The notes under the pieces were generated by a model. The model ran no database searches. It was not told the DNA's origin and saw nothing but the letters and a program-made list of their open reading frames with translations. Positions 1 through 64,000 of a DNA stretch of 64,000 nt are shown in pieces. This DNA is from Pedosphaera parvula Ellin514 (GTDB lineage Bacteria; Verrucomicrobiota; Verrucomicrobiia; Limisphaerales; Pedosphaeraceae). Position 1 is the first letter of the stretch. Every line of letters begins with the position of its first letter. The translations under genes and the position numbers were made by a program. Where the stretch lies: contig NZ_ABOX02000022.1 in NCBI RefSeq assembly GCF_000172555.1, forward strand, positions 1 through 64,000. Reading direction: 5' to 3'.

Positions 1-182
1 GGAGGTGTGGTGGCAAAGCTGCCAGCAAATTCAGGATACTGAGAGATCGGTTTCCAACCGGTTTCCCCCTCCGCCTGCGCCAGGGTTTGAGCGTTGACGC
101 GCCCCTCAGTGATCCACTGGCGAAGTTGATCGACTGAGATCGGTCCGTATTCCGTCTGATTTGCTCCAATGATTTTATACAT
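1..182 (-). CDS. GYF_2-domain protein, N-terminal part (runs off window)
   Basis: The first 60 residues of a GYF_2-domain protein are visible; the rest lies beyond the left edge. It begins MYKIIGANQTEYGPIS and continues with the 'LRQWITEGRVNAQT' and 'GWKPISQYPEF' blocks that define this domain in the six paralogues to its right. The ATG at 182 matches the start context shared by those paralogues (MYK-I/V). GYF_2 domains are thought to bind proline-rich or other protein partners, and here they usually precede membrane segments. It is the last visible member of a same-strand tandem array. The partner and the C-terminal module are unknown. Confidence 0.8.
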   Translation of the reverse strand, partial: MYKIIGANQTEYGPISVDQLRQWITEGRVNAQTLAQAEGETGWKPISQYPEFAGSFATTP

Positions 183-268
183 GATAGGTTTCCTTTTGAT
201 TTGCCCGTGAATTGAATACTGACAGTTTCTCTACTCAAAAGCAAATCACATCGCCAGTCCGAATTTGC

Positions 269-763
269 TTAATGCATTGAATCGCGGAGGGCGCCCACCA
301 AACCAAAAATCACGATGATGATGACCGAAATTATCAAGCCAAGGATCGAGAGAACGATCCCGGTGATGGCCATGCCCTTGCCGGTTTGAGTGCCCGAGCT
401 TTTGTTGGTTTGGGAAATTCCAATGATGCCAAAAATAATGCCGAGCAGGGAGAGCAGGGGACCGCAGCAGGCCCAACCAATCAGGAGCGAGAGGATGCCA
501 AAGATCAAACTTGTGATTGCCATGCCGTTGGTTTTGGCTGGCAGGCTGCCCGGAGCGGGAGGAGGGCTCGAGGCGTAACCGGCAGGAGCGGGGTTGAGCG
601 CGGCGGCAAATTCGGGAAAGGTGCCCAGGGGTTTCCAGTTTTCAGTGCCTTCGAATTTCGCCTGAGTGTTGGCATCGGCCCGGCCTTCGAGGATGTATTG
701 ACGCAGTTGTTCCGCGGTCAGGGGGCCGTATTCCACATGATTTGCGCCGATGATTCTATACAT
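269..763 (-). CDS. GYF_2 + DUF4190 membrane protein
   Basis: A 164-residue protein. Residues 1-55 are a GYF_2 domain (MYRIIGANHVEYGPLT ... NWKPLGTFPEF). A short Pro/Ala-rich linker follows, and residues about 78-160 form a DUF4190-type module with two hydrophobic segments (GMAITSLIFGILSLLIG and GMAITGIVLSILGLIISV) that should span the inner membrane. It ends after the second segment and lacks the pseudopilin-like domain of some neighbours. It is the second of seven paralogues on this strand with gaps of roughly 15-120 bp. Function is unknown; membrane location is inferred from hydrophobicity. Confidence 0.85.
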   Translation of the reverse strand: MYRIIGANHVEYGPLTAEQLRQYILEGRADANTQAKFEGTENWKPLGTFPEFAAALNPAPAGYASSPPPAPGSLPAKTNGMAITSLIFGILSLLIGWACCGPLLSLLGIIFGIIGISQTNKSSGTQTGKGMAITGIVLSILGLIISVIIIVIFGLVGALRDSMH

Positions 764-879
764 AGATGCCTAAGTCCTTCCGTTCCACCGAGGGTTGTAG
801 GGGAATGTGACAGGTGATGCAAGCGTGCGGAGTTGGTGCGCAAGTTGCAAGTCGTACGGTCTGTCAGTTATCGAGTGGT

Positions 880-1356
880 TCATACGTGGGCGTGAAACAT
901 TTGAAATGACGAACTCACAATGCCGGCCAGCAGGGAAAAAACGAGGCCGATCAAGCCTAGGATGGAGAGGACCAAGCCGGCAATCGCGATGCTTCGGCCA
1001 CGCTGCAGTGGATCATGGTTTATTTGGTTGAGAGCGATCCATGAGAAAACCAATCCCAGGATTGAGAATAGCGGACCGAAACAGCAGCACAGTAAACCGA
1101 GGATTCCACAGACCAGACCTGCGGTGGCCATGCTGTTGGTGCCACCTCCGGAGTAGCTGTAAGGAGTGGTAAAGGTCGGCGGTGGGAAAAAGGAGGTGGA
1201 GAATTCCCGGAGCGTGCCAAGTTGTATCCAGCCTGAACTGCCGGCCGGCTGGACCATGGTGCGGGCATTGACGCGGCCCTCCGAGATCCAGCGGCGTAAT
1301 TCCTCTGCGCTGATCGGTCCATACTCCTTTTGATCTATCCCGATGATTTTATACAT
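880..1356 (-). CDS. GYF_2 + DUF4190 membrane protein
   Basis: A 158-residue paralogue with the same order: GYF_2 domain (MYKIIGIDQKEYGPIS, then LRRWISEGRVNART and GWIQLGTLREF), a Pro/Thr/Ser linker, then two hydrophobic hairpin segments. The DUF4190 part contains an unusual Cys cluster (GLLCCCFGPLF) in the first hydrophobic segment. It has no C-terminal pseudopilin-like module. The tandem arrangement suggests duplication and co-expression. The specific role is unknown. Confidence 0.85.
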   Translation of the reverse strand: MYKIIGIDQKEYGPISAEELRRWISEGRVNARTMVQPAGSSGWIQLGTLREFSTSFFPPPTFTTPYSYSGGGTNSMATAGLVCGILGLLCCCFGPLFSILGLVFSWIALNQINHDPLQRGRSIAIAGLVLSILGLIGLVFSLLAGIVSSSFQMFHAHV

Positions 1357-1404
1357 GGCTCCCTTGCTTCCCGATAATTACACCATTTTAGCTGGAAAAG
1401 CCAG

Positions 1405-2061
1405 TCAGGGATTCCAGCGGAGGGTGCCGAGTTCAGAGGACTGGACCCACCGGACAGAACCATCGACAGTCGAAACAACTGTGCCGTGATGGCGGTTTGT
1501 AACCATTTGGGCTGAACCGCCTGAGAAGTTCCAACCGCCGTCGCTTTCAAAGAGCATGACGGTTTGAGCATCCACTTCGTTCCTGACTTTTCCGCTTAGA
1601 TTTGAATTATAAGCATAGCCACAGCGAAGCTTCGATTTGGCCGGGCACATGAAGAAGTTGTTGCTTCCGACGTAAGGCTCCATGACATCGCACCAATTCG
1701 TGGCTTGAGGAAATCTGCCTTCATGATTGGCGGCATATCCTTCTATCGAACGGCGTAAATAACTCAGATTGTTTACGCAATTAATTTGGTCAGCCAGTTC
1801 TTTTGCTTTTATAACCGCAGGCAGAACCAGCAGCATAAATCCTAGAGCCAGGCACGAAGCAATGATGCCACTCGTAGCTAGTCCTGAGCCTTTCATTCTG
1901 CCTTCACTCTGACTGATCTTGCGGTGAGCAAGGACTCCAAGTATCAGACCGAAAGGAGCGCTAACGCCGGTGCAAAAGCCAAGAAGACCGAGAGCAAAGG
2001 AACTAACTGCCAGCTTGCTTGTCGGGGCAGGAGGCGTTGATGGTGATGAGGGTAAATCCAC
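1405..2061 (-). CDS. DUF4190 + pseudopilin-like C-terminal domain protein (no GYF domain)
   Basis: This 218-residue paralogue lacks the N-terminal GYF domain. It starts with a short Pro/Ser stretch (GTG start at 2061), then a DUF4190 hairpin (SSFALGLLGFCTG ... GLATSGIIASCLALG). Next comes a region like the exported part of verrucomicrobial pseudopilins: 'INCVNNLSYLRRSIEGYA', 'FMCPAKSKLRCGYAYN', 'VMLFESDGGWNFSGG' and a final 'STVDGSVRWV...TLRWNP'. The 'xxDGSV' ending resembles the H-X9-DG motif of DUF1559-type pseudopilins. Its start lies 15 bp after the stop of the upstream paralogue. Loss of the GYF domain may be truncation or a real architecture; the alternative start codon leaves this open. 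Confidence 0.8.
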   Translation of the reverse strand: MDLPSSPSTPPAPTSKLAVSSFALGLLGFCTGVSAPFGLILGVLAHRKISQSEGRMKGSGLATSGIIASCLALGFMLLVLPAVIKAKELADQINCVNNLSYLRRSIEGYAANHEGRFPQATNWCDVMEPYVGSNNFFMCPAKSKLRCGYAYNSNLSGKVRNEVDAQTVMLFESDGGWNFSGGSAQMVTNRHHGTVVSTVDGSVRWVQSSELGTLRWNP

Positions 2062-2076
2062 AAATGAGCAAATATT

Positions 2077-2925
2077 TCAAGGATCCCAGCGCAGAGTATC
2101 GAGCTTAGAGGCGGGCAAGCGTTGGACTGAGCCGTCGGCGAAGCAAACGATTATGCGGGAGTCGTGGCGCGTGAGCGAGAGGTCGTCGGGGCCGCCGGAT
2201 GAATTCCATCCTGCATCGCTCTCAAAAAATAATACGGTCTCCGGTGCTACCTCGTTTTGCTTTTTTCCGCCAACCTTTGCATTGAAGGCATAACTGGAGC
2301 GGTGGGTTGGATGCAGGGGGCATACGAAGGCTTTGGGGTTTCCAACGGATGGGGCAAGCAGGTCGGACCAGTTTTTCGATGTGGGAAATTTGTCGTGGTT
2401 GCTTCCTGCATAAAGATGAGCAGCGATGCCAAGTTGATGCATGTTGCCAATGCAACTGATTGCCTGCGCCTTTTGTTTGGCCATGGCGAGTGCGGGCAAC
2501 AAGAATGCCAGAATAACGATCGCAAAAGTAACACAGGAAAGAATGATGCCTGTGGTGGCCAACCCTGAGCCCTTGATTTGTCCGTCGCTTTTTTTGATCT
2601 GATTCCGAGCGCTGATGCCAAGGATTAGGCCGATGGGGGAAGTGATGCAGGTAACTAGACCCAAGGCACCGCAGATCACCGAGGCGATTGCCAAGCCACT
2701 GGTTTTGGCGGGTCCCGAGAGCTGAGGTTGTGGGTCAGAAGGAGGCGGTGCAGACACAAATGCGGTTGAAAACTCCGGAATTTCAGAAAGCGATTTCCAT
2801 TCTGTTGAGCCTTCGGGTTGTAACTTGGTATTGGCGACCGCCCGACCCTGAGCAATCCATTGGCGCAATTGTTCGGCACTGACGGGACCGTATTCCTTGC
2901 CATCGTTTCCGAGCACTTTATACAT
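2077..2925 (-). CDS. GYF_2 + DUF4190 + pseudopilin-like protein
   Basis: A 282-residue protein with all three modules: GYF_2 (MYKVLGNDGKEYGPVS, residues 1-57), a Pro-rich linker, a DUF4190 hairpin (GLAIASVICGALGLVTC, then GSGLATTGIILSCVTFA), and the pseudopilin-like C-terminus (ISCIGNMHQLGIAAHLYAG, FVCPLHP, VLFFESDAGWNSSGG, VCFADGSVQRL, ending TLRWDP). A longer in-frame reading exists upstream, but the ATG at 2925 matches the conserved MYKVLGNDG start of the family. It is nearly identical through the GYF domain to the next gene, which points to a recent tandem duplication. Confidence 0.88.
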   Translation of the reverse strand: MYKVLGNDGKEYGPVSAEQLRQWIAQGRAVANTKLQPEGSTEWKSLSEIPEFSTAFVSAPPPSDPQPQLSGPAKTSGLAIASVICGALGLVTCITSPIGLILGISARNQIKKSDGQIKGSGLATTGIILSCVTFAIVILAFLLPALAMAKQKAQAISCIGNMHQLGIAAHLYAGSNHDKFPTSKNWSDLLAPSVGNPKAFVCPLHPTHRSSYAFNAKVGGKKQNEVAPETVLFFESDAGWNSSGGPDDLSLTRHDSRIIVCFADGSVQRLPASKLDTLRWDP

Positions 2926-2941
2926 GATGATTTTTTTAGGT

Positions 2942-3811
2942 TTATGGATCCCAGCGCAGAGTATTGAGCCTGGAGGCGGACATGCGTTGGACCGAGCCGT
3001 CGGCGAAGCAAATGACCAGGTAGGAGCCATGTCGGGAGTGGGTCAGATTTTCAGGACCGCCGGAAGCGTTCCAGTCGTCATCGCTCTCGAAGAACAAAAC
3101 CGTCTGCGGGTTTACCTCCTTCTGGTTTTTCTCGCTTAATTTTGCGTTGAAGGCGTAGCTGGAGCGGTGGTTCTTGTTGACCGGGCAGACGAACGCTTTG
3201 GCATCTGCCATAGGGCTGAGGAGATCGCTCCAGTTATTTGAGAGGGGAAATTTGTCGTGGTTATCGCCAGCGTACATCCGGGCCGCGAGGCCAAGCTGTT
3301 TCATGTTGTTAACGCAGTTGATCATCTGTGCCTTTTCTTTGGCTTTGGCAAGTGCTGGCAGCAGCAAGCCAGCCATGACAGCAAGTCCAAAAAAGGCGAA
3401 AGTAACGCAGGAAAGAACAATGCCAGTGGTCGCCAGTCCGGAGCCTGTGACTCGCCCCTCGCTTTTTTTGATCTGATTCTGCGCCATGATGCCGAGGATC
3501 AGTCCTATCGGCGAGGTGATGCAGGTAACCAAACCCAGGGCACCGCAAATCACGGAAGCGACGGCCAAGCCACTTCGTTCGGTTGGACCCGTGGCGATAA
3601 ATCGTGGCGTGGCAGGTTGTGCCGATGGAGGAGGAGGAGCAGAGAATGCACCCGAAAACTCTGGAAGTTCAGAAAGCAACTTCCATTCGGTTGAGCCTTC
3701 CGGTTGTACCTTGGTATTGGCAACTGCCCGACCCTGAGCAATCCATTGGCGCAATTGTTCGGCACTAACCGGGCCGTATTCCTTGCCATCGTTTCCGAGC
3801 ACTTTATACAT
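2942..3811 (-). CDS. GYF_2 + DUF4190 + pseudopilin-like protein
   Basis: A 289-residue close paralogue of the gene at 2077-2925. The first 33 residues are identical and most of the DUF4190 and C-terminal parts match closely (INCVNNMKQLGLAARMYAG, FVCPVNKNHRSSYAFN, VLFFESDDDWNASGG, ICFADGSVQRM, TLRWDP). The order is GYF_2, Pro-rich linker, two-segment membrane hairpin with a third hydrophobic stretch, then the exported-type domain. It ends 16 bp before the next paralogue starts. Function is unknown. Confidence 0.88.
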   Translation of the reverse strand: MYKVLGNDGKEYGPVSAEQLRQWIAQGRAVANTKVQPEGSTEWKLLSELPEFSGAFSAPPPPSAQPATPRFIATGPTERSGLAVASVICGALGLVTCITSPIGLILGIMAQNQIKKSEGRVTGSGLATTGIVLSCVTFAFFGLAVMAGLLLPALAKAKEKAQMINCVNNMKQLGLAARMYAGDNHDKFPLSNNWSDLLSPMADAKAFVCPVNKNHRSSYAFNAKLSEKNQKEVNPQTVLFFESDDDWNASGGPENLTHSRHGSYLVICFADGSVQRMSASRLNTLRWDP

Positions 3812-3835
3812 GATGATTTGTTCCTTAGTTTAGGT

Positions 3836-4579
3836 TTATGGATCCCAGCGGAGAGACTTGAGGCCGGACTCGGGCATGGAGGCGAACTCGCCGTTCACAA
3901 AGACCACATGGAAGATGCGGTCCCCATGTTGCGCACGACTATCCTCAGAGGGGACATGATCGCGCCCGACAATCTGGTCGGGGCCGCCGGAGCCGTTCCA
4001 GCCGGCATCGCTTTCAAATAGCATTACTGTCATGGGATTGACTTCATTTATTTTTTTGCCGGCGAGTTTACGGTTGAAAGCGTAACCACAGGAATTTCCC
4101 AGGGCGAGCGGGCAGGCAAAGGTCGAGACAGAAGCGACCTTGCCCTTGATGTTATCCGACCAGGTGGCAGCGGAAGGAAATTGTTCGTTATTCGCATGGG
4201 CGTAGACCTGCATGGCGTTGGCCAATTCCTGAATGTTATTTTTGCAGACATTGGTCTGAGCCTGTTTTCTAGCCCGCACAAAATTCGGAATGGCAATCGC
4301 AGCCAGCAGCCCGATGAAAAAGAGGCCGCCGACACAAACGAGGGCGATGACGGCAACGATGGGAAGACCTTTACTCTGCTTTTTGGGAGCGGCGGGCGGC
4401 AGTCGATGTTGAATGAGAGTTGAAGCAAATTCCGGAAACTGAGACAGTTGTTTCCATTCGTTACTTCCCTCGAGTTTGGCGAGGGTAAGGGCGGAGGGAC
4501 GGGCGGCAATCCATTCCCGCACCTGGCCCGCTGTGACCGGACCGTACTCCTTACCATCTGTTCCGAGGATTTTATACAT
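3836..4579 (-). CDS. GYF_2 domain fused to a type IV pilin-like transmembrane segment and pseudopilin-like domain
   Basis: A 247-residue protein. The GYF_2 domain covers residues 1-57 (MYKILGTDGKEYGPVT). The DUF4190 hairpin is replaced by one hydrophobic segment ending GLLAAIAIPNFVRARKQAQ, the hallmark sequence of type IV pilins and pseudopilins, but here about 90 residues into the protein. The C-terminus carries the shared blocks (NNIQELANAMQVYAHAN, TFACPLALGNSCGYAFN, VMLFESDAGWNGSGG, VVFVNGEF, SLRWDP). No Gly-Phe prepilin cleavage site is visible before the segment, so processing by prepilin peptidase looks unlikely. It is the first gene of the array. Confidence 0.88.
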   Translation of the reverse strand: MYKILGTDGKEYGPVTAGQVREWIAARPSALTLAKLEGSNEWKQLSQFPEFASTLIQHRLPPAAPKKQSKGLPIVAVIALVCVGGLFFIGLLAAIAIPNFVRARKQAQTNVCKNNIQELANAMQVYAHANNEQFPSAATWSDNIKGKVASVSTFACPLALGNSCGYAFNRKLAGKKINEVNPMTVMLFESDAGWNGSGGPDQIVGRDHVPSEDSRAQHGDRIFHVVFVNGEFASMPESGLKSLRWDP

Positions 4580-4654
4580 GGCTCATTGACCCTTGTTTGG
4601 AAGGAGACTAGCGACTTTGACCTGGGACTCCAGCTCAATCTGGCCCGCAGGTGG

Positions 4655-5698
4655 TCAATTGCCAGTGGCAGCCAGTGCTTGTAATTTGGCAAACGCCTGG
4701 CCGCTGGTGATCAAATTATCGGCCAATTCCCAACCTTCGAGGAGAGATTTGGTTCTATTGGCGACGAACAGGGAAGCGCCAGCGTTGAGGAGGATGGCGT
4801 CGCGTTTGGGGCCGCGGTCTTCGTTGCGGAGCAGGCGCCGGACAATTTCCGCATTGGCCTGACGATCACTGCCGGCCAGATCGGCGAGCGTGGCGGGTTG
4901 CAAGGGGAAATGGTTTGGGGAGATGGAGGAGGTGGTAAAGCCACGGTCCTGGTAAAACTCGGCAATGATGTTTTCTCCCAGGGTGGAGAGTTCATCGAGC
5001 CACGCAGTCCCGACCTGGCCACTGACAACCATGCCGCGACGGACGCCGAGAGATTGCAAAACGTGGGCGAGAGTTTCACAGAGCTCCGGCCGTGATACGC
5101 CGATGAGCTGAGCCGAAGGACGTGCTGGATTCAGGAGCGGGCCAACGAAGTTGAATATGGTGCGCTGACCGCGTTGGGCGCAAAGTTTGCGCGCGGCACT
5201 GATGTGTTTGAAAGCCGGATGATAGTTCGGAGCAAAGAAAAAGGCGAAATTGTGTTCGCGCAAGGATTGGGCGGCTTCGGCAGGAGTCAGTTCGACGCGG
5301 ATGCCGAGGGCTTCCAGGACATCGGCGCTGCCGGATTGGGAGGTGATGGCGCGGTTACCGTGCTTGGCGACGGCGACTCCGGCGGCGGCACAAATGATGG
5401 CAACGGTCGTGGAGATGTTGAAGGTATTGAGTCTGTCCCCGCCAGTGCCGCAAACATCCAGGATTTCGCGGGAGCGGGTTTCGGCATCGATGGGAGGCTG
5501 AATGGATTTGGCTCGCAATTCGCGGGCAAAGGCGGCGATTTCCTCGGGAGTTTCGATTTTAGCGGCGAGATGGCAGAGGAAATCGGCTTTCAAATCGGCC
5601 GGGATGGATTCATCGAGAAGCTGGCCAACGGCAATACGGACCTGTTCATCGGTAAGATGAACGGCCTGCGCGAGTTGCTGGTTCAAAGATTTCAGCAC
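4655..5698 (-). CDS. trpD: Anthranilate phosphoribosyltransferase
   Basis: TrpD transfers the phosphoribosyl group of PRPP to anthranilate, the second committed step of tryptophan synthesis, in the cytoplasm. The PRPP/Mg site motif DVCGTGGDRLNTFNIST is present, followed by KHGNRAITSQSGSADVLEALG, the classic TrpD signature, and RTIFNFVGPLLNPARPSAQLIGV. The frame is open upstream to 5911, but the GTG at 5698 (VLKSLNQQL) gives 347 residues, the usual TrpD length, and leaves about 100 bp to the response-regulator gene. No other trp genes are in the window. No clear ribosome-binding site was seen, so the start is moderately certain. Confidence 0.93.
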   Translation of the reverse strand: MLKSLNQQLAQAVHLTDEQVRIAVGQLLDESIPADLKADFLCHLAAKIETPEEIAAFARELRAKSIQPPIDAETRSREILDVCGTGGDRLNTFNISTTVAIICAAAGVAVAKHGNRAITSQSGSADVLEALGIRVELTPAEAAQSLREHNFAFFFAPNYHPAFKHISAARKLCAQRGQRTIFNFVGPLLNPARPSAQLIGVSRPELCETLAHVLQSLGVRRGMVVSGQVGTAWLDELSTLGENIIAEFYQDRGFTTSSISPNHFPLQPATLADLAGSDRQANAEIVRRLLRNEDRGPKRDAILLNAGASLFVANRTKSLLEGWELADNLITSGQAFAKLQALAATGN

Positions 5699-5798
5699 GG
5701 GACCATTGTAACCAAAAAAGGTGCAAAGGCCAGAGAGTAAAGTCGGTCGAGCTTGCAACTGCCAGAGCAAGCCCGCTTTCGATGAAGGTAAAACCTGC

Positions 5799-6230
5799 CT
5801 ATAGATGGTCCACTCGTTTGAAGTCCCAATACTGAGGGTAGGCGCGGATGAGATTCTCAACGTCCTTCGGATGGATGGGCTTGCTGAGGAAGGAATCGGC
5901 ACCCATGCCATAGGCGGCGCGAACTTCCTTCAGTTCATGATAACCACTGAGAACGATTACCAGGGTTTCATTGAACTGCGGGAAAATGTTCAGCCAGCCA
6001 AGGAGATGCAAACCATCTCTACCGTTCAATTTTAGATCAACACAAATAACCGTAGGAAGAGGGTGCGCGGTGCGGTCAGCGTACGGGCCATCTCCCAGCA
6101 GATAGGAAATGGCTTCCTCGGTGGTGGCGACCGTGATAATGGAATTAACTACACCGGCCTGATTCAAAGCCAGCTTGAAGAGGATCGCATCATCTTCAAA
6201 GTCTTCAACGAGCAAGATGGTCTTGGGCAT
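5799..6230 (-). CDS. Orphan response regulator receiver protein (CheY/Rcp1-like)
   Basis: A 143-residue stand-alone receiver domain with no output domain. It shows the acidic pocket (VEDFEDDA), the phospho-acceptor Asp in 'VICVDLKLNGRDGL', the Ser of 'VIVLSGYHE' and the Lys of 'FLSKPIHPKD'. The spacing resembles the Rcp1 subgroup that pairs with bacteriophytochromes or hybrid kinases. No sensor kinase is encoded nearby, so it probably serves a kinase elsewhere or ends a phosphorelay. It lies upstream of trpD on the same strand and diverges from macA. Confidence 0.9.
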   Translation of the reverse strand: MPKTILLVEDFEDDAILFKLALNQAGVVNSIITVATTEEAISYLLGDGPYADRTAHPLPTVICVDLKLNGRDGLHLLGWLNIFPQFNETLVIVLSGYHELKEVRAAYGMGADSFLSKPIHPKDVENLIRAYPQYWDFKRVDHL

Positions 6231-6534
6231 GTTATTAATATAAATAAATAAACGACTTAACTCGGGCTGCCTCTGAGAACCATGCTGTTTGCTCCTAATT
6301 GTCCCTCAAACAAGCGGCTTAAGTTATAGATTAGCGGAAGCAATCCATATGGGGTAAAGACCCTATACGCGAATAGCGAAACCGCCTATCAAGATGGAAA
6401 AGTTTTTAGAAGTGGTATGTATTGTAAGTAATTTAATAACAGTAGCTTGTATGGTTATGCAGTTGTGGTAAATATTACGTGTGCGTAACCTTTTTAGTTG
6501 GCAGAGGTCATTATTGCTTAGTTGAATAGAACAT
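6231..6534. other. Divergent AT-rich intergenic region
   Basis: About 300 bp between the divergently read receiver gene and the MacA-like adaptor gene. It is visibly A+T richer than the coding sequence around it and should hold promoters for both directions. No convincing -35/-10 pair, hairpin or coding frame stood out. Confidence 0.4.
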
Positions 6535-7896
6535 ATGTTGAAAAGAGATTCGGTTTTTAGTCTGGTCACCCTATTGGTGGTGATTGTGCTGTTGGCAGTG
6601 GCGGCGGGCACAGGTATTTGGATTTGGAAGAATCAGGGAGAGAAAGAGCCGGAATTTCGGACGGCGCAAGTTACCAAAGGCGATTTGATCCAGGCGGTGA
6701 CCGCGACGGGACAGCTGAATCCAGTGACAAATGTGCAGGTGGGCAGCCAGATTTCAGGTATCATCGATAAATTATATGCGGATTTTAATACCACGGTAAC
6801 GAACGGGCAATTGATCGCGCAAATTGATCCAGCAACCTACAAAGCTGCCTTGATGCAATCTCAAGGGGATTTGGCGAATGCGAAGGCGACTTTGGAGCTC
6901 GCCCAGGTGGAAGCCAAGCGCGCCGAGGAACTTTCCAAGAACAGGCTGATATCCCAGTCGGATTACGACAAGGCGGTTGCCACGTTGCATCAATCCGAAG
7001 CCAACGTGCAGATCAAAGATGCGGCGGTGGTAAGATCGAAGGTGGACCTGGATCGCACGACGATTTTTTCACCAATTGATGGGATTGTCATTTCCCGGAA
7101 TGTGGACATCGGGCAGACCGTCGCCGCGAGCTTGAGTGCGCCAACCCTTTATGTCATCGCCAATGATTTGAGCAAGATGCAGATTGATGCTGTGGTGTCA
7201 GAGGCGGATATTGGCGGGATTGAGACCAATCAAACGGTGAACTTTACGGTGGATGCCTTTCCGACGCGAAATTTTCATGGAACAGTCTGGCAGGTGAGAA
7301 ATTCTCCGATCACCAACCAAAACGTCATCAGTTATGATACCGTGATTGGAGTGGACAACAAGGATCAAAAGCTTAAGCCGGGCATGACGGCCAACGTATC
7401 CATTGTGGCCGCCCAACGGAACGAGACGCTGAAAATACCGAATGGCGCCTTGCGCTTCCGACCACAGGAGACTGGCGAGACGAAGAAGCCGGCGGTTTCG
7501 CCAGTGCTAAGCAATGCCGTGGCGCAAGCGAGCGGCGGTGTGACGGCGCCCGAAGGTGGCACCCCCGGGCAGGCCCGTCCGGATGGGGCTAATGGTGGTA
7601 ACGGACGGCCCGGCGGCGGTGGAAGACGAAGTGCCGGCCAGACAGGGCACGCCAAAGGGGAACATGGTTCGCCGATTCGCACGGTTTATGTGCTCGCCCA
7701 AAATGAGAATGGCAAAGGACAGGCACCGAAACCAATCCAGATCAAAATTGGCATCAGCGATGGTGTCAATACAGAGGTGCTGGAAGGTTTGAAAGAGGGT
7801 GATCAGGTGATTGTCGGCCAGCTTGTAGTGGGGGCGGCGCCAGCAGCGGCGGCCCCATCCAATCCATTCGGCGGCGGTGGCATGCGTCGTTTTTAA
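6535..7896 (+). CDS. MacA-like periplasmic adaptor (HlyD/RND membrane fusion family)
   Basis: A 453-residue membrane fusion protein. An N-terminal membrane anchor (LVTLLVVIVLLAVAAGTGIWIW) precedes the biotinyl-lipoyl half-motifs, an alpha-helical hairpin (residues about 105-160, rich in Ala/Glu/Gln) and beta-barrel domains with 'PGMTANVSIVAAQRNETLKIPNGALRFRP'. A Gly/Pro-rich insert (about residues 320-375) interrupts the membrane-proximal domain before 'IRTVYVLAQNENG'. It should bridge the MacB transporter just downstream to an outer-membrane channel, plausibly the TolC-like protein at 12.6 kb. The substrate is unknown. Confidence 0.92.
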   Translation: MLKRDSVFSLVTLLVVIVLLAVAAGTGIWIWKNQGEKEPEFRTAQVTKGDLIQAVTATGQLNPVTNVQVGSQISGIIDKLYADFNTTVTNGQLIAQIDPATYKAALMQSQGDLANAKATLELAQVEAKRAEELSKNRLISQSDYDKAVATLHQSEANVQIKDAAVVRSKVDLDRTTIFSPIDGIVISRNVDIGQTVAASLSAPTLYVIANDLSKMQIDAVVSEADIGGIETNQTVNFTVDAFPTRNFHGTVWQVRNSPITNQNVISYDTVIGVDNKDQKLKPGMTANVSIVAAQRNETLKIPNGALRFRPQETGETKKPAVSPVLSNAVAQASGGVTAPEGGTPGQARPDGANGGNGRPGGGGRRSAGQTGHAKGEHGSPIRTVYVLAQNENGKGQAPKPIQIKIGISDGVNTEVLEGLKEGDQVIVGQLVVGAAPAAAAPSNPFGGGGMRRF

Positions 7897-7903
7897 TGAA
7901 CAA

Positions 7904-8689
7904 ATGGCTGACATTTCGAACAAGCCCATGAGTTCCATCATCCAGCTTGAGCATATCGACAAGGTTTACCACACCGGTGAGGTGAATGTGCACGCGGTGA
8001 AAGATGTGTCGTTGCAAATTGGGAAGGGCGAGTTTGTGGCGATAATGGGCGCGAGTGGATCCGGGAAATCGACCATGATGAACATGCTGGGCTGCCTGGA
8101 TCGGCCGACGCGGGGACGTTACATGCTCGATGGAGTGGATGCTTCAGTGTTGGATCGGGATCAACTGGCAACGATCCGAAACGAGAAAATTGGATTTGTA
8201 TTCCAGGGATTTAATTTGTTATCGCGCACCTCGGCCTTGGAAAACGTGGAATTGCCGATGATGTACACGCGCAAGCCAGGCTTCGCGCATGAGCAGCGGC
8301 GGCGCGCGTTGGAAGCACTGGAGATTGTGGGTTTGGGAGCGCGAGCGGATCATCATCCGAACCAACTATCCGGCGGGCAACAACAGCGCGTGGCAATAGC
8401 GCGGGCCTTGGTGAACCAACCCGCCATGATACTGGCGGATGAACCAACGGGGAATCTGGATACGCAGACGAGCATGGAGATCATGGGGGTGTTCCAGAAT
8501 CTCAATGACAAGGGCATTACCATCATCATGGTGACGCATGAACTGGATATTGCGAGTTACACCAAACGGAACGTGATTATGCGGGATGGCAGAATTGTGA
8601 GTGATGCGCCGGTGGCGAACCGGTTGATCGCCACCGAGGAGTTGCGCAAATTAACGGAAGCCCAACAGGCAGTTCAATTGGCACCATGA
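7904..8689 (+). CDS. MacB-type ABC transporter ATP-binding protein
   Basis: An ABC ATPase of the LolD/MacB family, about 261 residues from the ATG at 7904. Walker A is GASGSGKST, the Q-loop region is [10 protein letters not shown], the signature is LSGGQQQRV and Walker B is MILADEPT, with the downstream switch His in VTHELD. The ORF is open back to a GTG at 7877 inside the adaptor gene; ATG 7904 or ATG 7928 (MSSIIQLEH) are the likelier starts. ATPase and permease are separate proteins here, unlike fused E. coli MacB. It overlaps the permease start by ATGA, implying translational coupling. Confidence 0.93.
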
Positions 8690-9903
8690 AAATTTTAGCC
8701 ACGTTAAAAATTGCGGCCCGAGCTTTGAAGCGAAACAAGCTGCGCACCATCCTGACCATGTTGGGAATGATCATCGGTGTGGGCGCGGTGATTGCGACGG
8801 TGAGCTTGGGGAATGGAGCGAAAGCGCAGGTGGAGGGCCAGATCGCAAGCCTGGGGCAGAATGTGGTGTTGATTTTTTCCGGCAGTTTTACCCGTGGCGG
8901 TGTGCACTCGGGATGGGGAGGTGCAGGAACCCTTTCGGTCGAGGATGCCCTGTCAATTGAACGCGAGGTGCCCGGCGTTACGCTGGTCAGTCCGGAACTG
9001 CGTTCGGGTTCGCAGGTAGCTGCGGGAAATCAAAATTGGGGCACAAACATTCAGGGAGAGGGGCAGGATTATTTGGACATCCGGCAATGGCCACTGGCGG
9101 AAGGTAGCATGTTCTCGGAACAGGATGTGCGGGGGGCGGGCAAGGTGGCTGTCATTGGCCAGACCGTGGCCAAGCAATTGTTTCCGGATGGAAATGTGAT
9201 CGGCCAAATTATTCGCATCAAGAATGTGCCGTTCATAGTGGTGGGAGCACTGGTGCCCAAAGGGCTTTCCGTAATGGGACAGGACCAGGACGATGTGGTC
9301 ATTGTTCCTTATACGAGCGCAATGAGGCGATTATTTGGCGCGACCATGCTGCGAGGCATCACAGTTCAGGCATCGAGTCCGAAGATGTTGAGTTCCGTGC
9401 AACAGGAAATCACCTTCTTATTGCGGCAGAGACATCGTATTCAAGCCGGGCGAGACGACGATTTCACGGTGAGGACGCAGCAGGAGATCGCGGAAATGGC
9501 GGCCAATGCGTCGCAGACCATGAGATGGTTATTGGCAGCGGTGGCATTGGTTTCCCTTTTGGTGGGCGGGATTGGAATCATGAACATCATGCTGGTGAGT
9601 GTTACCGAGCGCACACGGGAGATTGGCATCCGGATGGCTGTAGGAGCGCACGGACGGGATATTCTTCTGCAATTTTTGGTCGAGGCGATCACTTTGAGCC
9701 TGCTGGGCGGGGTATTGGGAATCTTATGCGGGACGGGCGGTTCCAAGTTGGTGGCGGCCAAGCTGGGCTGGGCGGCGCTGACCCCGATGAATTGGGTGGG
9801 AATTGCTTTTTTTATCAGTGCGTTGATTGGGATTTTCTTCGGATTTTATCCCGCCTGGAAAGCATCCAAGCTCGATCCCATTGATGCCCTGAGGTACGAA
9901 TAA
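8686..9903 (+). CDS. MacB-type ABC transporter permease (FtsX-like)
   Basis: A 405-residue permease. One N-terminal membrane helix (LRTILTMLGMIIGVGAVIATVSLG) is followed by a large periplasmic MacB_PCD domain (about residues 45-280) and three C-terminal helices in an FtsX domain, including 'GGIGIMNIMLVSVTERTREIGIR', the conserved coupling region of this family. It uses mechanotransmission rather than classical substrate translocation in characterised members. It is coupled to the ATPase gene through an ATGA overlap, completing a MacAB-type set. Confidence 0.94.
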   Translation: MKILATLKIAARALKRNKLRTILTMLGMIIGVGAVIATVSLGNGAKAQVEGQIASLGQNVVLIFSGSFTRGGVHSGWGGAGTLSVEDALSIEREVPGVTLVSPELRSGSQVAAGNQNWGTNIQGEGQDYLDIRQWPLAEGSMFSEQDVRGAGKVAVIGQTVAKQLFPDGNVIGQIIRIKNVPFIVVGALVPKGLSVMGQDQDDVVIVPYTSAMRRLFGATMLRGITVQASSPKMLSSVQQEITFLLRQRHRIQAGRDDDFTVRTQQEIAEMAANASQTMRWLLAAVALVSLLVGGIGIMNIMLVSVTERTREIGIRMAVGAHGRDILLQFLVEAITLSLLGGVLGILCGTGGSKLVAAKLGWAALTPMNWVGIAFFISALIGIFFGFYPAWKASKLDPIDALRYE

Positions 9904-10011
9904 GGCGTTAGTCAACGGATCGCCAGCCGTAAAAAATTCCCGTAACTTATTGCCGTGCGGCGGGTCATTACATATAGATGAAGTGGATGAGCCAATGGCG
10001 CACGATCCGAT

Positions 10012-10599
10012 ATGCCTGAGACCGGGTTTGACATGCCTGCCTGCCTGGAGCGAGTCCGCCGGCGGGATGAAGAGGCTGCACGCATGCTCTTCCAGGAACT
10101 TTATCCGCTGGTCATCAAGCTGGTTCGATCGCATTTGCCGCGACGGACAGGCGAAGAAGACCTGGTGCAAATGGTGTTTATGAAGATTTTTACGCACCTC
10201 GATCAGTATGCAGGCAAGGTGCCATTCCAACACTGGGTGTCCCGAATCGCGGTGAACACGTGCATCAAGGTTTTGCGGGCGGAGAAGGTGCGGCCTGAGG
10301 TTCGATGGGCCGATTTGGGCGAAGATGAGGGGCATGTGCTGGATTTGCTGGCGTCCACGCAGGAAGAGTTGAATCCGGATCAGAGCCTGGCCTCCCGGGA
10401 ATTGGCGGAAAAATTGATGGCCTTGTTGAATCCCGAAGACCGGTTGGTCATGAATTTGCTCACGATGGAAGGGCGTTCGATCGAAGAAGTGAAGCAGATT
10501 ACGGGCTGGAATGAATCGGTGATAAAAGTTCGCGCTTTTCGCGCGCGCAATAAATTGAGAAAACATTTTAAACAACTCATGAGAGAGGAAAGGCGATGA
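10012..10599 (+). CDS. ECF-type RNA polymerase sigma factor
   Basis: A 195-residue sigma-70 family protein of the extracytoplasmic-function type, with only sigma2 and sigma4. Sigma2 spans roughly residues 15-90 (ARMLFQELYPLVIKLVRSHL ... EEDLVQMVFMKIF ... WVSRIAVNTCIK). Sigma4 is near the end (LLNPEDRLVMNLLTMEG, then the HTH 'IEEVKQITGWNESVIKVRAFRARNKLRKHF'). Either ATG 10012 or ATG 10033 could be the start. Its stop overlaps the next ORF (ATGA), and the two following genes are also overlapped, a layout typical of sigma/anti-sigma/sensor operons. Confidence 0.93.
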   Translation: MPETGFDMPACLERVRRRDEEAARMLFQELYPLVIKLVRSHLPRRTGEEDLVQMVFMKIFTHLDQYAGKVPFQHWVSRIAVNTCIKVLRAEKVRPEVRWADLGEDEGHVLDLLASTQEELNPDQSLASRELAEKLMALLNPEDRLVMNLLTMEGRSIEEVKQITGWNESVIKVRAFRARNKLRKHFKQLMREERR

Positions 10600-10907
10600 A
10601 GCAAAACGACAACCAACTGGACCGATTATTCAGAGCCGCAGCCCGTTCGCCGCGGATGGAGGTCGGAGCGCCATCCTTTAAACTGGAAGCCCAGGTATTG
10701 GCGGGTTGGCGCTCGCTGCAGCCAGGTGAGGACATGACCATGCTCATTGTGTGGTTTCGCCGGGCGGTGGCCTGTGCCTGCTTATTGATGCTGCTGAGCC
10801 TGGCTTGGAATTACAGCGATCGCAGCGGCAGCAACGATCGAGCCGGGGAAACAGCGGATGCATTTTCCATTGCTGATTCCGCGGTGACCCTCGCATTGAA
10901 CCAATGA
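10596..10907 (+). CDS. Small single-pass membrane protein, putative anti-sigma factor
   Basis: A 103-residue protein with a basic, soluble N-terminal half (QLDRLFRAAARSPRMEVGAPSFKLEAQVLAGW) and one transmembrane helix (AVACACLLMLLSLAW) followed by a short tail. It has no recognisable zinc anti-sigma motif. The assignment as anti-sigma factor is inferred only from its position: it overlaps the ECF sigma gene by ATGA and is itself overlapped by a Spy-like gene. It could equally be a small accessory membrane protein. Confidence 0.6.
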   Translation: MKQNDNQLDRLFRAAARSPRMEVGAPSFKLEAQVLAGWRSLQPGEDMTMLIVWFRRAVACACLLMLLSLAWNYSDRSGSNDRAGETADAFSIADSAVTLALNQ

Positions 10908-11353
10908 CCATACCCTCCAAAGGCAAGCTCATAGTTTATTTGGTAATGCTCTTCGTATTGGGAGCGGTTACCGGATCGGGGATTACGTACAAGCTGGTAA
11001 AAGGACATCCGCCGGGCAGAGGGCCTGGACATCCGCCCGGTGATTTTACCGAACGCATGCGGTCAGATCTTAAAACCAGGCTCAACTTAACCGCCGATCA
11101 AGTGGATAAGATAAATCCGATGATCGATGTTGCCGGGGCGGAATTGCGGTCGATCCAGACAAATACCATGCAGCGAGTCTCGCAGGTTTTTGACAATTTG
11201 CATGCCCAGATGCGTCCGCTGCTCACGGATGAACAAAAGACCAAGCTGGAGGAGATGGAAAAGGAATTTCGCGAGCGACGCCACCGATCCAGAAGTGGAC
11301 ATCCTGAAACTCCGCCAGGGTCGGCCGGTCAGACCAATGCTCCAGTGAAGTAA
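10904..11353 (+). CDS. Spy/CpxP/CnrX-like periplasmic stress-sensor protein
   Basis: A 149-residue protein with an N-terminal membrane anchor (LIVYLVMLFVLGAVTGSGITY), a His/Pro/Gly-rich linker (HPPGRGPGHPPG) that might bind metal, and two LTxxQ-type helices: 'LNLTADQVDKINPMI' and 'LLTDEQKTKLEEMEKEF'. This pattern is shared by Spy, CpxP, ZraP and the CnrX/RseA-linked metal-sensor group. It overlaps the preceding small membrane protein gene by ATGA. I infer that it senses envelope or metal stress and signals to the ECF sigma factor; this has not been shown. Confidence 0.75.
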   Translation: MTIPSKGKLIVYLVMLFVLGAVTGSGITYKLVKGHPPGRGPGHPPGDFTERMRSDLKTRLNLTADQVDKINPMIDVAGAELRSIQTNTMQRVSQVFDNLHAQMRPLLTDEQKTKLEEMEKEFRERRHRSRSGHPETPPGSAGQTNAPVK

Positions 11354-11360
11354 CGGCGAC

Positions 11361-12527
11361 ATGATAAAGATGGAATACGGTCAGGCTCTCGCGGTGACTT
11401 GCATCCAGTCGGAAACGCCCCCCATAACTGCATCCCTTTTGGAGAGCAAAAGATTGCAGTGCGACCGAAATTCTCGCAATCTCAAGGACGGTTTGAAGAA
11501 TCCAGAAGCGAGCGCAGAGATTTTGCCCACGCATACCGCTGCTTTGTTCCAGAAGGCAGTGAAGCGGGCGGCGGAGCTTTTGCGGGCCGGCGAGTTGGTG
11601 GCGCTGCCTACAGAAACGGTTTACGGACTTGCGGCCAATGCACTCGACGCGGCAGCCGTGGGGCGGATTTTTGAAGCCAAGGGACGGCCAGCGCACAATC
11701 CAATTATTGTTCATGTGGCCGATATCGAAATGGCAAGAGCCTGTGTTTCCGAATGGCCGGTGCAGGCTGAGAAACTGGCCCGTGCGTTTTGGCCGGGACC
11801 ACTCACTCTCGTTCTTCCCCGGGCTGAAAGTATTCCGGATATCGTGACCGCCGGAGGCTCCACGGTTGGTCTGCGCTGGCCCAGTCATCCTTTTATCCAG
11901 GCGGTGATTCGCGAGTGTGGTTTTCCTTTGGCAGCCCCCAGCGCCAATCCTTCCAACCAAATTTCGCCCACCAATGCAGAACATGTGAGCAAAGGGCTTG
12001 GAACCAGGATCAAGTTGATTGTGGATGGGGGACAATCCCAGGTGGGCATTGAATCCACTGTGTTGGATATATCCGTCAGCCCGGCGAGGGTGTTGCGCCC
12101 CGGAATGATTCGTGAGGAAGCATTGCAGGCAGCTTTGCCGGCTGAAACCGTGCTATCACAAACCAGTAAAAAAGGGACAAAGGCTGAAATCATTAAGAGT
12201 CCCGGCCAGTTAAAAAAGCATTATTCGCCCAAGGCCAGGCTGGAAATTTTATCCTGGGAGAATGAGCCGGATTTTCTCTCACAAATTGCGCGGCGCAAAA
12301 TCGCGGCCGAGAAAATTCAGGTGATTGCCCACACAGTAATTCCTTCTGCCGGAAGGTTTGGCGGCGTGAGTGTCATTCCGCACGATGCGGAGGCATTTGC
12401 GCGCGCGATTTATGCCGAGTTGCACCGATGCGATGAAGCGGGTGCCGAGTTAATTATTGTGGAAGCTTTGCCGGAATCCAGTGAATGGCAGGCTATTGCG
12501 GACCGTCTGAAGAGAGCAGCAACCTAA
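11361..12527 (+). CDS. L-threonylcarbamoyladenylate synthase, Sua5 type
   Basis: A Sua5/YrdC-family enzyme that makes threonylcarbamoyl-AMP for the t6A37 modification of ANN-decoding tRNAs. The core starts near residue 63 with 'AAELLRAGELVALPTETVYGLAANAL' and includes 'KGRPAHNPIIVHV', 'FWPGPLTLVL', 'GLRWPSHP' and 'PLAAPSANPS'. A C-terminal Sua5 domain ('PGQLKKHYSPKA') distinguishes it from short YrdC. The first about 55 residues do not resemble the family; an in-frame TTG at 11523 would give a normal-length protein of about 334 residues. The ORF begins 8 bp after the Spy-like gene. Confidence 0.9.
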   Translation: MIKMEYGQALAVTCIQSETPPITASLLESKRLQCDRNSRNLKDGLKNPEASAEILPTHTAALFQKAVKRAAELLRAGELVALPTETVYGLAANALDAAAVGRIFEAKGRPAHNPIIVHVADIEMARACVSEWPVQAEKLARAFWPGPLTLVLPRAESIPDIVTAGGSTVGLRWPSHPFIQAVIRECGFPLAAPSANPSNQISPTNAEHVSKGLGTRIKLIVDGGQSQVGIESTVLDISVSPARVLRPGMIREEALQAALPAETVLSQTSKKGTKAEIIKSPGQLKKHYSPKARLEILSWENEPDFLSQIARRKIAAEKIQVIAHTVIPSAGRFGGVSVIPHDAEAFARAIYAELHRCDEAGAELIIVEALPESSEWQAIADRLKRAAT

Positions 12528-12600
12528 ATAACGAGAAAGATAAGTAACCAGCATGCGAGTATTTGACGAAGTTTCCCAAATCAAGCACTCTTCGCTCTTC

Positions 12601-14136
12601 ATGAAGTCGAGCAAAATTTGTGTGGTGGCGCTGGCGTGTGTGGCAGTGGCAGTGAATGCGCGGCAGGAGCCCCAGCCACCAGTGAAGGTGCCATTAGTGA
12701 AAGGTGCGCGGCAGACACGGGTGTTGACATTGGAAGAGTGCATCCGGATGGCACTTCTGCACAATCTGGACATTCAGATTACGCAGTATACCCCGCTGTT
12801 TGACCAATATACCATCAGTGTGGCTTACGCGGCGTACGAGCCAACCGCGAGCTTCAGGGCCACACACAGGATGAACTCATCTCCCGGTGGCATTGACACG
12901 ACGACTGGTCTCGCCCTGCCATCGCGGGTAACTCATTCGGATATCTTTACTCCTGATATTAGTGGATCTCTACCGACGGGAACAACCTACGATTTAACAG
13001 GCGGCTCACTAATAGATCAGTCCGGTACGGGAATCAGGCCTGATTTGCAGTGGAGTGCCAACCCTGGCCCTGGAATCACACTGACCCAGCCGTTGTTGAA
13101 GGGTTTCTGGATTGATCAGACCCGCTTTACCATTCAGTTGGACAAAAATGCACTTAAGTTTGACGAGCAGGCGTTGCGGCAGCAGATCATGAAAACCGTA
13201 ACGGATGTGCAAACCGCCTATTACGAACTGATCTTCGCCCGGGAGAACGTCAGAGTGAATCAAGAAGCCCTCAAACTGGCCCAGCAACTCGTGTCTGAAA
13301 ATCTCAAGCGTGTGGAAGTGGGCGCGCTGGCTCCGCTCGATGAGAAACAGTCGGAGTCGCAAGCTGCGAGCTCGGAAGCTGATTTGTTAACGGCGCTGCA
13401 GACTCAGGGGACGGATGAGAACAATCTCAAGAGTTTGATTACTGATAATTATGGAGAATGGGTGAACGTGACGCCGGTGCCAGCGGAGTCATTGACCGCC
13501 ACGCCCCAACAGTTTGATCTTCAAGAGAGCTGGCGGTCGGCGCTGGAAAACAGGCCCGACATCCTGCAGCAAAGGTTGACTCTTGATAAGAATAACATCA
13601 CGGTAAAATACGACTTCAATCAGTTGTTTCCTACCTTAAACCTGCAGGGCAGCTATGGGCGGAATGCCCTGGCCGGCAGTTTCACGGGAATATTAGGTGA
13701 TGTGCGGGAAGAGAAAAATCCTTTCTACACCTACGGTGTGGTGGTGAGCATGCCGCTGGGTAATGGCGCGGCGCGAAATAACTACCGGATTGCCAAAGCC
13801 ACCGTTCAGCAACAGCTCCTCGCGCTGAAGAGAACCGAGCAGTTGGCGATTGTGACGGTCGAAAATGATGTGGGACAGTTGCGCGCCGACCTGCAAACCA
13901 TCAAGGCAAGACATGCGGCGACAGTGTATGCGAAGGATGCGCTCGAGGCTGAACAAAAGAAGTTGGAGAACGGGAAAAGCACCAGTTTTCAAGTGCTGCA
14001 ATTGCAAAAGGATTATACCAATGCCCAAACGCTGGAAATCCGGGCCATTGCCAGTTACAACCAGCATATCGCGCAATTGGCCTTGGATGAGGGAACCACT
14101 TTGACGAAGAACCGGATTGATTTGACGAAAAAGTGA
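12601..14136 (+). CDS. TolC-family outer membrane efflux protein
   Basis: A 511-residue outer-membrane factor. The frame is open from 12553, but the ATG at 12601 gives a clean signal peptide (MKSSKICVVALACVAVAVNA). Two related repeats of long helices follow, as in TolC: 'DVQTAYYELIFARENVRVNQEALKLA' in the first half and the equivalent 'VENDVGQLRADLQTIKARHAA' in the second. It is the natural outer-membrane partner for the MacA/MacB set 5 kb upstream, although sigma and tRNA-modification genes lie between them. Periplasm/outer-membrane location is inferred from the family. Confidence 0.9.
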   Translation: MKSSKICVVALACVAVAVNARQEPQPPVKVPLVKGARQTRVLTLEECIRMALLHNLDIQITQYTPLFDQYTISVAYAAYEPTASFRATHRMNSSPGGIDTTTGLALPSRVTHSDIFTPDISGSLPTGTTYDLTGGSLIDQSGTGIRPDLQWSANPGPGITLTQPLLKGFWIDQTRFTIQLDKNALKFDEQALRQQIMKTVTDVQTAYYELIFARENVRVNQEALKLAQQLVSENLKRVEVGALAPLDEKQSESQAASSEADLLTALQTQGTDENNLKSLITDNYGEWVNVTPVPAESLTATPQQFDLQESWRSALENRPDILQQRLTLDKNNITVKYDFNQLFPTLNLQGSYGRNALAGSFTGILGDVREEKNPFYTYGVVVSMPLGNGAARNNYRIAKATVQQQLLALKRTEQLAIVTVENDVGQLRADLQTIKARHAATVYAKDALEAEQKKLENGKSTSFQVLQLQKDYTNAQTLEIRAIASYNQHIAQLALDEGTTLTKNRIDLTKK

Positions 14137-14201
14137 GGGGTACCTTGCCTTGCCTCCTCGAAGAATAGTCCCGGGCAATGACCGGGAAGTTGTTTGGGTG
14201 T

Positions 14202-14663
14202 TTATTTTAGAAGATCACTGGCGTCGCCGATGAAGTCATCGAGCATGCCAGCGGCGTCGGTGCCACTGATGGGAAGGTATTTGCCGGAGGCGGTGGCGAT
14301 GAGTTCACCAGAGTTGGTTTTCAATTCGGCTTTGGCTTCGAAAATTTTATTTCGGCGATTGGAGGTTAGTTCGGCGGTCGCGATCAGTTCGTCTCCTGGT
14401 TTTGCGGGGGATTTGTAGCGGACGTTTAATTCGGCGCAATAGGCGAAACGACGGGTTTGGACGGCGCAGGCCCAGACCATAATTTCATCCAGGAGAGTGG
14501 CGGTAATGCCGCCATGGACTGTCTGTTTAAAGCCAATGTGTTCAGGACGGGGTGAGAAGCGGGTTTGAACCACTGTGCCATCCGTTTCAAATCGGAGCTT
14601 GAGGCCCAAAGGGTTGGATTCGCCACAAACGAAACAGGAATGAGTATGAGGCAGCTTACGCAT
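14202..14663 (-). CDS. Hotdog-fold PaaI-like thioesterase
   Basis: A 153-residue hotdog protein. The ATG at 14663 starts 'MRKLPHTHSCFVCGESNPLG', typical of a thioesterase subgroup with an N-terminal CxxC and NPxGL segment. The catalytic core is 'VHGGITATLLDEIMVWA', where HGG and the following acidic residue match PaaI-type active sites, then 'YKSPAKPGDELIATAEL'. It probably hydrolyses an acyl-CoA, but the substrate cannot be deduced. A longer upstream frame to 14804 is less likely. It is transcribed away from the GH-GT fusion gene. Confidence 0.87.
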   Translation of the reverse strand: MRKLPHTHSCFVCGESNPLGLKLRFETDGTVVQTRFSPRPEHIGFKQTVHGGITATLLDEIMVWACAVQTRRFAYCAELNVRYKSPAKPGDELIATAELTSNRRNKIFEAKAELKTNSGELIATASGKYLPISGTDAAGMLDDFIGDASDLLK

Positions 14664-14810
14664 GGAGGTTATTTGGTGGTAGTTTGAACCGGGTGCGCAA
14701 GCGAAAATGTGCATACGTAATGCTTTGTTTTGTCGCGGCTTGCGTCCGATGGTTTGTTTTGCTATTTGATGGCATTGATGATTAAGCCAGACTACGCCGT
14801 CCAAAGTTAA

Positions 14811-17369
14811 ATGACTCGTTCATCCTCAGATCGCGTGACTGTGGATGGTAAATTTTTTAGTCTGGGTGACAAAAAGTTTTACCTGAAAGGGGTTTCCTAT
14901 GGGCCCTTTGCACCGGAAACAGGTGAAGGGCATTTTGCCACCCGGGAACAGACGGCCATGGATTTTGCGCAGATTCGCGAATTGGATGCGAACCTGGTGC
15001 GAGTTTATCACGTTCCTCCTCGATGGGTTCTCGATCTGGCCGCGGAATATGGCCTCAAATTGATGGTTGATATACCGTGGAACAAGCATCTGTGTTTTTT
15101 GGATTCCGCGGAATTGAAGGAGCAGGCACGTGAAGCGGTGCGTCAGGCGGTGCGATCCTGTGCGGCGCATCCGGCGGTGTTTGCGTATAGCGTGGTGAAT
15201 GAAATACCACCGGATATTGTGCGCTGGAGCGGGGCAAAAGCAGTGTCGAATTTCATCGATGAACTGGTGGCGGAAGCAAAGAAGATCGATCCGGATTGCC
15301 TCTGTACGTTTACGAACTTTCCTTCGACCGAATTTCTGCGGCCGCAAAGTTTGGATTTTCTTTCCTTCAATGTTTATCTGCACCAGCAGCAGCCGTTTAA
15401 GAATTACCTATCTCGTTTGCAGATGATCGCTGATGCCAAGCCATTGATTCTTGGTGAATTTGGAATTGATTCGCTGCGGGAAGGCGAACCGCAAAAATGT
15501 GAGATTTTATCCTGGCAGATTGAAACAGCTTTCCGTGGTGGGTTGGCCGGCACCATCGTTTTCAGTTATACCGATGATTGGTGGCGCGGCGGTCAACAGA
15601 TTGAAGATTGGAAGATGGGCCTTACCACGCGCGACAGGCAGCGCAAGGATTCCTACCGGGCGGTTCAAAAGATGTACCGGTTGGCGCCTTATTTTCCGTT
15701 GAACCGTTATCCGAAGGTATCCATCGTGGTGGCCAGCTATAATGGCGGGCGAACGACCAAGGCGTGCCTGGATTCCCTGGAGCGTCTGAATTATCCCGAC
15801 TACGAGGTGGTTTTTGTGGATGACGGGTCCACCGATGATACGGCGAATATCGTTCGATCTTATTCCAAAGTTCATTACTTCAAGCACGAAAAGAACCTTG
15901 GGCTTTCGGTGGCTCGCAATTCTGGAATTTCCGCGGCCACGGGAGAAATTGTGGCTTTTACCGATTCCGACTGTCGCGCGGATGAAGACTGGTTGTATTA
16001 CCTGGTGGGAGATTTATTGGATGGAGATTTTGCCGGCATGGGCGGGCATAATTTTTTGCCGCATGACGATTCCCTGGTTGCGGCGGCGGTGATGGTTTCT
16101 CCCGGTGGCCCGGCGCATGTCATGCTGACTGATCGTCAGGCCGAACATATACCGGGTTGCAACATGGCCTTTTACAAGTGGGCTTTGGAGGAAATTGGTG
16201 GTTTCGATCCCATTTTCTGGAAGGCCGGGGACGATGTGGATGTTTGCTGGCGGGTGCAGCAGGCCGGAGGCAGGATAGGATTTAGCCCGGCAGGCTTCGT
16301 CTGGCATTACCGAAGGTCGACAGTGAACGCCTACTTGAAGCAGCAGCGGGGTTATGGCGAGGCCGAGGCTTTACTGGTGCGGAAACATCCGGAATATTTT
16401 AATGCGATGGGCGGAGGCATCTGGCAGGGCAGAATCTATTCGCCAGCAAAGTTTGGAATCGTTATGCGCCCCCCCATTATTTATCACGGGGCATTTGCCA
16501 GTGGATTCTTTCAAACGCTTTATACCTCCCAGGCAGTGGGTGTGCTTTCGCTGTTCAGCAGTTTGGAATATCACATATTGGTTACGCTACCGCTGTTGGT
16601 GCTTTCATCGACGTTTCTGTATCTGCTGCCCGTGGCCGTGACCAGTCTGGTGCTCTCGCTGGGAGTGTGCGGGGTGGCTGCAGCCCAGGCAAGTTTGCCC
16701 AAAAAGAAGATTCGCTGGTGGTCGCGTCCAGTGGTGGCCTTGCTATTTCTGCTGCAACCGATTGTCCGGGGATTGGCCAGATACCAGGGACGTTTAAGCC
16801 TGCAATCCGCCACCTCGGCAGCCAGAGAAACCTTGGATTCGATTGCGCTACGCAACAGCCCATATTCCTTGAGTGAGGTTTCATATTGGTCAGAAGGTTA
16901 TGTGGATCGCATTGAATTTGTGGCGAGTATTCTGGAGCGATTGGATCGCAAAGGCTGGCCAAACAAGTCAGACATCGGTTGGAACGAATATGACGTGGAA
17001 ATTTTCGGCAATCGTTGGAGTCACCTGCAATTGACCACCGTGGCGGAGGATTATCCTGATGGAAAGAGGCTTCTTCGATGCCGCTTAAAAAGCTATTGGT
17101 CATTATGGGCCAAGATGACATTCTGGGCGGCGGTGGCTTTTGAGTTGCCCATAATCGCCATCGTCGGCAGGTGGTTTCCCTGGGTGGGACTCCTGGCATT
17201 GACCGTGCCATTGTTTGCGTGGTTTTTACGGCGCGAGAAGCGGGGTTTGCAAAGCCTGACGATTGTATTTCTCGATGAAACAGCAAAAAAATGGAATCTG
17301 AAAAAGATTTCGACGGCACAACCCGAAAGGAAGCAAACTGAACCGGTCAAAGTTCAGCATGCAATTTAA
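14811..17369 (+). CDS. Bifunctional glycoside hydrolase (clan A type) - family 2 glycosyltransferase membrane protein
   Basis: An 852-residue fusion. Residues about 8-290 form a TIM-barrel glycosidase-like domain: 'FYLKGVSYGPFAP', the acid/base Glu in 'SVVNEIPPD' (about 131) and the likely nucleophile Glu in 'LGEFGIDS' (about 217). Residues about 302-545 are a GT2 domain: 'VSIVVASYNGG', 'VFVDDGSTDDT', the DxD-type 'TDSDCRADEDW', 'GCNMAFYK' and 'KAGDDVDVCWR'. Hydrophobic segments follow near 565-680, then a soluble stretch and two helices near 770-805. It may build or trim an exported polysaccharide at the inner membrane. It is not GH17-like, unlike NdvB. The glycan is unknown. Confidence 0.88.
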   Translation: MTRSSSDRVTVDGKFFSLGDKKFYLKGVSYGPFAPETGEGHFATREQTAMDFAQIRELDANLVRVYHVPPRWVLDLAAEYGLKLMVDIPWNKHLCFLDSAELKEQAREAVRQAVRSCAAHPAVFAYSVVNEIPPDIVRWSGAKAVSNFIDELVAEAKKIDPDCLCTFTNFPSTEFLRPQSLDFLSFNVYLHQQQPFKNYLSRLQMIADAKPLILGEFGIDSLREGEPQKCEILSWQIETAFRGGLAGTIVFSYTDDWWRGGQQIEDWKMGLTTRDRQRKDSYRAVQKMYRLAPYFPLNRYPKVSIVVASYNGGRTTKACLDSLERLNYPDYEVVFVDDGSTDDTANIVRSYSKVHYFKHEKNLGLSVARNSGISAATGEIVAFTDSDCRADEDWLYYLVGDLLDGDFAGMGGHNFLPHDDSLVAAAVMVSPGGPAHVMLTDRQAEHIPGCNMAFYKWALEEIGGFDPIFWKAGDDVDVCWRVQQAGGRIGFSPAGFVWHYRRSTVNAYLKQQRGYGEAEALLVRKHPEYFNAMGGGIWQGRIYSPAKFGIVMRPPIIYHGAFASGFFQTLYTSQAVGVLSLFSSLEYHILVTLPLLVLSSTFLYLLPVAVTSLVLSLGVCGVAAAQASLPKKKIRWWSRPVVALLFLLQPIVRGLARYQGRLSLQSATSAARETLDSIALRNSPYSLSEVSYWSEGYVDRIEFVASILERLDRKGWPNKSDIGWNEYDVEIFGNRWSHLQLTTVAEDYPDGKRLLRCRLKSYWSLWAKMTFWAAVAFELPIIAIVGRWFPWVGLLALTVPLFAWFLRREKRGLQSLTIVFLDETAKKWNLKKISTAQPERKQTEPVKVQHAI

Positions 17370-17372
17370 TCT

Positions 17373-18167
17373 ATGATTCAGTATCACCAGCTCTTAAAGC
17401 TCGTTCTGGAGCAGGGAAAATTTAAGCCCGACCGGACTGGGACAGGAACCTACGCAGTTTTTGGCGCCCAGGCGCGGTTTCCATTGGCAGACGGATTTCC
17501 GGTGGTGACCACCAAAAAGCTCCATCTGAAATCGATTATTTACGAACTGCTCTGGTTTTTGCGCGGTGATACAAATGTAAAGTATCTGAACGAAAATGGG
17601 GTCACGATTTGGGATGAGTGGGCGGACACGGAGGGAAATTTAGGGCGTGTGTATGGGGCGCAGTGGTGTGATTGGCGCACGGCGGATGGCCGCTCGATCA
17701 ACCAGATTGACGAGGTCATAGCGCAGATTAAGAAAACTCCGGACAGCCGCCGTCACATTGTAAGCGCGTGGAATGTGGGGGAGATAGAGCGCATGGCGCT
17801 GCCGCCGTGTCACGCGCTGTTCCAGTTCTTCGTGCAGGATGGCGAATTAAGCTGCCAATTGTATCAACGCAGTGCCGATCTTTTTTTAGGTGTTCCGTTC
17901 AACATTGCTTCGTACGCGCTGCTGACGATGATGGTGGCGCAGGTTTGTGATTTGAAGCCGGGGACGTTTGTGCACACGTTCGGGGATCTGCACTTGTATA
18001 GCAACCACCTTGAGCAAGCCAAGCTACAGCTTTCCCGGGAGCCGAAACAGCTGCCGCAGATGAAATTGAATCCGGCGATCAAAAATATTCACGAGTTTAA
18101 ATTCGAGGATTTTCAATTGGCAGGGTATGATCCGCATCCGGGGATCAAGGCACCGATTGCGGTGTGA
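17373..18167 (+). CDS. thyA: Thymidylate synthase
   Basis: ThyA converts dUMP to dTMP with methylene-tetrahydrofolate. The 264-residue length equals that of the E. coli enzyme. Visible motifs are '[20 protein letters not shown]' at the start, '[18 protein letters not shown]', the catalytic Cys in '[13 protein letters not shown]' (about residue 146), '[20 protein letters not shown]' and '[17 protein letters not shown]'. It ends 46 bp before folA, which regenerates tetrahydrofolate from the dihydrofolate that ThyA produces. Confidence 0.98.
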
Positions 18168-18213
18168 TACGTGTGAGCAGGCATTCCAGTAAATATCCAA
18201 CTGCGCAAATCCG

Positions 18214-18684
18214 ATGAAGCATTTCAAAGCAATTGCGGCGATGTCCCAGAACCGGGTGATTGGGCAGGGGAACAAAATTCCGTGGCATTTGCCGGAGGAT
18301 TTCAAATGGTTCAAGAAGATGACGACGGGGCAGGTGGTGGTGATGGGGCGGAAGACGTTCGAGTCGATTGGCCGGCCATTGCCGAACCGGGAGACGATCG
18401 TTTTGAGCCGGGGTCCGTTTCAGCATCCGGGCGTGCGGACGATTTTCGATTTGAGCGAGATTAGTTTGGCTGATGAGAGTCGGGAGATTTTTATTTGTGG
18501 AGGCGCTCAGATTTATGAGCAGACGTTGCCGATGTGTTCGGATCTTTATTTGACGGTACTGAAGCGGACGGTTGAAGGGGATGCGTTCTTTCCCACATTT
18601 GAGAACGCTTTTGTGAAAGCGGAGGAGATTTTGGATTGTCCTGAGTTCACCATTCTCCATTTTCGGAATCGGTTTTTATCATAA
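18214..18684 (+). CDS. folA: Dihydrofolate reductase
   Basis: A 156-residue DHFR that reduces dihydrofolate with NADPH. It has the classic start 'KAIAAMSQNRVIGQGNKIPW', the substrate-binding acidic residue in 'HLPEDFKWFKKMT', the NADPH-binding 'VVMGRKTFESIG' and 'PLPNRETIVLSR', and 'IFICGGAQIYEQTLP'. It follows thyA closely on the same strand, a common functional pair. No frameshift or unusual feature was seen. Confidence 0.98.
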   Translation: MKHFKAIAAMSQNRVIGQGNKIPWHLPEDFKWFKKMTTGQVVVMGRKTFESIGRPLPNRETIVLSRGPFQHPGVRTIFDLSEISLADESREIFICGGAQIYEQTLPMCSDLYLTVLKRTVEGDAFFPTFENAFVKAEEILDCPEFTILHFRNRFLS

Positions 18685-19026
18685 AATGCGGTGCCGAATG
18701 TTTGGATTGTTACAGCACCGAGGAGTGTTTTCTGGAATCATGCAGGTTCAAAGTGATTTGTCACTTTTTTAACTGCACGAATCGGGGGGGTGGAAACCAT
18801 GCATTCCACAACCGGATGCAGGCGCTTTTCATGCATATTTCGGACTAAGCAGCGGTTTTCAAATCACTTGAGAAAGGCAGGTGAACGCCCAATTGCGGCT
18901 ATAGCAAGGGTTTAGGTATGTTATGAAGTGGCGGTATTCAGGCAGGCATTAAAATTGCTATTTTGTTTTTGTGGATGCGTAGTGACGGGACTTTGAGCGA
19001 AGTTTCCTATCAATCAGCGAAAGTAC
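18685..19026. other. Intergenic region with no gene seen
   Basis: About 340 bp between folA and the MBL-fold gene. No open frame, strong hairpin or known repeat is apparent. It presumably holds the promoter of the downstream gene. Confidence 0.4.
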
Positions 19027-19809
19027 ATGTCACAACTCTCTGTAAAATGCTTCGGAGTTGGGGACGGTTGGCCATGTGCTGACCGAAACCATTCTTCTTT
19101 TTTGTACCGGTTTGGTAAGACTTCCTTTTTAATCGATTGCGGAGAGCCGCTCGACCGCAGCTACAAGGCTTCAGGACTTTCATACGATGCCTTCGACCGT
19201 ATTTTTTTATCGCATTTGCATGCAGATCACATTGGTGGGTTTTTCATGCTCATGCAGGGTTTGTGGTTGGAGTCCCGAAAAAAAGAATTGCTTGTTCATA
19301 TGCCGCGGGAAGGCCTCAAACCTTTGCGGCAAATGTTGAATGCAGCTTGCATCTTTGATGAATTGCTTGAGTTTCGGCTTCGATTCGAAGCCTTGCGTGC
19401 CGGAACCGCGGTTCTTTCCAAGGATGTTCGCGTGACCCCTTTCCGTTCGACCCACCTGGATCGCCTGCGCAAGACTTTTCAAAAAAAGTATCCCCAAAAA
19501 TTTGAAGCATTCTGTTTTCTCATTGAGGCTGGCAAAATGAGAATCGGACATAGCGCGGATATCGGCAGTCCTGAAGATCTGGCCCCGCTGCTAAGCAAAC
19601 CGCTGGATTTGTTGGTTTGTGAGCTGGCTCATTTCAGGCCCGAGGAACTTTTTGATTATTTGCAGCAGCACGAGATCAAACGGATAGCCTTTATCCATTT
19701 GGGCCGATCGCACTGGGAACATCTTAAAAAAATACGTCGTCTGTCGATCAAGATGCTTCCAGACGTAGAAATCCACTTTCCCAAGGACCAGGAAGAGATC
19801 CGTTTTTAA
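19027..19809 (+). CDS. MBL-fold metallo-hydrolase (RNase Z-like subgroup)
   Basis: A 260-residue metallo-beta-lactamase-fold protein. The metal-binding signature is 'IFLSHLHADHIGG', preceded by 'FLIDCGEP', with later ligand positions in 'RIGHSADIG' and 'IAFIHLGRSHWEHL'. The layout resembles RNase Z and related hydrolases, but the exosite arm of true tRNase Z is not evident. The substrate cannot be assigned. It stands alone, 69 bp upstream of murJ. Confidence 0.85.
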   Translation: MSQLSVKCFGVGDGWPCADRNHSSFLYRFGKTSFLIDCGEPLDRSYKASGLSYDAFDRIFLSHLHADHIGGFFMLMQGLWLESRKKELLVHMPREGLKPLRQMLNAACIFDELLEFRLRFEALRAGTAVLSKDVRVTPFRSTHLDRLRKTFQKKYPQKFEAFCFLIEAGKMRIGHSADIGSPEDLAPLLSKPLDLLVCELAHFRPEELFDYLQQHEIKRIAFIHLGRSHWEHLKKIRRLSIKMLPDVEIHFPKDQEEIRF

Positions 19810-19878
19810 AAGTTTCCGGTTGAAAGTTTTTTGTTTCAACCTTGATCGTTGAACTTCCCGCCTTAAACTCCGCTCGCG

Positions 19879-21441
19879 ATGTCGCAAATGTTGAAATCTT
19901 CCGGGGCCATGGCCGCCGCGACCATGACCAGCCGTCTACTGGGAATGGTGCGCGAGATGGTTTATGCCCGGTTCATGGCGGACGGTTGGGAAGCAGGGGC
20001 ATTCCAGCTGGCATTCATGGTGCCGAATCTGTTCCGCCGGTTGCTGGGCGAGGGGGCGCTGACGGCGTCGTTTATTCCAATTTTTAAAGAGAAGGAAAAA
20101 ACCACCAGCGAGGCGGAAATGTGGCGCGCCGCCAACGCGGTTATTTCCGCCCTGATCATCGCCTCCTCTGTCATTATTGGTCTGGGTATTCTGGTTGTAT
20201 CCCTGATGCTGAAACGGGGACATCTGTCTCCGCAGACCGATCTGATGTTGCACCTGCTCCGGTGGATGTTTCCCTATGTTTTGCTCGTCTGTCTGACGGC
20301 AATCTTCATGGGAATACTCAACGCCCGGGGGCATTTCTTCATCCCGGCCATTGGGGCAGCGGTGTTAAATGTGGTCATGATTGCTTCGGTGTTTTTTTTG
20401 GCCCCACACATGGGTGAAAAACTGCACCAACAAATTTATGCTCTTGCCATCGGAGTTTTGGCTGCTGGCATCGCCCAGGCTGCGTTTCAGCTCCCGTCAT
20501 TACACGCCGAGGGATTTCGTTATATCTGGGTCTCGCCATGGCGGGATGAGACAGTTCGGCGAGTCATCCGGCAAATGGTGCCGGCCACCATCGGTGTGGC
20601 GGCTTTCCAGATCAATGTGCTTATGACCCAAGGCATGGCTTTCTGGGTGGACCCATCGATTGTTGCGTCGTTTCAATACGCCGTTCGACTGATGGAATTG
20701 CCGCAGGGAGTTTTTGGAGTCTCATTGGCCACTTATCTTCTGCCCACGCTGTCCGGCCTGGCGGCGGAGAAGAAATATCCGGAGTTTAAGTCCACTCTCA
20801 ATCAGGGGCTGGATCATCTGATCTTCATCAATTTGCTGGCGGGGATTTTTCTGTTTTTTCTAGCTGAGCCGATGATTCGTCTGCTGTTTGAGCATGGGAA
20901 ATTCGGTCCCGAATCGACCGGTCGAGTGAGTCTCGCGCTGGTTTGCCTGGCACCCGGTCTGGTGGCGTTTTCGATGAACAACATCATGGCGCGGGCTTTT
21001 TACGCTTTGGGCGATATCAGATCACCGATGAAAATCAGCATATTCTGTCTGGCACTCAATCTCATCTTTGCCGTGGTTTTGATTAAATCGTTCAAACAAG
21101 CCGGTTTGGGCCTCGCCAACACCCTCAGTGCGGGATGTAACGTGTTCCTGCTCTTTTACGCTTTGCGTCGCAAGCTGGGGGCATTGGAACTGAATAGCTT
21201 ACGTCAAATTTTAGGAGCGACTTTGGGGGCGGCTGCGGTGGCAGCTCTGGCGACGTGGGGCCTGAGCCGGATCTGGGAGGAGCACATTGGGCATGTTGGG
21301 GTGTTGCGGAGAATCGGGGCCGTTTTCGTTCCCATGACGGTGGCATCGATTCTTTATTGGGGAGTGGCGTTGTGGTTTAAGGTTCCCCCCGCGATGGAAA
21401 TGGGCGGGATGATTTTTAAAAAGCTGCTGCGGAGGAAATAG
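19879..21441 (+). CDS. murJ: Lipid II flippase MurJ
   Basis: A 520-residue MATE/MOP-superfamily protein with about 14 hydrophobic segments that flips lipid II across the inner membrane for peptidoglycan synthesis. The N-terminus 'AAATMTSRLLGMVREMVYARFM' and 'VPNLFRRLLGEGALTASFIPIF' are strong MurJ signatures; 'MELPQGVFGVSLATYLLPTLS' matches the second half. The last about 46 codons plus downstream DNA are duplicated at 24205-24394. The gene itself looks intact. Confidence 0.97.
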   Translation: MSQMLKSSGAMAAATMTSRLLGMVREMVYARFMADGWEAGAFQLAFMVPNLFRRLLGEGALTASFIPIFKEKEKTTSEAEMWRAANAVISALIIASSVIIGLGILVVSLMLKRGHLSPQTDLMLHLLRWMFPYVLLVCLTAIFMGILNARGHFFIPAIGAAVLNVVMIASVFFLAPHMGEKLHQQIYALAIGVLAAGIAQAAFQLPSLHAEGFRYIWVSPWRDETVRRVIRQMVPATIGVAAFQINVLMTQGMAFWVDPSIVASFQYAVRLMELPQGVFGVSLATYLLPTLSGLAAEKKYPEFKSTLNQGLDHLIFINLLAGIFLFFLAEPMIRLLFEHGKFGPESTGRVSLALVCLAPGLVAFSMNNIMARAFYALGDIRSPMKISIFCLALNLIFAVVLIKSFKQAGLGLANTLSAGCNVFLLFYALRRKLGALELNSLRQILGATLGAAAVAALATWGLSRIWEEHIGHVGVLRRIGAVFVPMTVASILYWGVALWFKVPPAMEMGGMIFKKLLRRK

Positions 21442-21480
21442 ATCTTCACACAGCTGGGGCCATTTGCTTCTGAGTGGTAA
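21291..21480. repeat. 190-bp direct repeat, copy 1 (murJ 3' end and trailer)
   Basis: This stretch, covering the final murJ codons and about 40 bp after the stop, recurs with scattered substitutions at 24205-24394. Both copies encode 'GAVFVPMTVASILYWGVALW' and end '...LLRRK' followed by a stop. Copy 2 is an orphan fragment. Confidence 0.9.
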
Positions 21481-21571
21481 CCATGCGATTCATGGTCAAT
21501 TCGGCTTGGACACCTACATTCGCAACGTAACCCGATAGCCGCCATTGGCCAGCGCGGGAACACGGTTTTAC

Positions 21572-21714
21572 TGCGTATTTTAAAGGGATAATTGGTGGCC
21601 TACATCTGGTTCATAGGACGGCCGACCTGTTTTTGAAAACGGCTTAGCGCACTTCAAATTCCGAGCAAAAGCACGGCTTTCACCATTCCGGATCGCCTAA
21701 TTTGGACAGCAGTG
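21572..21714. repeat. 143-bp inverted repeat, left copy
   Basis: The reverse complement of this segment aligns along its length with 24008-24150, sharing blocks such as 'GGCGATCCGGAATGGTGAAA' and 'ACCAGATG.AGGCC', with moderate divergence. The two copies flank the GH25 gene in opposite orientation. Confidence 0.85.
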
Positions 21715-21806
21715 GAAGCGCGGAGAATGCAGAGTTGAAGCAACGGCTTGAAAAACTCGAACAATTGATGAACGCGAAAACCCGCGAATCAGCAGGAAAT
21801 CGATGA
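21711..21806 (+). pseudogene. Remnant of the C-terminal coiled coil of a tail-fibre/S74-type protein
   Basis: A short frame reads 'ENAELKQRLEKLEQLMNAK' and stops at 21806. Such Glu/Leu heptads close many verrucomicrobial proteins that end in an intramolecular chaperone (peptidase S74) domain. Nothing upstream continues the frame, so it looks like a leftover 3' end adjoining the left inverted repeat. The match is short. Confidence 0.4.
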
Positions 21807-22187
21807 GCACATTCCCTTGAGTGCCAATGGGCGACCCCTGCTATGGGGTAAGAATGTCAAGCGCGGATAGCAAGACTCTCGTTTCGCAACACCATCCTTC
21901 CGTCCATGTCATCCAATCGTATGACTATTTTCTCTGGTGAGTTGTGTTTAGATTCCGGCCAAATCAATCTCCAGCGTAGGAGCTGTGACATTTTAAAGTA
22001 ACTCATCAAAACCGAACTGCAGACCTTGAGTCGTGCTGTTTTGCGTCCGTGTGGAATATGTAATTCCGGCTTACTTCCCGCGGCATCGCTTAACGAGTCG
22101 TCGACATTCCGCGCTCGCGTTGGCGTGAGTAGCTTTCCTTCAAAATCAGTAACCTACCTAAAAACAAGACCCATAAAAACTAAAAAA
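21807..22187. other. Leader region of the GH25 gene
   Basis: About 380 bp with no convincing gene. A frame in phase with the GH25 protein is open from 22026, but its translation does not resemble a signal peptide, and the ATG at 22188 is followed by a good one. No clear promoter pair was identified. Confidence 0.4.
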
Positions 22188-23849
22188 ATGAAACCCTCAC
22201 CTGTTAAAAGGATGGCCTCGCGCCCTGCCGCGCGGCCCGGCTTCCGTGTTATCGCCCCCGTTGCGCTGATCACCTCCGCGCTGACACTCGCCTTGAGTCC
22301 CGTCCACGCACGTCCGCTCGGCGTGGACGTCTCCAGTTATCAAGGCTCAGTCAACTGGTCGAGCGCCAAGAGCGCCGGGATTTCCTACGCCTGGGCCAAG
22401 GCCACCGAAGGAAACTATCTCAAGGACACAACTTTTGTCGGCAATGAAAACAACGGGAAATCCGCTGGCGTCTACATGGGCGCTTATCATTTCTCCCGGC
22501 CGGACCTGAACAGCCCCGGCACCGAAGCCAGCTATTTCTGGGGCACTGCGGGCGGTTATGTGAAATCCGACGGCAAGACACTCATGCCGATGCTTGACGT
22601 GGAAACGTTCAACGGGCACGTCGGCGCCTCCAGTTACTCGGACTGGGTCAACAAATGGTGCGATGCCATCACAAGCGATGCTTCCGGCGCCGGAGTCTCG
22701 GTCCAGCCGGTTGTTTACTTCAGCGCCTGTGCCTGCCAGTTGGACAGCAGCGTGTCGCAGTGGCTCTCCTGGATCGCGAATTACAATGGCGAGAACGCGC
22801 AGACCGGCACCCCGTGGAATGTTTGCAGCAGTTGCAATCCATGGGGCGGGAGCACCTGGAACCTATGGCAATACACCAGCTCCGGCTCAGTTTCCGGCAT
22901 CTCGGGCAGCGTGGACCTCGACGTGTTCAACGGTAGTTCGGCCGGGTTGGTTTCAGCGCTCGTCCCCACGCCAACTGTGGCATGGTCTGGCTGGGCTTCT
23001 CTGGGAGGCACTTGCACCTCGCATCCCAGCGCCGCTTCATTCCAACCAAACGAGATCGACCTTTATGTCCGTGGATCCAATAACCAAATTTTCTCGAGGA
23101 ACTGGAATGGCTCCTCATGGACTGCCTGGGTTCAACACGGAGTTTTGCCAAACGGCCTCACCGTTGCGGGCGCGCCTGCGGCATCCGCCAACAACGGCGT
23201 TTCCGGGCGCGAGGATCTTTATTGCATCGGAAGCGATGGAAATTGCTACCACGATTGGTGGGGGACGGGTACTGGTTGGGCCGGTTGGCAAAATCTTGGC
23301 GCTCCATCCGGCGTGACATTTGTTGGAGCACCGGCCGCCACAAGCTGGGCCGCCGGCAGATACGATGTCATCGCGGTGGGCAACAACAAGGTCACTTACC
23401 ACAATTATTGGACCAGTTCCACCGGCTGGGCGGGCTGGCAAAGCTTGGGTGGATCCACGCCATACGACCCAACCGCTGTCTCTGCGGCTTCCAACTGGTT
23501 GGATGTTTTTGTCGCGGGAACTTCGGCCGGCACTGTTTTCCATCAATATTGGCATGATGGAAGCGGTTGGACCGGCTACCTGCAGGATCTTCCGCAAATC
23601 TCGACCAGCTACGGATTGGGCGCCTCTTCCTGGGGCTCGCAACGCATGGACCTCTTCGCCAACTCTGGCGGAACGATCCACCACATCTGGTATAATGGCA
23701 GCTCCTGGGCGCCGAATTGGAACGAGTCGCATCCGGGCGTGACCGCGACATCAGCTCCGTGCGCCACTTCCTGGGGCAACAACCGCATTGATGTGTTTGT
23801 CATCGGTTCCGACAACGCCTGCTGGCATATGGTCTGGGGCCAACAGTAA
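22188..23849 (+). CDS. Secreted GH25 lysozyme with a C-terminal lectin-like beta-propeller
   Basis: A 553-residue exported protein. A signal peptide ends near 'TLALSPVHA'. The GH25 muramidase domain (residues about 43-260) begins 'RPLGVDVSSYQGSVNWSSAK', has the catalytic Asp/Glu pair in 'PMLDVETF' and ends 'GSVDLDVFNG'. Then come about six repeats of 35-50 residues of the type 'W.GW..LGG ... (R)DLYCIGSDGNCYHDWW', like PLL/AAL-type sugar-binding propellers. It probably cleaves peptidoglycan while the propeller binds glycans. It is flanked by inverted repeats, a MITE-like element and a strong terminator, so it may be acquired. Confidence 0.92.
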   Translation: MKPSPVKRMASRPAARPGFRVIAPVALITSALTLALSPVHARPLGVDVSSYQGSVNWSSAKSAGISYAWAKATEGNYLKDTTFVGNENNGKSAGVYMGAYHFSRPDLNSPGTEASYFWGTAGGYVKSDGKTLMPMLDVETFNGHVGASSYSDWVNKWCDAITSDASGAGVSVQPVVYFSACACQLDSSVSQWLSWIANYNGENAQTGTPWNVCSSCNPWGGSTWNLWQYTSSGSVSGISGSVDLDVFNGSSAGLVSALVPTPTVAWSGWASLGGTCTSHPSAASFQPNEIDLYVRGSNNQIFSRNWNGSSWTAWVQHGVLPNGLTVAGAPAASANNGVSGREDLYCIGSDGNCYHDWWGTGTGWAGWQNLGAPSGVTFVGAPAATSWAAGRYDVIAVGNNKVTYHNYWTSSTGWAGWQSLGGSTPYDPTAVSAASNWLDVFVAGTSAGTVFHQYWHDGSGWTGYLQDLPQISTSYGLGASSWGSQRMDLFANSGGTIHHIWYNGSSWAPNWNESHPGVTATSAPCATSWGNNRIDVFVIGSDNACWHMVWGQQ

Positions 23850-23876
23850 GCCGTCACTCAACGGCCTTTAAACAGC

Positions 23877-23906
23877 GGGCGGGAGTCCAAAGCTCCCGCC
23901 CTTTTT
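23877..23906 (+). terminator. Rho-independent terminator after the GH25 gene
   Basis: A perfect 9-bp G+C-rich stem (GGGCGGGAG / CTCCCGCCC) with a 7-nt loop is followed directly by TTTTTGTTT, 28 bp after the GH25 stop codon. Confidence 0.92.
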
Positions 23907-24007
23907 GTTTAACATTCCGAGCGGGGATCTACTTTTTGGCCAGGAAAGCCGGAAGCATCAAGGATATGGCTGCAATCCATGAGCCGATAACACGCCGTAC
24001 CATATAT

Positions 24008-24150
24008 CACTGCTGTCCAAAATAGGCGATCCGGAATGGTGAAAGCTGTGCTTTGGCTGAGGATTTGGTGCGCGATGAGCCGCTTCCAAAAACAGGTTGC
24101 CCCTCCTGTGAAAACCAGATGCAGGCCAATCAATATCCCTTTTAAATACG
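24008..24150. repeat. 143-bp inverted repeat, right copy
   Basis: Reverse-complement partner of 21572-21714, forming the left three quarters of the MITE-like element. The spacing between copies is about 2.3 kb and contains the GH25 gene. Confidence 0.85.
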
Positions 24151-24203
24151 TATTAAAATGGGCTTTGCCCAATAATTTCCAAATTCTATTTTGGACAGTA
24201 GGG
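24008..24203. mobile_element. MITE-like element with terminal inverted repeats
   Basis: A 196-bp non-coding segment is bounded by the perfect 13-bp inverted ends CTGTCCAAAATAG (24013-24025) and CTATTTTGGACAG (24186-24198), with weaker matching outward. It encodes no transposase. Its left 143 bp match 21572-21714 in inverted orientation, so the family has at least two members here. The right end abuts the duplicated murJ 3' end. Confidence 0.65.
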
Positions 24204-24204
24204 G

Positions 24205-24394
24205 GCATGTGGGGACGTTGCGGAGAAGCGGGGCCGTTTTCGTTCCCATGACAGTGGCATCGATTCTTTACTGGGGAGTGGCGTTGTGGTTTAGGGTTCC
24301 CCCCGCGATGGAAATGGGCGGGATGATTTTTACAAAGCTGCTGCGGAGGAAATAAATCTCTACACGGCTTCGGCCAATTGCTTCTGAGTCGTAA
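24205..24394 (+). pseudogene. Duplicated murJ 3' fragment (direct repeat copy 2)
   Basis: The frame encodes about 46 residues matching the MurJ C-terminus ('GAVFVPMTVASILYWGVALW', then 'AMEMGGMIF.KLLRRK' and a stop), with a few substitutions from the intact gene at 21441. There is no start and no upstream part, so it is a non-functional fragment. It begins exactly where the MITE-like element ends. Confidence 0.88.
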
Positions 24395-24732
24395 CGCGTA
24401 CCAACATTACGAATCGAACAATCTCGTCATAGGAGTTACAGCCCTCTCATATCGGCCGTGGATGCGTTGCAAATAATCTTGCTTGGAGGACAAACTCATG
24501 GTCTTCGGTTCGGTAACGATAAATGTGAGGCAACGAACGGTTCAGCCTACCAGCTCAACTCCTCCCCCGGTATCTTTTTCTTGAGGCAACTCGAAAATCT
24601 CTTTAAGAGCAAATTCTTCTTGCATGGCCAAAATTTCCTGTCATCCTCCTGCCGACAGTTGTAGGAAAGTAACAAAGGAGGCATGAATCCGGGATTTTAC
24701 CAGGGGCATGACTCCCAAATCAGGAGACATTT
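24395..24732. other. Leader of the giant Ig-repeat gene with a small IS481 remnant
   Basis: About 340 bp upstream of the LamG/Ig gene. The minus strand of 24385-24437 reads 'SYDEIVRFVMLVR', close to the N-terminal 'PMDEIIRFVMLAQ' of the IS481-type transposase remnant at 32.7 kb; no more of that element is present. No other gene is apparent. Confidence 0.45.
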
Positions 24733-27700
24733 ATGGCGTTTTTACGAACACTAAAACAGGGCTTCAACAGCTCCCTCGCCTTGGCATCACTGCTCACGGC
24801 ATTCATTTCGAACAATTCCCCCGCGCAAAATTGCATGCCACCACCCAGTGGTCTGGTTGCCTGGTGGCCTGGTGAAGGCAACGCCGTCGACAACGTTGCC
24901 GGGCACAACGGCTCAGTCTCAAATGGCGTGACCTTCGTCCCAGGCATGGTTGGCCAGGCATTTAGTTTTGACGGGGTTCATGCCATTCAAGTGCCGAATG
25001 ATCCTGCTTTCAATTTTGGTCCCACTTCCCCCATGGCGGTTGAACTCTGGGCTTATCTCACTGGCAGCCAGCCAACCGCGCACTTCATCGGCAAACGTGT
25101 AGGTTGCGACGGGGACAATTTTAACTATCAAATGGCTTATGATGCCGAAAATGGTTTGCAGTTCAGCTGCAGTAGTCTAAACGGCGTTTACACTGGCATC
25201 CCAATGCCCACAAATGTCTGGACGCACCTGGCAGGCACCTTCGACGGAACCACCTTTCGATTTTATATTAACGGGTCTCTGGTCGCTTCAAATAACGGAG
25301 TATTGGGGCCGGTCAACTCAGAACCACTCATTATTGGTGGTTCGGGCACATGTGGAATTTTTGAAGGACTCATCGACGAACCTTCGATTTACAACCGCGC
25401 GCTCTCAGACGCGGAAATCAAATCCATTTATGATTCCGGCTCTGCGGGGAAGTGCCCCGTCGTATTTAGCAATCAGCCTCCTGGGATTGTGGCTCAACCC
25501 GCCAGTCAAACCATCGGCGTAGGAAGTAACGTCACCTTTTTTCGTCACAGCGATCGGCGCTGCACCGCTTCAATACCAATGGCTTTTCAACAGTACCAAT
25601 ATCCCAGGTGCGCTTGGCAGCAGTTACACGCTCTCCAACGTTCAACTCTCCGATGCTGGAAATTACTCGGTGGTCATCACCAACATCGCGGGCAGCACCA
25701 TCAGTTCGAATGCTCTTTTGACGGTCATTGGGAATACGAATGTCGCTCCCACCATCATCTCGCAACCAACCAACCAGATTGTTGTTAATGTCGGCTCGAA
25801 CGCCATATTCCGCGTCACCGCGACAGGAACTGCACCACTCCGCTATCAATGGCGCTTCAACAACACGAACATCGCAGGAGCCACCTCCAGCATTTACACT
25901 CGTGTGAATGCGCAACTGACCAATGCTGGTAATTACTCAGTTGTAATAACCAACCTGGCCGGCAGTGTCATCAGTTCGAATGCCCTTTTAACGGTCATCG
26001 GGTTCGCTCCGACCATCACCTCGCAACCAGCCAGCCAGACCGTCAATGCCGGAACAAACGTCACCTTCTCCGTCGTTGCCACCGGAACCGCCCCGTTGCG
26101 CTACCAATGGCGGTTCAACAATACAAACATTGCGGGAGCCACCGCCAGCATTCTGACTCGCTTGAATGTGCAAACTGCCAATTCAGGCAATTACTCCGTG
26201 GTCATCACCAACGTCGTCGGCACTGTCCTCAGTTCGGATGCGCTTTTGACGGTCATCTCCAATACAAACATCGCTCCAACCGTTGTGTTCTTTTCCCCCA
26301 CGAACAACATGGATTTTGGCAGCACCAGCGATATCGGCGTCTATGCCCAGGTATCAGATGTAGATGGCATTGTAACCAACCTCGACTTCTTCTCCGGAAC
26401 CAATCTCTTGCAGACCATTTCTGGCAATTTGACCAATAATGGCGGCCTCTACGGTTTTACTTGGACAAATGTGCCCCCGGGTGTTTATTCCATCACGGCC
26501 GCTGCAACCGACGACTCCGGTGCAGTTTCAACCACCGCTCCTCTCACATTCACGGTCGGCGGTACTCTCCCGACCATCACCTCGCAACCAGCCAGCCAGA
26601 CCGTCAATGCCGGAACAAACGTCACCTTCTCCGTCGTTGCCACCGGAACCGCCCCGCTGAGCTACCAATGGCGCTTCAACAACACGAACATCGCAGGAGC
26701 CACCTCCAGCATTTTCAGCCTCTCGAATGTCCAAACTGCCAATGCAGGCAATTACTCCGTGGTCATCACCAACATCGCGGGCATCACCACCAGTTCGAGT
26801 GCGCTCTTGACGGTCATTGGGAATCCAAACTTCCCTCCAACAGTTGTGTTCTTTTCTCCTACGAACAACATGAATTTTGGCAGCACTAGCGACATCGGCG
26901 TCTATGCCCAGATGTCAGACGTTGATGGCATTGTAACCAACCTCGATTTCTTCTCTGGAACCAATCTCTTGCAGAGCTTTTCTGGCAGTTTGACCAACAA
27001 TGGCGGCCTCTACGGTTTTACTTGGACAAATGTGCCCCCGGGTGTTTATTCCATCACGGCCGCTGCAACCGACGACTCCGGCGCAGTTTCAACCACCGCC
27101 CCCCTCACATTCACGGTCGGTAGTACTCCCCCAACCATCACCTCGCAACCAGTCAGCCAGGTCGTCAATGCCGGAACAAACGTCACATTTTCTGTCGTCG
27201 CCACCGGAACTGACCCGATGAGCTACCAATGGCTCTTCAACAACACGAACATCGCAGGAGCCACTTCCAGCATTTTCAGTCTCTCGAATGTCCAGACTAC
27301 CGATTCAGGCAATTACTCGGTGGTCATCACCAACATCGCGGGCAGCACCACCAGTTCGAATGCCCTTTTGACGATCATTGAGAATACGAATGTCGCTCCG
27401 ACCATCACCTCGCAACCAGCCAGCCAGACTGTCAATGCCGGAACAAACGTCGCATTCTCTGTCGTCGCCACCGGCACCGCTCCGCTGCACTACCAATGGC
27501 GCTTCAACAACACGAACATCGCAGGAGCCACCTCCAATATTTTAACCCGCTTGAATGTACAACCTACCAATTCAGGCAATTACTCGGTGGTCATCACCAA
27601 CGTCGCGGGCGGCATCATCAGTTCGAATGCCCTTTTGACGGTCAATGCGATCGCTCCGACCATCACCTCGCAACCAGCCAGCCAGACCGTCAATGCCGGA

Positions 27701-30487
27701 ACAAGCGTCACCTTCTCTGTCAGCGCCACCGGCACCGCCCCGCTGCGCTACCAATGGCGCTTCAACAACACAAACATCGCAGGAGCCATCTCCAGTGTTT
27801 TTACGCGCTTGAATGTCCAAACTACCAATGCAGGCAATTACTCCGTGGTCATCACCAACCTGGCTGGCACGGTGACCAGTTCCAATGCCCTCTTGACCGT
27901 CATTGCTAATACGAATGTCGCTCCGGCCATCACCACCCAGCCGCAAAATCAGACCGTTGCAGTCGGACAGAGCGCCACTTTCAGTGTTGTTGCTACTGGC
28001 ACTGCTCCCCTCCTGTATCAATGGCGATTCAATACTACAAATATTCCTGGCGCCCAGGGAAGCAGCCTTACCCTCAGCAATGTCCAGCCTTCCAATGCGG
28101 GCAACTACTCTGTCGTCATCACGAACATCGCCGGAAAGGTGACCAGTTCCAACGCGCTTTTGACTGTCATCGCTCCTGTTCTCATCACGGCACAGCCGCA
28201 AAGCCAGGCTGTCACGGAGGGCAATGCCGCCGCCTTTACGGTGAGTGCAACCGCCTCCACACCCTTGCAATATCAATGGCTTTTCAATGGTTCGCCCATC
28301 GCCGGCCAAACCAACTCCTCCCTTGCGCTGCCCGGCGTGGCTGCCGCCGATGCAGGCCTTTATTCTGTATCGATCAGCAGCCTCCTGAGTTCCGTCACAA
28401 GTTCCAATGCGACTTTGACCGTCACTCCAGCTGTCTGTGTTCCCGCCCCCGCTGGCTTGGTCAGTTGGTGGCCGGGTGAAGCCAATGCGCGAGATCTTAC
28501 GGATACCAACAATGGGACCCTCGATGGCTCACTGGACTTCGCTCCCGGCAAGGTCGGACAAGCCTTTGTTTTCAATGGCACGGATGCGGATGTCAAAATC
28601 CCCGCTTCCGCCGATCTCAACGTCGGTGCCGGAGATGGCTTCTCGATTGATGCCTGGATCAATCCTTCAGATGTCACAACTCAACGTCCGTTGGTCGAAT
28701 GGAATTCAGGTTCATATGGTGCTCACTTCTGGATTTCCGTACCGGTTTCCAGCACCGGTGCCGGCCCAGGTTGCCTCTATGCCAACCTGTCGGACACCGA
28801 CGGCTTGGATCATACCATTACCTCACCTGCCGGAACCATCCTGCCCTCCACGTTTCAACATGTAGCTCTTACCTACGATAAAACCAGCGGCATGGCGGTG
28901 TTGTATGTAAACGGCAATATTGTTGCCCAACAAAATCTCGGCACCTTCACTCCGTCCACCACAGGCGATCTTTGGCTCGGCCTGCGTCCCGCTGGCGACG
29001 CAGCTGGAACCCGCTTCCTTGGCAGAATGGATGAAGTCGATCTCTTCAATCGCGCGCTCTCCGCGACCGAGATTCAATCCATGTATAACGCCAGCTTTGC
29101 CGGCAAGTGCCGCACTTCACCGTTGGTCGTTACCCAGCCAGCCAGCCAGACTGTCACTGCGGGTGACAACGCGACCTTCACAGTGGAAGCTGCTGGCACT
29201 GGAAGCCTTCACTATCAATGGCAATTCGCAGGCGCCGACCTCTCTGGTGCCACAACCACGTCGCTCGTCATTTCCAACGCACAGCCCGCCAACGCTGGAG
29301 ACTATTCCGTCCTCATCTCGAGCGCCATCGGCTCCGTCACCAGCTCCAATGCAACTTTGATAGTGAACCACGCCCCGGTCGCCAATCCGCAGTCCCTTGC
29401 AGTGAACGAGGATTCTTCGCTATTCATCACTCTCTCCGCAACGGATGAAGATGCCGACCCACTCACTTACACAGTTTCGACTCCTGCTCATGGCACACTG
29501 ACCGGCACCGCCCCAAATCTGGTGTATCAACCGGCCGCGGGCTATTACGGACCTGATGCATTCACCTTCCACGTGAACGATGGCCTCCTCGATTCGGAAG
29601 ATGCCACAATCACCATTGATGTAAGGTTCGTAAATCACGCTCCTCTAGCCGAATCACAATCTGTCACCGTCAACGAGGATTCGAGCGTCGCCATCACCCT
29701 CACGGCCAGCGATGTGGAAAACGATCCGCTGACTTACTTTGTCCTCACCGCCCCGGCCCACGGAACGCTGACCGGAAACGGCGCCAATCTGGTGTATCAT
29801 CCGAACGCCAACTATTTCGGCCCTGACACCTTCACCTTCAAGGCAAACGATGGTCAGGTCGACTCTGGTGTAGCCACGGTTACCATCACCGTCAATCCAG
29901 TCAATGACGCCCCGGTGGCCGTTGCCCGGATTTACCCCTTGTTTGTTCTCTCAACCAATGACACCGACCTGATTGTCATCGCCCCAGACGGCATACAAGC
30001 CACGGTGATCTTTGACGGTTCACTTTCCACCGATATCGAAAATGACCCGCTTCAGTTCACCTGGCTCGATGAAGGGAAAACCAATATTCTCGGCCAAACA
30101 ATGGTGGCCACGAATACGCTGAGCGTGGGCACGAATATCGTGTCCCTCATCGTGAGTGACGGAACGGACATGAGCACCAACACCATCCAGGTGCAAGTGA
30201 TCACTCCCGCCGAAGCGGTGTCAAAGCTTTCTGCGGTTCTACAGGAAGTGGACCTCGGCGGAACCAGCAAAGATCCTTTCTTGGATGCTCTAAACGATGC
30301 GCAAGACGCACTCGGAATGGGGCAGTTGGACAAAGGAGTTTCCTTCCTGGAGAAGTTTGAATACAAAGTGTCCAAACAAACGTCACCGGTATATACCGAA
30401 TCCGTTGCGCGGCTGATCTATATCGCCAACGAAATCATCCAAGCCGTCACTCCGCCATCTGGCAACCCACAAGCAATAAAACATTAA
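24733..30487 (+). CDS. Giant secreted LamG/Ig-repeat adhesin-like protein (interrupted by one frameshift)
   Basis: One gene in two frames: 24733-about 25542, then frame 2 to 30487; repaired it would encode about 1,917 residues. After a signal peptide there is a LamG/concanavalin-like domain ('SGLVAWWPGEGN' ... 'LIDEPSIYNRALSDAEIKSI'), nine Ig-like repeats of about 85 residues ('YQWRFNNTNIAGAT...AGNYSVVITN...SSNALLTV'), two copies of a 'VVFFSPTNNM.FGSTSDIGV' domain among them, a second LamG, a tenth Ig repeat, two cadherin/Big_17-type repeats ('NHAP.A..QS..VNEDSS') and a PKD-like end. No membrane anchor or PEP-CTERM signal is visible. It is probably a surface or matrix protein; the ligand is unknown. 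The shift is an extra T in a six-T run. Confidence 0.88.
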
Positions 30488-30501
30488 CGAACCATTCAAT
30501 C

Positions 30502-30542
30502 GTAAATGCCAGAAACCAAAAGTTTCTGGCATTTACTTTTTT
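30502..30542 (+). terminator. Rho-independent terminator of the giant gene
   Basis: A perfect 15-bp stem (GTAAATGCCAGAAAC / GTTTCTGGCATTTAC) with a 5-nt loop is followed by six T residues, 14 bp after the stop codon. Confidence 0.95.
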
Positions 30543-30545
30543 CGG

Positions 30546-30577
30546 AAACGGTGCGCGTTCTGCGCCAACATCCCATT
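30546..30577 (-). mobile_element. Tiny remnant resembling an IS481 transposase 5' end
   Basis: On the minus strand this reads 'MLAQNAHRF', close to 'VMLAQSARF' in the longer remnant at 32454-32732. It is only about 30 bp, so it may be chance, but it sits at the border between the giant gene and the accessory region. Confidence 0.3.
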
Positions 30578-30654
30578 GGTGCCCCGCTTGAGGTACTAAT
30601 GGGCGACCACTTTTCGAAAATTAGGTGTCATTACTTTGGTTTGACGCCTTTTTA

Positions 30655-30661
30655 GTTAGCG
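30655..30661 (-). other. attC-like R'' core site after the VOC gene
   Basis: Reading on the minus strand, CGCTAAC begins 3 nt after the VOC stop codon and matches six of seven positions of the integron core RYYYAAC. The partner arm was not identified, so this is suggestive only. Confidence 0.35.
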
Positions 30662-30664
30662 ATT

Positions 30665-31027
30665 TTATTTCGGTTCCCATAGCTCAATGGGATTGCCTTC
30701 AGGATCATGCAAGCGCGCAAACCGCCCGTTTGGGTAAGCCTCTGGATCAGGAGATACATCAATCTTCGCGGCCCGAAGCTTTTCTACCAGACGATCAAGG
30801 TCTCGGACGCGAAGATTGAGCATCCATTGCTGCTCAGGACGACCGAAATAGTTTGTGTCGTGCGGAAACGGCGCGAAGACCGTTGGGCCTGCTTCTTGCG
30901 ACCAAGGCTTCTGGGTGTAGTCGCCAGGCACAAGCTCGATTCCAAAATGTTCCTTGTACCACTGGCCCAACACCGCCGGATTTTTGGAGCGGAAGAATAG
31001 ACCGCCAATTCCAGTGACATGTTGCAT
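30665..31027 (-). CDS. VOC (glyoxalase/bleomycin-resistance fold) protein
   Basis: A 120-residue vicinal-oxygen-chelate protein made of the usual paired beta-alpha-beta-beta-beta modules: 'VTGIGGLFFRSKNPAVLGQWYKEHFGIEL' and 'MLNLRVRDLDRLVEKLRAAKIDV ... GRFARLHDPEGNPIELWEP'. The final Glu of 'PIELW' and the His near the start are the usual metal-ligand positions. The substrate is unknown. The gene starts 11 bp after an attI-like junction, and GCTAAC lies 4 nt after its stop, so it looks like an integron gene cassette. Confidence 0.87.
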   Translation of the reverse strand: MQHVTGIGGLFFRSKNPAVLGQWYKEHFGIELVPGDYTQKPWSQEAGPTVFAPFPHDTNYFGRPEQQWMLNLRVRDLDRLVEKLRAAKIDVSPDPEAYPNGRFARLHDPEGNPIELWEPK

Positions 31028-31037
31028 AGGGCGTTTT

Positions 31038-31112
31038 TGTTAACAATCAATATGCGACGCGTGTCGCAATCATTCCAATATACGAACAATTTTTCGAGTA
31101 CTAATTTCGCCC
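31038..31112 (-). other. attI-like junction, copy A
   Basis: On the minus strand this holds the block 'ATTGTTCGTATATTGGAATG', then 'CGACACGCGTCGCATATTGAT', shared with 33316-33391 and in part 34677-34730, and ends at GTTAACA immediately before the VOC gene. Similarity to the other copies runs back to the first codons of the integrase remnant ('GACTACCGC'). Copies A and B stop matching at the G of GTTA, where integron recombination would occur. Confidence 0.6.
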
Positions 31113-31142
31113 CTCGACTACCGCTCAGGCAGACCCGTTCAT

Positions 31143-31149
31143 GTTAGCC
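31143..31149 (-). other. attC-like R'' core site after the small membrane protein gene
   Basis: GGCTAAC on the minus strand starts 1 nt after the stop codon of the membrane protein gene. It matches six of seven bases of RYYYAAC and could form the outer arm of an attC of about 110 bp ending at GTTAACA (31038). Confidence 0.35.
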
Positions 31150-31150
31150 G

Positions 31151-31585
31151 TCATGGGTTCGACTCCTTCCTTTGAAACCACTCGGCAGCGGGAGAAAAAT
31201 AGATGATGGCGAGCACCATCCCAACCAACAGAGTGGAACACTGAGAGAAAGCGCCGGCAACCGCATTCGAGAGAATTGGTCCTGGCGAAAAACACATCCA
31301 TATCAACATATAAACCCAAGCTGCCACACTGAGCCACCGAGCAGATGGCCAGAAACGGTAAAGCCCGACGAGAGCGACAAGCGCTATAATGAGACCGGGT
31401 ATGCCCAGAAAGCTGATAACCAGCTCGCCAGCTTTCGGATGGACACCGTGCTGGGCCTGCTGGTAATCGAGAAGTGACGGAGGCAACAACCATGAATCAA
31501 AAACTCCGGCGACTGTGCTCGTGACCAAGGCAGCAATAGAAAGCGTCAAGAGAACTCGAAACTGTTTTTTGGTCATCGGTTTCAT
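31151..31585 (-). CDS. Small four-helix membrane protein
   Basis: A 144-residue protein with four predicted transmembrane helices (VLLTLSIAALVTSTVAGVF, ELVISFLGIPGLIIALVALVG, WLSVAAWVYMLIWMCF, TLLVGMVLAIIYF) and a basic N-terminus. No family was recognised. The ATG at 31585 is preferred to the TTG at 31597. It begins 8 bp after the PhyH stop and is followed at once by an attC-like core site, like many small membrane proteins found in integron cassettes. Confidence 0.75.
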   Translation of the reverse strand: MKPMTKKQFRVLLTLSIAALVTSTVAGVFDSWLLPPSLLDYQQAQHGVHPKAGELVISFLGIPGLIIALVALVGLYRFWPSARWLSVAAWVYMLIWMCFSPGPILSNAVAGAFSQCSTLLVGMVLAIIYFSPAAEWFQRKESNP

Positions 31586-31593
31586 GGTGAGGT

Positions 31594-32295
31594 TCAAATG
31601 ACGGGCACAACTGCTCTCTGGGATACTTGGACAGGTCTGGTCGGATCGAACCGGTCCGCCGTATCCATCCGGATGCCGCGCAGTTTTGCCGATTGGAGAT
31701 GCGTGGCGTAGAGCGGCTCGGCGAAATAACAGATCAGGATGGAGCGACGGCGTGCGCCGGTCGGGTTCAGGCTGCCCGCATGCACCAGATCCGCATCGAA
31801 AATCAGAATGTCGCCGGCGGAGCCTGAGAGTTGCACCGACCTGGATTCATCGGCGAAGTCGAACGGCAGCTCACCCTGCGCCGGGCGGTGGCTGCCGGGG
31901 ACGATCCGAGTCGCGCCGTTACAGGGGCCATAGTCGTCGAAATAGGCGAGGGCGATCACCGTATCGCCTGGCCGCTGGGCGAAAAGGTCGCGGTGCAGCG
32001 TCTGCTGGCCGCCGCCCGCCAGCGGCTCGCGGCCCTCCACCTGCGAGAGGAAGAACCGTTCGCCGATCAGTTCGCCAACCACGGCCAACACCTCGGGCAG
32101 GCGGCACACCGCCTGCACGCGGGGATCGAGGTCCAGCAACGAATGGCGCCAGCCAGCCCCGCGCGGCACGGGCCATTGATCCGACGGCTTGACGTCCGCA
32201 TCAAACGCGGCGCGCAGATCATCCAGCCTTTCGGCCGGGATCGCTCCGCGGAGCAGGGCATAGCCGTCCCGGTGGAGTTGCTCGTGGTCAATCAT
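31594..32295 (-). CDS. Phytanoyl-CoA dioxygenase (PhyH) family protein
   Basis: A 233-residue Fe(II)/2-oxoglutarate oxygenase-type protein. The N-terminus 'HRDGYALLRGAIPAERLDDL' is typical, and the iron triad is visible as the HxD of 'TLHRDLF' plus the His of 'DADLVHAGS', with a downstream Arg for 2-oxoglutarate. The substrate is unknown. The coding sequence is visibly more G+C rich than its neighbours, suggesting recent transfer. ATG 32304 is an alternative start three codons upstream. Confidence 0.88.
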   Translation of the reverse strand: MIDHEQLHRDGYALLRGAIPAERLDDLRAAFDADVKPSDQWPVPRGAGWRHSLLDLDPRVQAVCRLPEVLAVVGELIGERFFLSQVEGREPLAGGGQQTLHRDLFAQRPGDTVIALAYFDDYGPCNGATRIVPGSHRPAQGELPFDFADESRSVQLSGSAGDILIFDADLVHAGSLNPTGARRRSILICYFAEPLYATHLQSAKLRGIRMDTADRFDPTRPVQVSQRAVVPVI

Positions 32296-32453
32296 GGCTC
32301 CCATCGTTTTCGGAATCTCTTATCAAAAAATCTGTCGAACGTAAAGGGGGGCGATCCTAATTATTGACACGTTTTTCACTTTTGTTTGGGGCAACCGGGT
32401 CCGGTAAGGACAGTTCCTGTGGCAGTCCCATGTTGCGCGCAACACAGGAGAGG

Positions 32454-32732
32454 CTAGGAGAGACGGCGATTGAGGTCAATCCTGAGGACCCTTTTTGGCA
32501 TCCTGGCCGGGATTGGACTCCGCGCGCACCTTGACAGGAAACCGGAGCGGACGGTGGCTGCGGCGGCCAGGCCCTGCAAGCCGTCTGCCGCATAGCGAAC
32601 CAAATGTTTGTAGCCAGTTTTGCGACTGATGCCAAACTGCTCGCACAGTTCAGTCACCGTAAAGCGCGCGCTCTGCGCCAACATTACAAATCTAATAATC
32701 TCGTCCATAGGGGTTACAGATTTCCAAGCCAT
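32454..32732 (-). pseudogene. Truncated IS481-family transposase
   Basis: The first about 55 residues are a clean match to the HTH start of IS481-type transposases ('SVTPMDEIIRFVMLAQSARF', then 'LCEQFGISRKTGYKHLVRYA'). After 'DGLQGL' the translation no longer resembles the family, and the DDE catalytic domain is missing. Another minus-strand frame continuing to 32357 may carry the decayed end of the element. Confidence 0.8.
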
Positions 32733-32905
32733 GGTGCTCGAAAGTTTAACCCATCACTCCGGACAGACTGTTACCTATCACTCCGGTTCATACCGTCTTT
32801 GTTTAAACCCGGACCCCGGGAAAGCGGGTTGAGAGTTGAGCAGGGGCAGATGCTCGCTTGGGCTCGCGCCTTCGGCAAAATGTGGGGTGTTTTAGGGGAT
32901 ATTAC

Positions 32906-32965
32906 CCCGGGGCAAACGTGCTTTGCACGTTTGCCCCGGGCTATTATCTGTCGTGCCTACGGCAC
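32906..32965. repeat. REP-like palindromic element
   Basis: A perfect 16-bp inverted repeat (CCCGGGGCAAACGTGC / GCACGTTTGCCCCGGG, loop TTT) at 32906-32940 is followed 12 bp later by a small hairpin GTGCC-TAC-GGCAC. This double-hairpin layout resembles repetitive extragenic palindromes mobilised by RAYT transposases. No RAYT gene is in the window, and no second copy was seen here. Confidence 0.6.
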
Positions 32966-33105
32966 TTTCCATAGCGCTTCTTCGAGGCGGAGGTGTTTTA
33001 AAATTGAGCTGAGGTATCGTTGCAGCCTGAGGGCGGAATGTTTGGTGTCAATGGAAACTGGCAGGGGTGTAATTACTTTGATTTCGACCTTTTTTTTGAC
33101 CACTT

Positions 33106-33371
33106 TTACGCTTGAGGTTGAGTGCTGGCGGCGATAGCGTTTTTCGCGAGCGGAGTGAGAAACTTTTCCAGTTTAAGTTCGCTGGGCAAGTGAGGCGGCA
33201 GTGTTTGAAGAAGATTGCAGTATCGCTTGGGCCAGCCGCAGTAAATCTATTCGGTGTTCAATGCAAGATGCTTTCGCCGAATGACAGCTGACAATGTTTT
33301 CAGCGCGGTAGTCATGGGGCGATACGAGCACTCGAAATATTGTTCGTATATTGCAATGATTACGACACGCG
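33106..33371. repeat. About 265-bp direct repeat, copy B (integrase start plus attI-like segment)
   Basis: It aligns with 34466-34726 along its length, including 'TTCCAGTTTAAGTTCGCTGG' and 'CTCGAAATATTGTTCGTATA'. Each copy holds an inverted integrase gene start followed by the shared attI-like DNA. Confidence 0.9.
33109..33315 (-). pseudogene. Integron-integrase N-terminal fragment, copy B
   Basis: Reading from an ATG at 33315, the minus strand gives 'MTTALKTLSAVIRRKHLALN', then 'TE', an in-frame TAG, 'IYCGWPKRYCNLLQTLPPHL' and 'LEKFLTPLAKNAIAASTQPQ'. This follows the N-terminal SAM-like domain of IntI integrases up to the ASTQNQA block and then stops matching. There is no catalytic domain. 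The stop codon and truncation make it non-functional. Confidence 0.75.
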
Positions 33372-33391
33372 TCGCATATTGATGGTTAGGC
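33316..33391 (+). other. attI-like site, copy B, with canonical GTTAGGC core
   Basis: The 76 bp between the integrase-fragment start and the gene at 33404 carry the conserved block 'CTCGAAATATTGTTCGTATA' and 'CGACACGCGTCGCATATTGATG', ending at 33385-33391 with GTTAGGC, a perfect match to the integron core GTTRRRY. The downstream gene starts 12 bp later, as expected for the first cassette of an integron. Confidence 0.6.
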
Positions 33392-33403
33392 GCATCTCGC
33401 ACC

Positions 33404-33796
33404 ATGAAGACATTCGTCCGCAACCATAAGAACCTCGCCGCAGTCGTCGGTGTTGTGGCGTTCATGGTGGCATGGTGGCTTTCGGCGTCTGCTCGCGGTT
33501 ATCTCGTCGCCCGTTTCGATGTCGCTCGCGGACATTATGAGGTGCAAGGTTTTGGCCTGCCCGCCAAGTGGAGACCAGATTACGCCCGCTTGTTGCGAGA
33601 GCGCTACGGCATCGAGCATCACACAGTTGCAGGCTGCGTTGTTAGCGATTCGCTTGTTTCTTACGTCGGCGCCTACAATTCGGTCACGAAAACAGCAGCA
33701 CAGCGCAAGTTCGGCCGTGATGTGTTCGCAGAGTGTGCGGTTGATGCTCGCAAGGCTTGGGAGGAGCGGAAAGTGGCAGGCACAAAGGCAGAGTGA
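33404..33796 (+). CDS. Hypothetical membrane-anchored protein in cassette position
   Basis: A 130-residue protein with one N-terminal membrane helix (LAAVVGVVAFMVAWWLSASA) and a soluble remainder containing 'YEVQGFGLPAKWRPDYARLL' and 'YNSVTKTAAQRKFGRDVF'. I do not recognise a family. It begins right after the GTTAGGC core, which suggests it was captured as a gene cassette. Confidence 0.7.
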   Translation: MKTFVRNHKNLAAVVGVVAFMVAWWLSASARGYLVARFDVARGHYEVQGFGLPAKWRPDYARLLRERYGIEHHTVAGCVVSDSLVSYVGAYNSVTKTAAQRKFGRDVFAECAVDARKAWEERKVAGTKAE

Positions 33797-33922
33797 GTGA
33801 TTCTGACAGATACTCCTGCATAATGTTTGCACCTGCAGCATGGGCATTTGGACTCTAAGGAAACATGGAAGATTACAAATACTTTGGTCTTCATCGACAC
33901 TGAGTCGGGTTGATTCCTACCA

Positions 33923-33955
33923 AAGACCAGTTCCGGAAATGGGCTGGTCTTTTTT
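33923..33955 (+). terminator. Rho-independent terminator-like hairpin
   Basis: An 8-bp stem (AAGACCAG / CTGGTCTT) with a 13-nt loop is followed by a T run. It lies in the 182-bp gap between the cassette-like gene ending at 33796 and the next gene at 33979. Confidence 0.7.
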
Positions 33956-33978
33956 CATCGGCTCAGTAGCTTAACCGC

Positions 33979-34455
33979 ATGACCGCTAAGGAAGAGAACT
34001 ATATCCACTACACAGAATGCTGTCTAGGTCTCAATAGTGCTTGGAGAATTTTGAAGGAGTTGCAAGGGATTGAGAAGAGAACCGGCATTCACTATGCCGC
34101 ATATTGCTTTGCTTTAATTGAATACGCACAGCCATATACCCGGTCGGATGGCACGCATAAGAAATACTCAATCCCAAGTCCTCCCCCGCAACTAAGTCCA
34201 GAAGAACTAAAATTGCATGAGCAGATTATTCGGCTTCGCCATAAAGTTTTGGCGCACTCCGATTTGACGCTGAAGGACGCCAAAATGTCTATATTCTCCT
34301 ATGGTGGCAGCCCTCATGCCATGATTGCTCAGAACCACCTTCCGCAATTCCCCGAAATCAATGCGGTTGTGTCGCTGATTGAGCACACACTGGATGCTAT
34401 GTATGTGACACAATCGCGTATGCTCGATGATTTGGTTGCCAATGTAGCGAATTGA
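33979..34455 (+). CDS. Hypothetical protein with HEPN-like motif
   Basis: A 158-residue, largely helical protein of unrecognised family. The segment 'IIRLRHKVLAHSDLTL' contains an R-x5-H pattern in a context like HEPN-fold proteins of the AbiU2 type, some of which are toxin or abortive-infection RNases. The resemblance is a motif-level impression only. No antitoxin gene is evident beside it. Its stop codon lies about 6 bp from the truncated end of the integrase fragment on the other strand. Confidence 0.65.
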   Translation: MTAKEENYIHYTECCLGLNSAWRILKELQGIEKRTGIHYAAYCFALIEYAQPYTRSDGTHKKYSIPSPPPQLSPEELKLHEQIIRLRHKVLAHSDLTLKDAKMSIFSYGGSPHAMIAQNHLPQFPEINAVVSLIEHTLDAMYVTQSRMLDDLVANVAN

Positions 34456-34461
34456 AATCAG

Positions 34462-34676
34462 GATGGCATTAAACGCTTGATTCTGGGTGCTGGCGGCGAC
34501 ATGGTTTTGAGCAAGCGCCGTGAGGAATCTTTCCAGTTTAAGTTCGCTGGGCAAGTGAGGCGGCAGTGTTTGAAGATAATTGCAGTATCGCTTGAGCCGC
34601 AGTAAATCTGTTCGGTGTTCAATGCAAGATGCTTTCGCCGAATGACCGCTGACAATGTTTTCAGCGCGGTAGTCAT
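34462..34676 (-). pseudogene. Integron-integrase N-terminal fragment, copy C
   Basis: From the ATG at 34676 the minus strand encodes 'MTTALKTLSAVIRRKHLALN', 'TEQIYCG', then after a 4-nt deletion relative to copy B continues in another frame: 'KRYCNYLQTLPPHLPSELKL', 'ERFLTALAQNHVAASTQNQA', 'FNAIL'. The last block is highly characteristic of integron integrases (TIGR02249 family). Matching ends about 6 bp from the end of the convergent HEPN-like gene. The catalytic R-H-R-Y part is absent. Confidence 0.8.
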
Positions 34677-34726
34677 AGGGCGATATTTGCACTCGAAATA
34701 TTGTTCGTATATTGGAATGATTGCGA
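34466..34726. repeat. About 260-bp direct repeat, copy C
   Basis: Partner of 33106-33371; see that entry. Copy C keeps the CAG codon that is TAG in copy B but has lost 4 nt inside the integrase frame. Confidence 0.9.
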
Positions 34727-34730
34727 ACAC
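34677..34730 (+). other. attI-like segment, copy C (truncated)
   Basis: It shares 'CTCGAAATATTGTTCGTATA' and 'TTGGAATGATTGCGA' with copies A and B, then diverges before the GTTA core. The lipoprotein gene follows within 16 bp. The core may have been lost by deletion. Confidence 0.55.
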
Positions 34731-34745
34731 ATGTCACACAGAGCC

Positions 34746-35213
34746 ATGAAGTTCACTCGGTTCATCCTCTACAGTTTGTTGATGACTCTTGTCTTTGTGG
34801 TTGGATGCGAGACGCCGCCGCCCGCTCAGACGCCACCGCCCGCTCAAGACCCGCTGGCAGGTTGGAAATGGGTCGGCACTTTCGACCCACTCATGGCTGA
34901 TTCCATCAAACGAATGACAGGGACGAAAGATGCTCTAGGCAAGATTATCACGACGACTCCAGCCGAATATGAGAGGTATGCGAAGGAGTGCCCGTTCGGT
35001 TCGAAGGTCGTGGATGATTACCAAAATTTCATAAAGAAGAAAAAATTGGGTTGGATAGAAAGTTATGAGTTTTTTGAAGATGGGACAGGCCAGCATGCGG
35101 TCAGGATTGCCGCTGGCACAGACGGAACTTACAGCACACATATTTTGATATACGACAGCTCCAACCAGAGAGTGAGAGTCATCAGTTATGTCACGGGACA
35201 CTATCGTTGTTGA
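34746..35213 (+). CDS. Putative lipoprotein of unknown function
   Basis: A 155-residue protein with a lipoprotein signal peptide (MKFTRFILYSLLMTLVFVVGC, Cys as +1) and a Pro-rich stretch with a repeated 'PPPAQTPPPAQ', then a soluble domain ending 'VRVISYVTGHYRC'. No family was recognised. ATG 34731 is an alternative start. It follows attI-like copy C and is followed 3 nt after its stop by GCCTAAC, so it fits a captured cassette. Confidence 0.75.
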   Translation: MKFTRFILYSLLMTLVFVVGCETPPPAQTPPPAQDPLAGWKWVGTFDPLMADSIKRMTGTKDALGKIITTTPAEYERYAKECPFGSKVVDDYQNFIKKKKLGWIESYEFFEDGTGQHAVRIAAGTDGTYSTHILIYDSSNQRVRVISYVTGHYRC

Positions 35214-35216
35214 GTG

Positions 35217-35223
35217 GCCTAAC
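35217..35223 (+). other. attC-like R'' core site after the lipoprotein gene
   Basis: GCCTAAC, a perfect match to the integron core RYYYAAC, starts 3 nt after the stop codon. A matching GTTRRRY arm was not found in the next about 140 bp, so the site may be broken. Confidence 0.45.
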
Positions 35224-35395
35224 ACATCACGAGCCTGTGTGAAAAGTATTTTACTTTTTGTAAATGGCGTGGGGTTGGCGAGGTGTTGACCGGATTTTGA
35301 GGTTTTCCAGGATGCCAAATTATTGATCTGGGAATGGGAGCGTTCCAGGTGGTTATTGGCGTCGCCGGTGGCAAAAAGGGGCTTTCGCCCTCTTT

Positions 35396-35881
35396 TTATC
35401 CCTTCACTGCCACGGCCTTGATCAAATCCTCGAAGCTGACGATGTTCAAAACGCGTTTCAGGTTGTAGGCCAGCACGGTTAAACTCATTTCCGCCCTCAC
35501 TCCGGCCAGTCTTTTGCATAAAAAATATCCGGCATTCATCGCTCGCTTGATCGTCCCGAAAGGATGTTCGGCGATGGCCTTTCTTGATTTCATAATTTGC
35601 CGGTTGTTCTTCACCCGTTGCGCCATGGCTTCCATCAACGCTTCGTTTTCTTCGCGCGTAATCGTGCGATTAGCCTTGTTCCGGGTGCATTGCTTTTTGA
35701 GCGCACAGGTTTTACAGCCCGTGGCCCGGTAGTATCGCAATGCGCGTTTTTTCTCGAAGGGGAGCGGTAGGTCAGTTCTTTTTTTCCCGGACAAAGGTAA
35801 AAGAAGATTGTGAGAATATTTTTTGCGTGTTGCGTGAGGGATGAATGGGACGGAGTATGAATTAATATATTTAAAAGTCAC
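35396..35881 (-). pseudogene. 3' part of an IS1182-family transposase
   Basis: The minus strand encodes the C-terminal region of an IS1182-type transposase: 'ATGCKTCALKKQCTRNKANR', 'RKAIAEHPFGTIKRAMNAGY', then 'RAEMSLTVLAYNLKRVLNIV'. The N-terminal two thirds, with the first catalytic Asp residues, are absent, and the first about 20 residues of the frame are unrelated. The element is therefore dead. It separates the integron-like region from the rpmH cluster. Confidence 0.82.
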
Positions 35882-36500
35882 TATTTGTTTAAAAACGTAT
35901 TGACATTGTTTTGTTAATGTTATAAATAAATTACATTGCTGCTGAATAAATGGGTTTTATGCTGAAATTTATAAGGAGATTATCGGGGCGCGATTGGGTG
36001 GGCCTTGGCGGGGTTGAGCCGGTGGTTTTCTCTATGCGATGGGAAGCTGTTGAAACAGCTCCAGGTTTTGCATCGCTGTGGAATACAGGGCTGGAAGCCG
36101 TGGTGTTAATGAAAAGGAGAAGGGCGTTATTGGTGCGCCGGGGGCAGGGTGCCGGACCGTGAGTTAACGGCAGTTATCGGGACATCTTTTATTCTATTTG
36201 AATTTTGAATGAACTCTGAAGTTATAGATTGGCAGGATGGGGCTGGGGTGCGACCAAGGAAATGTCGAATGGCAAATTTCGAGCGACGAATTGGAAGCGG
36301 GGTGCGTGGGGGGCGGAAGGTATCGGAAGGTATCGGAAGGTATCGGAAGGTTGAAAAATATTGGACAGGAGGCATGGTTGGGAAATCGAGGCCAAAGTGG
36401 TAAAGTCTGAGGGCAGAAGCTGGTCTATGAAATCACTATTTAAGAGAGCGGGAGGGAAGTTGGGGTGGAAACCGAATTGTGGTCCCGGTGATTCGCTCGC
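35882..36500. other. Intergenic region with AT-rich start and 10-bp tandem repeats
   Basis: About 620 bp without a convincing gene. Positions 35882-35945 are strongly A+T rich and include TTGACA (35900) with TATAAA 15 bp later, a possible promoter. A 70-codon frame at 35950 has no recognisable features. The 10-bp repeat at 36314-36350 is listed separately. No cluster of DnaA boxes was noticed. Confidence 0.4.
36314..36350. repeat. Short tandem repeat (CGGAAGGTAT) about 3.7 copies
   Basis: The 10-mer CGGAAGGTAT occurs three times in succession and a fourth time as CGGAAGG. The copies are perfect, so the number is likely to vary between strains. Confidence 0.95.
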
Positions 36501-36528
36501 TTGACACTCAGATTTTCACTGTTATCCT
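36501..36528 (+). promoter_or_regulatory. Sigma-70-type promoter of the rpmH cluster
   Basis: TTGACA at 36501-36506 and TATCCT at 36523-36528 are separated by 16 bp and lie about 75 bp upstream of rpmH. The position suits transcription of the rpmH-rnpA-yidD-yidC-jag cluster. Confidence 0.7.
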
Positions 36529-36600
36529 CTCGCGTTCCGTGAAAAGCGGGTGGCTGTGTGCTGAAACTGTGAAGTGGCCGGGCCATAAGATTTAAGAATT

Positions 36601-36738
36601 ATGAAACGTCAATATCAACCGTCGAAGATGCGCCGTAAACGGCAACATGGCTTTTTGAATCGCAATTCCAGCAAGAGTGGAAAGGCCACCTTGGCCAATC
36701 GCCGTCGCGTTGGGCGCAAACGTCTGACCCCGGTATAA
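36601..36738 (+). CDS. rpmH: Ribosomal protein L34
   Basis: A 45-residue, highly basic protein of the large ribosomal subunit. '[20 protein letters not shown]' and '[13 protein letters not shown]' match L34 closely, and the length is normal. It is first in the conserved rpmH-rnpA-yidD-yidC-jag cluster, preceded by a good promoter. Confidence 0.97.
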
Positions 36739-36751
36739 GAGGGAATGGGCC

Positions 36752-37126
36752 ATGGCGGCTGAACCGCAGCAACGCCGCCTGCTGGGGCGCAATATGCGCT
36801 TAAAGCAGTCGCGGGATTTTTCGCGGGTGCGGCAGCAGGGGCGGCGGATGCCGTATGGTTGTTTGATTGCCAATTGGATGGTTTTACCTCCCGGATCGCC
36901 CATGCGACTGGGAGTGATCACTGCGAAGAAGCTTGGTAATGCGGTGGTTCGGGCTCGTGCCCGGCGCTTACTGAGGGAGGCATTTCGGTTGCATCAGCAC
37001 GATTTGTCACAGCCGGTCGATCTTGTTTTGGTGGCACAAAGAACTATTGTTGGGAAGGGCTTTGCAGCAGTCGAAGCTGATTTTCTGGCTATGTTAAGGA
37101 AAGCCAGGCTGGTGAAGACGTCGTGA
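36752..37126 (+). CDS. rnpA: Ribonuclease P protein component
   Basis: A 124-residue protein cofactor that helps the RNase P RNA process tRNA 5' ends. The family signature is present: '[16 protein letters not shown]', '[20 protein letters not shown]' and 'RLLREAFR'. The ATG at 36752, preceded by GAGGGA, is taken as the start; ATG 36794 (MRLKQSRDF) is possible. It begins 13 bp after rpmH, and its TGA overlaps the GTG start of yidD. Confidence 0.96.
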
Positions 37127-37467
37127 ACTGGGCTCAACATATTTTGGTTTTGTTGGTGCGAATATACCAGTGGGTGATATCGCCCACTAAAGACGTTTTG
37201 CTTGGACCGGCGGGACAATGCCGTTTCACTCCCAGTTGTTCGCAATATGCAGTGGAAGCGCTTCAGAAGCATGGGGCTGTCAAGGGGAGCCTGATGGCTG
37301 GCTGGCGCATTTGCCGCTGCAATCCCTGGGGTGGCTGTGGCGAGGACCCGGTGCCGGATAAGAAATCCCGGGAGAAGCATATAAATTTGAAAGGTGTTAC
37401 TTCGTGGCGTTCGCAGGCTTCGGTGAAGCCTTCAGCATTCGGGACAGCCTCCGGGGAGCATAGTTAA
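37123..37467 (+). CDS. yidD: Membrane protein insertion efficiency factor YidD
   Basis: A 114-residue YidD/DUF37 protein that assists YidC-dependent membrane insertion at the inner membrane. Signatures are '[20 protein letters not shown]', '[17 protein letters not shown]' and '[10 protein letters not shown]'. The GTG start overlaps the rnpA stop (GTGA). The last about 30 residues after '[11 protein letters not shown]' are an extension beyond the usual short form. Confidence 0.95.
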
Positions 37468-37471
37468 TTTC

Positions 37472-39286
37472 ATGGATCGTAAATCAATTTCCATTCTGAT
37501 CGTTTGTGGAGCGCTGTTGTTTTTGTGGCCAGTGTTGGTGAACAAAATCCTGCCACCCAAGCCTGCACCCCCGCATACGAACCTCGTTTCTTCCGCCAGT
37601 TCCACCAACCAAACCGCCCTGGGGACCAACCAGGCAGCAATTGCTCCGGCCCAGCCCGCTTTCGAAGCAGGCACGAATGTGGCAAGCCAGTTCGCGGTGA
37701 ATACAAACCAACCGGAAGAAACTCTGGTGGTCACAAATGACAATGCCGTTTACACATTCACCTCACGCGGCGGTGGTTTGAAAGAAGTCGAACTTCTCCA
37801 TTACCCGGAAACAGTGAGTGCCTTGCGAAGGAGGGCGCAGAGAACAAACCAGTTCGCCACTTTGAACACTCCGGCAGCTCCTCCAGTTTTGTCGATTCTG
37901 GGCAATGACTCCTTGACGGGGGATGGTGTGTTCAAGCTATCGCAGGTTCCGGGAGGAGTTCATGCGGAAAAGGTGCTTACCAATGGATTGAAGGTGGTCA
38001 AAGAATTTCGGCTGGGCACCAATTATTTGATGTCCGCTTCGGTTCGAATGGAGAACCAATCGCGGCAACCACTTCAACTCTCCCCGCAGGAAGTTGTCCT
38101 TGGAACCGCCACTCCTCTTGGAATTCAGGACAACGGGCAGGTGGTGGGAATGCTCTGGTATAATAGCAACAAAGTGGCATCCGTGGGCCCATCATTTTTT
38201 AATACGAACACCACCAAACTCTTTTTCTTTCCCCGAACGCCGGAGACCGAATATCGCGCAGGGAGCAATGATGTTGTCTGGGTGGCGTTAAAGAATCAAT
38301 TTTTTACCCTCGCCACGATGCCACAGATTCCGGCGCCCAGCGTGGTGGCGCACCTAACTTACCTGCCCCCGCCGTCCCGCGAGGAAGTCAGTTCCACGCC
38401 AAAAGCCGTGGCCCAGCCAACGGGTGTTACAGCGGCTCTTGAGTACCCCGGACAAACCCTGGCTCCAGGGGGATTCGTGGAGCGCAATTACGATATTTTT
38501 ACTGGACCCAAGGAATATAAAACGCTGGCCAGAATTGCTGCGCGTTTTAATAACGATATCGATAAGGTGATGGAATTTGGCCTCTTCTCCCCGATTTCCA
38601 AAATGCTGCTGTTGGGGATGAATTGGCTGCATCACAGGCTATCGGTTTCCTATGGACTGACCATCATCCTGATCACGGTTCTGATCAAAATTGTATTTTG
38701 GCCGCTGACTGCTTTCAGCACGAAATCCATGAAGCGAATGCAGGCGCTGCAGCCGCAAATCAAGGCCATTCAGGAAAAGTACAAGGACGAGCCGCAAAAG
38801 GTCAGCCAGAAGACGATGGAGTTTTACCGAAAGAACAAGGTAAACCCCCTGGGAGGATGTTTGCCGGCACTATTGCAAATTCCAGTATTTTTCGGCTTCT
38901 TTGCAATGATGAGAGGCGCGATTGAATTGCGCGGCGCGCATTTTCTTTGGATGGGCGATTTATCGCAACCCGATACGATTTTTATAATTCCCGGCTTCAA
39001 TTTTCCGATAAACCCGATGCCGCTCCTGATGGGGGTAACGATGTTGTGGCAGATCAGCCTTGCACCGCCATCGCCTGGCATGGATCCGGCACAGCAGAAG
39101 ATGATGAAGTTCATGCCTTTGATGATCCTCCTCTTTGTATACTCTCAACCTTCAGGTTTGGCGCTTTACTATACGGTTCAGAATCTGCTAACAATTCTCC
39201 AGACAAAACTTACAAAGTCCGATCCAGTATTGGCACCGGCGGCGAAGACCCAGGTTCCAGTTGCGCCGCAAAAGAAAAACAAGTGA
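37472..39286 (+). CDS. yidC: Membrane protein insertase YidC
   Basis: A 604-residue YidC/Oxa1 insertase of the long Gram-negative type. An N-terminal helix (SISILIVCGALLFLWPVLV) and a Pro/Thr/Asn-rich linker precede the periplasmic P1 domain (about residues 80-360). The insertase core follows, with about five helices: 'LSVSYGLTIILITVLIKIVF', 'NPLGGCLPALLQIPVFFGFF', then 'PSGLALYYTVQNLLTILQT'. It starts 4 bp after yidD. The C-terminus is short and Lys-rich. Confidence 0.97.
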   Translation: MDRKSISILIVCGALLFLWPVLVNKILPPKPAPPHTNLVSSASSTNQTALGTNQAAIAPAQPAFEAGTNVASQFAVNTNQPEETLVVTNDNAVYTFTSRGGGLKEVELLHYPETVSALRRRAQRTNQFATLNTPAAPPVLSILGNDSLTGDGVFKLSQVPGGVHAEKVLTNGLKVVKEFRLGTNYLMSASVRMENQSRQPLQLSPQEVVLGTATPLGIQDNGQVVGMLWYNSNKVASVGPSFFNTNTTKLFFFPRTPETEYRAGSNDVVWVALKNQFFTLATMPQIPAPSVVAHLTYLPPPSREEVSSTPKAVAQPTGVTAALEYPGQTLAPGGFVERNYDIFTGPKEYKTLARIAARFNNDIDKVMEFGLFSPISKMLLLGMNWLHHRLSVSYGLTIILITVLIKIVFWPLTAFSTKSMKRMQALQPQIKAIQEKYKDEPQKVSQKTMEFYRKNKVNPLGGCLPALLQIPVFFGFFAMMRGAIELRGAHFLWMGDLSQPDTIFIIPGFNFPINPMPLLMGVTMLWQISLAPPSPGMDPAQQKMMKFMPLMILLFVYSQPSGLALYYTVQNLLTILQTKLTKSDPVLAPAAKTQVPVAPQKKNK

Positions 39287-39312
39287 ACAGCCGGATTTAG
39301 CAACAGTCGATT

Positions 39313-39762
39313 ATGCCTGCTCAACCTAAAGCTACACTCGAAAAAATTCTGGAACTCCTTGGCTTCAGCGCCACAGTGGAGGAACATCCCTTGGAAGACG
39401 GTTTCCTGCTGGATGTAAAAACCGACGATTCCGGCCGGCTCATCGGCCGCCAGGGACAAACGCTTTCCGACCTCCAGTACATCACCAATCGCATGCTGTT
39501 TCAGCTGGATCCTACCTGTCCCAAGGTAATGGTGGATGTGAGCGGTTATCGTGCGCAAGCCCGTGAGGCTTTGGTCAAGAAGGCCAAGGACGCGGCTGAG
39601 AAGGTGCGTCGTTGGGGAGATGTGGTGGAGTTGGAACCGCTGAGCGCGTTTGATCGCCGCATTGTTCACAATGCCGTGAAGGATGACCCGGATATTGAAA
39701 CCCACAGTGTCGAAGTCGAAGGTTCGGACAAGAAGGTAATTTTGTTCCGGCCCAAGCAGTAG
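39313..39762 (+). CDS. jag: KhpB/Jag-type RNA-binding protein (KH-R3H)
   Basis: A 149-residue protein with a KH domain ('GRLIGRQGQTLSDLQYITN') and a C-terminal R3H domain ('LEPLSAFDRRIVHNAVKDDP', then 'HSVEVEGSDKKVILF'). It lacks the N-terminal Jag_N domain seen in Firmicutes. The family binds RNA and usually sits next to yidC, as here. It ends the cluster and is followed by a terminator. Confidence 0.92.
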   Translation: MPAQPKATLEKILELLGFSATVEEHPLEDGFLLDVKTDDSGRLIGRQGQTLSDLQYITNRMLFQLDPTCPKVMVDVSGYRAQAREALVKKAKDAAEKVRRWGDVVELEPLSAFDRRIVHNAVKDDPDIETHSVEVEGSDKKVILFRPKQ

Positions 39763-39793
39763 CTATTTCGTTTTCCATTTGGGACCATTTATT

Positions 39794-39829
39794 GACCGGC
39801 AGAGGAGACTCCTGCCGGTCTTTTGTTTT
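39794..39829 (+). terminator. Terminator of the rpmH-jag cluster
   Basis: A perfect 9-bp stem (GACCGGCAG / CTGCCGGTC) is followed by TTTTGTTTT, about 30 bp after the jag stop. Confidence 0.9.
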
Positions 39830-40111
39830 ACCGGGCAGCTTAGAACGGAGGAGTTCGAGCGGGTTCGCTTTTGCTTGTAACTGAGCAAAAGATAAGACAG
39901 TCTCAACAAAGCTCGAATTGTAATCACGACAATCCCTGGTTGGGAAAGTTGCAGAAGAATGACAATGTCGCGCCTTGGATGGGGGAAAACTCCGACATTC
40001 AAGAAGAGCCAAAGCAAGTTACCGTCGCGAACCAGCAGAGATGTGGTAGCACTGGCAACCTGTTAAATCAAAAGTAACAACCCGGATCGTTCCTGCAACA
40101 CATTCTCTTTT
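39830..40111. other. Intergenic region before the nuclease gene
   Basis: About 280 bp with no gene, strong hairpin or repeat noticed. It presumably includes the promoter of the secreted nuclease gene. Confidence 0.35.
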
Positions 40112-42907
40112 GTGATCACCCTGCGTAAGTCTTCCGCGAATTGTCTGTCTTCTGCCGTGGTCTGCCTGGCCGCATTGTTTATCGCCATTCTTCCAGCCAA
40201 GGCCATCATTGGCGTGGCGTATCAAATGCAGTTGGGAAACCCCAGTGGGGCCACGGTCGATCCAAATAACCATAATCACTACCTGATTCAACGCCCGGTC
40301 GAGGCCATGGATTACAGCGATGCACTGGGCGAGCCGGTCTGGGCGAGCTGGGACCTGACCACCGCCGATGTCGGGAGCATTAGCCGTTCGAGTTCCTATT
40401 TTCCAGACACAAATCTACCGCCCACCTTCTATCGCGTGACGGACGCTGATTATAATGGCGTGGGCAACATTAACTTTAACCGCGGTCATATGTGTCCCTC
40501 AGAGGACCGCACCGACACCCGGGCAGACAACGACATGTTGTTTTTCATGTCCAACATCATTCCGCAGTCGGCGGCGAATAACCAGGGAGTCTGGGGCAAT
40601 TTCGAAGGTGATTGTCGCACGCTGGCGAACGCAGGAAACGAAATTTTGATCATTTGCGGTCCCAGCGGTTTTGGCACTAATCGCATTCCGAGCGGAAAGG
40701 CGGTTATTGCCGACTATACCTGGAAGGTCGCCGTGGTGGTTCCGCTGGGGGCGGGTACCGCGCTGAGCCGGATTACGACGGCAACCCGGGTTATTTCTTT
40801 GAAAATCCCCAATAATAATAGCGTGAGCAGCACCTGGCAGACTTACGTAACCAAGGCCGAACAAATCGAGAGCGACACCGGCTTCACGTTCTTCACCGCC
40901 CTGCCGCCAAACCTCGCCTGGGTGTTGCGAAGCAAGGTGGATGGTCAGACACCGCCCACTCCGTTGATCAGCAGCTTTTCGCCAACGAGCGGCGCAACAA
41001 ATATTAACGTGGTCATCACCGGAACAAACCTGGATGCGACCACCAATGTGGCATTCAATGGAGTAAAGGCTTCCTTCACCATCGATTCTCCCACGCAAGT
41101 CACGGCCACGGTTCCGTTCGGCGCGACTTCCGGCCATATCAGCATTGCCACACTCGGCGGCACGGTAATTTCTTCGGGAAGTTTCGCGGTTGACGGTTCC
41201 AGCGGGATCGTTGATCTCGCCATCGTGGCCACTCATACCAGCAGTTTCACGCAGGGAGATACAGGAGACACCTATACAATTACCATTACGAATATGGGAA
41301 CGGCAGCCACGGTCGGCATAGTTACGGTTGCGGACTCGCTGCCCGTCGGCCTCACCGCAACCGCGATCAGTGGTGTCGGTTGGACGGCGGATTTGGGCAC
41401 TCTGACCTGCACACGTTCCGACATCCTGGCGGCTGGGGCCAGTTATCCACCGCTCACAATCACTGTGAATGTTTCTGCCAGTGCTCCCGCCAGTGTTACC
41501 AATAGTGCCACGGTCTCGGGCGGAGGAGATGCCAACCTGGCAAACAATACTGCCAGTGATCCTACCACTATTAATAACGCTGGCGGCACGGCGCCGGCCA
41601 TTGCCAGCCAGCCGCAGCCACAGACAGTGAATGTCGGCCAAAGCGCTAATTTCAGCGTTATCGCGAGCGGTACAGCACCGTTAGGTTATCAATGGCAATT
41701 TAATGGAGGTGCGATCGCGGGTGCAACTCAAAGCAGTTACACGAAGAATGGCGTGCAACTCGCTGATGGTGGTAATTACTCTGTGGTGATTAGCAACGGT
41801 GTCGGGATAACCAACAGTTCCAATGCGTTGCTGACGGTTATCAGTGGCGGCGGGGGCAATTCGACGAATATTTTGGCACAGTGGAATTTTAACATAACAA
41901 CCAACACAACCAGCCCGCTGCCTAGTGTGGGCTCAGGAACAAGTGCTTTGGTGGGGGGGGCTACAGCCACTTTTGCCGGTGGTTCTACCACTGATACGAA
42001 TGCTTCCAACAATGCCTGGAATACTACAAGTTATCCGGCTCAGGGGGCAGGGAATAAAACGAGAGGCGCTCAGTTCAACGTCAGCACGGTTGGATACCAG
42101 AATATTTCACTGCGTTGGGATCAGAAGCTTAGCAACGCCGCAAGCAAGTATACCCGGCTGCAATATAGCACCAATGGAATAGATTTCGTGGACTTCAATC
42201 TCATCACGATTTCCAATACCACTACTGCCTTTGAGTCAAAAACCAATGATTTATCGGGGTTGGCCGGAGTGGGTAACAACGCTAATTTTGCATTTCGTAT
42301 TGTATCGGAATTTGAAAGTACGGCCATCAATACGGCAAACGCGAATTATATAACCAGCACAGGGAGCAGTTACGCAACCGGTGGCACCATTCGTTTTGAC
42401 ATGATGACCATTTCTGGAACTCCTATTCCTTCAGCAACTTTGCCCAGCATCACTTCACAACCACAGAGTCAGGCATCAGTTGTTGGCAATAATGTCACCT
42501 TCAGCGTGAGCGCAACGGGGACTCCTCTTCTGGCATATCAATGGAAGTATAATAGCGGCGCAATTGCCGGGGCAACTGATTCCAGTCTGACACTCAGTAC
42601 CATTACCACAAACCAGGCCGGGAACTATTCCGTCGTGGTGAGCAACAGTGCCGGTTTGGTAACCAGTAGCAACGCGTTGCTTTCAGTTTACTCCACGGCA
42701 GCGGCTACTGTGAGTTCCATCACTTATTCGGGCTCGCAGGCGCAGTTTAACATTGCCGGTGTGCCAGGTTACAATTATGCGGTGCAGATTTCGACCAACT
42801 TGATTGATTGGTCTTCCATTAAAACCAATGCTTCGCCCTTTAGTATAACAGATACTAATCTGGTGGGTGTTCCCTGTCGATTCTATCGCACAGTTTACCT
42901 GCCGTAA
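40112..42907 (+). CDS. Secreted DNA/RNA non-specific endonuclease with IPT, DUF11 and Ig-like domains
   Basis: A 931-residue exported protein starting at GTG 40112 with a signal peptide (VVCLAALFIAILPAKA). Residues about 30-275 are an EndA/NucA-type nuclease; the His-containing signature is 'NFNRGHMCPSEDRTDTRADN', followed by 'FFMSNIIPQ'. Then come an IPT/TIG domain ('ISSFSPTSGATNINVVITG'), a DUF11 repeat ('TITITNMGTAATVGIVTVAD'), an Ig-like repeat, a beta-rich domain (about 590-770) and a second Ig-like repeat near the end. It probably degrades extracellular nucleic acid while bound to surfaces. No sorting signal was seen. Confidence 0.9.
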   Translation: MITLRKSSANCLSSAVVCLAALFIAILPAKAIIGVAYQMQLGNPSGATVDPNNHNHYLIQRPVEAMDYSDALGEPVWASWDLTTADVGSISRSSSYFPDTNLPPTFYRVTDADYNGVGNINFNRGHMCPSEDRTDTRADNDMLFFMSNIIPQSAANNQGVWGNFEGDCRTLANAGNEILIICGPSGFGTNRIPSGKAVIADYTWKVAVVVPLGAGTALSRITTATRVISLKIPNNNSVSSTWQTYVTKAEQIESDTGFTFFTALPPNLAWVLRSKVDGQTPPTPLISSFSPTSGATNINVVITGTNLDATTNVAFNGVKASFTIDSPTQVTATVPFGATSGHISIATLGGTVISSGSFAVDGSSGIVDLAIVATHTSSFTQGDTGDTYTITITNMGTAATVGIVTVADSLPVGLTATAISGVGWTADLGTLTCTRSDILAAGASYPPLTITVNVSASAPASVTNSATVSGGGDANLANNTASDPTTINNAGGTAPAIASQPQPQTVNVGQSANFSVIASGTAPLGYQWQFNGGAIAGATQSSYTKNGVQLADGGNYSVVISNGVGITNSSNALLTVISGGGGNSTNILAQWNFNITTNTTSPLPSVGSGTSALVGGATATFAGGSTTDTNASNNAWNTTSYPAQGAGNKTRGAQFNVSTVGYQNISLRWDQKLSNAASKYTRLQYSTNGIDFVDFNLITISNTTTAFESKTNDLSGLAGVGNNANFAFRIVSEFESTAINTANANYITSTGSSYATGGTIRFDMMTISGTPIPSATLPSITSQPQSQASVVGNNVTFSVSATGTPLLAYQWKYNSGAIAGATDSSLTLSTITTNQAGNYSVVVSNSAGLVTSSNALLSVYSTAAATVSSITYSGSQAQFNIAGVPGYNYAVQISTNLIDWSSIKTNASPFSITDTNLVGVPCRFYRTVYLP

Positions 42908-42925
42908 GCGGTTTGAAAACAGAAG

Positions 42926-42947
42926 GGGCTCTCTTTCCGGAGAGCCC
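42926..42947 (+). terminator. Hairpin after the nuclease gene
   Basis: An 8-bp G+C-rich stem (GGGCTCTC / GAGAGCCC) with a 6-nt loop lies 19 bp after the stop codon. No T run follows, so it may be a weak terminator or an RNA-stabilising hairpin. Confidence 0.55.
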
Positions 42948-43156
42948 GAGGCGGGTGCATTGATGATTTTTGCGTCTTACGTGCGGGCCTCCGAATGGGA
43001 GGCCGATTACGCGTTACGCGGATCGTTCCTCCGATACAAACACCGACTCTTCAGTGAGGTTGCAAAAAATGCGTTGGAATTTTTGGGTTCGCTTCACGCG
43101 CGCTTTCCGCTACTTCATTTAGCGCGGAATGGCGGCAATAAATTACAATGGATCTT

Positions 43157-43879
43157 TTAGCTAAATGATCGCCATTCACGATCGTCATGTCCAGTGAGGG
43201 CGTGATCAAACTCGGGTTCGTGCTGGATTTCCGAAAGCGTGAGGTGAACGAAAACCTTCGACTCTGCCCAACTGACCTTGTCGATGGCCTGCGGGGGAAT
43301 CAGGACGTTCTTCCCAGACCACGAATGACCGGTGGTCACTATCAGGTGACGAATGGCCCAATTTACTTCGTCAATGAGGAAGTCTTCAACGTGGCCAATT
43401 TCACCATCCAACGCTTGCAGTTGGTAGCCGGTGACTTCCTGAGTGCTCCTGAGGTGGGAATTTGCTTCGCTCACTTGTTCCTCCTCGTCCGGGTGTTGAG
43501 CCTGCCACATCGGGGGAATGATTGGGGCCGGATTCAGTCCCCACAGCCCCGGCCCGCCCCAATAGATTGGCCAGTTGTAATAACGAAAGTAATCACGTTC
43601 ATGCTGACGCGCGACAGGCAACTCTGTATCGATGGAAGGGCTGTTTTCAATCCTTTCCCGTGTCAGGTTAACCTCCAACAGTTTGCCGGCAGGATAGATG
43701 TTGCCGATCGCATAAGGTGAGATCAGCACTTTGTGGCCGGACATCCATGATCCCGTATCGGCCACCAGATATCGAACAACCCAATCCTTATCGTCAAAAT
43801 AAAATCCGGTGACGTGACCGATTTCCCCATCCAAAGCTTCTAATTTATAGCCATGAAGGTTTTTAACACTGTGTAACAT
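43157..43879 (-). CDS. Protein with two PRC-barrel domains
   Basis: A 240-residue protein made of two PRC-barrel repeats. The first is 'LHGYKLEALDGEIGHVTGFY' onward to 'GHKVLISPYAIG', and the second is 'GYQLQALDGEIGHVEDFLID' to 'GKNVLIPPQAID'. No membrane segment is present. PRC-barrels occur in photosynthetic reaction centres, RimM and many stress-related proteins; no specific role can be given. The gene stands alone and reads toward the nuclease gene. Confidence 0.88.
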   Translation of the reverse strand: MLHSVKNLHGYKLEALDGEIGHVTGFYFDDKDWVVRYLVADTGSWMSGHKVLISPYAIGNIYPAGKLLEVNLTRERIENSPSIDTELPVARQHERDYFRYYNWPIYWGGPGLWGLNPAPIIPPMWQAQHPDEEEQVSEANSHLRSTQEVTGYQLQALDGEIGHVEDFLIDEVNWAIRHLIVTTGHSWSGKNVLIPPQAIDKVSWAESKVFVHLTLSEIQHEPEFDHALTGHDDREWRSFS

Positions 43880-44097
43880 ACCAAATTGTCCCTTTCAGGC
43901 GCTTACTAGCAATGTGCCATGATTGAATAAACTCTACATCTATGAGGCGGGGGAAGTCGCCTGCTGGGAAGTGCTGCGTGATTTCAGCATTTATGACGCA
44001 TTAGCTGTGTCCACCTGAAAAAAGTTACTGGGTGCCAAGTGACTGTGCGATGGGTAATACCACGGGTTTTTTGCGGCATAACCTCCCCATTACCCGT
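43880..44097. other. Intergenic region
   Basis: About 220 bp between two minus-strand genes. No gene, terminator or repeat was noticed. Confidence 0.35.
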
Positions 44098-44649
44098 TCA
44101 ACCCTGATTTTCAAGAAGATGCGTGGGGAGTCCGTCTATGGAACGAATGTTCTTTTCCTGCCAGTATTTTTGGATTCCCTCAGGGCCTTTATTTTCCGCC
44201 CACTTTTTTAAAGCTGGTCGTTCTTCCTTGAACTCCATAACTGGAACAGCATAGCCGCAGGAGGTCTGAACCGATTCAATTCTCAATACAAAGATCTGGC
44301 GCTGGCCTGGAATTTCAGTGAAATAGCGTACGTAGTCCTGCCATCTTGAATCGCGCGGACGGATGACTTCACCTCGACCATAAAGTCTAAGAATCAAAGG
44401 CTGTGTCGAAAAACTGCAAAACATGATGGTCATCCGATCGCGCTCGTTCAAATGAGCTGAAGTCTCGTTGCCACTCCCCGTCAAATCCAGATAACAAACG
44501 GTCCTGGAATCGAGGCAGCGGAACGTATCCATGCCTTTGGGAGAAAGGTTGATCCGACCCTCTGCAGGAGCGGAGGCTGTGAAAAATACCTTCTGTTCCG
44601 AAATAAAACGGATGAGATCAGCATCCAGTTCTGAAAAAAATTTTGCCAT
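44098..44649 (-). CDS. Pyridoxamine 5'-phosphate oxidase-like flavin/split-barrel protein
   Basis: A 183-residue PNPOx-fold protein. The start 'MAKFFSELDADLIRFISEQK' and the core 'FFTASAPAEGRINLSPKGMD', 'YLDLTGSGNETSAHLNERDR' and 'LRLYGRGEVIRPRDSRWQDY' match a subgroup annotated as pyridoxamine 5'-phosphate oxidase family, which usually binds FMN or F420 but seldom acts in B6 synthesis. ATG 44649 is chosen because the upstream extension to 44736 does not fit the family. It diverges from the EamA gene. Confidence 0.85.
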   Translation of the reverse strand: MAKFFSELDADLIRFISEQKVFFTASAPAEGRINLSPKGMDTFRCLDSRTVCYLDLTGSGNETSAHLNERDRMTIMFCSFSTQPLILRLYGRGEVIRPRDSRWQDYVRYFTEIPGQRQIFVLRIESVQTSCGYAVPVMEFKEERPALKKWAENKGPEGIQKYWQEKNIRSIDGLPTHLLENQG

Positions 44650-44849
44650 ATGTTTGGGGCAGTAGCTTGAGCCCGGAATAGTGAGCCATATCTCAAAGCG
44701 TGCTCGCAACCCGAATTCAAAACTTGGAACTCGCACGCGGAGTTTAAATCGATTGGTGGATGCCGGAAAAGCTGAAACCAGCGCGCTGCTGATTTAAAAC
44801 TGAGCAGCTCGTTTGACCTCTTGAAGTCATTAAGGCTACATTGGCGCAC

Positions 44850-45269
44850 ATGAACTGGATTTTCTGGGCACTCCTGTCTGCTTTCTTTGCCGGCATCACG
44901 GCGATTTTGGCTAAAATCGGCGTGTCGGGAATCGACTCCAACCTTGCTACAGCCGTGAGGACGACCGTGGTCCTGATATTCACCTGGGGAATTGCACTCT
45001 CCACCAGCCCGATTGCTTCCCTGGGCGGGCTCTCACGTCGAACCTGGTTGTTCCTGGGCCTGTCAGGCCTGGCTACCGGGCTTTCCTGGCTTTGCTACTT
45101 CCGGGCACTTCAATTGGGGCAGGCTTCTCGTGTCGCACCAGTGGATAAGTTGAGTGTCGTGTTCGCAATTATACTGGCAGTCCTGATCTTGCACGAGCGG
45201 TTGACCTGGCACCAGTGTGTGGGCGGGGTATTCATTGTGATTGGCGCTGTCATTGTGGCAATGGGCTAA
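44850..45269 (+). CDS. Small EamA-type (single-domain DMT) transporter
   Basis: A 139-residue membrane protein with four to five helices matching one EamA domain: 'MNWIFWALLSAFFAGITAIL', 'GLATGLSWLCYFRALQLG', then 'LSVVFAIILAVLILHERLTW', with Glu in the conserved 'HERLTW' position. Typical EamA transporters have two such domains; this size implies a dimer, as in SMR-type proteins. ATG 44850 is preferred to the TTG at 44841. The substrate is unknown. Confidence 0.87.
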   Translation: MNWIFWALLSAFFAGITAILAKIGVSGIDSNLATAVRTTVVLIFTWGIALSTSPIASLGGLSRRTWLFLGLSGLATGLSWLCYFRALQLGQASRVAPVDKLSVVFAIILAVLILHERLTWHQCVGGVFIVIGAVIVAMG

Positions 45270-45367
45270 GCCGAGTGTGGGTGCTCAGCCTGGTCTGTGG
45301 CAAAGAGGAATTACGATTCTGATTTCTGATTCACTCTGAAATTATCCCGGTAGTGAGCGAGGAAAGT

Positions 45368-47523
45368 CTAGAATGGAAAACCGAATGAGAAATGAACCGT
45401 TCCCGTTGGGTCTCCTCTGCGAGGATTGAGATTGTAGCCGTATTCCAGGCGGACCGGACCGATGAGTGTCCTTAGTCGAAGTCCTCCCCCCACAGAAAAG
45501 AGACCCGCATCAAAGGGATAATTCTGAATCTTCTGAGCAAAACCGAGTGAGTCTGAGAAGATGACCACCGAGAACTTTGGAGTCAGGGCTTGTTCCAGTT
45601 CCACCGATGCGAGCGAAAACGTTTCCGAGCCGATAATCTGGCCCAAGGCATTCCGTGGTGACGCTTGATCCTCCTGGTAACCGCGAATGGAATTGGCGCC
45701 GCCAGTGAAGAATCTCCGATCGAAAGGGCAAATTCTGCTGGGGGTCGCCCTGGGTGACGACTGCTCCATGGGTCAAACCGAGGCTGACCCATCGTCCCTC
45801 CCCAAAGTGGATGATGATAGAACCCGGAGAGTTGGAAGCGCTCGTACGCGACATCACCGCCCAGATATTGGTTGGCAATTTCCATGTTGTAATAAATTCT
45901 GTAACCGTTACGAGGATATAAGGGGTCATCTCTGCGGTCGTGCCTGATGTCGGTGATTATGGTGCCCACATTCGGATTCTGGGCACCCTCCAAAAAGAAT
46001 GTTGGGCTTGTATCCGCCGCTTTCAAGATCATGTAATTGTAACGGGTGCTGACGTCCGTCGCTATGGGATGGAAGTATCTATGCAGCCCAAAACCACCGC
46101 CGTATTCTTCGCGTAAAAAGGATATTTCCTCACGCCGCAACGCTGAAGCGTTGAGAAAGAAGTCCACATCCCTGCCCAGTATGTCGGGGATGGTGTAGGT
46201 GTATTCGCCGCTGGATGATTTGAAGGATTGTACCACCTTAAGACGTTCGGAATGGCCGAGCCCCCAGATGTTTCGATGTTCCGCTTCGAACCCGGCACGC
46301 AACAGTTCATAACTGCCATAGCCGAACAGCAGGCTGATATCCACGGTCTTTCCCTCCCTGACATTATAAGTAACGCCGCGGTTGTGCTCGTCCACCTGGT
46401 CGTATTTGAGTTGAACGGATTCGAAGGTGCCAAGTTGAGCCAGCCGTGACCGGCCTTCCTCCACTTTTATTCGGTTCAGCAATTCGCCTTCCTGCAATCG
46501 CACACGTTTTTTCATAATGGATTCCTTGGTCTTTTCCTGTCCGGCAAAGGCAACTTTTCCCAGGGTAACCTGAGGGCCCTGGTGCACAGTGGCGAGCAGA
46601 TCGTGCTCGATCAGTTTTCCCACTGTTTCGCGATGGAGGGTTTTTATTTCCACCTGGGTATCCGGATATCCATCATGGAAGCTGTTCGTCTTCAAGTATT
46701 GGGTGAAATCCTGCAGCCAATATCTGGAGTAAGTTTGTTGAAAAATAGTGGGAGTGGTTCTGTATGGCGTGGTTTCCTTTTCCTTGAAAAATTCCTCCTG
46801 CACCGAGCGGACGACTGACTTCAAACCTTGCTCGACCTTGATGCTGGCATCCACCGCCCCGGTTGTATCATCGCGGTGCAGGGAGGTGACGTAAGCATTG
46901 GCACTTTCATAGCCTTTTTGCTCCAGCGCCCCCGAGAGGCTGGAAAGACCGCGCTCAAGCCTTGTCGGGGTATAGACGCGTTTGGATCTAAGATGAATCA
47001 GGAAGCCTGTCTCAACAAAATAACCCTGGGCCTGCCCTTCGGAGATGCTTTCCAAGCCTTGGAATTCCAGATTTCGATAATAATACTGGATTCCTTTATG
47101 GACTCTAAAACGCACTTCACTAATGGCAAGTGGCCGCGGCAAGGTGTGTTCCAGTCCATCCCGCCATTCAAAGCTTAACTTGCGGCCGTCCTGAAGCGTC
47201 AATTCTGAGACAATGAGGGGTTCGAGAAAGCCATCCTCCTTGATTTTGGAGAGCAGAATGGTGATGGCATCTTCAACGAAGTTGGCATCGAGATATTCCA
47301 GTTTCTTCTCCGGGGGTTGGAGCAGGACAAGCGAGCGCCTTAAATTGAAGTTTCCGAGGACACCGTATCCGGAGACTTTAATCTTTGCCGGCCTGGTCTT
47401 CACTTCGCTCGCGGCAACGGGCAGGCAGAGCAGGCAAAGAAAAATCAATATCCAACCACGGAATCTCGCGGTTCCGAAGCATGATGAATAGTGCGAACGA
47501 CTTATCTGGTGTAGATGAGCCAT
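45368..47523 (-). CDS. TamA/BamA-like Omp85 outer-membrane assembly protein, two frameshifts
   Basis: An Omp85-family protein, about 717 residues if repaired. After a signal peptide (GWILIFLCLLCLPVAA) come POTRA-like repeats ('TLGKVAFAGQEKTKESIMKK' is the clearest) and a beta-barrel from about residue 390, ending in Phe ('TVHFSFGFPF') as outer-membrane proteins do. Reading is broken near 45794-45804 (extra base in a G-rich run; 'FYHHPLWGG' should join 'RWVSLGLTHGAVVTQGDPQQ') and near 45721 ('NLPF' should join 'DRRFFTGGANSIRGYQED'). The frame opens upstream to 47562; ATG 47523 is a likely start. It overlaps the TamB-like gene and probably partners with it. Confidence 0.85.
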
Positions 47524-50500
47524 TTGAAGCTGCCATGAAATCCCCGAACCGGTCGTACTCACCTATGATCGACCATCTTTCGGTCAATTTGTATTCGACA
47601 GCATATGTCGGTTTGCCTTGTTGAGAAATTTCTGTTCCCGAGCGAACTGTAAGACGCTGAGAGCTGCCGGCAAAGCCGTACTTGGAGAGCAGGCTTTTTC
47701 CAAGATAAATAGCCAGGCCCTGCGCTCTTTGCTCCGGAGATAATGAATAGTCGCTGCGGGGAAGCTGGCCGGCGCTCAGCATCAGGATAATCTGCTGCGA
47801 GCTGAGTGGAGGAAAGGAGGTGAACTGGATAACCGGCCGATCAGCCGGACCGGTGACATCCATTCTAATGTCATATCCGAATTGGCGGGAAGCAGCCAAA
47901 ATTTGGAGTTGCGGACTATATGGATTTTCACTGGTGAGAGAGATAAATCCAGAGGTGACCTGCAGGTTGCCAAATGGAAATTGTACGAGGCCGGAATCGA
48001 TTTTGATGTCTCCGAGCGCGGCAGGTTCTTTCAAGGTGCCATGCAGTTTGAGGTTGGAGGAGATTTCCCCGTTGAACAGGGGACTCTGTGCTCGCAGGAA
48101 GCGGGTGCCCACCACGTTTAGGTTGAGACGCCAGTCTGCCAGGAATGGAATATCAATGCTGAAATAAGGCGGTCGCTCCGCGGGTGTTGCAATTCTACCG
48201 GGAACCAAACCACGGAGGTCCCGAAGAAAGAAGCTGTTACGCAAATGAAGTGTTCCCGAGATCAGCGGCTGGCTGTTGTTGGTCCGGTTGATTGCGAGAT
48301 CCAAATCACTTCTCAAAATCAGATCCGGTTGTCGGGCGAGCGGAACATTCGAGCCATGCACTTTGACATTGAAAGGTGGCAGGTCGCCGTGCATCCATTC
48401 CTCACCGCGCAAATCGGCGTTGCCATCGATGTAGACCAGGGATCCGCCCACGGTCGTGGCAATTTTCAAAGTAACGGCTCGCTCAAGAAATTGCATTTGG
48501 GCCTGAATGTTTCGTAACGGCCCCAATGCGCCCAAAGGACGGGTCTGGACACCATCCAGAGTGAGTTTTCCGTCCAGTTTGAGGCCGGGCAAAATGGCCA
48601 GGTTGAGGTTTATGACACCTGCGGGGTGAGCAGGGTCGGGAGCAGGGGAGCGAAAGCCGCCACTTGTGCGTTCTCAACAAGGATGTGAGCCCTCGCGTGC
48701 AGCAAATCGGGCAGCGTACGTTTTTGAATCAACTTCTTCCAGACCTCCTCGCTCAAGGGAAGTTCACCGGAAGCACGCACTGGTTGTCCTTGGACAGCAA
48801 AGAAGAGGTTGTCAATGCGGGCTACAGATTTATCCAGACTCATTTCGAGTTGAAGGTTGTCCATCACCGGGAGTTTGGATTTGGTTTCAGGAAGTTTGAT
48901 TTGGCGTGCTCGCAAGGTAATTTTTCCCTGCGGTAAATCCCAGGTGCCGGAAACATTCAGATTCAGATGTGGGTCTTGCAGGACGACTCCAGTAAGCGAG
49001 GCAATCTCTTCCCAAAAGGCGGAATTGGTCTGGGTGATCGCTTGAAGATCCAGCGGCTTGTCATGGAGAAGATCAACGAGGTTGGTTGGATGATCCGGCC
49101 TGATAATAACGGGCAGGAAGCCGGTTGCGGAAAAGATGGGCGCCCCTTTGGTGGAAACAAGAAGGTTGCTGATTGAAATGCCTCCGCCATCTCCAGAAAT
49201 GCTTCCCGAAATGGCAACTGGAATTCCCCGGGGAGTTGTGCCCTCAGAGGAAAGGCGCGCCTCAAAACGAGCTGGTCCATTGCTCCAGTTGGCTGAGAGA
49301 AGCAGGTCGTTGATTTTAAGGTTCGGCAATGGTTTAAGCAGAAAACCATTGAAGAGCCCCGAATCAACTTCGTGAATTGTGTTGGTGAGATTGCCGTGCT
49401 CAGGCCAGTGGATATCGCCTTGCAGGCTCACTTGTTTGTCGCCGCCAATCCAGTTCAAGCCATCCAGCTTTACGGAGTAGGTGTGGTTGGAACCTGAACC
49501 CTGAGAATCGTTCGGGTGCAAAAATGCGTGAAACGGATGCTCCAGCTGCAAAACCGGTTGTCCATTTGTTTGCAAAGTCAGAATGTCGACAATGAGGGTT
49601 GCCTGATTCGTGGAAGCCTGCACCGTGCCATTAAAGGCGAGAGACGAGGCGTCAGCGGAGAGAAGTATTTCAGAATGCAATGAGTTGGTCGCTCGTCCAT
49701 TCCAATTCAGTTGGAGGTCCAGAGGTTTCAAATCAGGACTGGTGAAATGGATGAGGTTGATTTTTCCGGAATGGGAAAGATCTTTCAAGGGACCTGAAAA
49801 GTGTGCAGATAAAACGCTGTTGCTGAAGGAATAACCGGTTGGCAGCCATTCACGGCCAAAAGTTCCATTTAACTGTGCCTCACCTTCGCGGATGGATTTG
49901 GCTTTGAGATCCGCTTCGCCTTTGAGAGAAGCTTTGGATCCGTCTGCTAACTCAACATTTGCTTCCTTGAGTGCCAAAACTGGCCAGAGCAGTTGGCCGT
50001 GGAATGCCAGGGTCCTGAGATTCACTTTTGGTGCGATGACATTTGAACCGGTCAGGTCAAAAGCGATTTCCGGGAAGTGATTCGTGGTGGGAGAAAAGAT
50101 TACCTGACCATGTATCATGCCTTGCAACTGCGCCAAAGGTTGGCGGCTTAAATCTGAGACAAGGCTGAAAGTCACCTGGTTGGTGAGCAAGGGACCCTGA
50201 AAGTGGATGGTGGCTCTTTGAGTCAGCTCAGCAATTAGCCAGGGCGCGCTCATACGCGCGGTTTCAATGGTAGCGCTTTCGGTGTCGCCTTTAGCATGAA
50301 GAGTGAGGTCAAGCGGAGGCAGTTGTGATGGTTCGGATTTCTCCGGCTGAGCATTGGCGCTGAGGTCGAGCACGAAATGGTTGCTTTCCCAATGCGCGAA
50401 GAGTGAGCCGGTGAGCGCCTGATAATTCACCGGTTTGAGCATTGTTGCAGGGAGATCGAAGTGTTCGGCTTGGAGAGTTGCTTGTTCGGGCAGTTTTGCA

Positions 50501-51225
50501 TCAGGACGAAAGCTGCCGGTGAGAATCACTGGATTGCCCCGCCACAGATTGGTTGCCTGCAGACTCAGTGCCGTCGGGATTTGTGAGACATGGATGGTTG
50601 AACTCAATTCCAAATCGGGCGAATCAATTAGGATGTCGGAACTGCCCGCCTTGTCGCTTTTGAGCTGAAGCGCAAGGCTCTTGCCGTATTTGGGCAGGTT
50701 CATCTCAGCGGTCAGGCTGCCGTTTTGCCAGCGAGCATTGGGAATTCGCACCGTGAGGGCATTTGCTTGCATGGCGCCGTTGGTGAGAAGCGCCTGGGGT
50801 ATCCAACGGTGCAGAGTTGAGAGTGTTTCGTTGATTGTTTGGACCGTATTGTAAGGAGAGACGGGTTTGTTTGGCGGTGCGTTTGAGCCGGGAGATTGCT
50901 GGGTAAGCAGCCAATCATCCATGCGAAGGAAGTTTGGTGGATTTTGCCCAGTCGTGAATTTTTTAAAGAGCCAGACCGTGGGGACGAATGCCTCGAGTCG
51001 TTTGGCTGTTACGGTGGTGGTGCTGTTGGTATAGGCAACATCGATCAAGGCAAAGCGTGCATACCCGACTCTTTCATAAGTTGAGTAATGGAGGCCGTGG
51101 CGATTTGAAAGCGGTTTTAAAAGCCAGGGCTGCCAGAGGGGCAAGGAAGCCGCCAGCAAAAGAATAAAGAATGCAAACAGGGCAAGCCCCAGAAGGAACT
51201 TTCTAACACGTCTGCGTGGGGCCAT
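47378..51225 (-). CDS. TamB-like translocation/assembly protein, one frameshift
   Basis: A very large AsmA/TamB-type protein, about 1,282 residues if joined. It has a basic N-terminus and one membrane helix (FLLGLALFAFFILLLAASLP), then a long repetitive beta-rich region typical of lipid-carrying bridge proteins, and a DUF490 (TamB) C-terminus: 'YDIRMDVTGPADRPVIQFTS', 'PPLSSQQIILMLSAGQLP', 'GLAIYLGKSLLSKYG'. The frame breaks at a four-G run (48623-48626): one piece stops at 48610 ('LLPTLLTPQVS') and the other continues '(AGV)INLNLAILPGLKLDGKL'. One missing base would restore it. It overlaps the TamA-like gene by about 146 bp. Confidence 0.85.
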
Positions 51226-51619
51226 GTAATTTCTCCGAATGATGATGGGCCAAGTTGGCTCGGGGACGAGATTAGACCAAAAGGACCGCGTACGTCCATT
51301 GGGGTGATTCCCCTTATAATAAAGTGGAAAGGGATCGCGTTGGCAGTCACGCAGATTCCTCCCGGTATTCGGTGTTTGATTGAATAGTTCTCTTCAATTT
51401 TTGGCGGGTTCGGAAAGGCAATGAGCCCTTTTCTCCGACGCATGGTAAATCAGTATTCCGTGAAGACCTGACTTATCAACAAACTTACCTGATTTTCCCT
51501 TGAGAATGGCACTTTTCATGCTGCCAAATTCGCGCCTCAATGGGTGCTGTTCTTGGGTCGGAAAACGGAATTCCTAGTGAATTAATTGTTCTAATCAAAG
51601 CTCGATTGGCCAAAATGTT
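51226..51619. other. Divergent intergenic region
   Basis: About 390 bp between the TamB-like gene and the IGGG-repeat gene, read in opposite directions. TATAAT occurs at 51315-51320, but no good -35 partner was found. No gene was seen. Confidence 0.4.
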
Positions 51620-53932
51620 ATGAAATGCAAGTCTCTTCTCCTGCTTGGCGCTGTACTGGCCAGTCTATTCACTGCTGTTACCCCGGTCGTCGCCCAGGGT
51701 ACGCTGTTTACTTACCAGGGTCGGCTGAACACGAGTGGCAGCCCGGCTAATGGACTTTATGATTTTCGCTTCAAGGTATACCTGGATTCGCTTGGCACGG
51801 CGCAGGTCGGCAGCGCCTTTGTGACCAATGCCATTCCGACGACCAACGGTTTGTTCACCACGGGGATAGACTTTGGCGCAGGCGTTTTCACCGGCAGCAA
51901 TTATTGGCTGGAAGTGGATGTCAGAACCAATGGAGTGGGCAGCTACACCGTGCTGACTCCGTTGCAACCGGTGACGCCGACGCCGTATGCCATTTTTGCG
52001 AACACAGCGAGCAACCTGACCGGCACGCTGCCGGCCACACAATTGAGTGGTGCGGTGCCCAGCGCAAACTTGAGCGGCTCCTACGGTAGCGCGGTAACCT
52101 TCAATAATGCCAACGGTAATTTCAGCGGCAATGGCAGTGGCTTGACGGGGGTGAACGCGGCGACGTTGAATGGATTGAATTCGTCCAGTTTCTGGCGTAC
52201 CGGTGGCAATACCAATACAGTTCCGGGTTCGAACTATCTCGGCACGGCTGATAACCAGCCACTGGAAGTCCGGGTCAATAACACCCGGGTAATGCGGTTC
52301 GAGCCGGACACGCGCGGTTTGAACGCTGGCAATGTGATTGGCGGTTATATCTCCAACTCGGTGGCACAACCCAGTTCGGGCAGTGATGTGATCGTGGGTG
52401 GCGGTTATAGCGGTGGCCCGAATCTGATTTATTCCAATTCCAGCGGCGTGTTTATCGGCGCGGGCTCCGGCAATGTAGTCGGCCCTAACGTGAACGATGC
52501 GGCGATCCTGGGAGGATTTGGCAACAACATCCAGGGCTGGGATTCGACCATTAGCGGCGGCCAATTTAACTCGATTCAACTCAATGCCTCCCTTGCGAGC
52601 ATCGGCGGTGGCAATTTAAACACCATCGGATATGGGGCGGGTGGAGCAATCATCGGTGGTGGTTATACCAATACCATCCAGGCTTATGCTGATCATTCGA
52701 TCATCGCCGGCGGCTGGCAGAACATGATTGAAACCAATGCGTATGAATCCGTGATCAGTGGCGGCGAATTCAATGACCTTCAGCAAGGCTCGCTATGGTC
52801 GGTCATCGCCGGCGGGGAGTCCAATACCAACGGTGCGAGTTACTCCTTCATTGCCGGAGGGATCAACAATACGATCCAGTCAGGGGCCTACTACTCAACC
52901 ATAGGCGGCGGCTCAGGCAATCTCATTCAGACCAACGCCAATTTCGCAATCATCAGCGGCGGGCAGGGTAATGTGATTCAGCCAAGTTCCTCCTATTCCT
53001 ACTCGGTCATCGACGGAGGCTTCGACAACACGATCCAGACCAATGTAAATTTTGCTGTCATCGGTGGCGGTTGGTTTAACCAGGTTCTGACCAACGGATC
53101 GTTTTCAACGATTGGCGGAGGCATCGGCAACGTCGCTTCCGGACTGGGCGCGGTCATTGGCGGTGGAAGTCTGATTGCGTATTCGAATTATAATGCGAGC
53201 TATAGGGCCAACCTGGCTTCCGGCCTCAGTTCGGTGGTGCCTGGTGGCGCGGGAAATTCCGCGGCGGGAAAATTCAGCATGGCGGCTGGATTCCGCGCCT
53301 TTGCGCTACAGGACGGCACGTTTGCCTGGGGAGATTCCCAGAATGCGGATCTTATTTCAACGAGCCCCAACCAGTTTTTGGTTCGCGCCAGCGGAGGCGT
53401 AGGCATTAACACGAACAACCCCGGCGCGAATGCACTCTCCGTGTCGGGTTCGGCGCTGGTGACTGGCTCCATGCAAGTGGCGGGTCCGGCCCAGGTCACG
53501 GGCACTTTTCGGTCCGGCTCGGAAATCGGCACCTCAGAACTGCCATCGCCGGCGGGTTTGGTGGTTCGTCGTGTCAACAGCACGAATGTCACCTCCGGTC
53601 TGGTGATTGCTCGAACCGATACAGTGCTGCTGGAGCGGGATGGCACGCATGGTGGTTTTTACATTGGTGTTCTGCCTTCGTCGGGGAACGTAACCGTGGC
53701 GTGCATGGGCATAAACAGTTCCGGCACGCCGATAAACTTTTATACAACCTTTGGCAATTCGGCCAGCGGCCAATCACAACAAATTTACACGGATGCGCAA
53801 AATGTCGTTCATTTTGAATGCACGTTTGGCCGGACGTATGATGCCGGTCAACATCTGACCACTGTCACCCTCTCCCGATATGGCGCGGACTATTACTGGT
53901 CCGGCACGCTGACATCGACTTACAACCAATGA
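51620..53932 (+). CDS. Secreted surface protein with IGGG-type (Hep/Hag-like) repeats
   Basis: A 770-residue exported protein (signal MKCKSLLLLGAVLASLFTAV, cleavage near VVAQ). The N-terminal about 130 residues form a beta domain common in verrucomicrobial and planctomycete proteins ('GTLFTYQGRLNTSGSPANGL', 'PVTPTPYAIFANTASNLTG'). From about 250 to 530 there are roughly a dozen repeats of 18-25 residues such as 'SIIAGGWQNMIETNAYE' and 'SVISGGEFNDLQQGSLW', like the YadA-head/Hep_Hag repeats of trimeric adhesins. The end is a beta-rich domain without the YadA anchor. It is coupled to the next gene by ATGA. The function is probably surface display or adhesion. Confidence 0.85.
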   Translation: MKCKSLLLLGAVLASLFTAVTPVVAQGTLFTYQGRLNTSGSPANGLYDFRFKVYLDSLGTAQVGSAFVTNAIPTTNGLFTTGIDFGAGVFTGSNYWLEVDVRTNGVGSYTVLTPLQPVTPTPYAIFANTASNLTGTLPATQLSGAVPSANLSGSYGSAVTFNNANGNFSGNGSGLTGVNAATLNGLNSSSFWRTGGNTNTVPGSNYLGTADNQPLEVRVNNTRVMRFEPDTRGLNAGNVIGGYISNSVAQPSSGSDVIVGGGYSGGPNLIYSNSSGVFIGAGSGNVVGPNVNDAAILGGFGNNIQGWDSTISGGQFNSIQLNASLASIGGGNLNTIGYGAGGAIIGGGYTNTIQAYADHSIIAGGWQNMIETNAYESVISGGEFNDLQQGSLWSVIAGGESNTNGASYSFIAGGINNTIQSGAYYSTIGGGSGNLIQTNANFAIISGGQGNVIQPSSSYSYSVIDGGFDNTIQTNVNFAVIGGGWFNQVLTNGSFSTIGGGIGNVASGLGAVIGGGSLIAYSNYNASYRANLASGLSSVVPGGAGNSAAGKFSMAAGFRAFALQDGTFAWGDSQNADLISTSPNQFLVRASGGVGINTNNPGANALSVSGSALVTGSMQVAGPAQVTGTFRSGSEIGTSELPSPAGLVVRRVNSTNVTSGLVIARTDTVLLERDGTHGGFYIGVLPSSGNVTVACMGINSSGTPINFYTTFGNSASGQSQQIYTDAQNVVHFECTFGRTYDAGQHLTTVTLSRYGADYYWSGTLTSTYNQ

Positions 53933-54369
53933 AAACATTATTTCTCCTGCTCCTGTTGTTCTGCGCCCATGCCGTTTTTGCGCAACCATTCAGCATCGAT
54001 TGGTATAAAATTGCTGGCGGCGGTGGTCGTAGCAGCGGCGGGTTGTTTGAAGTCAACGGCACCATCGGCCAGCACGATGCCAGCACCCCAATGTCCGGCG
54101 GCAATTTTTCGTTGACCGGCGGATTCTGGGCGCTTTCGGCCGTGCAAACGGTGGGGGCACCCACGCTCTTCCTCACGCAATCTGGAAATAACGTCGTTCT
54201 TTCGTGGGCCGCTCCGGCCCCGGGTTTCGTGCTGGAGAGCAACAGCAGTGTGACAGCATCGAATAGCTGGCTTATCGTTTCACCCACGCCGGTGAGCACG
54301 AATGGATTTAATTACGTCACCAATCTCATCACGCCTGGAAACAAGTTCTACCGTCTGCAGCATCCATGA
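53929..54369 (+). CDS. Small secreted protein of unknown function
   Basis: A 146-residue protein with a signal peptide (LFLLLLLFCAHAVFA). The mature part starts 'QPFSIDWYKIAGGGGRSSGG' and 'GTIGQHDASTPMSGGNFSLT', motifs I have seen only as an uncharacterised verrucomicrobial pattern, and ends with a fibronectin-like strand set ('LFLTQSGNNVVLSWAAPAPG', 'FYRLQHP'). Its ATG overlaps the TGA of the IGGG-repeat gene, so the two are probably made together and may interact. Confidence 0.8.
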   Translation: MKTLFLLLLLFCAHAVFAQPFSIDWYKIAGGGGRSSGGLFEVNGTIGQHDASTPMSGGNFSLTGGFWALSAVQTVGAPTLFLTQSGNNVVLSWAAPAPGFVLESNSSVTASNSWLIVSPTPVSTNGFNYVTNLITPGNKFYRLQHP

Positions 54370-54504
54370 TCGGTGACAGCGTCTGGCTTGCCTATTCTTC
54401 TTCCGACCGCCGGAAAGTGAAAGAGCCCGCCTCGCGCTGGGAGGCGGAGGCGGTCGTGGTTAAAGCTCGTTGACGTTACGGGCTGTTTTGCTGATTCTCC
54501 GGCT

Positions 54505-57201
54505 ATGAGAATTTTCCGGTGGTTGCCTGTGCTGGTCTGTTTCGTCCTGACGGCAGTGGTTTTGCCTGCGATTGCTGAAGCTCCATTTTCGTTCGAGTCG
54601 ACGCCGGGCAAGTTGCCGAAGAGCGTGGTGCCGCGGCACTATGCGATTCGTATTGAACCGGATTTGGAAAAGTTTACCACGCGCGGCACAGTGGTGGTGG
54701 ACATCGAGGTGCGTAAGCCGGTGAGGGAGATTGTGCTGAATGCATTGAATTTGGAGATCACGTCAGCAACGCTTTTCACCGGCAAGGAGATGGCGCTTAA
54801 ACCCACGTTGAACAAGGAGCAACAGATATTGACTTTGGGGCTTCCGAACGAAATTTCTGCGGGCAAGTACAAATTAAAGTTGGAGTTTGCGGGTGAGATT
54901 GGAGAAAAGGCGGAGGGATTGTTCTACGTGAAGTATGCCACGGAGACTGGCAAAAAAGTGATGTTGGGAACCCAGATGGAGCCGACCGATGCACGTCGAA
55001 TGTTTCCCTGTTGGGATGAGCCGGTTTTTCGCGCGAGCTTCGAAATGACGGTGGTGGTGCCGGAAAAGCATCTGGCGATTTCCAACATGCCAGTGGAAAA
55101 GGAGAGAAAACTCTCCAACGGAATGAAAGAGGTAAAGTTTGGGCGCACACCGCCGATGGCAAGTTATTTAGTGGTGCTGGTGTCGGGTGAGTTGGAAGCG
55201 CTGAAAGGAACAACCGAAGGAGTGGATATTCGTATCATCACCACTGAAGGGAAAAAGGAACAAGGACACTATGCACTCGAATCGGTGCAGAACATTTTGG
55301 CTTATTACAATCAATACTTTGGGATCAAGTATCCATTGCCGAAGCTTGATTTGATTGCGGTTCCGGGCGGTTTTCAAGGGGCCATGGAAAATTGGGGCGG
55401 CATTACTTACAACGAAAGACTGCTGCTGTTTGATCCGAAGGCCAGTTCGGCAGAAACGAAGCAACGAGTGTTCAGTGTCGTTGCCCATGAAATGGCGCAC
55501 CAATGGTTTGGCAATCTCGTGACCACAGCGTGGTGGGATAATCTTTGGCTCAATGAAGGGTTCGCTTCCTGGATGGCGTCCAAGGCGACGGACCATTTCA
55601 ATCCTGAGTGGCAGGTTTCGCTCGCCGCAAGTTTGGATAAGGCAGGCGTAATGAGCGATGATGCGCGGAGTGCCACGCACCCGATTCAGAAGGCGGTTAA
55701 AAATGAGAGTGAGGCGAACGATGCCTTCGACCAGATTACCTACCGAAAGGGACAGGCATTTCTGCGCATGCTCGAGAATTATCTCGGCGAGGAAACGTTC
55801 CGTGCCGGCATCCACAGTTATTTATCCAAGCATCGGTTTTCAAATACCACAACTGCTGATCTTTGGGAGGCGCTGGGAAAAGCTTCCCATAAGCCAGTGC
55901 AGGCAATTGCCGCGGGATGGACTGAGCAGCCGGGATTGCCGTTGGTAAAGGTGAAAACTGAGTGTATCGATGGAAAACAATTGGTGGTCCTCGAACAGGA
56001 GCGTTTCACGGTGCGGGATCCCAATGCCAAACCACTGGAATGGAGGATTCCCATTGCTTTGATCGGTTCGGTAGCGAACGCAGGCTTGTCTCGTGGAGAA
56101 CATTCGAATGTTGCTGCCAAATCGGTTTACACATTGCTTGGAGAATCCCGGGGCACAGTTTACTTCACTAATTGCAACCAGATCGTGAAGGCCAATGCTG
56201 GGAATGCGGGGTATTATCGGGTTGTATATCAACCCGAGTTGTTTCAAAGGCTGGTGCAACATATCCACGAACTGCCGGAGATTGATCGGCTCGATTTGCT
56301 TCAAGACAGCTGGGGAATGGTGGAAGCAAACCGGGGTTCGGTCGAAAGCTATTTAACCCTGGTTGAGTCGTTGCGAAATGAGAAGTCGTGGGCCATCTGG
56401 AGCCAGGTTTTGTCAGTGCTGGAATTGTTCGACAACTTGGAGCAAGGGCGCACGGAACAGCGGGCGGCTTTCGAGCAGTATGCGTGCACTTTGATTCAGC
56501 CACAGTTGGCCCGATTAGGCTGGGAAGCCAAAGCGGGTGAGACGATCACGGATACGCTATTGCGCAGTCGGGTCATTTCCTTGTTAGGTCAATTTGGAGA
56601 TAAGGGTGTGATGAGCGAGGCAAGGTTGCGTTATGGAAAATTTTTGACCAACCCGGAATCCCTTTCGGCAGACCTGCGTCCACCTGTTTTAAGAATTGTG
56701 GGGCGCTACAGCGACAAAAAGACCTATGATGAAATCCATGAACTGGCGCGCAAAGCAAAAGGAACGGAAGAACGGCAGCTTTATTATCGCGCGCTGGCGG
56801 GTGCATTGGATGTTGAGTTGGCCAGGGAGAATCTGGCAATTTCGTTGACCAACGAGACCGTTCCACAGGAAGCGACGCGTATGGTTGGCGAAGTGGCAAC
56901 TTTTGGTGAGCATGGAGAATTGGCATGGCAATTCACGCAGGAGCATCTTCAAGATTTGTTAAAACGCGTGGAGGCTTTTCGGCGCAATGGATATGTGCCG
57001 TCGATTATGGGAGCATTTTCTGACAATGGCCGGGCTGATGAACTGGTCCAGTACGTAACCGCTCATCTCTCCATGGATGGATTGACCAAGGCAAAAGAAG
57101 TAGCTGAGACAATTCGGTTGAAGGCTGATCTGAAAGACCGGGAGTTACCAAGGGTGGATCAATGGGTGAACAGGCGCGCCGAGCCGACAAAAATTCCTTA
57201 A
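54505..57201 (+). CDS. M1-family aminopeptidase (exported)
   Basis: An 898-residue zinc metallopeptidase with a signal peptide (WLPVLVCFVLTAVVLPAIA). The exopeptidase motif is 'QGAMENWGGITYNE' (about residue 291), and the zinc site is 'VAHEMAHQWFGNLVT' with the third ligand in 'WLNEGFASWMA' (HEXXH-X18-E). The C-terminal about 350 residues form the ERAP1-like helical domain, including 'GYYRVVYQP'. The N-terminal beta domain starts 'VVPRHYAIRIEPDLEKFTTR'. It probably trims peptides in the periplasm or outside the cell. It stands alone. Confidence 0.95.
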   Translation: MRIFRWLPVLVCFVLTAVVLPAIAEAPFSFESTPGKLPKSVVPRHYAIRIEPDLEKFTTRGTVVVDIEVRKPVREIVLNALNLEITSATLFTGKEMALKPTLNKEQQILTLGLPNEISAGKYKLKLEFAGEIGEKAEGLFYVKYATETGKKVMLGTQMEPTDARRMFPCWDEPVFRASFEMTVVVPEKHLAISNMPVEKERKLSNGMKEVKFGRTPPMASYLVVLVSGELEALKGTTEGVDIRIITTEGKKEQGHYALESVQNILAYYNQYFGIKYPLPKLDLIAVPGGFQGAMENWGGITYNERLLLFDPKASSAETKQRVFSVVAHEMAHQWFGNLVTTAWWDNLWLNEGFASWMASKATDHFNPEWQVSLAASLDKAGVMSDDARSATHPIQKAVKNESEANDAFDQITYRKGQAFLRMLENYLGEETFRAGIHSYLSKHRFSNTTTADLWEALGKASHKPVQAIAAGWTEQPGLPLVKVKTECIDGKQLVVLEQERFTVRDPNAKPLEWRIPIALIGSVANAGLSRGEHSNVAAKSVYTLLGESRGTVYFTNCNQIVKANAGNAGYYRVVYQPELFQRLVQHIHELPEIDRLDLLQDSWGMVEANRGSVESYLTLVESLRNEKSWAIWSQVLSVLELFDNLEQGRTEQRAAFEQYACTLIQPQLARLGWEAKAGETITDTLLRSRVISLLGQFGDKGVMSEARLRYGKFLTNPESLSADLRPPVLRIVGRYSDKKTYDEIHELARKAKGTEERQLYYRALAGALDVELARENLAISLTNETVPQEATRMVGEVATFGEHGELAWQFTQEHLQDLLKRVEAFRRNGYVPSIMGAFSDNGRADELVQYVTAHLSMDGLTKAKEVAETIRLKADLKDRELPRVDQWVNRRAEPTKIP

Positions 57202-57275
57202 CTCCGTCCTTATTAGTGAACCCTTGAAGCAAAACGATAGCCCTGCCAGCCATGGCAAAGCCTCTGCAAGGCTGA

Positions 57276-57431
57276 TCAAAGAACTTCCCGGCAAGCTTTG
57301 CTTTCCGCCTGCTTTTTAAGCTTCAGCTGCTTGCGGCGCTGGTATGCCTGAAAATAGGGCATGCCAATAAGTACCCATAAGCAGGCAGCAATGCAGAATC
57401 CTATCAAAGTTTTGAAAACCATAAAACGCAT
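57276..57431 (-). CDS. Possible 51-residue single-pass membrane protein
   Basis: The minus strand encodes MRFMVFKTLIGFCIAACL and on to 'WVLIGMPYFQAYQRRKQLKL', ending 'SKACREVL'. That is one membrane helix followed by a strongly basic tail, a plausible small membrane protein. There is no ribosome-binding site or known family, so it may be chance. Confidence 0.4.
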   Translation of the reverse strand: MRFMVFKTLIGFCIAACLWVLIGMPYFQAYQRRKQLKLKKQAESKACREVL

Positions 57432-57607
57432 CCGATTCAAAAATGGAACGCATCAAAAAAAGAACGGTTAAAGACTGAGTATCGAGCGGCTTTCTATTAT
57501 GAGAGTGCGACTATCATATCAGCGGAGTGCTAAATGTCAAGAAAAGGAAGGATTTGCGCCGGCTTTTATTTGAAATCAACATATAATCCAGCGGGCTGCA
57601 AATATAT

Positions 57608-57868
57608 ATGTATATTGAGAACAAAAATGCTTTGCCTGCTGGTGTTGGTGGCTTTGCTGAGTGGTCTGAATTTACGGGCTTGGAGCGGAGCAGGGCGGTC
57701 GCATTGGATAAAGGATATTTGCAAGGTGAGTTGAAAGGCAGCACCAGTCCGGAGCGAGCGCATTCATTGCCGGGCGACTATACCAAAAATGCGAAAGCTG
57801 TTGCAGAGCGCAGAGCCGCACTTGCCGGCTATCGATTGGCCGATGAGATTCAGAAGTGTCTGCGTTAA
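57608..57868 (+). pseudogene. Possible C-terminal fragment of an S1/P1-type nuclease
   Basis: The 86-codon frame ends 'YTKNAKAVAERRAALAGYRL' and 'ADEIQKCLR', resembling the last helix of S1/P1 nucleases, and 'FAEWSEFTGLERSRAVALDK' could be the preceding segment. A signal-peptide-like start in another frame (ATG 57627, 'MLCLLVLVALLSGLNLRAW') overlaps it. I infer a gene reduced by deletion and frameshift. The zinc-ligand positions of the family are absent. Confidence 0.42.
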
Positions 57869-57945
57869 CTGGTGCTGCCGGGAAACTTTGAGGCGTGGGA
57901 GATTGCACAAACCTGGGATTTATCTCCCGTTGCGACTAAAACGGA

Positions 57946-57975
57946 GGCCCGGTCAGGTTTGTCTCCGACCGGGCC
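57946..57975 (-). terminator. Terminator hairpin of the PQQ-propeller gene
   Basis: A perfect 9-bp stem (GGCCCGGTC / GACCGGGCC) with a 12-nt loop lies about 50 bp beyond the stop of the minus-strand gene and is followed on that strand by TCCGTTTT. Confidence 0.7.
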
Positions 57976-58025
57976 ATGCGTTTGAAAATCACCAACTCCT
58001 CAATGGAGGAGTCTTAAAATTTGGA

Positions 58026-59300
58026 TCAAGGCTTGGCGCTTACATCCAGGCAAACCAAATCGCCACGAGCGTTGCGGCAGTAAATCTTTCCGTTCGACAG
58101 GACGGGCACGGTCCAACATTTGCCGCCGAGTACTTGAGCGCGGGAAGCGGGTTTGAATTCTGTGGGCGAAGCTTCGGCGGCCATCAATTCACCCTTGTCA
58201 CTCAATCCAATGATTTTCCCATCAGCCAACATGAGCGAACCTTTTCCGAAACTTTTTTCACTCCATTTTACGTCGCCTGTGTCCCAGGTGAGACACTTGA
58301 GTTCGTTTTCGTCCACGCCATAAATGAAACCTTTCCACAGGACGGAACTGGCGAAATGATTGCGCATATTCTTGTTTTCCCAGAGCTGTTTCGGTTCGCC
58401 ACCGCTGATATCGATGATGGCACAGCCATGATTGTAACCCGAGGAAACAAAAATTTTGCCATCTGCAATGATGGGCTCAGCGGCATTCACGTCGTACTGA
58501 GTTTTCCAGGGATAATGCCACACTTCCTTGCCATTCTTTACATTCACGACCACCAGGTCTTTTGCGGCAACAATGGCAACGCAACGATTTTTTTCGTAAT
58601 CAAACGGGACCGGAGTTGCATAACCGGAGACACCCTTGCCTGAACTCCATACCACCTTGCCGTTTTTTTTATCGAAAGCCGTGCCTGCTTCACCGACATT
58701 GAGAATGGCAAGATCTCCTTCGATTAATACCGAACCAGCAAAACCCCAGGTTGGAATTTCAAGGCCAAGTCCCTTGTTCACATTGGTGGACCAAATAACA
58801 GAACCCTTGTTGGCATCCAAACAATAGAGGTCACCTTTTTTGCTCATCGTGTAGACCTGGTCGCCATCGACTGTAGGCGTGCTGCTGGAACCGCCTTCAT
58901 AATACTTGGGATCCAATGGACAATCATAAGTATGTTTCCATACCACTGCACCAGAGTTCGCAGCGAAACAGTATACAGTGTCCTTGTCATCCTTGTTGCC
59001 CATCGCATAGACATGTCCTTTGCTGACTGCCAGGGAAGAAAAGCCGGTGCCAATGGATGCTTTCCAAAGTTGTTTTGGGCCGTCTGCCGGCCAGTTCACC
59101 TGCCAACCCGTCTCCTTGGAAATGCCATTGAGATCCGGCCCGCGAAAGCGATACCAGTCCGCGGCGCAGGCAGCACCGGTGAGTGTGGCGAAGGTACAGG
59201 CCACCAAAACAATTTTTGCAGCCAGGCGTGATGGAAATGCAAACCGAGACTCGCGTCTGTGCACAATGGATTTAAAATCGTGATTGGAGCCTGTTCTCAT
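58026..59300 (-). CDS. Exported PQQ-like beta-propeller repeat protein
   Basis: A 424-residue protein whose signal peptide ends near 'FATLTGAACA'. The mature part begins 'ADWYRFRGPDLNGISKETGW' and has PQQ-type repeats such as 'VYCFAANSGAVVWKHTYDCP', 'LYCLDANKGSVIWSTNVNKG' and 'LVVVNVKNGKEVWHYPWKTQ', giving an eight-bladed propeller. The 'RGPxxNGIS' start is typical of a planctomycete/verrucomicrobial group that lacks known enzyme activity; BamB is the closest well-known relative by fold. Its function is unknown. Confidence 0.9.
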   Translation of the reverse strand: MRTGSNHDFKSIVHRRESRFAFPSRLAAKIVLVACTFATLTGAACAADWYRFRGPDLNGISKETGWQVNWPADGPKQLWKASIGTGFSSLAVSKGHVYAMGNKDDKDTVYCFAANSGAVVWKHTYDCPLDPKYYEGGSSSTPTVDGDQVYTMSKKGDLYCLDANKGSVIWSTNVNKGLGLEIPTWGFAGSVLIEGDLAILNVGEAGTAFDKKNGKVVWSSGKGVSGYATPVPFDYEKNRCVAIVAAKDLVVVNVKNGKEVWHYPWKTQYDVNAAEPIIADGKIFVSSGYNHGCAIIDISGGEPKQLWENKNMRNHFASSVLWKGFIYGVDENELKCLTWDTGDVKWSEKSFGKGSLMLADGKIIGLSDKGELMAAEASPTEFKPASRAQVLGGKCWTVPVLSNGKIYCRNARGDLVCLDVSAKP

Positions 59301-59431
59301 GGGGCATCATTACTGCAAGCCTGTGGCTGTGTCAATGTGGCATGGTTAAGCTGTCTTGCCGCGCCTGAGCGTTCGGGAGGGAGAAACCTGTCGGCTCGAC
59401 AAAATTCCCGGGAAAGGCCAAGCTTTCCCCG

Positions 59432-60040
59432 ATGGCACTGAACACAGATTCTCGCCTGGACCGACTGTGGAAGGAATATAGCCTGGCCTTCCAGGATTTT
59501 GATGATTTGACTCTGGCGCGATGGCTGGCCCAAACCCTGGGCCAGTTGGAGGGCCGCGTCTGGCGGCTGTCGCATCCTTTATTGGGAGCTTATCGCCTGG
59601 CCGCCCAGTTGGGGCATCGTCGTCAAGTTTGGTTGAAGCGTTTGGCGACTGCTCCTGCCGCATATATGGAGGCTCCTTGTTGCCGGGCGCCGCTATTGCC
59701 ATTGTTAACTCGTGACGTTCGGGAATCCGGATTGATCTGCCAGCACTGCACTGAAACAGCGGTGTCTTTTGAAGAAATTCCAACAACCTTGCGAGCCGAG
59801 CTTGATGCCTGGGCAGCGCGGTATGCTCCCATTCACGCAGTCGCGCATTGGGATAATCAGCAACGCAAGAGCGCTGCAAATTACGATCTTGCCTATGAAA
59901 ATGCTGTTGAGCAGGCAGAACAAATGCTCGTAACGCTCAGCACCAAAATTATGCCAAAACTTTTGGATCATTATCCGGCCGCAGTTTGGGAGGATCAGGA
60001 TGAATGTCTCTCCGTTCAACCCGAGGATCTTGAGCTGTAA
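59432..60040 (+). CDS. Hypothetical protein with a Cys-rich (zinc ribbon-like) motif
   Basis: A 202-residue soluble protein of no recognised family. Two Cys pairs, 'APCCRAP' (written here as part of YMEAPCCRAPLLP) and 'GLICQHCTETAV', lie about 20 residues apart and could form one zinc site. The flanks are helical, with 'VAHWDNQQRKSAANYDLAYE' notable. It may be specific to this lineage. It precedes the AsmA-like gene by 66 bp. Confidence 0.7.
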   Translation: MALNTDSRLDRLWKEYSLAFQDFDDLTLARWLAQTLGQLEGRVWRLSHPLLGAYRLAAQLGHRRQVWLKRLATAPAAYMEAPCCRAPLLPLLTRDVRESGLICQHCTETAVSFEEIPTTLRAELDAWAARYAPIHAVAHWDNQQRKSAANYDLAYENAVEQAEQMLVTLSTKIMPKLLDHYPAAVWEDQDECLSVQPEDLEL

Positions 60041-60106
60041 CGGCTATCGGTTAGGGATGTCGCAAATGGCATTGTTCAGTGAGTATAAGTCTGGTAGAAG
60101 GAGACC

Positions 60107-60790
60107 ATGAAGTTCCTGTTCCGATGGGCTTTTCGCCTCTTCATTCTGCTGGTTGTCCTGGTGATCGCTGGCATTTTGTTGCTCGATACCATCGCGAAGG
60201 AGGTGGCTGAATACCGGATCAGACGTCAGACTGGCCTTGATGTAAAAATCGGCAGGATGCAGGTCGGTATCTTTAATTCCAGGGTCACGATTGAAAATTT
60301 GGTTATTTATAACACTGCGGAATTTGGTGGTTCACCTTTAATTGATCTGCCCGAACTGCACGTCGAATACGATCGAGACTCGCTTCTTTCCCACAAGCTG
60401 CATTGCAAGCTGGTTCGATTTAATCTCGCACAACTAAATCTTGTAGAGGACAAAAACGGAAACCTCAATGTCGCGCAGTTGCAAGCGAGGATGCAGAAAA
60501 CCAATGGCCAAATCAATCCGGCGGGTACCAATAAGACCTTGCAAACCCACCTTAAATTCACTGGAATTGATACGTTAAACCTTACTCTCGGCAAGGCTAC
60601 GGTGTTGAATATGAAACAACCCAAGGATGTGGTCCAAATCACGATGGACCTCCGCAACCAGGTGCTTACGAATGTTCAGTCGGTGCAGGATCTGGGAGGA
60701 GTAGCTTTGCTGGTTGCGCTAAAGAACGGTCAAGTCATGGATAAAACGCTGCAAAACTGGTTGGTTCAGTTTGGTTGGCCAGCGAAATAG
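60107..60790 (+). CDS. Small AsmA-like membrane-anchored protein
   Basis: A 227-residue protein with one N-terminal helix (LFILLVVLVIAGILLLDTIA) and the AsmA/DUF748-type start 'YRIRRQTGLDVKIGRMQVGI', followed by beta-rich sequence ('LELPELHVEYDRDSLLSHKL' region). It is far shorter than AsmA, YhdP or TamB and corresponds to the N-terminal part of such lipid-transport bridges. A role at the inner membrane/periplasm is inferred from family alone. Confidence 0.75.
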   Translation: MKFLFRWAFRLFILLVVLVIAGILLLDTIAKEVAEYRIRRQTGLDVKIGRMQVGIFNSRVTIENLVIYNTAEFGGSPLIDLPELHVEYDRDSLLSHKLHCKLVRFNLAQLNLVEDKNGNLNVAQLQARMQKTNGQINPAGTNKTLQTHLKFTGIDTLNLTLGKATVLNMKQPKDVVQITMDLRNQVLTNVQSVQDLGGVALLVALKNGQVMDKTLQNWLVQFGWPAK

Positions 60791-60858
60791 CAGATTCTTT
60801 GTCTGCCAATTGAGGGGGAGCGGCGACAATCAAGGCTTACCGCGGTCATGCGGGGAAA

Positions 60859-61929
60859 TTAGATGATTACCTTGAACTCCTCCCCCTTCTTAAGGGAAAG
60901 AGCAAAGGCGGCCATTAATTCCGGAATCTTTTCCAGGTCCGCGAGGCTTACTACTTCCACAGGTGAGTGCATATAGCGGTTGGGCAGACTGATCAGGGCG
61001 CTGGGTATGCCGCCCCGGGTCCAGAAGATCACATCGGTGTCGGTCCCGCTGGTGTTGGAAATAGCCTCGTGCTGTAGTGGAATGTTTTTCGCCTTTGCGA
61101 GCTCTTCAATCCGGTTAACCACTTCGGCATGATTACAGCCACCATGCGTCACGGTGGGTCCCTGGCCGATCTTTACATTTCCATGCTGCGCCTTGTTGAC
61201 GGTCGGGAAATCTGTTGCATGGGTCACGTCCACCACGAGTGCCACGTCCGGTTTAAGCGTGTAGGCAATCTGGCGGGCACCGAGGAGCCCGACTTCCTCC
61301 TGCACGTTGGAAACGGCACAGATTTCTGCCTGCAATTTGCCCTTGGAACGTTGTAGCAAGCGCAGAGTTTCTGCGACTGCGAAGGTGCCGATTCGATTAT
61401 CGAAGGCGCGCGCCACGGCCAGGTCATTGCGCAAAAGCTCAAACTCGTCATTAAGGGTTATCGGATCTCCGACTCGCACCAACTTTTCTGCCTCCTTCGC
61501 GCTGCTCACACCGATGTCGATGAAAAGGTCATGCATCTTTGGCAATTTACGGTCCTCTTCCTGTCTGGTAAGGTGCGGCGCGACGTTTCCAACCACGCCT
61601 TTTACCGGGCCATTGCGGGTGTGGATGATGACGCGCTGGGCCTTGGTTATGGCTGGATCGATGCCGCCCATTTTCTTCACGTAAATAAAACCCTCGGGAT
61701 CGATATAATTCACACCCATGGCGATTTCATCCGCATGGGCTGCGAGCATGAGTTTTGGAGAGCCTCCTTTGTTCAAAACGGCGACACAATTTCCATAAGC
61801 GTCGGAAAACGTTTCATCGGCAAAAGCCTTCACATAATCGAGCCAAACACGTTGTCCGCGGGTTTCATATCCCGTCGGACTGGGGGTATTAACCAAAGCT
61901 TCAAGGAAGTTTAGTGATTCGTCGCGCAT
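60859..61929 (-). CDS. M42-family aminopeptidase / cellulase-like metallopeptidase
   Basis: A 356-residue co-catalytic zinc peptidase. Metal and active-site blocks are 'LMLAAHADEIAMGVNYIDPE', 'VARAFDNRIGTFAVAETL', 'VSNVQEEVGLLGARQIAY' (general-base EE), 'LVVDVTHATDFPT' and 'RYMHSPVEVV'. ATG 61929 (MRDESLNFLEALVNTPSPTG) gives the usual length; the frame opens to 62043 without family resemblance. It diverges from proB. Confidence 0.94.
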   Translation of the reverse strand: MRDESLNFLEALVNTPSPTGYETRGQRVWLDYVKAFADETFSDAYGNCVAVLNKGGSPKLMLAAHADEIAMGVNYIDPEGFIYVKKMGGIDPAITKAQRVIIHTRNGPVKGVVGNVAPHLTRQEEDRKLPKMHDLFIDIGVSSAKEAEKLVRVGDPITLNDEFELLRNDLAVARAFDNRIGTFAVAETLRLLQRSKGKLQAEICAVSNVQEEVGLLGARQIAYTLKPDVALVVDVTHATDFPTVNKAQHGNVKIGQGPTVTHGGCNHAEVVNRIEELAKAKNIPLQHEAISNTSGTDTDVIFWTRGGIPSALISLPNRYMHSPVEVVSLADLEKIPELMAAFALSLKKGEEFKVII

Positions 61930-62056
61930 GCCGCCATTATGCCAAGGCCTCATCCAAAATTCAAAGTTCAAATTGCATCGAAGCAGCGGGCCTTGGAGTC
62001 GGTTGCCACCACGCCAGTTCTCGACACGTGCCAAATCTTTCATTACGATTTATGGA

Positions 62057-63133
62057 GTGCGTAGTCAGTTGCTAAAAAATGTAAGTCGTATCGTGGTCAA
62101 GTTGGGCACCGGTGTTCTGACCGATAGCCGGAAACAGCCCGATTTGGCGCAGATGGAACAATTGGTGGCTCAGGTCGCAGAGCAATGCCGGGCTGGAAGG
62201 GAAGTTGTGCTGGTCTCTTCTGGCGCGGTGGGTTCAGGCATGGGCGCGTTGGGTTATAAAAAGCGGCCCGCTGAACTGGCTGAATTGCAGGCTTGCGCTG
62301 CCGTGGGACAATCGCGTTTGATGGCCACTTACGAAGGATTATTTGCCAAACACAACATTAACGTCGCCCAGGTATTGTTGACGCATGAGGATTTGCAGGG
62401 ACATGAGCGGCATCTCAACGCACGTAATACGCTGGTAACCTTGCTGAAGCATCGGGTGGTGCCGATCATTAATGAGAACGATGCCATTTCATTCACTGAG
62501 CTGAAATTTGGTGACAACGACAAGCTATCCGCACTGGTGGCTTCAATGCTGCCGGCTGATCTTCTCGTCATACTAACCACTGTGGACGGGGTTATTGAAA
62601 ACTTCGGAAAGTCAGAGGCGCGCGTGATTTCCACGATTCAGCAGGTAGATGGTGAAATAGAAAGCCAGGTCGGCGGTACAGATAGCGAGACGGCTGTTGG
62701 CGGCATGACGTCAAAAATCCAGGCAGCCAAGATCGTTATTCGTTCCGGTGTCCCGTTAGTGATTGCGTCGGGACGCAAGCCGAATGTCATAGAGGATATT
62801 CTTAAGGGTGAGGATGAGGGGACGCTTTTCGTTCCTCAACCAACACGTCTGCAGGGACGCAAGCGTTGGATCGCATTTTTCCATCATCCCAAGGGCACGT
62901 TGTTTGTGGATGAGGGAGCCAAAATTGCCTTGCGTGAGAATGGCAAAAGCCTGCTGCCTCCCGGAGTTGTACGCTGTGAAGGTGAGTTTACAGCGGGCGA
63001 TGTATTACGTATCTGCGACCTCGATGGAACTGAATTTGCGCGTGGGATTTGCAATTACACTTCTGAAGCCATTACCGCCCGACAGTTTGACAGCTCGGAA
63101 GTGATGCATCGGGATGATCTGGTGATTTTGTAA
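62057..63133 (+). CDS. proB: Glutamate 5-kinase
   Basis: ProB phosphorylates glutamate in the first step of proline synthesis. From GTG 62057 it has 358 residues: an amino-acid kinase domain ('RIVVKLGTGVLTD', 'VLVSSGAVGSGMGALG', 'VVPIINENDAISFTELKFGD', 'GGMTSKIQAAKIVIRSGVPL') and a C-terminal PUA domain. The frame is open upstream to 61928, but that part overlaps the divergent M42 gene and looks unrelated. proA is not in the window. Confidence 0.95.
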   Translation: MRSQLLKNVSRIVVKLGTGVLTDSRKQPDLAQMEQLVAQVAEQCRAGREVVLVSSGAVGSGMGALGYKKRPAELAELQACAAVGQSRLMATYEGLFAKHNINVAQVLLTHEDLQGHERHLNARNTLVTLLKHRVVPIINENDAISFTELKFGDNDKLSALVASMLPADLLVILTTVDGVIENFGKSEARVISTIQQVDGEIESQVGGTDSETAVGGMTSKIQAAKIVIRSGVPLVIASGRKPNVIEDILKGEDEGTLFVPQPTRLQGRKRWIAFFHHPKGTLFVDEGAKIALRENGKSLLPPGVVRCEGEFTAGDVLRICDLDGTEFARGICNYTSEAITARQFDSSEVMHRDDLVIL

Positions 63134-63219
63134 GCTGTTTTCCCCGGGAAGCCGTGGAGCTAATTAGGAATTTTACTTTCTTCGAAGTTTGTGCGTTGTT
63201 TCGAAGGTGGGTCGATTTT

Positions 63220-63891
63220 ATGCCAAAGACTGCTGCGATTGAAGATTTGCTGAAGGTGATGGCCAGGCTGCGTTCACCCAAGGGATGTCCCTGGGATCGT
63301 GAGCAGGATCATAAATCCTTACGTTGGCATGCCGTCGAGGAGGTTTATGAGCTTATGGATGCCATCGAGGCTGGTGACGATCATGAGATGGCTGAAGAGT
63401 TGGGGGACCTCTTATTACAAGTGGTATTTCACTGTCAAATGGCGCAGGAACGAGGTGCCTTCAATTTTGAAAAGGTCGCTCGCCATCTTGTGGATAAATT
63501 GATTCGAAGGCATCCGCACGTTTTTGGTAATTCAAAAGTAAAAACAGTGGATGCGGTATGGGCGCAGTGGGAGCAGATCAAGAAAGCCGAGAAAAAGGGC
63601 ACCAAGCATGAGCGCCCTTCGGCGCTGGATGGCATCCCCAAACACCTGCCAGCCTTGATGCGAACAGAAAAGCTGCTTAAGAAAGCGCGCAAAGCCGGGT
63701 TGTTGGAAGCAGGCGCCGGGACCGGCAAGCTCTCCAAGGCGGTTGTTGGCCGCAGGTTGTTTGAACTGACCAAATATGCCCAGCGAAATAAATGGTCGGC
63801 CGAGAGCTTGCTGCGCGCAGAGATGAAAAAGGAAGAGCGCAACCTTCGAAAACTGGAGAAGGCGCGCGAACGCAAGAAAACCACGAACTAA
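63220..63891 (+). CDS. mazG: Nucleoside triphosphate pyrophosphohydrolase MazG
   Basis: A 223-residue MazG protein that hydrolyses (d)NTPs to NMP and PPi. The metal-binding helices are visible: 'LRSPKGCPWDREQDHKSLRW', then 'AVEEVYELMDAIEAGD' and 'MAEELGDLLLQVVFHCQMAQ'; 'LIRRHPHVFG' follows. ATG 63220 (MPKTAAIEDLLKVMARLR) fits the family; a reading from 63154 is less likely. A Lys/Glu/Arg-rich tail after the catalytic domain is longer than usual. It follows proB by about 85 bp. Confidence 0.94.
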   Translation: MPKTAAIEDLLKVMARLRSPKGCPWDREQDHKSLRWHAVEEVYELMDAIEAGDDHEMAEELGDLLLQVVFHCQMAQERGAFNFEKVARHLVDKLIRRHPHVFGNSKVKTVDAVWAQWEQIKKAEKKGTKHERPSALDGIPKHLPALMRTEKLLKKARKAGLLEAGAGTGKLSKAVVGRRLFELTKYAQRNKWSAESLLRAEMKKEERNLRKLEKARERKKTTN

Positions 63892-63934
63892 TTTTTGTGA
63901 CAATCCGCACTTCTGTGCTTACTTAAACATTGAT

Positions 63935-64000
63935 ATGACTGATCCACGATACGCGAAACTGGCGAAATTATTGGTTGAATATTCAACAGAGTTGAAAAAG
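63935..64000 (+). CDS. Start of an M29-type aminopeptidase (runs off window)
   Basis: The last 22 codons read MTDPRYAKLAKLLVEYSTEL and KK, which matches the N-terminus of M29-family (thermophilic-type) metalloaminopeptidases. Only the start is visible, so the call rests on this short match and on the gene's position after mazG. Confidence 0.6.
   Translation, partial: MTDPRYAKLAKLLVEYSTELKK

Follow-up and report, generated by a model that had tools for sequence, protein, structure and literature searches.

An integron typically has one attI, and the standard finder, IntegronFinder, ignores attI outside class 1 (PMC9024848). The exceptions that come closest to the DNA discussed here are the 'unusual' or DeltaattI-type gene cassettes known from mobile integrons of classes 1 and 2, which IntI1 excises and inserts and one of which, of 244 nt, comes from attI2 (PMC12901181); as cited in that paper, they are traced to Partridge 2000 and 2009. 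In these cassettes an attI piece replaces attC behind the gene, giving the order gene-attI|next cassette, crossover falls at G|TTRRRY, and the piece may reach toward intI (DeltaattI2-238), as the copies we describe do. Ours differ in lying on a Verrucomicrobiota chromosome, several to the genome, in including intI coding pieces up to about codon 90, and in having companion attI copies at the heads of arrays. The between-cassette form is thus one already known as DeltaattI-type cassettes, here multiplied in a chromosome.

Three other systems invite comparison. Sedentary chromosomal integrons with an intI pseudogene (PMC2426708; Xanthomonas, PMC12444791) offer the same decayed ensemble of truncated intI, attI and an array with uniform attC sites, but as a rule they have one platform per genome, whereas here one attI lineage is repeated about 14 times and a second lineage is present besides. 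CALIN, the clusters of attC lacking integrase (PMC9024848), resemble the arrays on contig C15, which contain two or more attC sites and no intact intI and so qualify as CALIN. They differ in that attI sites, of the kind the finder passes over, are present here, and the stretch in our window, with no whole attC, does not qualify. Insertion of cassettes at attG, in what PMC12901181 cites of it, likewise places cassettes at several chromosomal positions without intI, but where those sites are divergent and non-classical, ours are attI copies that are nearly identical to one another.

The window, by which we mean the whole stretch of 64,000 nucleotides analyzed, is part of contig C22 of the soil bacterium Pedosphaera parvula Ellin514, a draft assembly of 7.41 Mb in 102 contigs. 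The original prediction spoke of a decayed chromosomal integron with multiplied intI-attI segments, each feeding a different gene. Some 14 copies, breaks in identity at G|TT and a cassette exchange between two relatives bear this out, and we consider it probable that this is a decayed sedentary chromosomal integron whose platform end exists in many copies and whose attI sites were used by IntI. The repeat would be that platform end, the first part of intI plus attI. At several places in the chromosome, copies would stand at the front of small cassette arrays; others would stand between cassettes instead of attC, as DeltaattI-type gene cassettes, and might be able to move as such. An integron integrase, probably working in trans and now lost from the assembly, would have used each attI to admit a separate cassette, with the crossover falling between G and TTRRRY, and every dispersed attI would have been an entry port in its own right. 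The amplification step itself we infer: the copies would stem from duplication or rearrangement of the platform.

Copies A and B (Table 1) are direct repeats, 88.8% identical over 258 bp (33108-33391 against 34460-34738; blastn, E 6e-94), and on the minus strand each specifies an integron integrase from its start to residue 70-78, interrupted in both by frameshifts and stops. Fragment B matches TIGR02249 (8.7e-5) and PF13495 in profile searches. The intact IntI of genome G131 is 61% identical to A and 70% to B, and a query assembled from the intI fragments is 72% identical to this protein and 69% to the IntI of G072. These two intact proteins score 277 and 274 on TIGR02249, above the curated cut-off of 265 bits; A and B had no match among the tyrosine recombinases taken from their own genome. 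Since the fragments match IntI and none of these recombinases, and since the G131 and G072 proteins pass the IntI cut-off, the fragments are intI, not Xer, and the two truncated integrase starts first proposed from the letters alone are real. So is the idea that a different gene stands behind each attI-like copy: a VOC gene, a 130-aa gene with a membrane segment and a putative lipoprotein gene. Searches of Pfam and NCBIfam with the 130-aa protein gave no match; the 158-aa ORF has a weak AbiU2/HEPN match in Pfam (E 0.043). What did not hold was the claim that A and B diverge exactly at the core G. Copy B has no core, terminates in ...GCGAACACATGTCACACAGAGCC-ATG, has no R'' box and splits from A about 10 bp ahead of that point, whereas the other copies do diverge precisely at the core. 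The core in the window is intact in A, degenerate in C and lost in B.

Table 1. Features of the window and places of the repeat (window coordinates unless a contig is named)
Feature	Position	Strand	Basis or remark
R''-like CGCTAAC 3' of VOC gene	30655..30661	-	6/7 to RYYYAAC; sequence
VOC/glyoxalase-like gene behind attI C	30665..31027	-	PF18029, 1e-7
Copy C, attI without intI	31038..31124	-	Degenerate core GTTAACA 31038-31044, ahead of VOC gene
R''-like GGCTAAC	31143..31149	-	Between 148-aa gene stop and copy C; sequence
148-aa membrane-protein gene upstream of copy C	31151..31597	-	ORF
Copy A intI'	33109..33315	-	About codons 1-71; tblastn extent; PF13495 and TIGR02249 matches
Copy A attI	33316..33391	+	Core G|TTAGGC 33385-33391; alignment of 15 attI copies
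130-aa gene, first behind attI A	33404..33796	+	ORF; N-terminal membrane segment
158-aa ORF	33979..34455	+	ORF list; stop codon 4 bp from copy B intI'
Copy B intI'	34460..34676	-	About codons 1-78; profile, blastn and tblastn matches
Copy B attI remnant	34677..34738	+	Core-bearing right end gone
Putative lipoprotein gene behind copy B	34746..35213	+	Lipobox VVGC; ORF and sequence
R'' GCCTAAC and attC 5' half	35217..35245 (R'' 35217-35223)	+	86% to 5' half of another attC
Repeat copies A, B, C	C22		
Other single-letter copies, C15	D 69.0, E 69.9, F 76.3, G 78.0, H 78.9, I 80.8 kb		
Repeat on further contigs	C10; C36; C66; C55		C55: two copies, one without attI

Copy C, predicted as a third, inverted attI, proved to be the last part of the A/B repeat on the opposite strand (88% over 84 bp; blastn). 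The 148-aa gene upstream of it, for which Pfam and NCBIfam searches gave no match, is followed after its stop codon by an R''-like box, so that C would occupy the place expected of an attC, in the DeltaattI manner. A real attC in relative G005 is headed by R'' GGCTAAC, identical to this box. A 1605-aa ORF with many immunoglobulin-like repeats (window 25500-30487) adjoins the whole ensemble on the left.

Genome-wide counting, which the original prediction had hoped would also turn up an intact intI, gave about 14 copies of the repeat on six contigs (12 places in one search, more in others), but an intact intI was not found across the draft assembly and may sit in one of its gaps. The longest intI piece, copy F, runs to about codon 139 (C15:75.96-76.3 kb). 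The genome has attI with GTTRRRY beside intI pieces, all of them 5' fragments, and has attC cassettes, without the intact intI that would complete an integron. Several attI copies lie inside one array, where an integron would have one. A second attI lineage, 72-76% similar, is present at C15:114.3-115.9 kb. The right end of the copies is fixed at the core and their left ends vary, so that no single mobile unit is defined. We could assign a setting to D, F, O and the C10 and C36 copies, which head arrays, and to C, E, G and I, which stand between cassettes; the left neighbours of A, B and H are ambiguous. Among the array heads, D (after a gene and its terminator), F, C10 and O adjoin chromosomal genes. 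The between-cassette copies of the first lineage follow an R'' after a gene's stop codon, as do two sites of the second lineage at C15:114-116 kb, and all of these show the DeltaattI arrangement of an attI piece replacing attC, although G has since lost its attI. G and I have in common a stretch of 326 bp from R'' to intI', 96% identical, behind two different genes. Several copies, then, stand in place of attC. Amplification of the platform and capture of attI as a mobile repeat, posed at the outset as alternatives, may both have acted, because there are copies that head arrays (D, F, C10, C36) and copies between cassettes (C, E, G, I). Two further observations belong here. H and both C55 copies extend further on the left, into a common flank that contains REP-like GGGGTCAGG...AAAGTATTGACA (L029 5690-5790; L089 4915-5000, 5780-5870), and one gene cassette, 95% identical, occurs in two C15 arrays (L028 17684-18133 and L029 8785-9234).

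To examine the right-hand junction, we aligned 15 attI copies from this genome and its relatives G001, G005 and G007. Over the 30 bases to the left of the core, mean pairwise identity is 88.5%; over the 30 bases that come after TTRRRY on the right it is 28.3%. In 13 of the 15 an ATG follows 4-55 bp past the core, so the repeat lies at gene starts genome-wide, as had been supposed, rather than mostly away from them. A break at G|TTRRRY is the pattern expected of IntI exchange and argues that each attI took in a cassette of its own. The relatives supply two instructive cases. One G001 attI, about 79 bp long and lacking intI, is followed by a cassette (GTTCGGCACGGG...) whose G007 counterpart stands behind a proper attC; over 364 bp the cassettes share 90% identity, the match starting at the core G. 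The C36 copy and a G007 copy have a common left flank, diverge exactly at the core and have different genes behind it; their orthology rests on the common flank DNA, a tRNA-Met being called in G007 only. Judged from such junctions, the attI copies were used as IntI sites, an intI-less attI (the G001/G007 exchange) among them. That exchange also speaks, indirectly, for excision and insertion of DeltaattI-type cassettes by an integron integrase.

The reading that survives best beside ours is that small integrons were simply duplicated whole, as segments, and then decayed: the platform would have been copied several times together with its flank, intI would have decayed, the attI copies would be passive relics, and the between-cassette positions would come from later deletions that fused arrays. 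We would put this a little short of an even chance. It has G012 on its side, a genome of another family with three units of about 1 kb, 92-95% identical, each consisting of intI'(1-76)-attI with a minisatellite on the left and a different cassette on the right; the two units readable to the end diverge right at the core and lead into different genes. Chromosomal genes directly left of D, F, C10 and O fit it too, and intI pseudogenes are common (PMC2426708). It sits less easily with the R'' boxes just upstream of C, E, G and I, which point to reuse in the place of attC, with the G/I unit found behind two different genes, and with the G001/G007 exchange, in which an intI-less attI was used.

We think it improbable that the segment was a promoter module, selected for the cassette promoter Pc and not for recombination. 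The shortest copies do retain the attI part, and attI B has a weak promoter-like match, TTTGCA-16-TATATT, toward the lipoprotein gene, but such matches number 4 against 3.2 in shuffles, no excess, and exchange at G|TT is recombination. Less probable still is that the repeat spread as an element of transposon type (MITE, REP-associated or IS-borne) in which intI'-attI was included by chance. H and the C55 copies do have that common REP-like flank, and one G131 copy lies directly against a REP-type transposase ORF. But the IntI core is always at the right end, the left ends differ where a MITE or insertion sequence would have two fixed ends, the alignment of copies showed no terminal inverted repeats, most copies have neither target-site duplications nor a shared left end, and different genes start exactly at G|TT.

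To return to a multiplied platform end whose attI sites were used by IntI, its distribution is both narrow and wide. The attI DNA of the window is confined to 4 of 320 genomes; among species genomes the pattern occurred only in Pedosphaera MAGs (named Pedosphaera sp.), and a search of viral contigs did not find it. A query with the IntI N-terminus, on the other hand, returned the same anatomy from further families of this order, where an intI cut off near codons 66-93 adjoins attI, the core and a different gene, as seen in G131, G009, G072/G043 and G002. G131 has three truncated intI'-attI copies together with an intact intI, although an assembly gap (NN) occupies the expected attI place of the intact platform. 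In a tree of intI, the intact G131 gene and its truncated counterparts from G131 fall together, as do F and the other copies of our genome, which indicates that truncation happened repeatedly. The left ends cluster near codons 66-93 in our genome, G131, G009 and G072/G043, and a (G/A)TTRRR core-like motif lies within intI at that place. A site-specific left end was nevertheless rejected: other lineages end at codons 110-180, the junctions scatter over about 20 bp, and the protein alignments end in a variable linker. In G012 (L117, L118, L119), a minisatellite array of about 41 bp lies left of each intI'-attI copy and was copied along with it.

Across the order, one integrase may serve many dispersed attI sites, intI-less or intI-truncated, in trans, with cassettes entering at many chromosomal ports and attI traveling behind cassettes in place of attC. 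We offer this tentatively and on balance doubt it more than we believe it. Should attI copies prove common and be used in trans, genuine attI sites may have been the loading points of many arrays that are now classed as clusters without integrase. Cassettes that end in attI and not attC would form a natural series on how genes gain a recombination site, the question of cassette genesis, and G131, in which an intact intI accompanies several truncated intI'-attI copies, could serve as a test case. A search of the literature on Pedosphaera and Verrucomicrobiota found no report of multiplied intI'/attI copies.

The attC sites complete the picture. A covariance search, suggested with the original prediction, found them behind cassettes on C15, C36 and C66 and in relatives, in canonical form: R''/R' and L''/L' pairing, unpaired bases and ten pairs with compensatory changes. 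In window 29000-37000, by contrast with those contigs, the covariance model with filters off gave no credible complete attC. Because the window copies have neither an intact intI nor a whole attC next to them, they are unlikely to be active at present. The lipoprotein cassette ends in an attC 5' half that runs into a remnant of the IS1182 family, and the end of the C10 array has the same ending (91% over 333 bp to window 35213-35530). The remnant follows an attC 5' half in two arrays (window 35213-35881; L032 3193-3525). Two long attC sites (L028 16843-17048, L083 5755-6010) contain a short insert with similar ends (GAGCCTGTGTGAAAA...TTTTCACACAGGCTC), and it looks as if an IS1182 element and a short derivative insert into attC. 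A hybrid site at L030 7100-7240 joins an attC 5' half to the 3' end of the second attI lineage.
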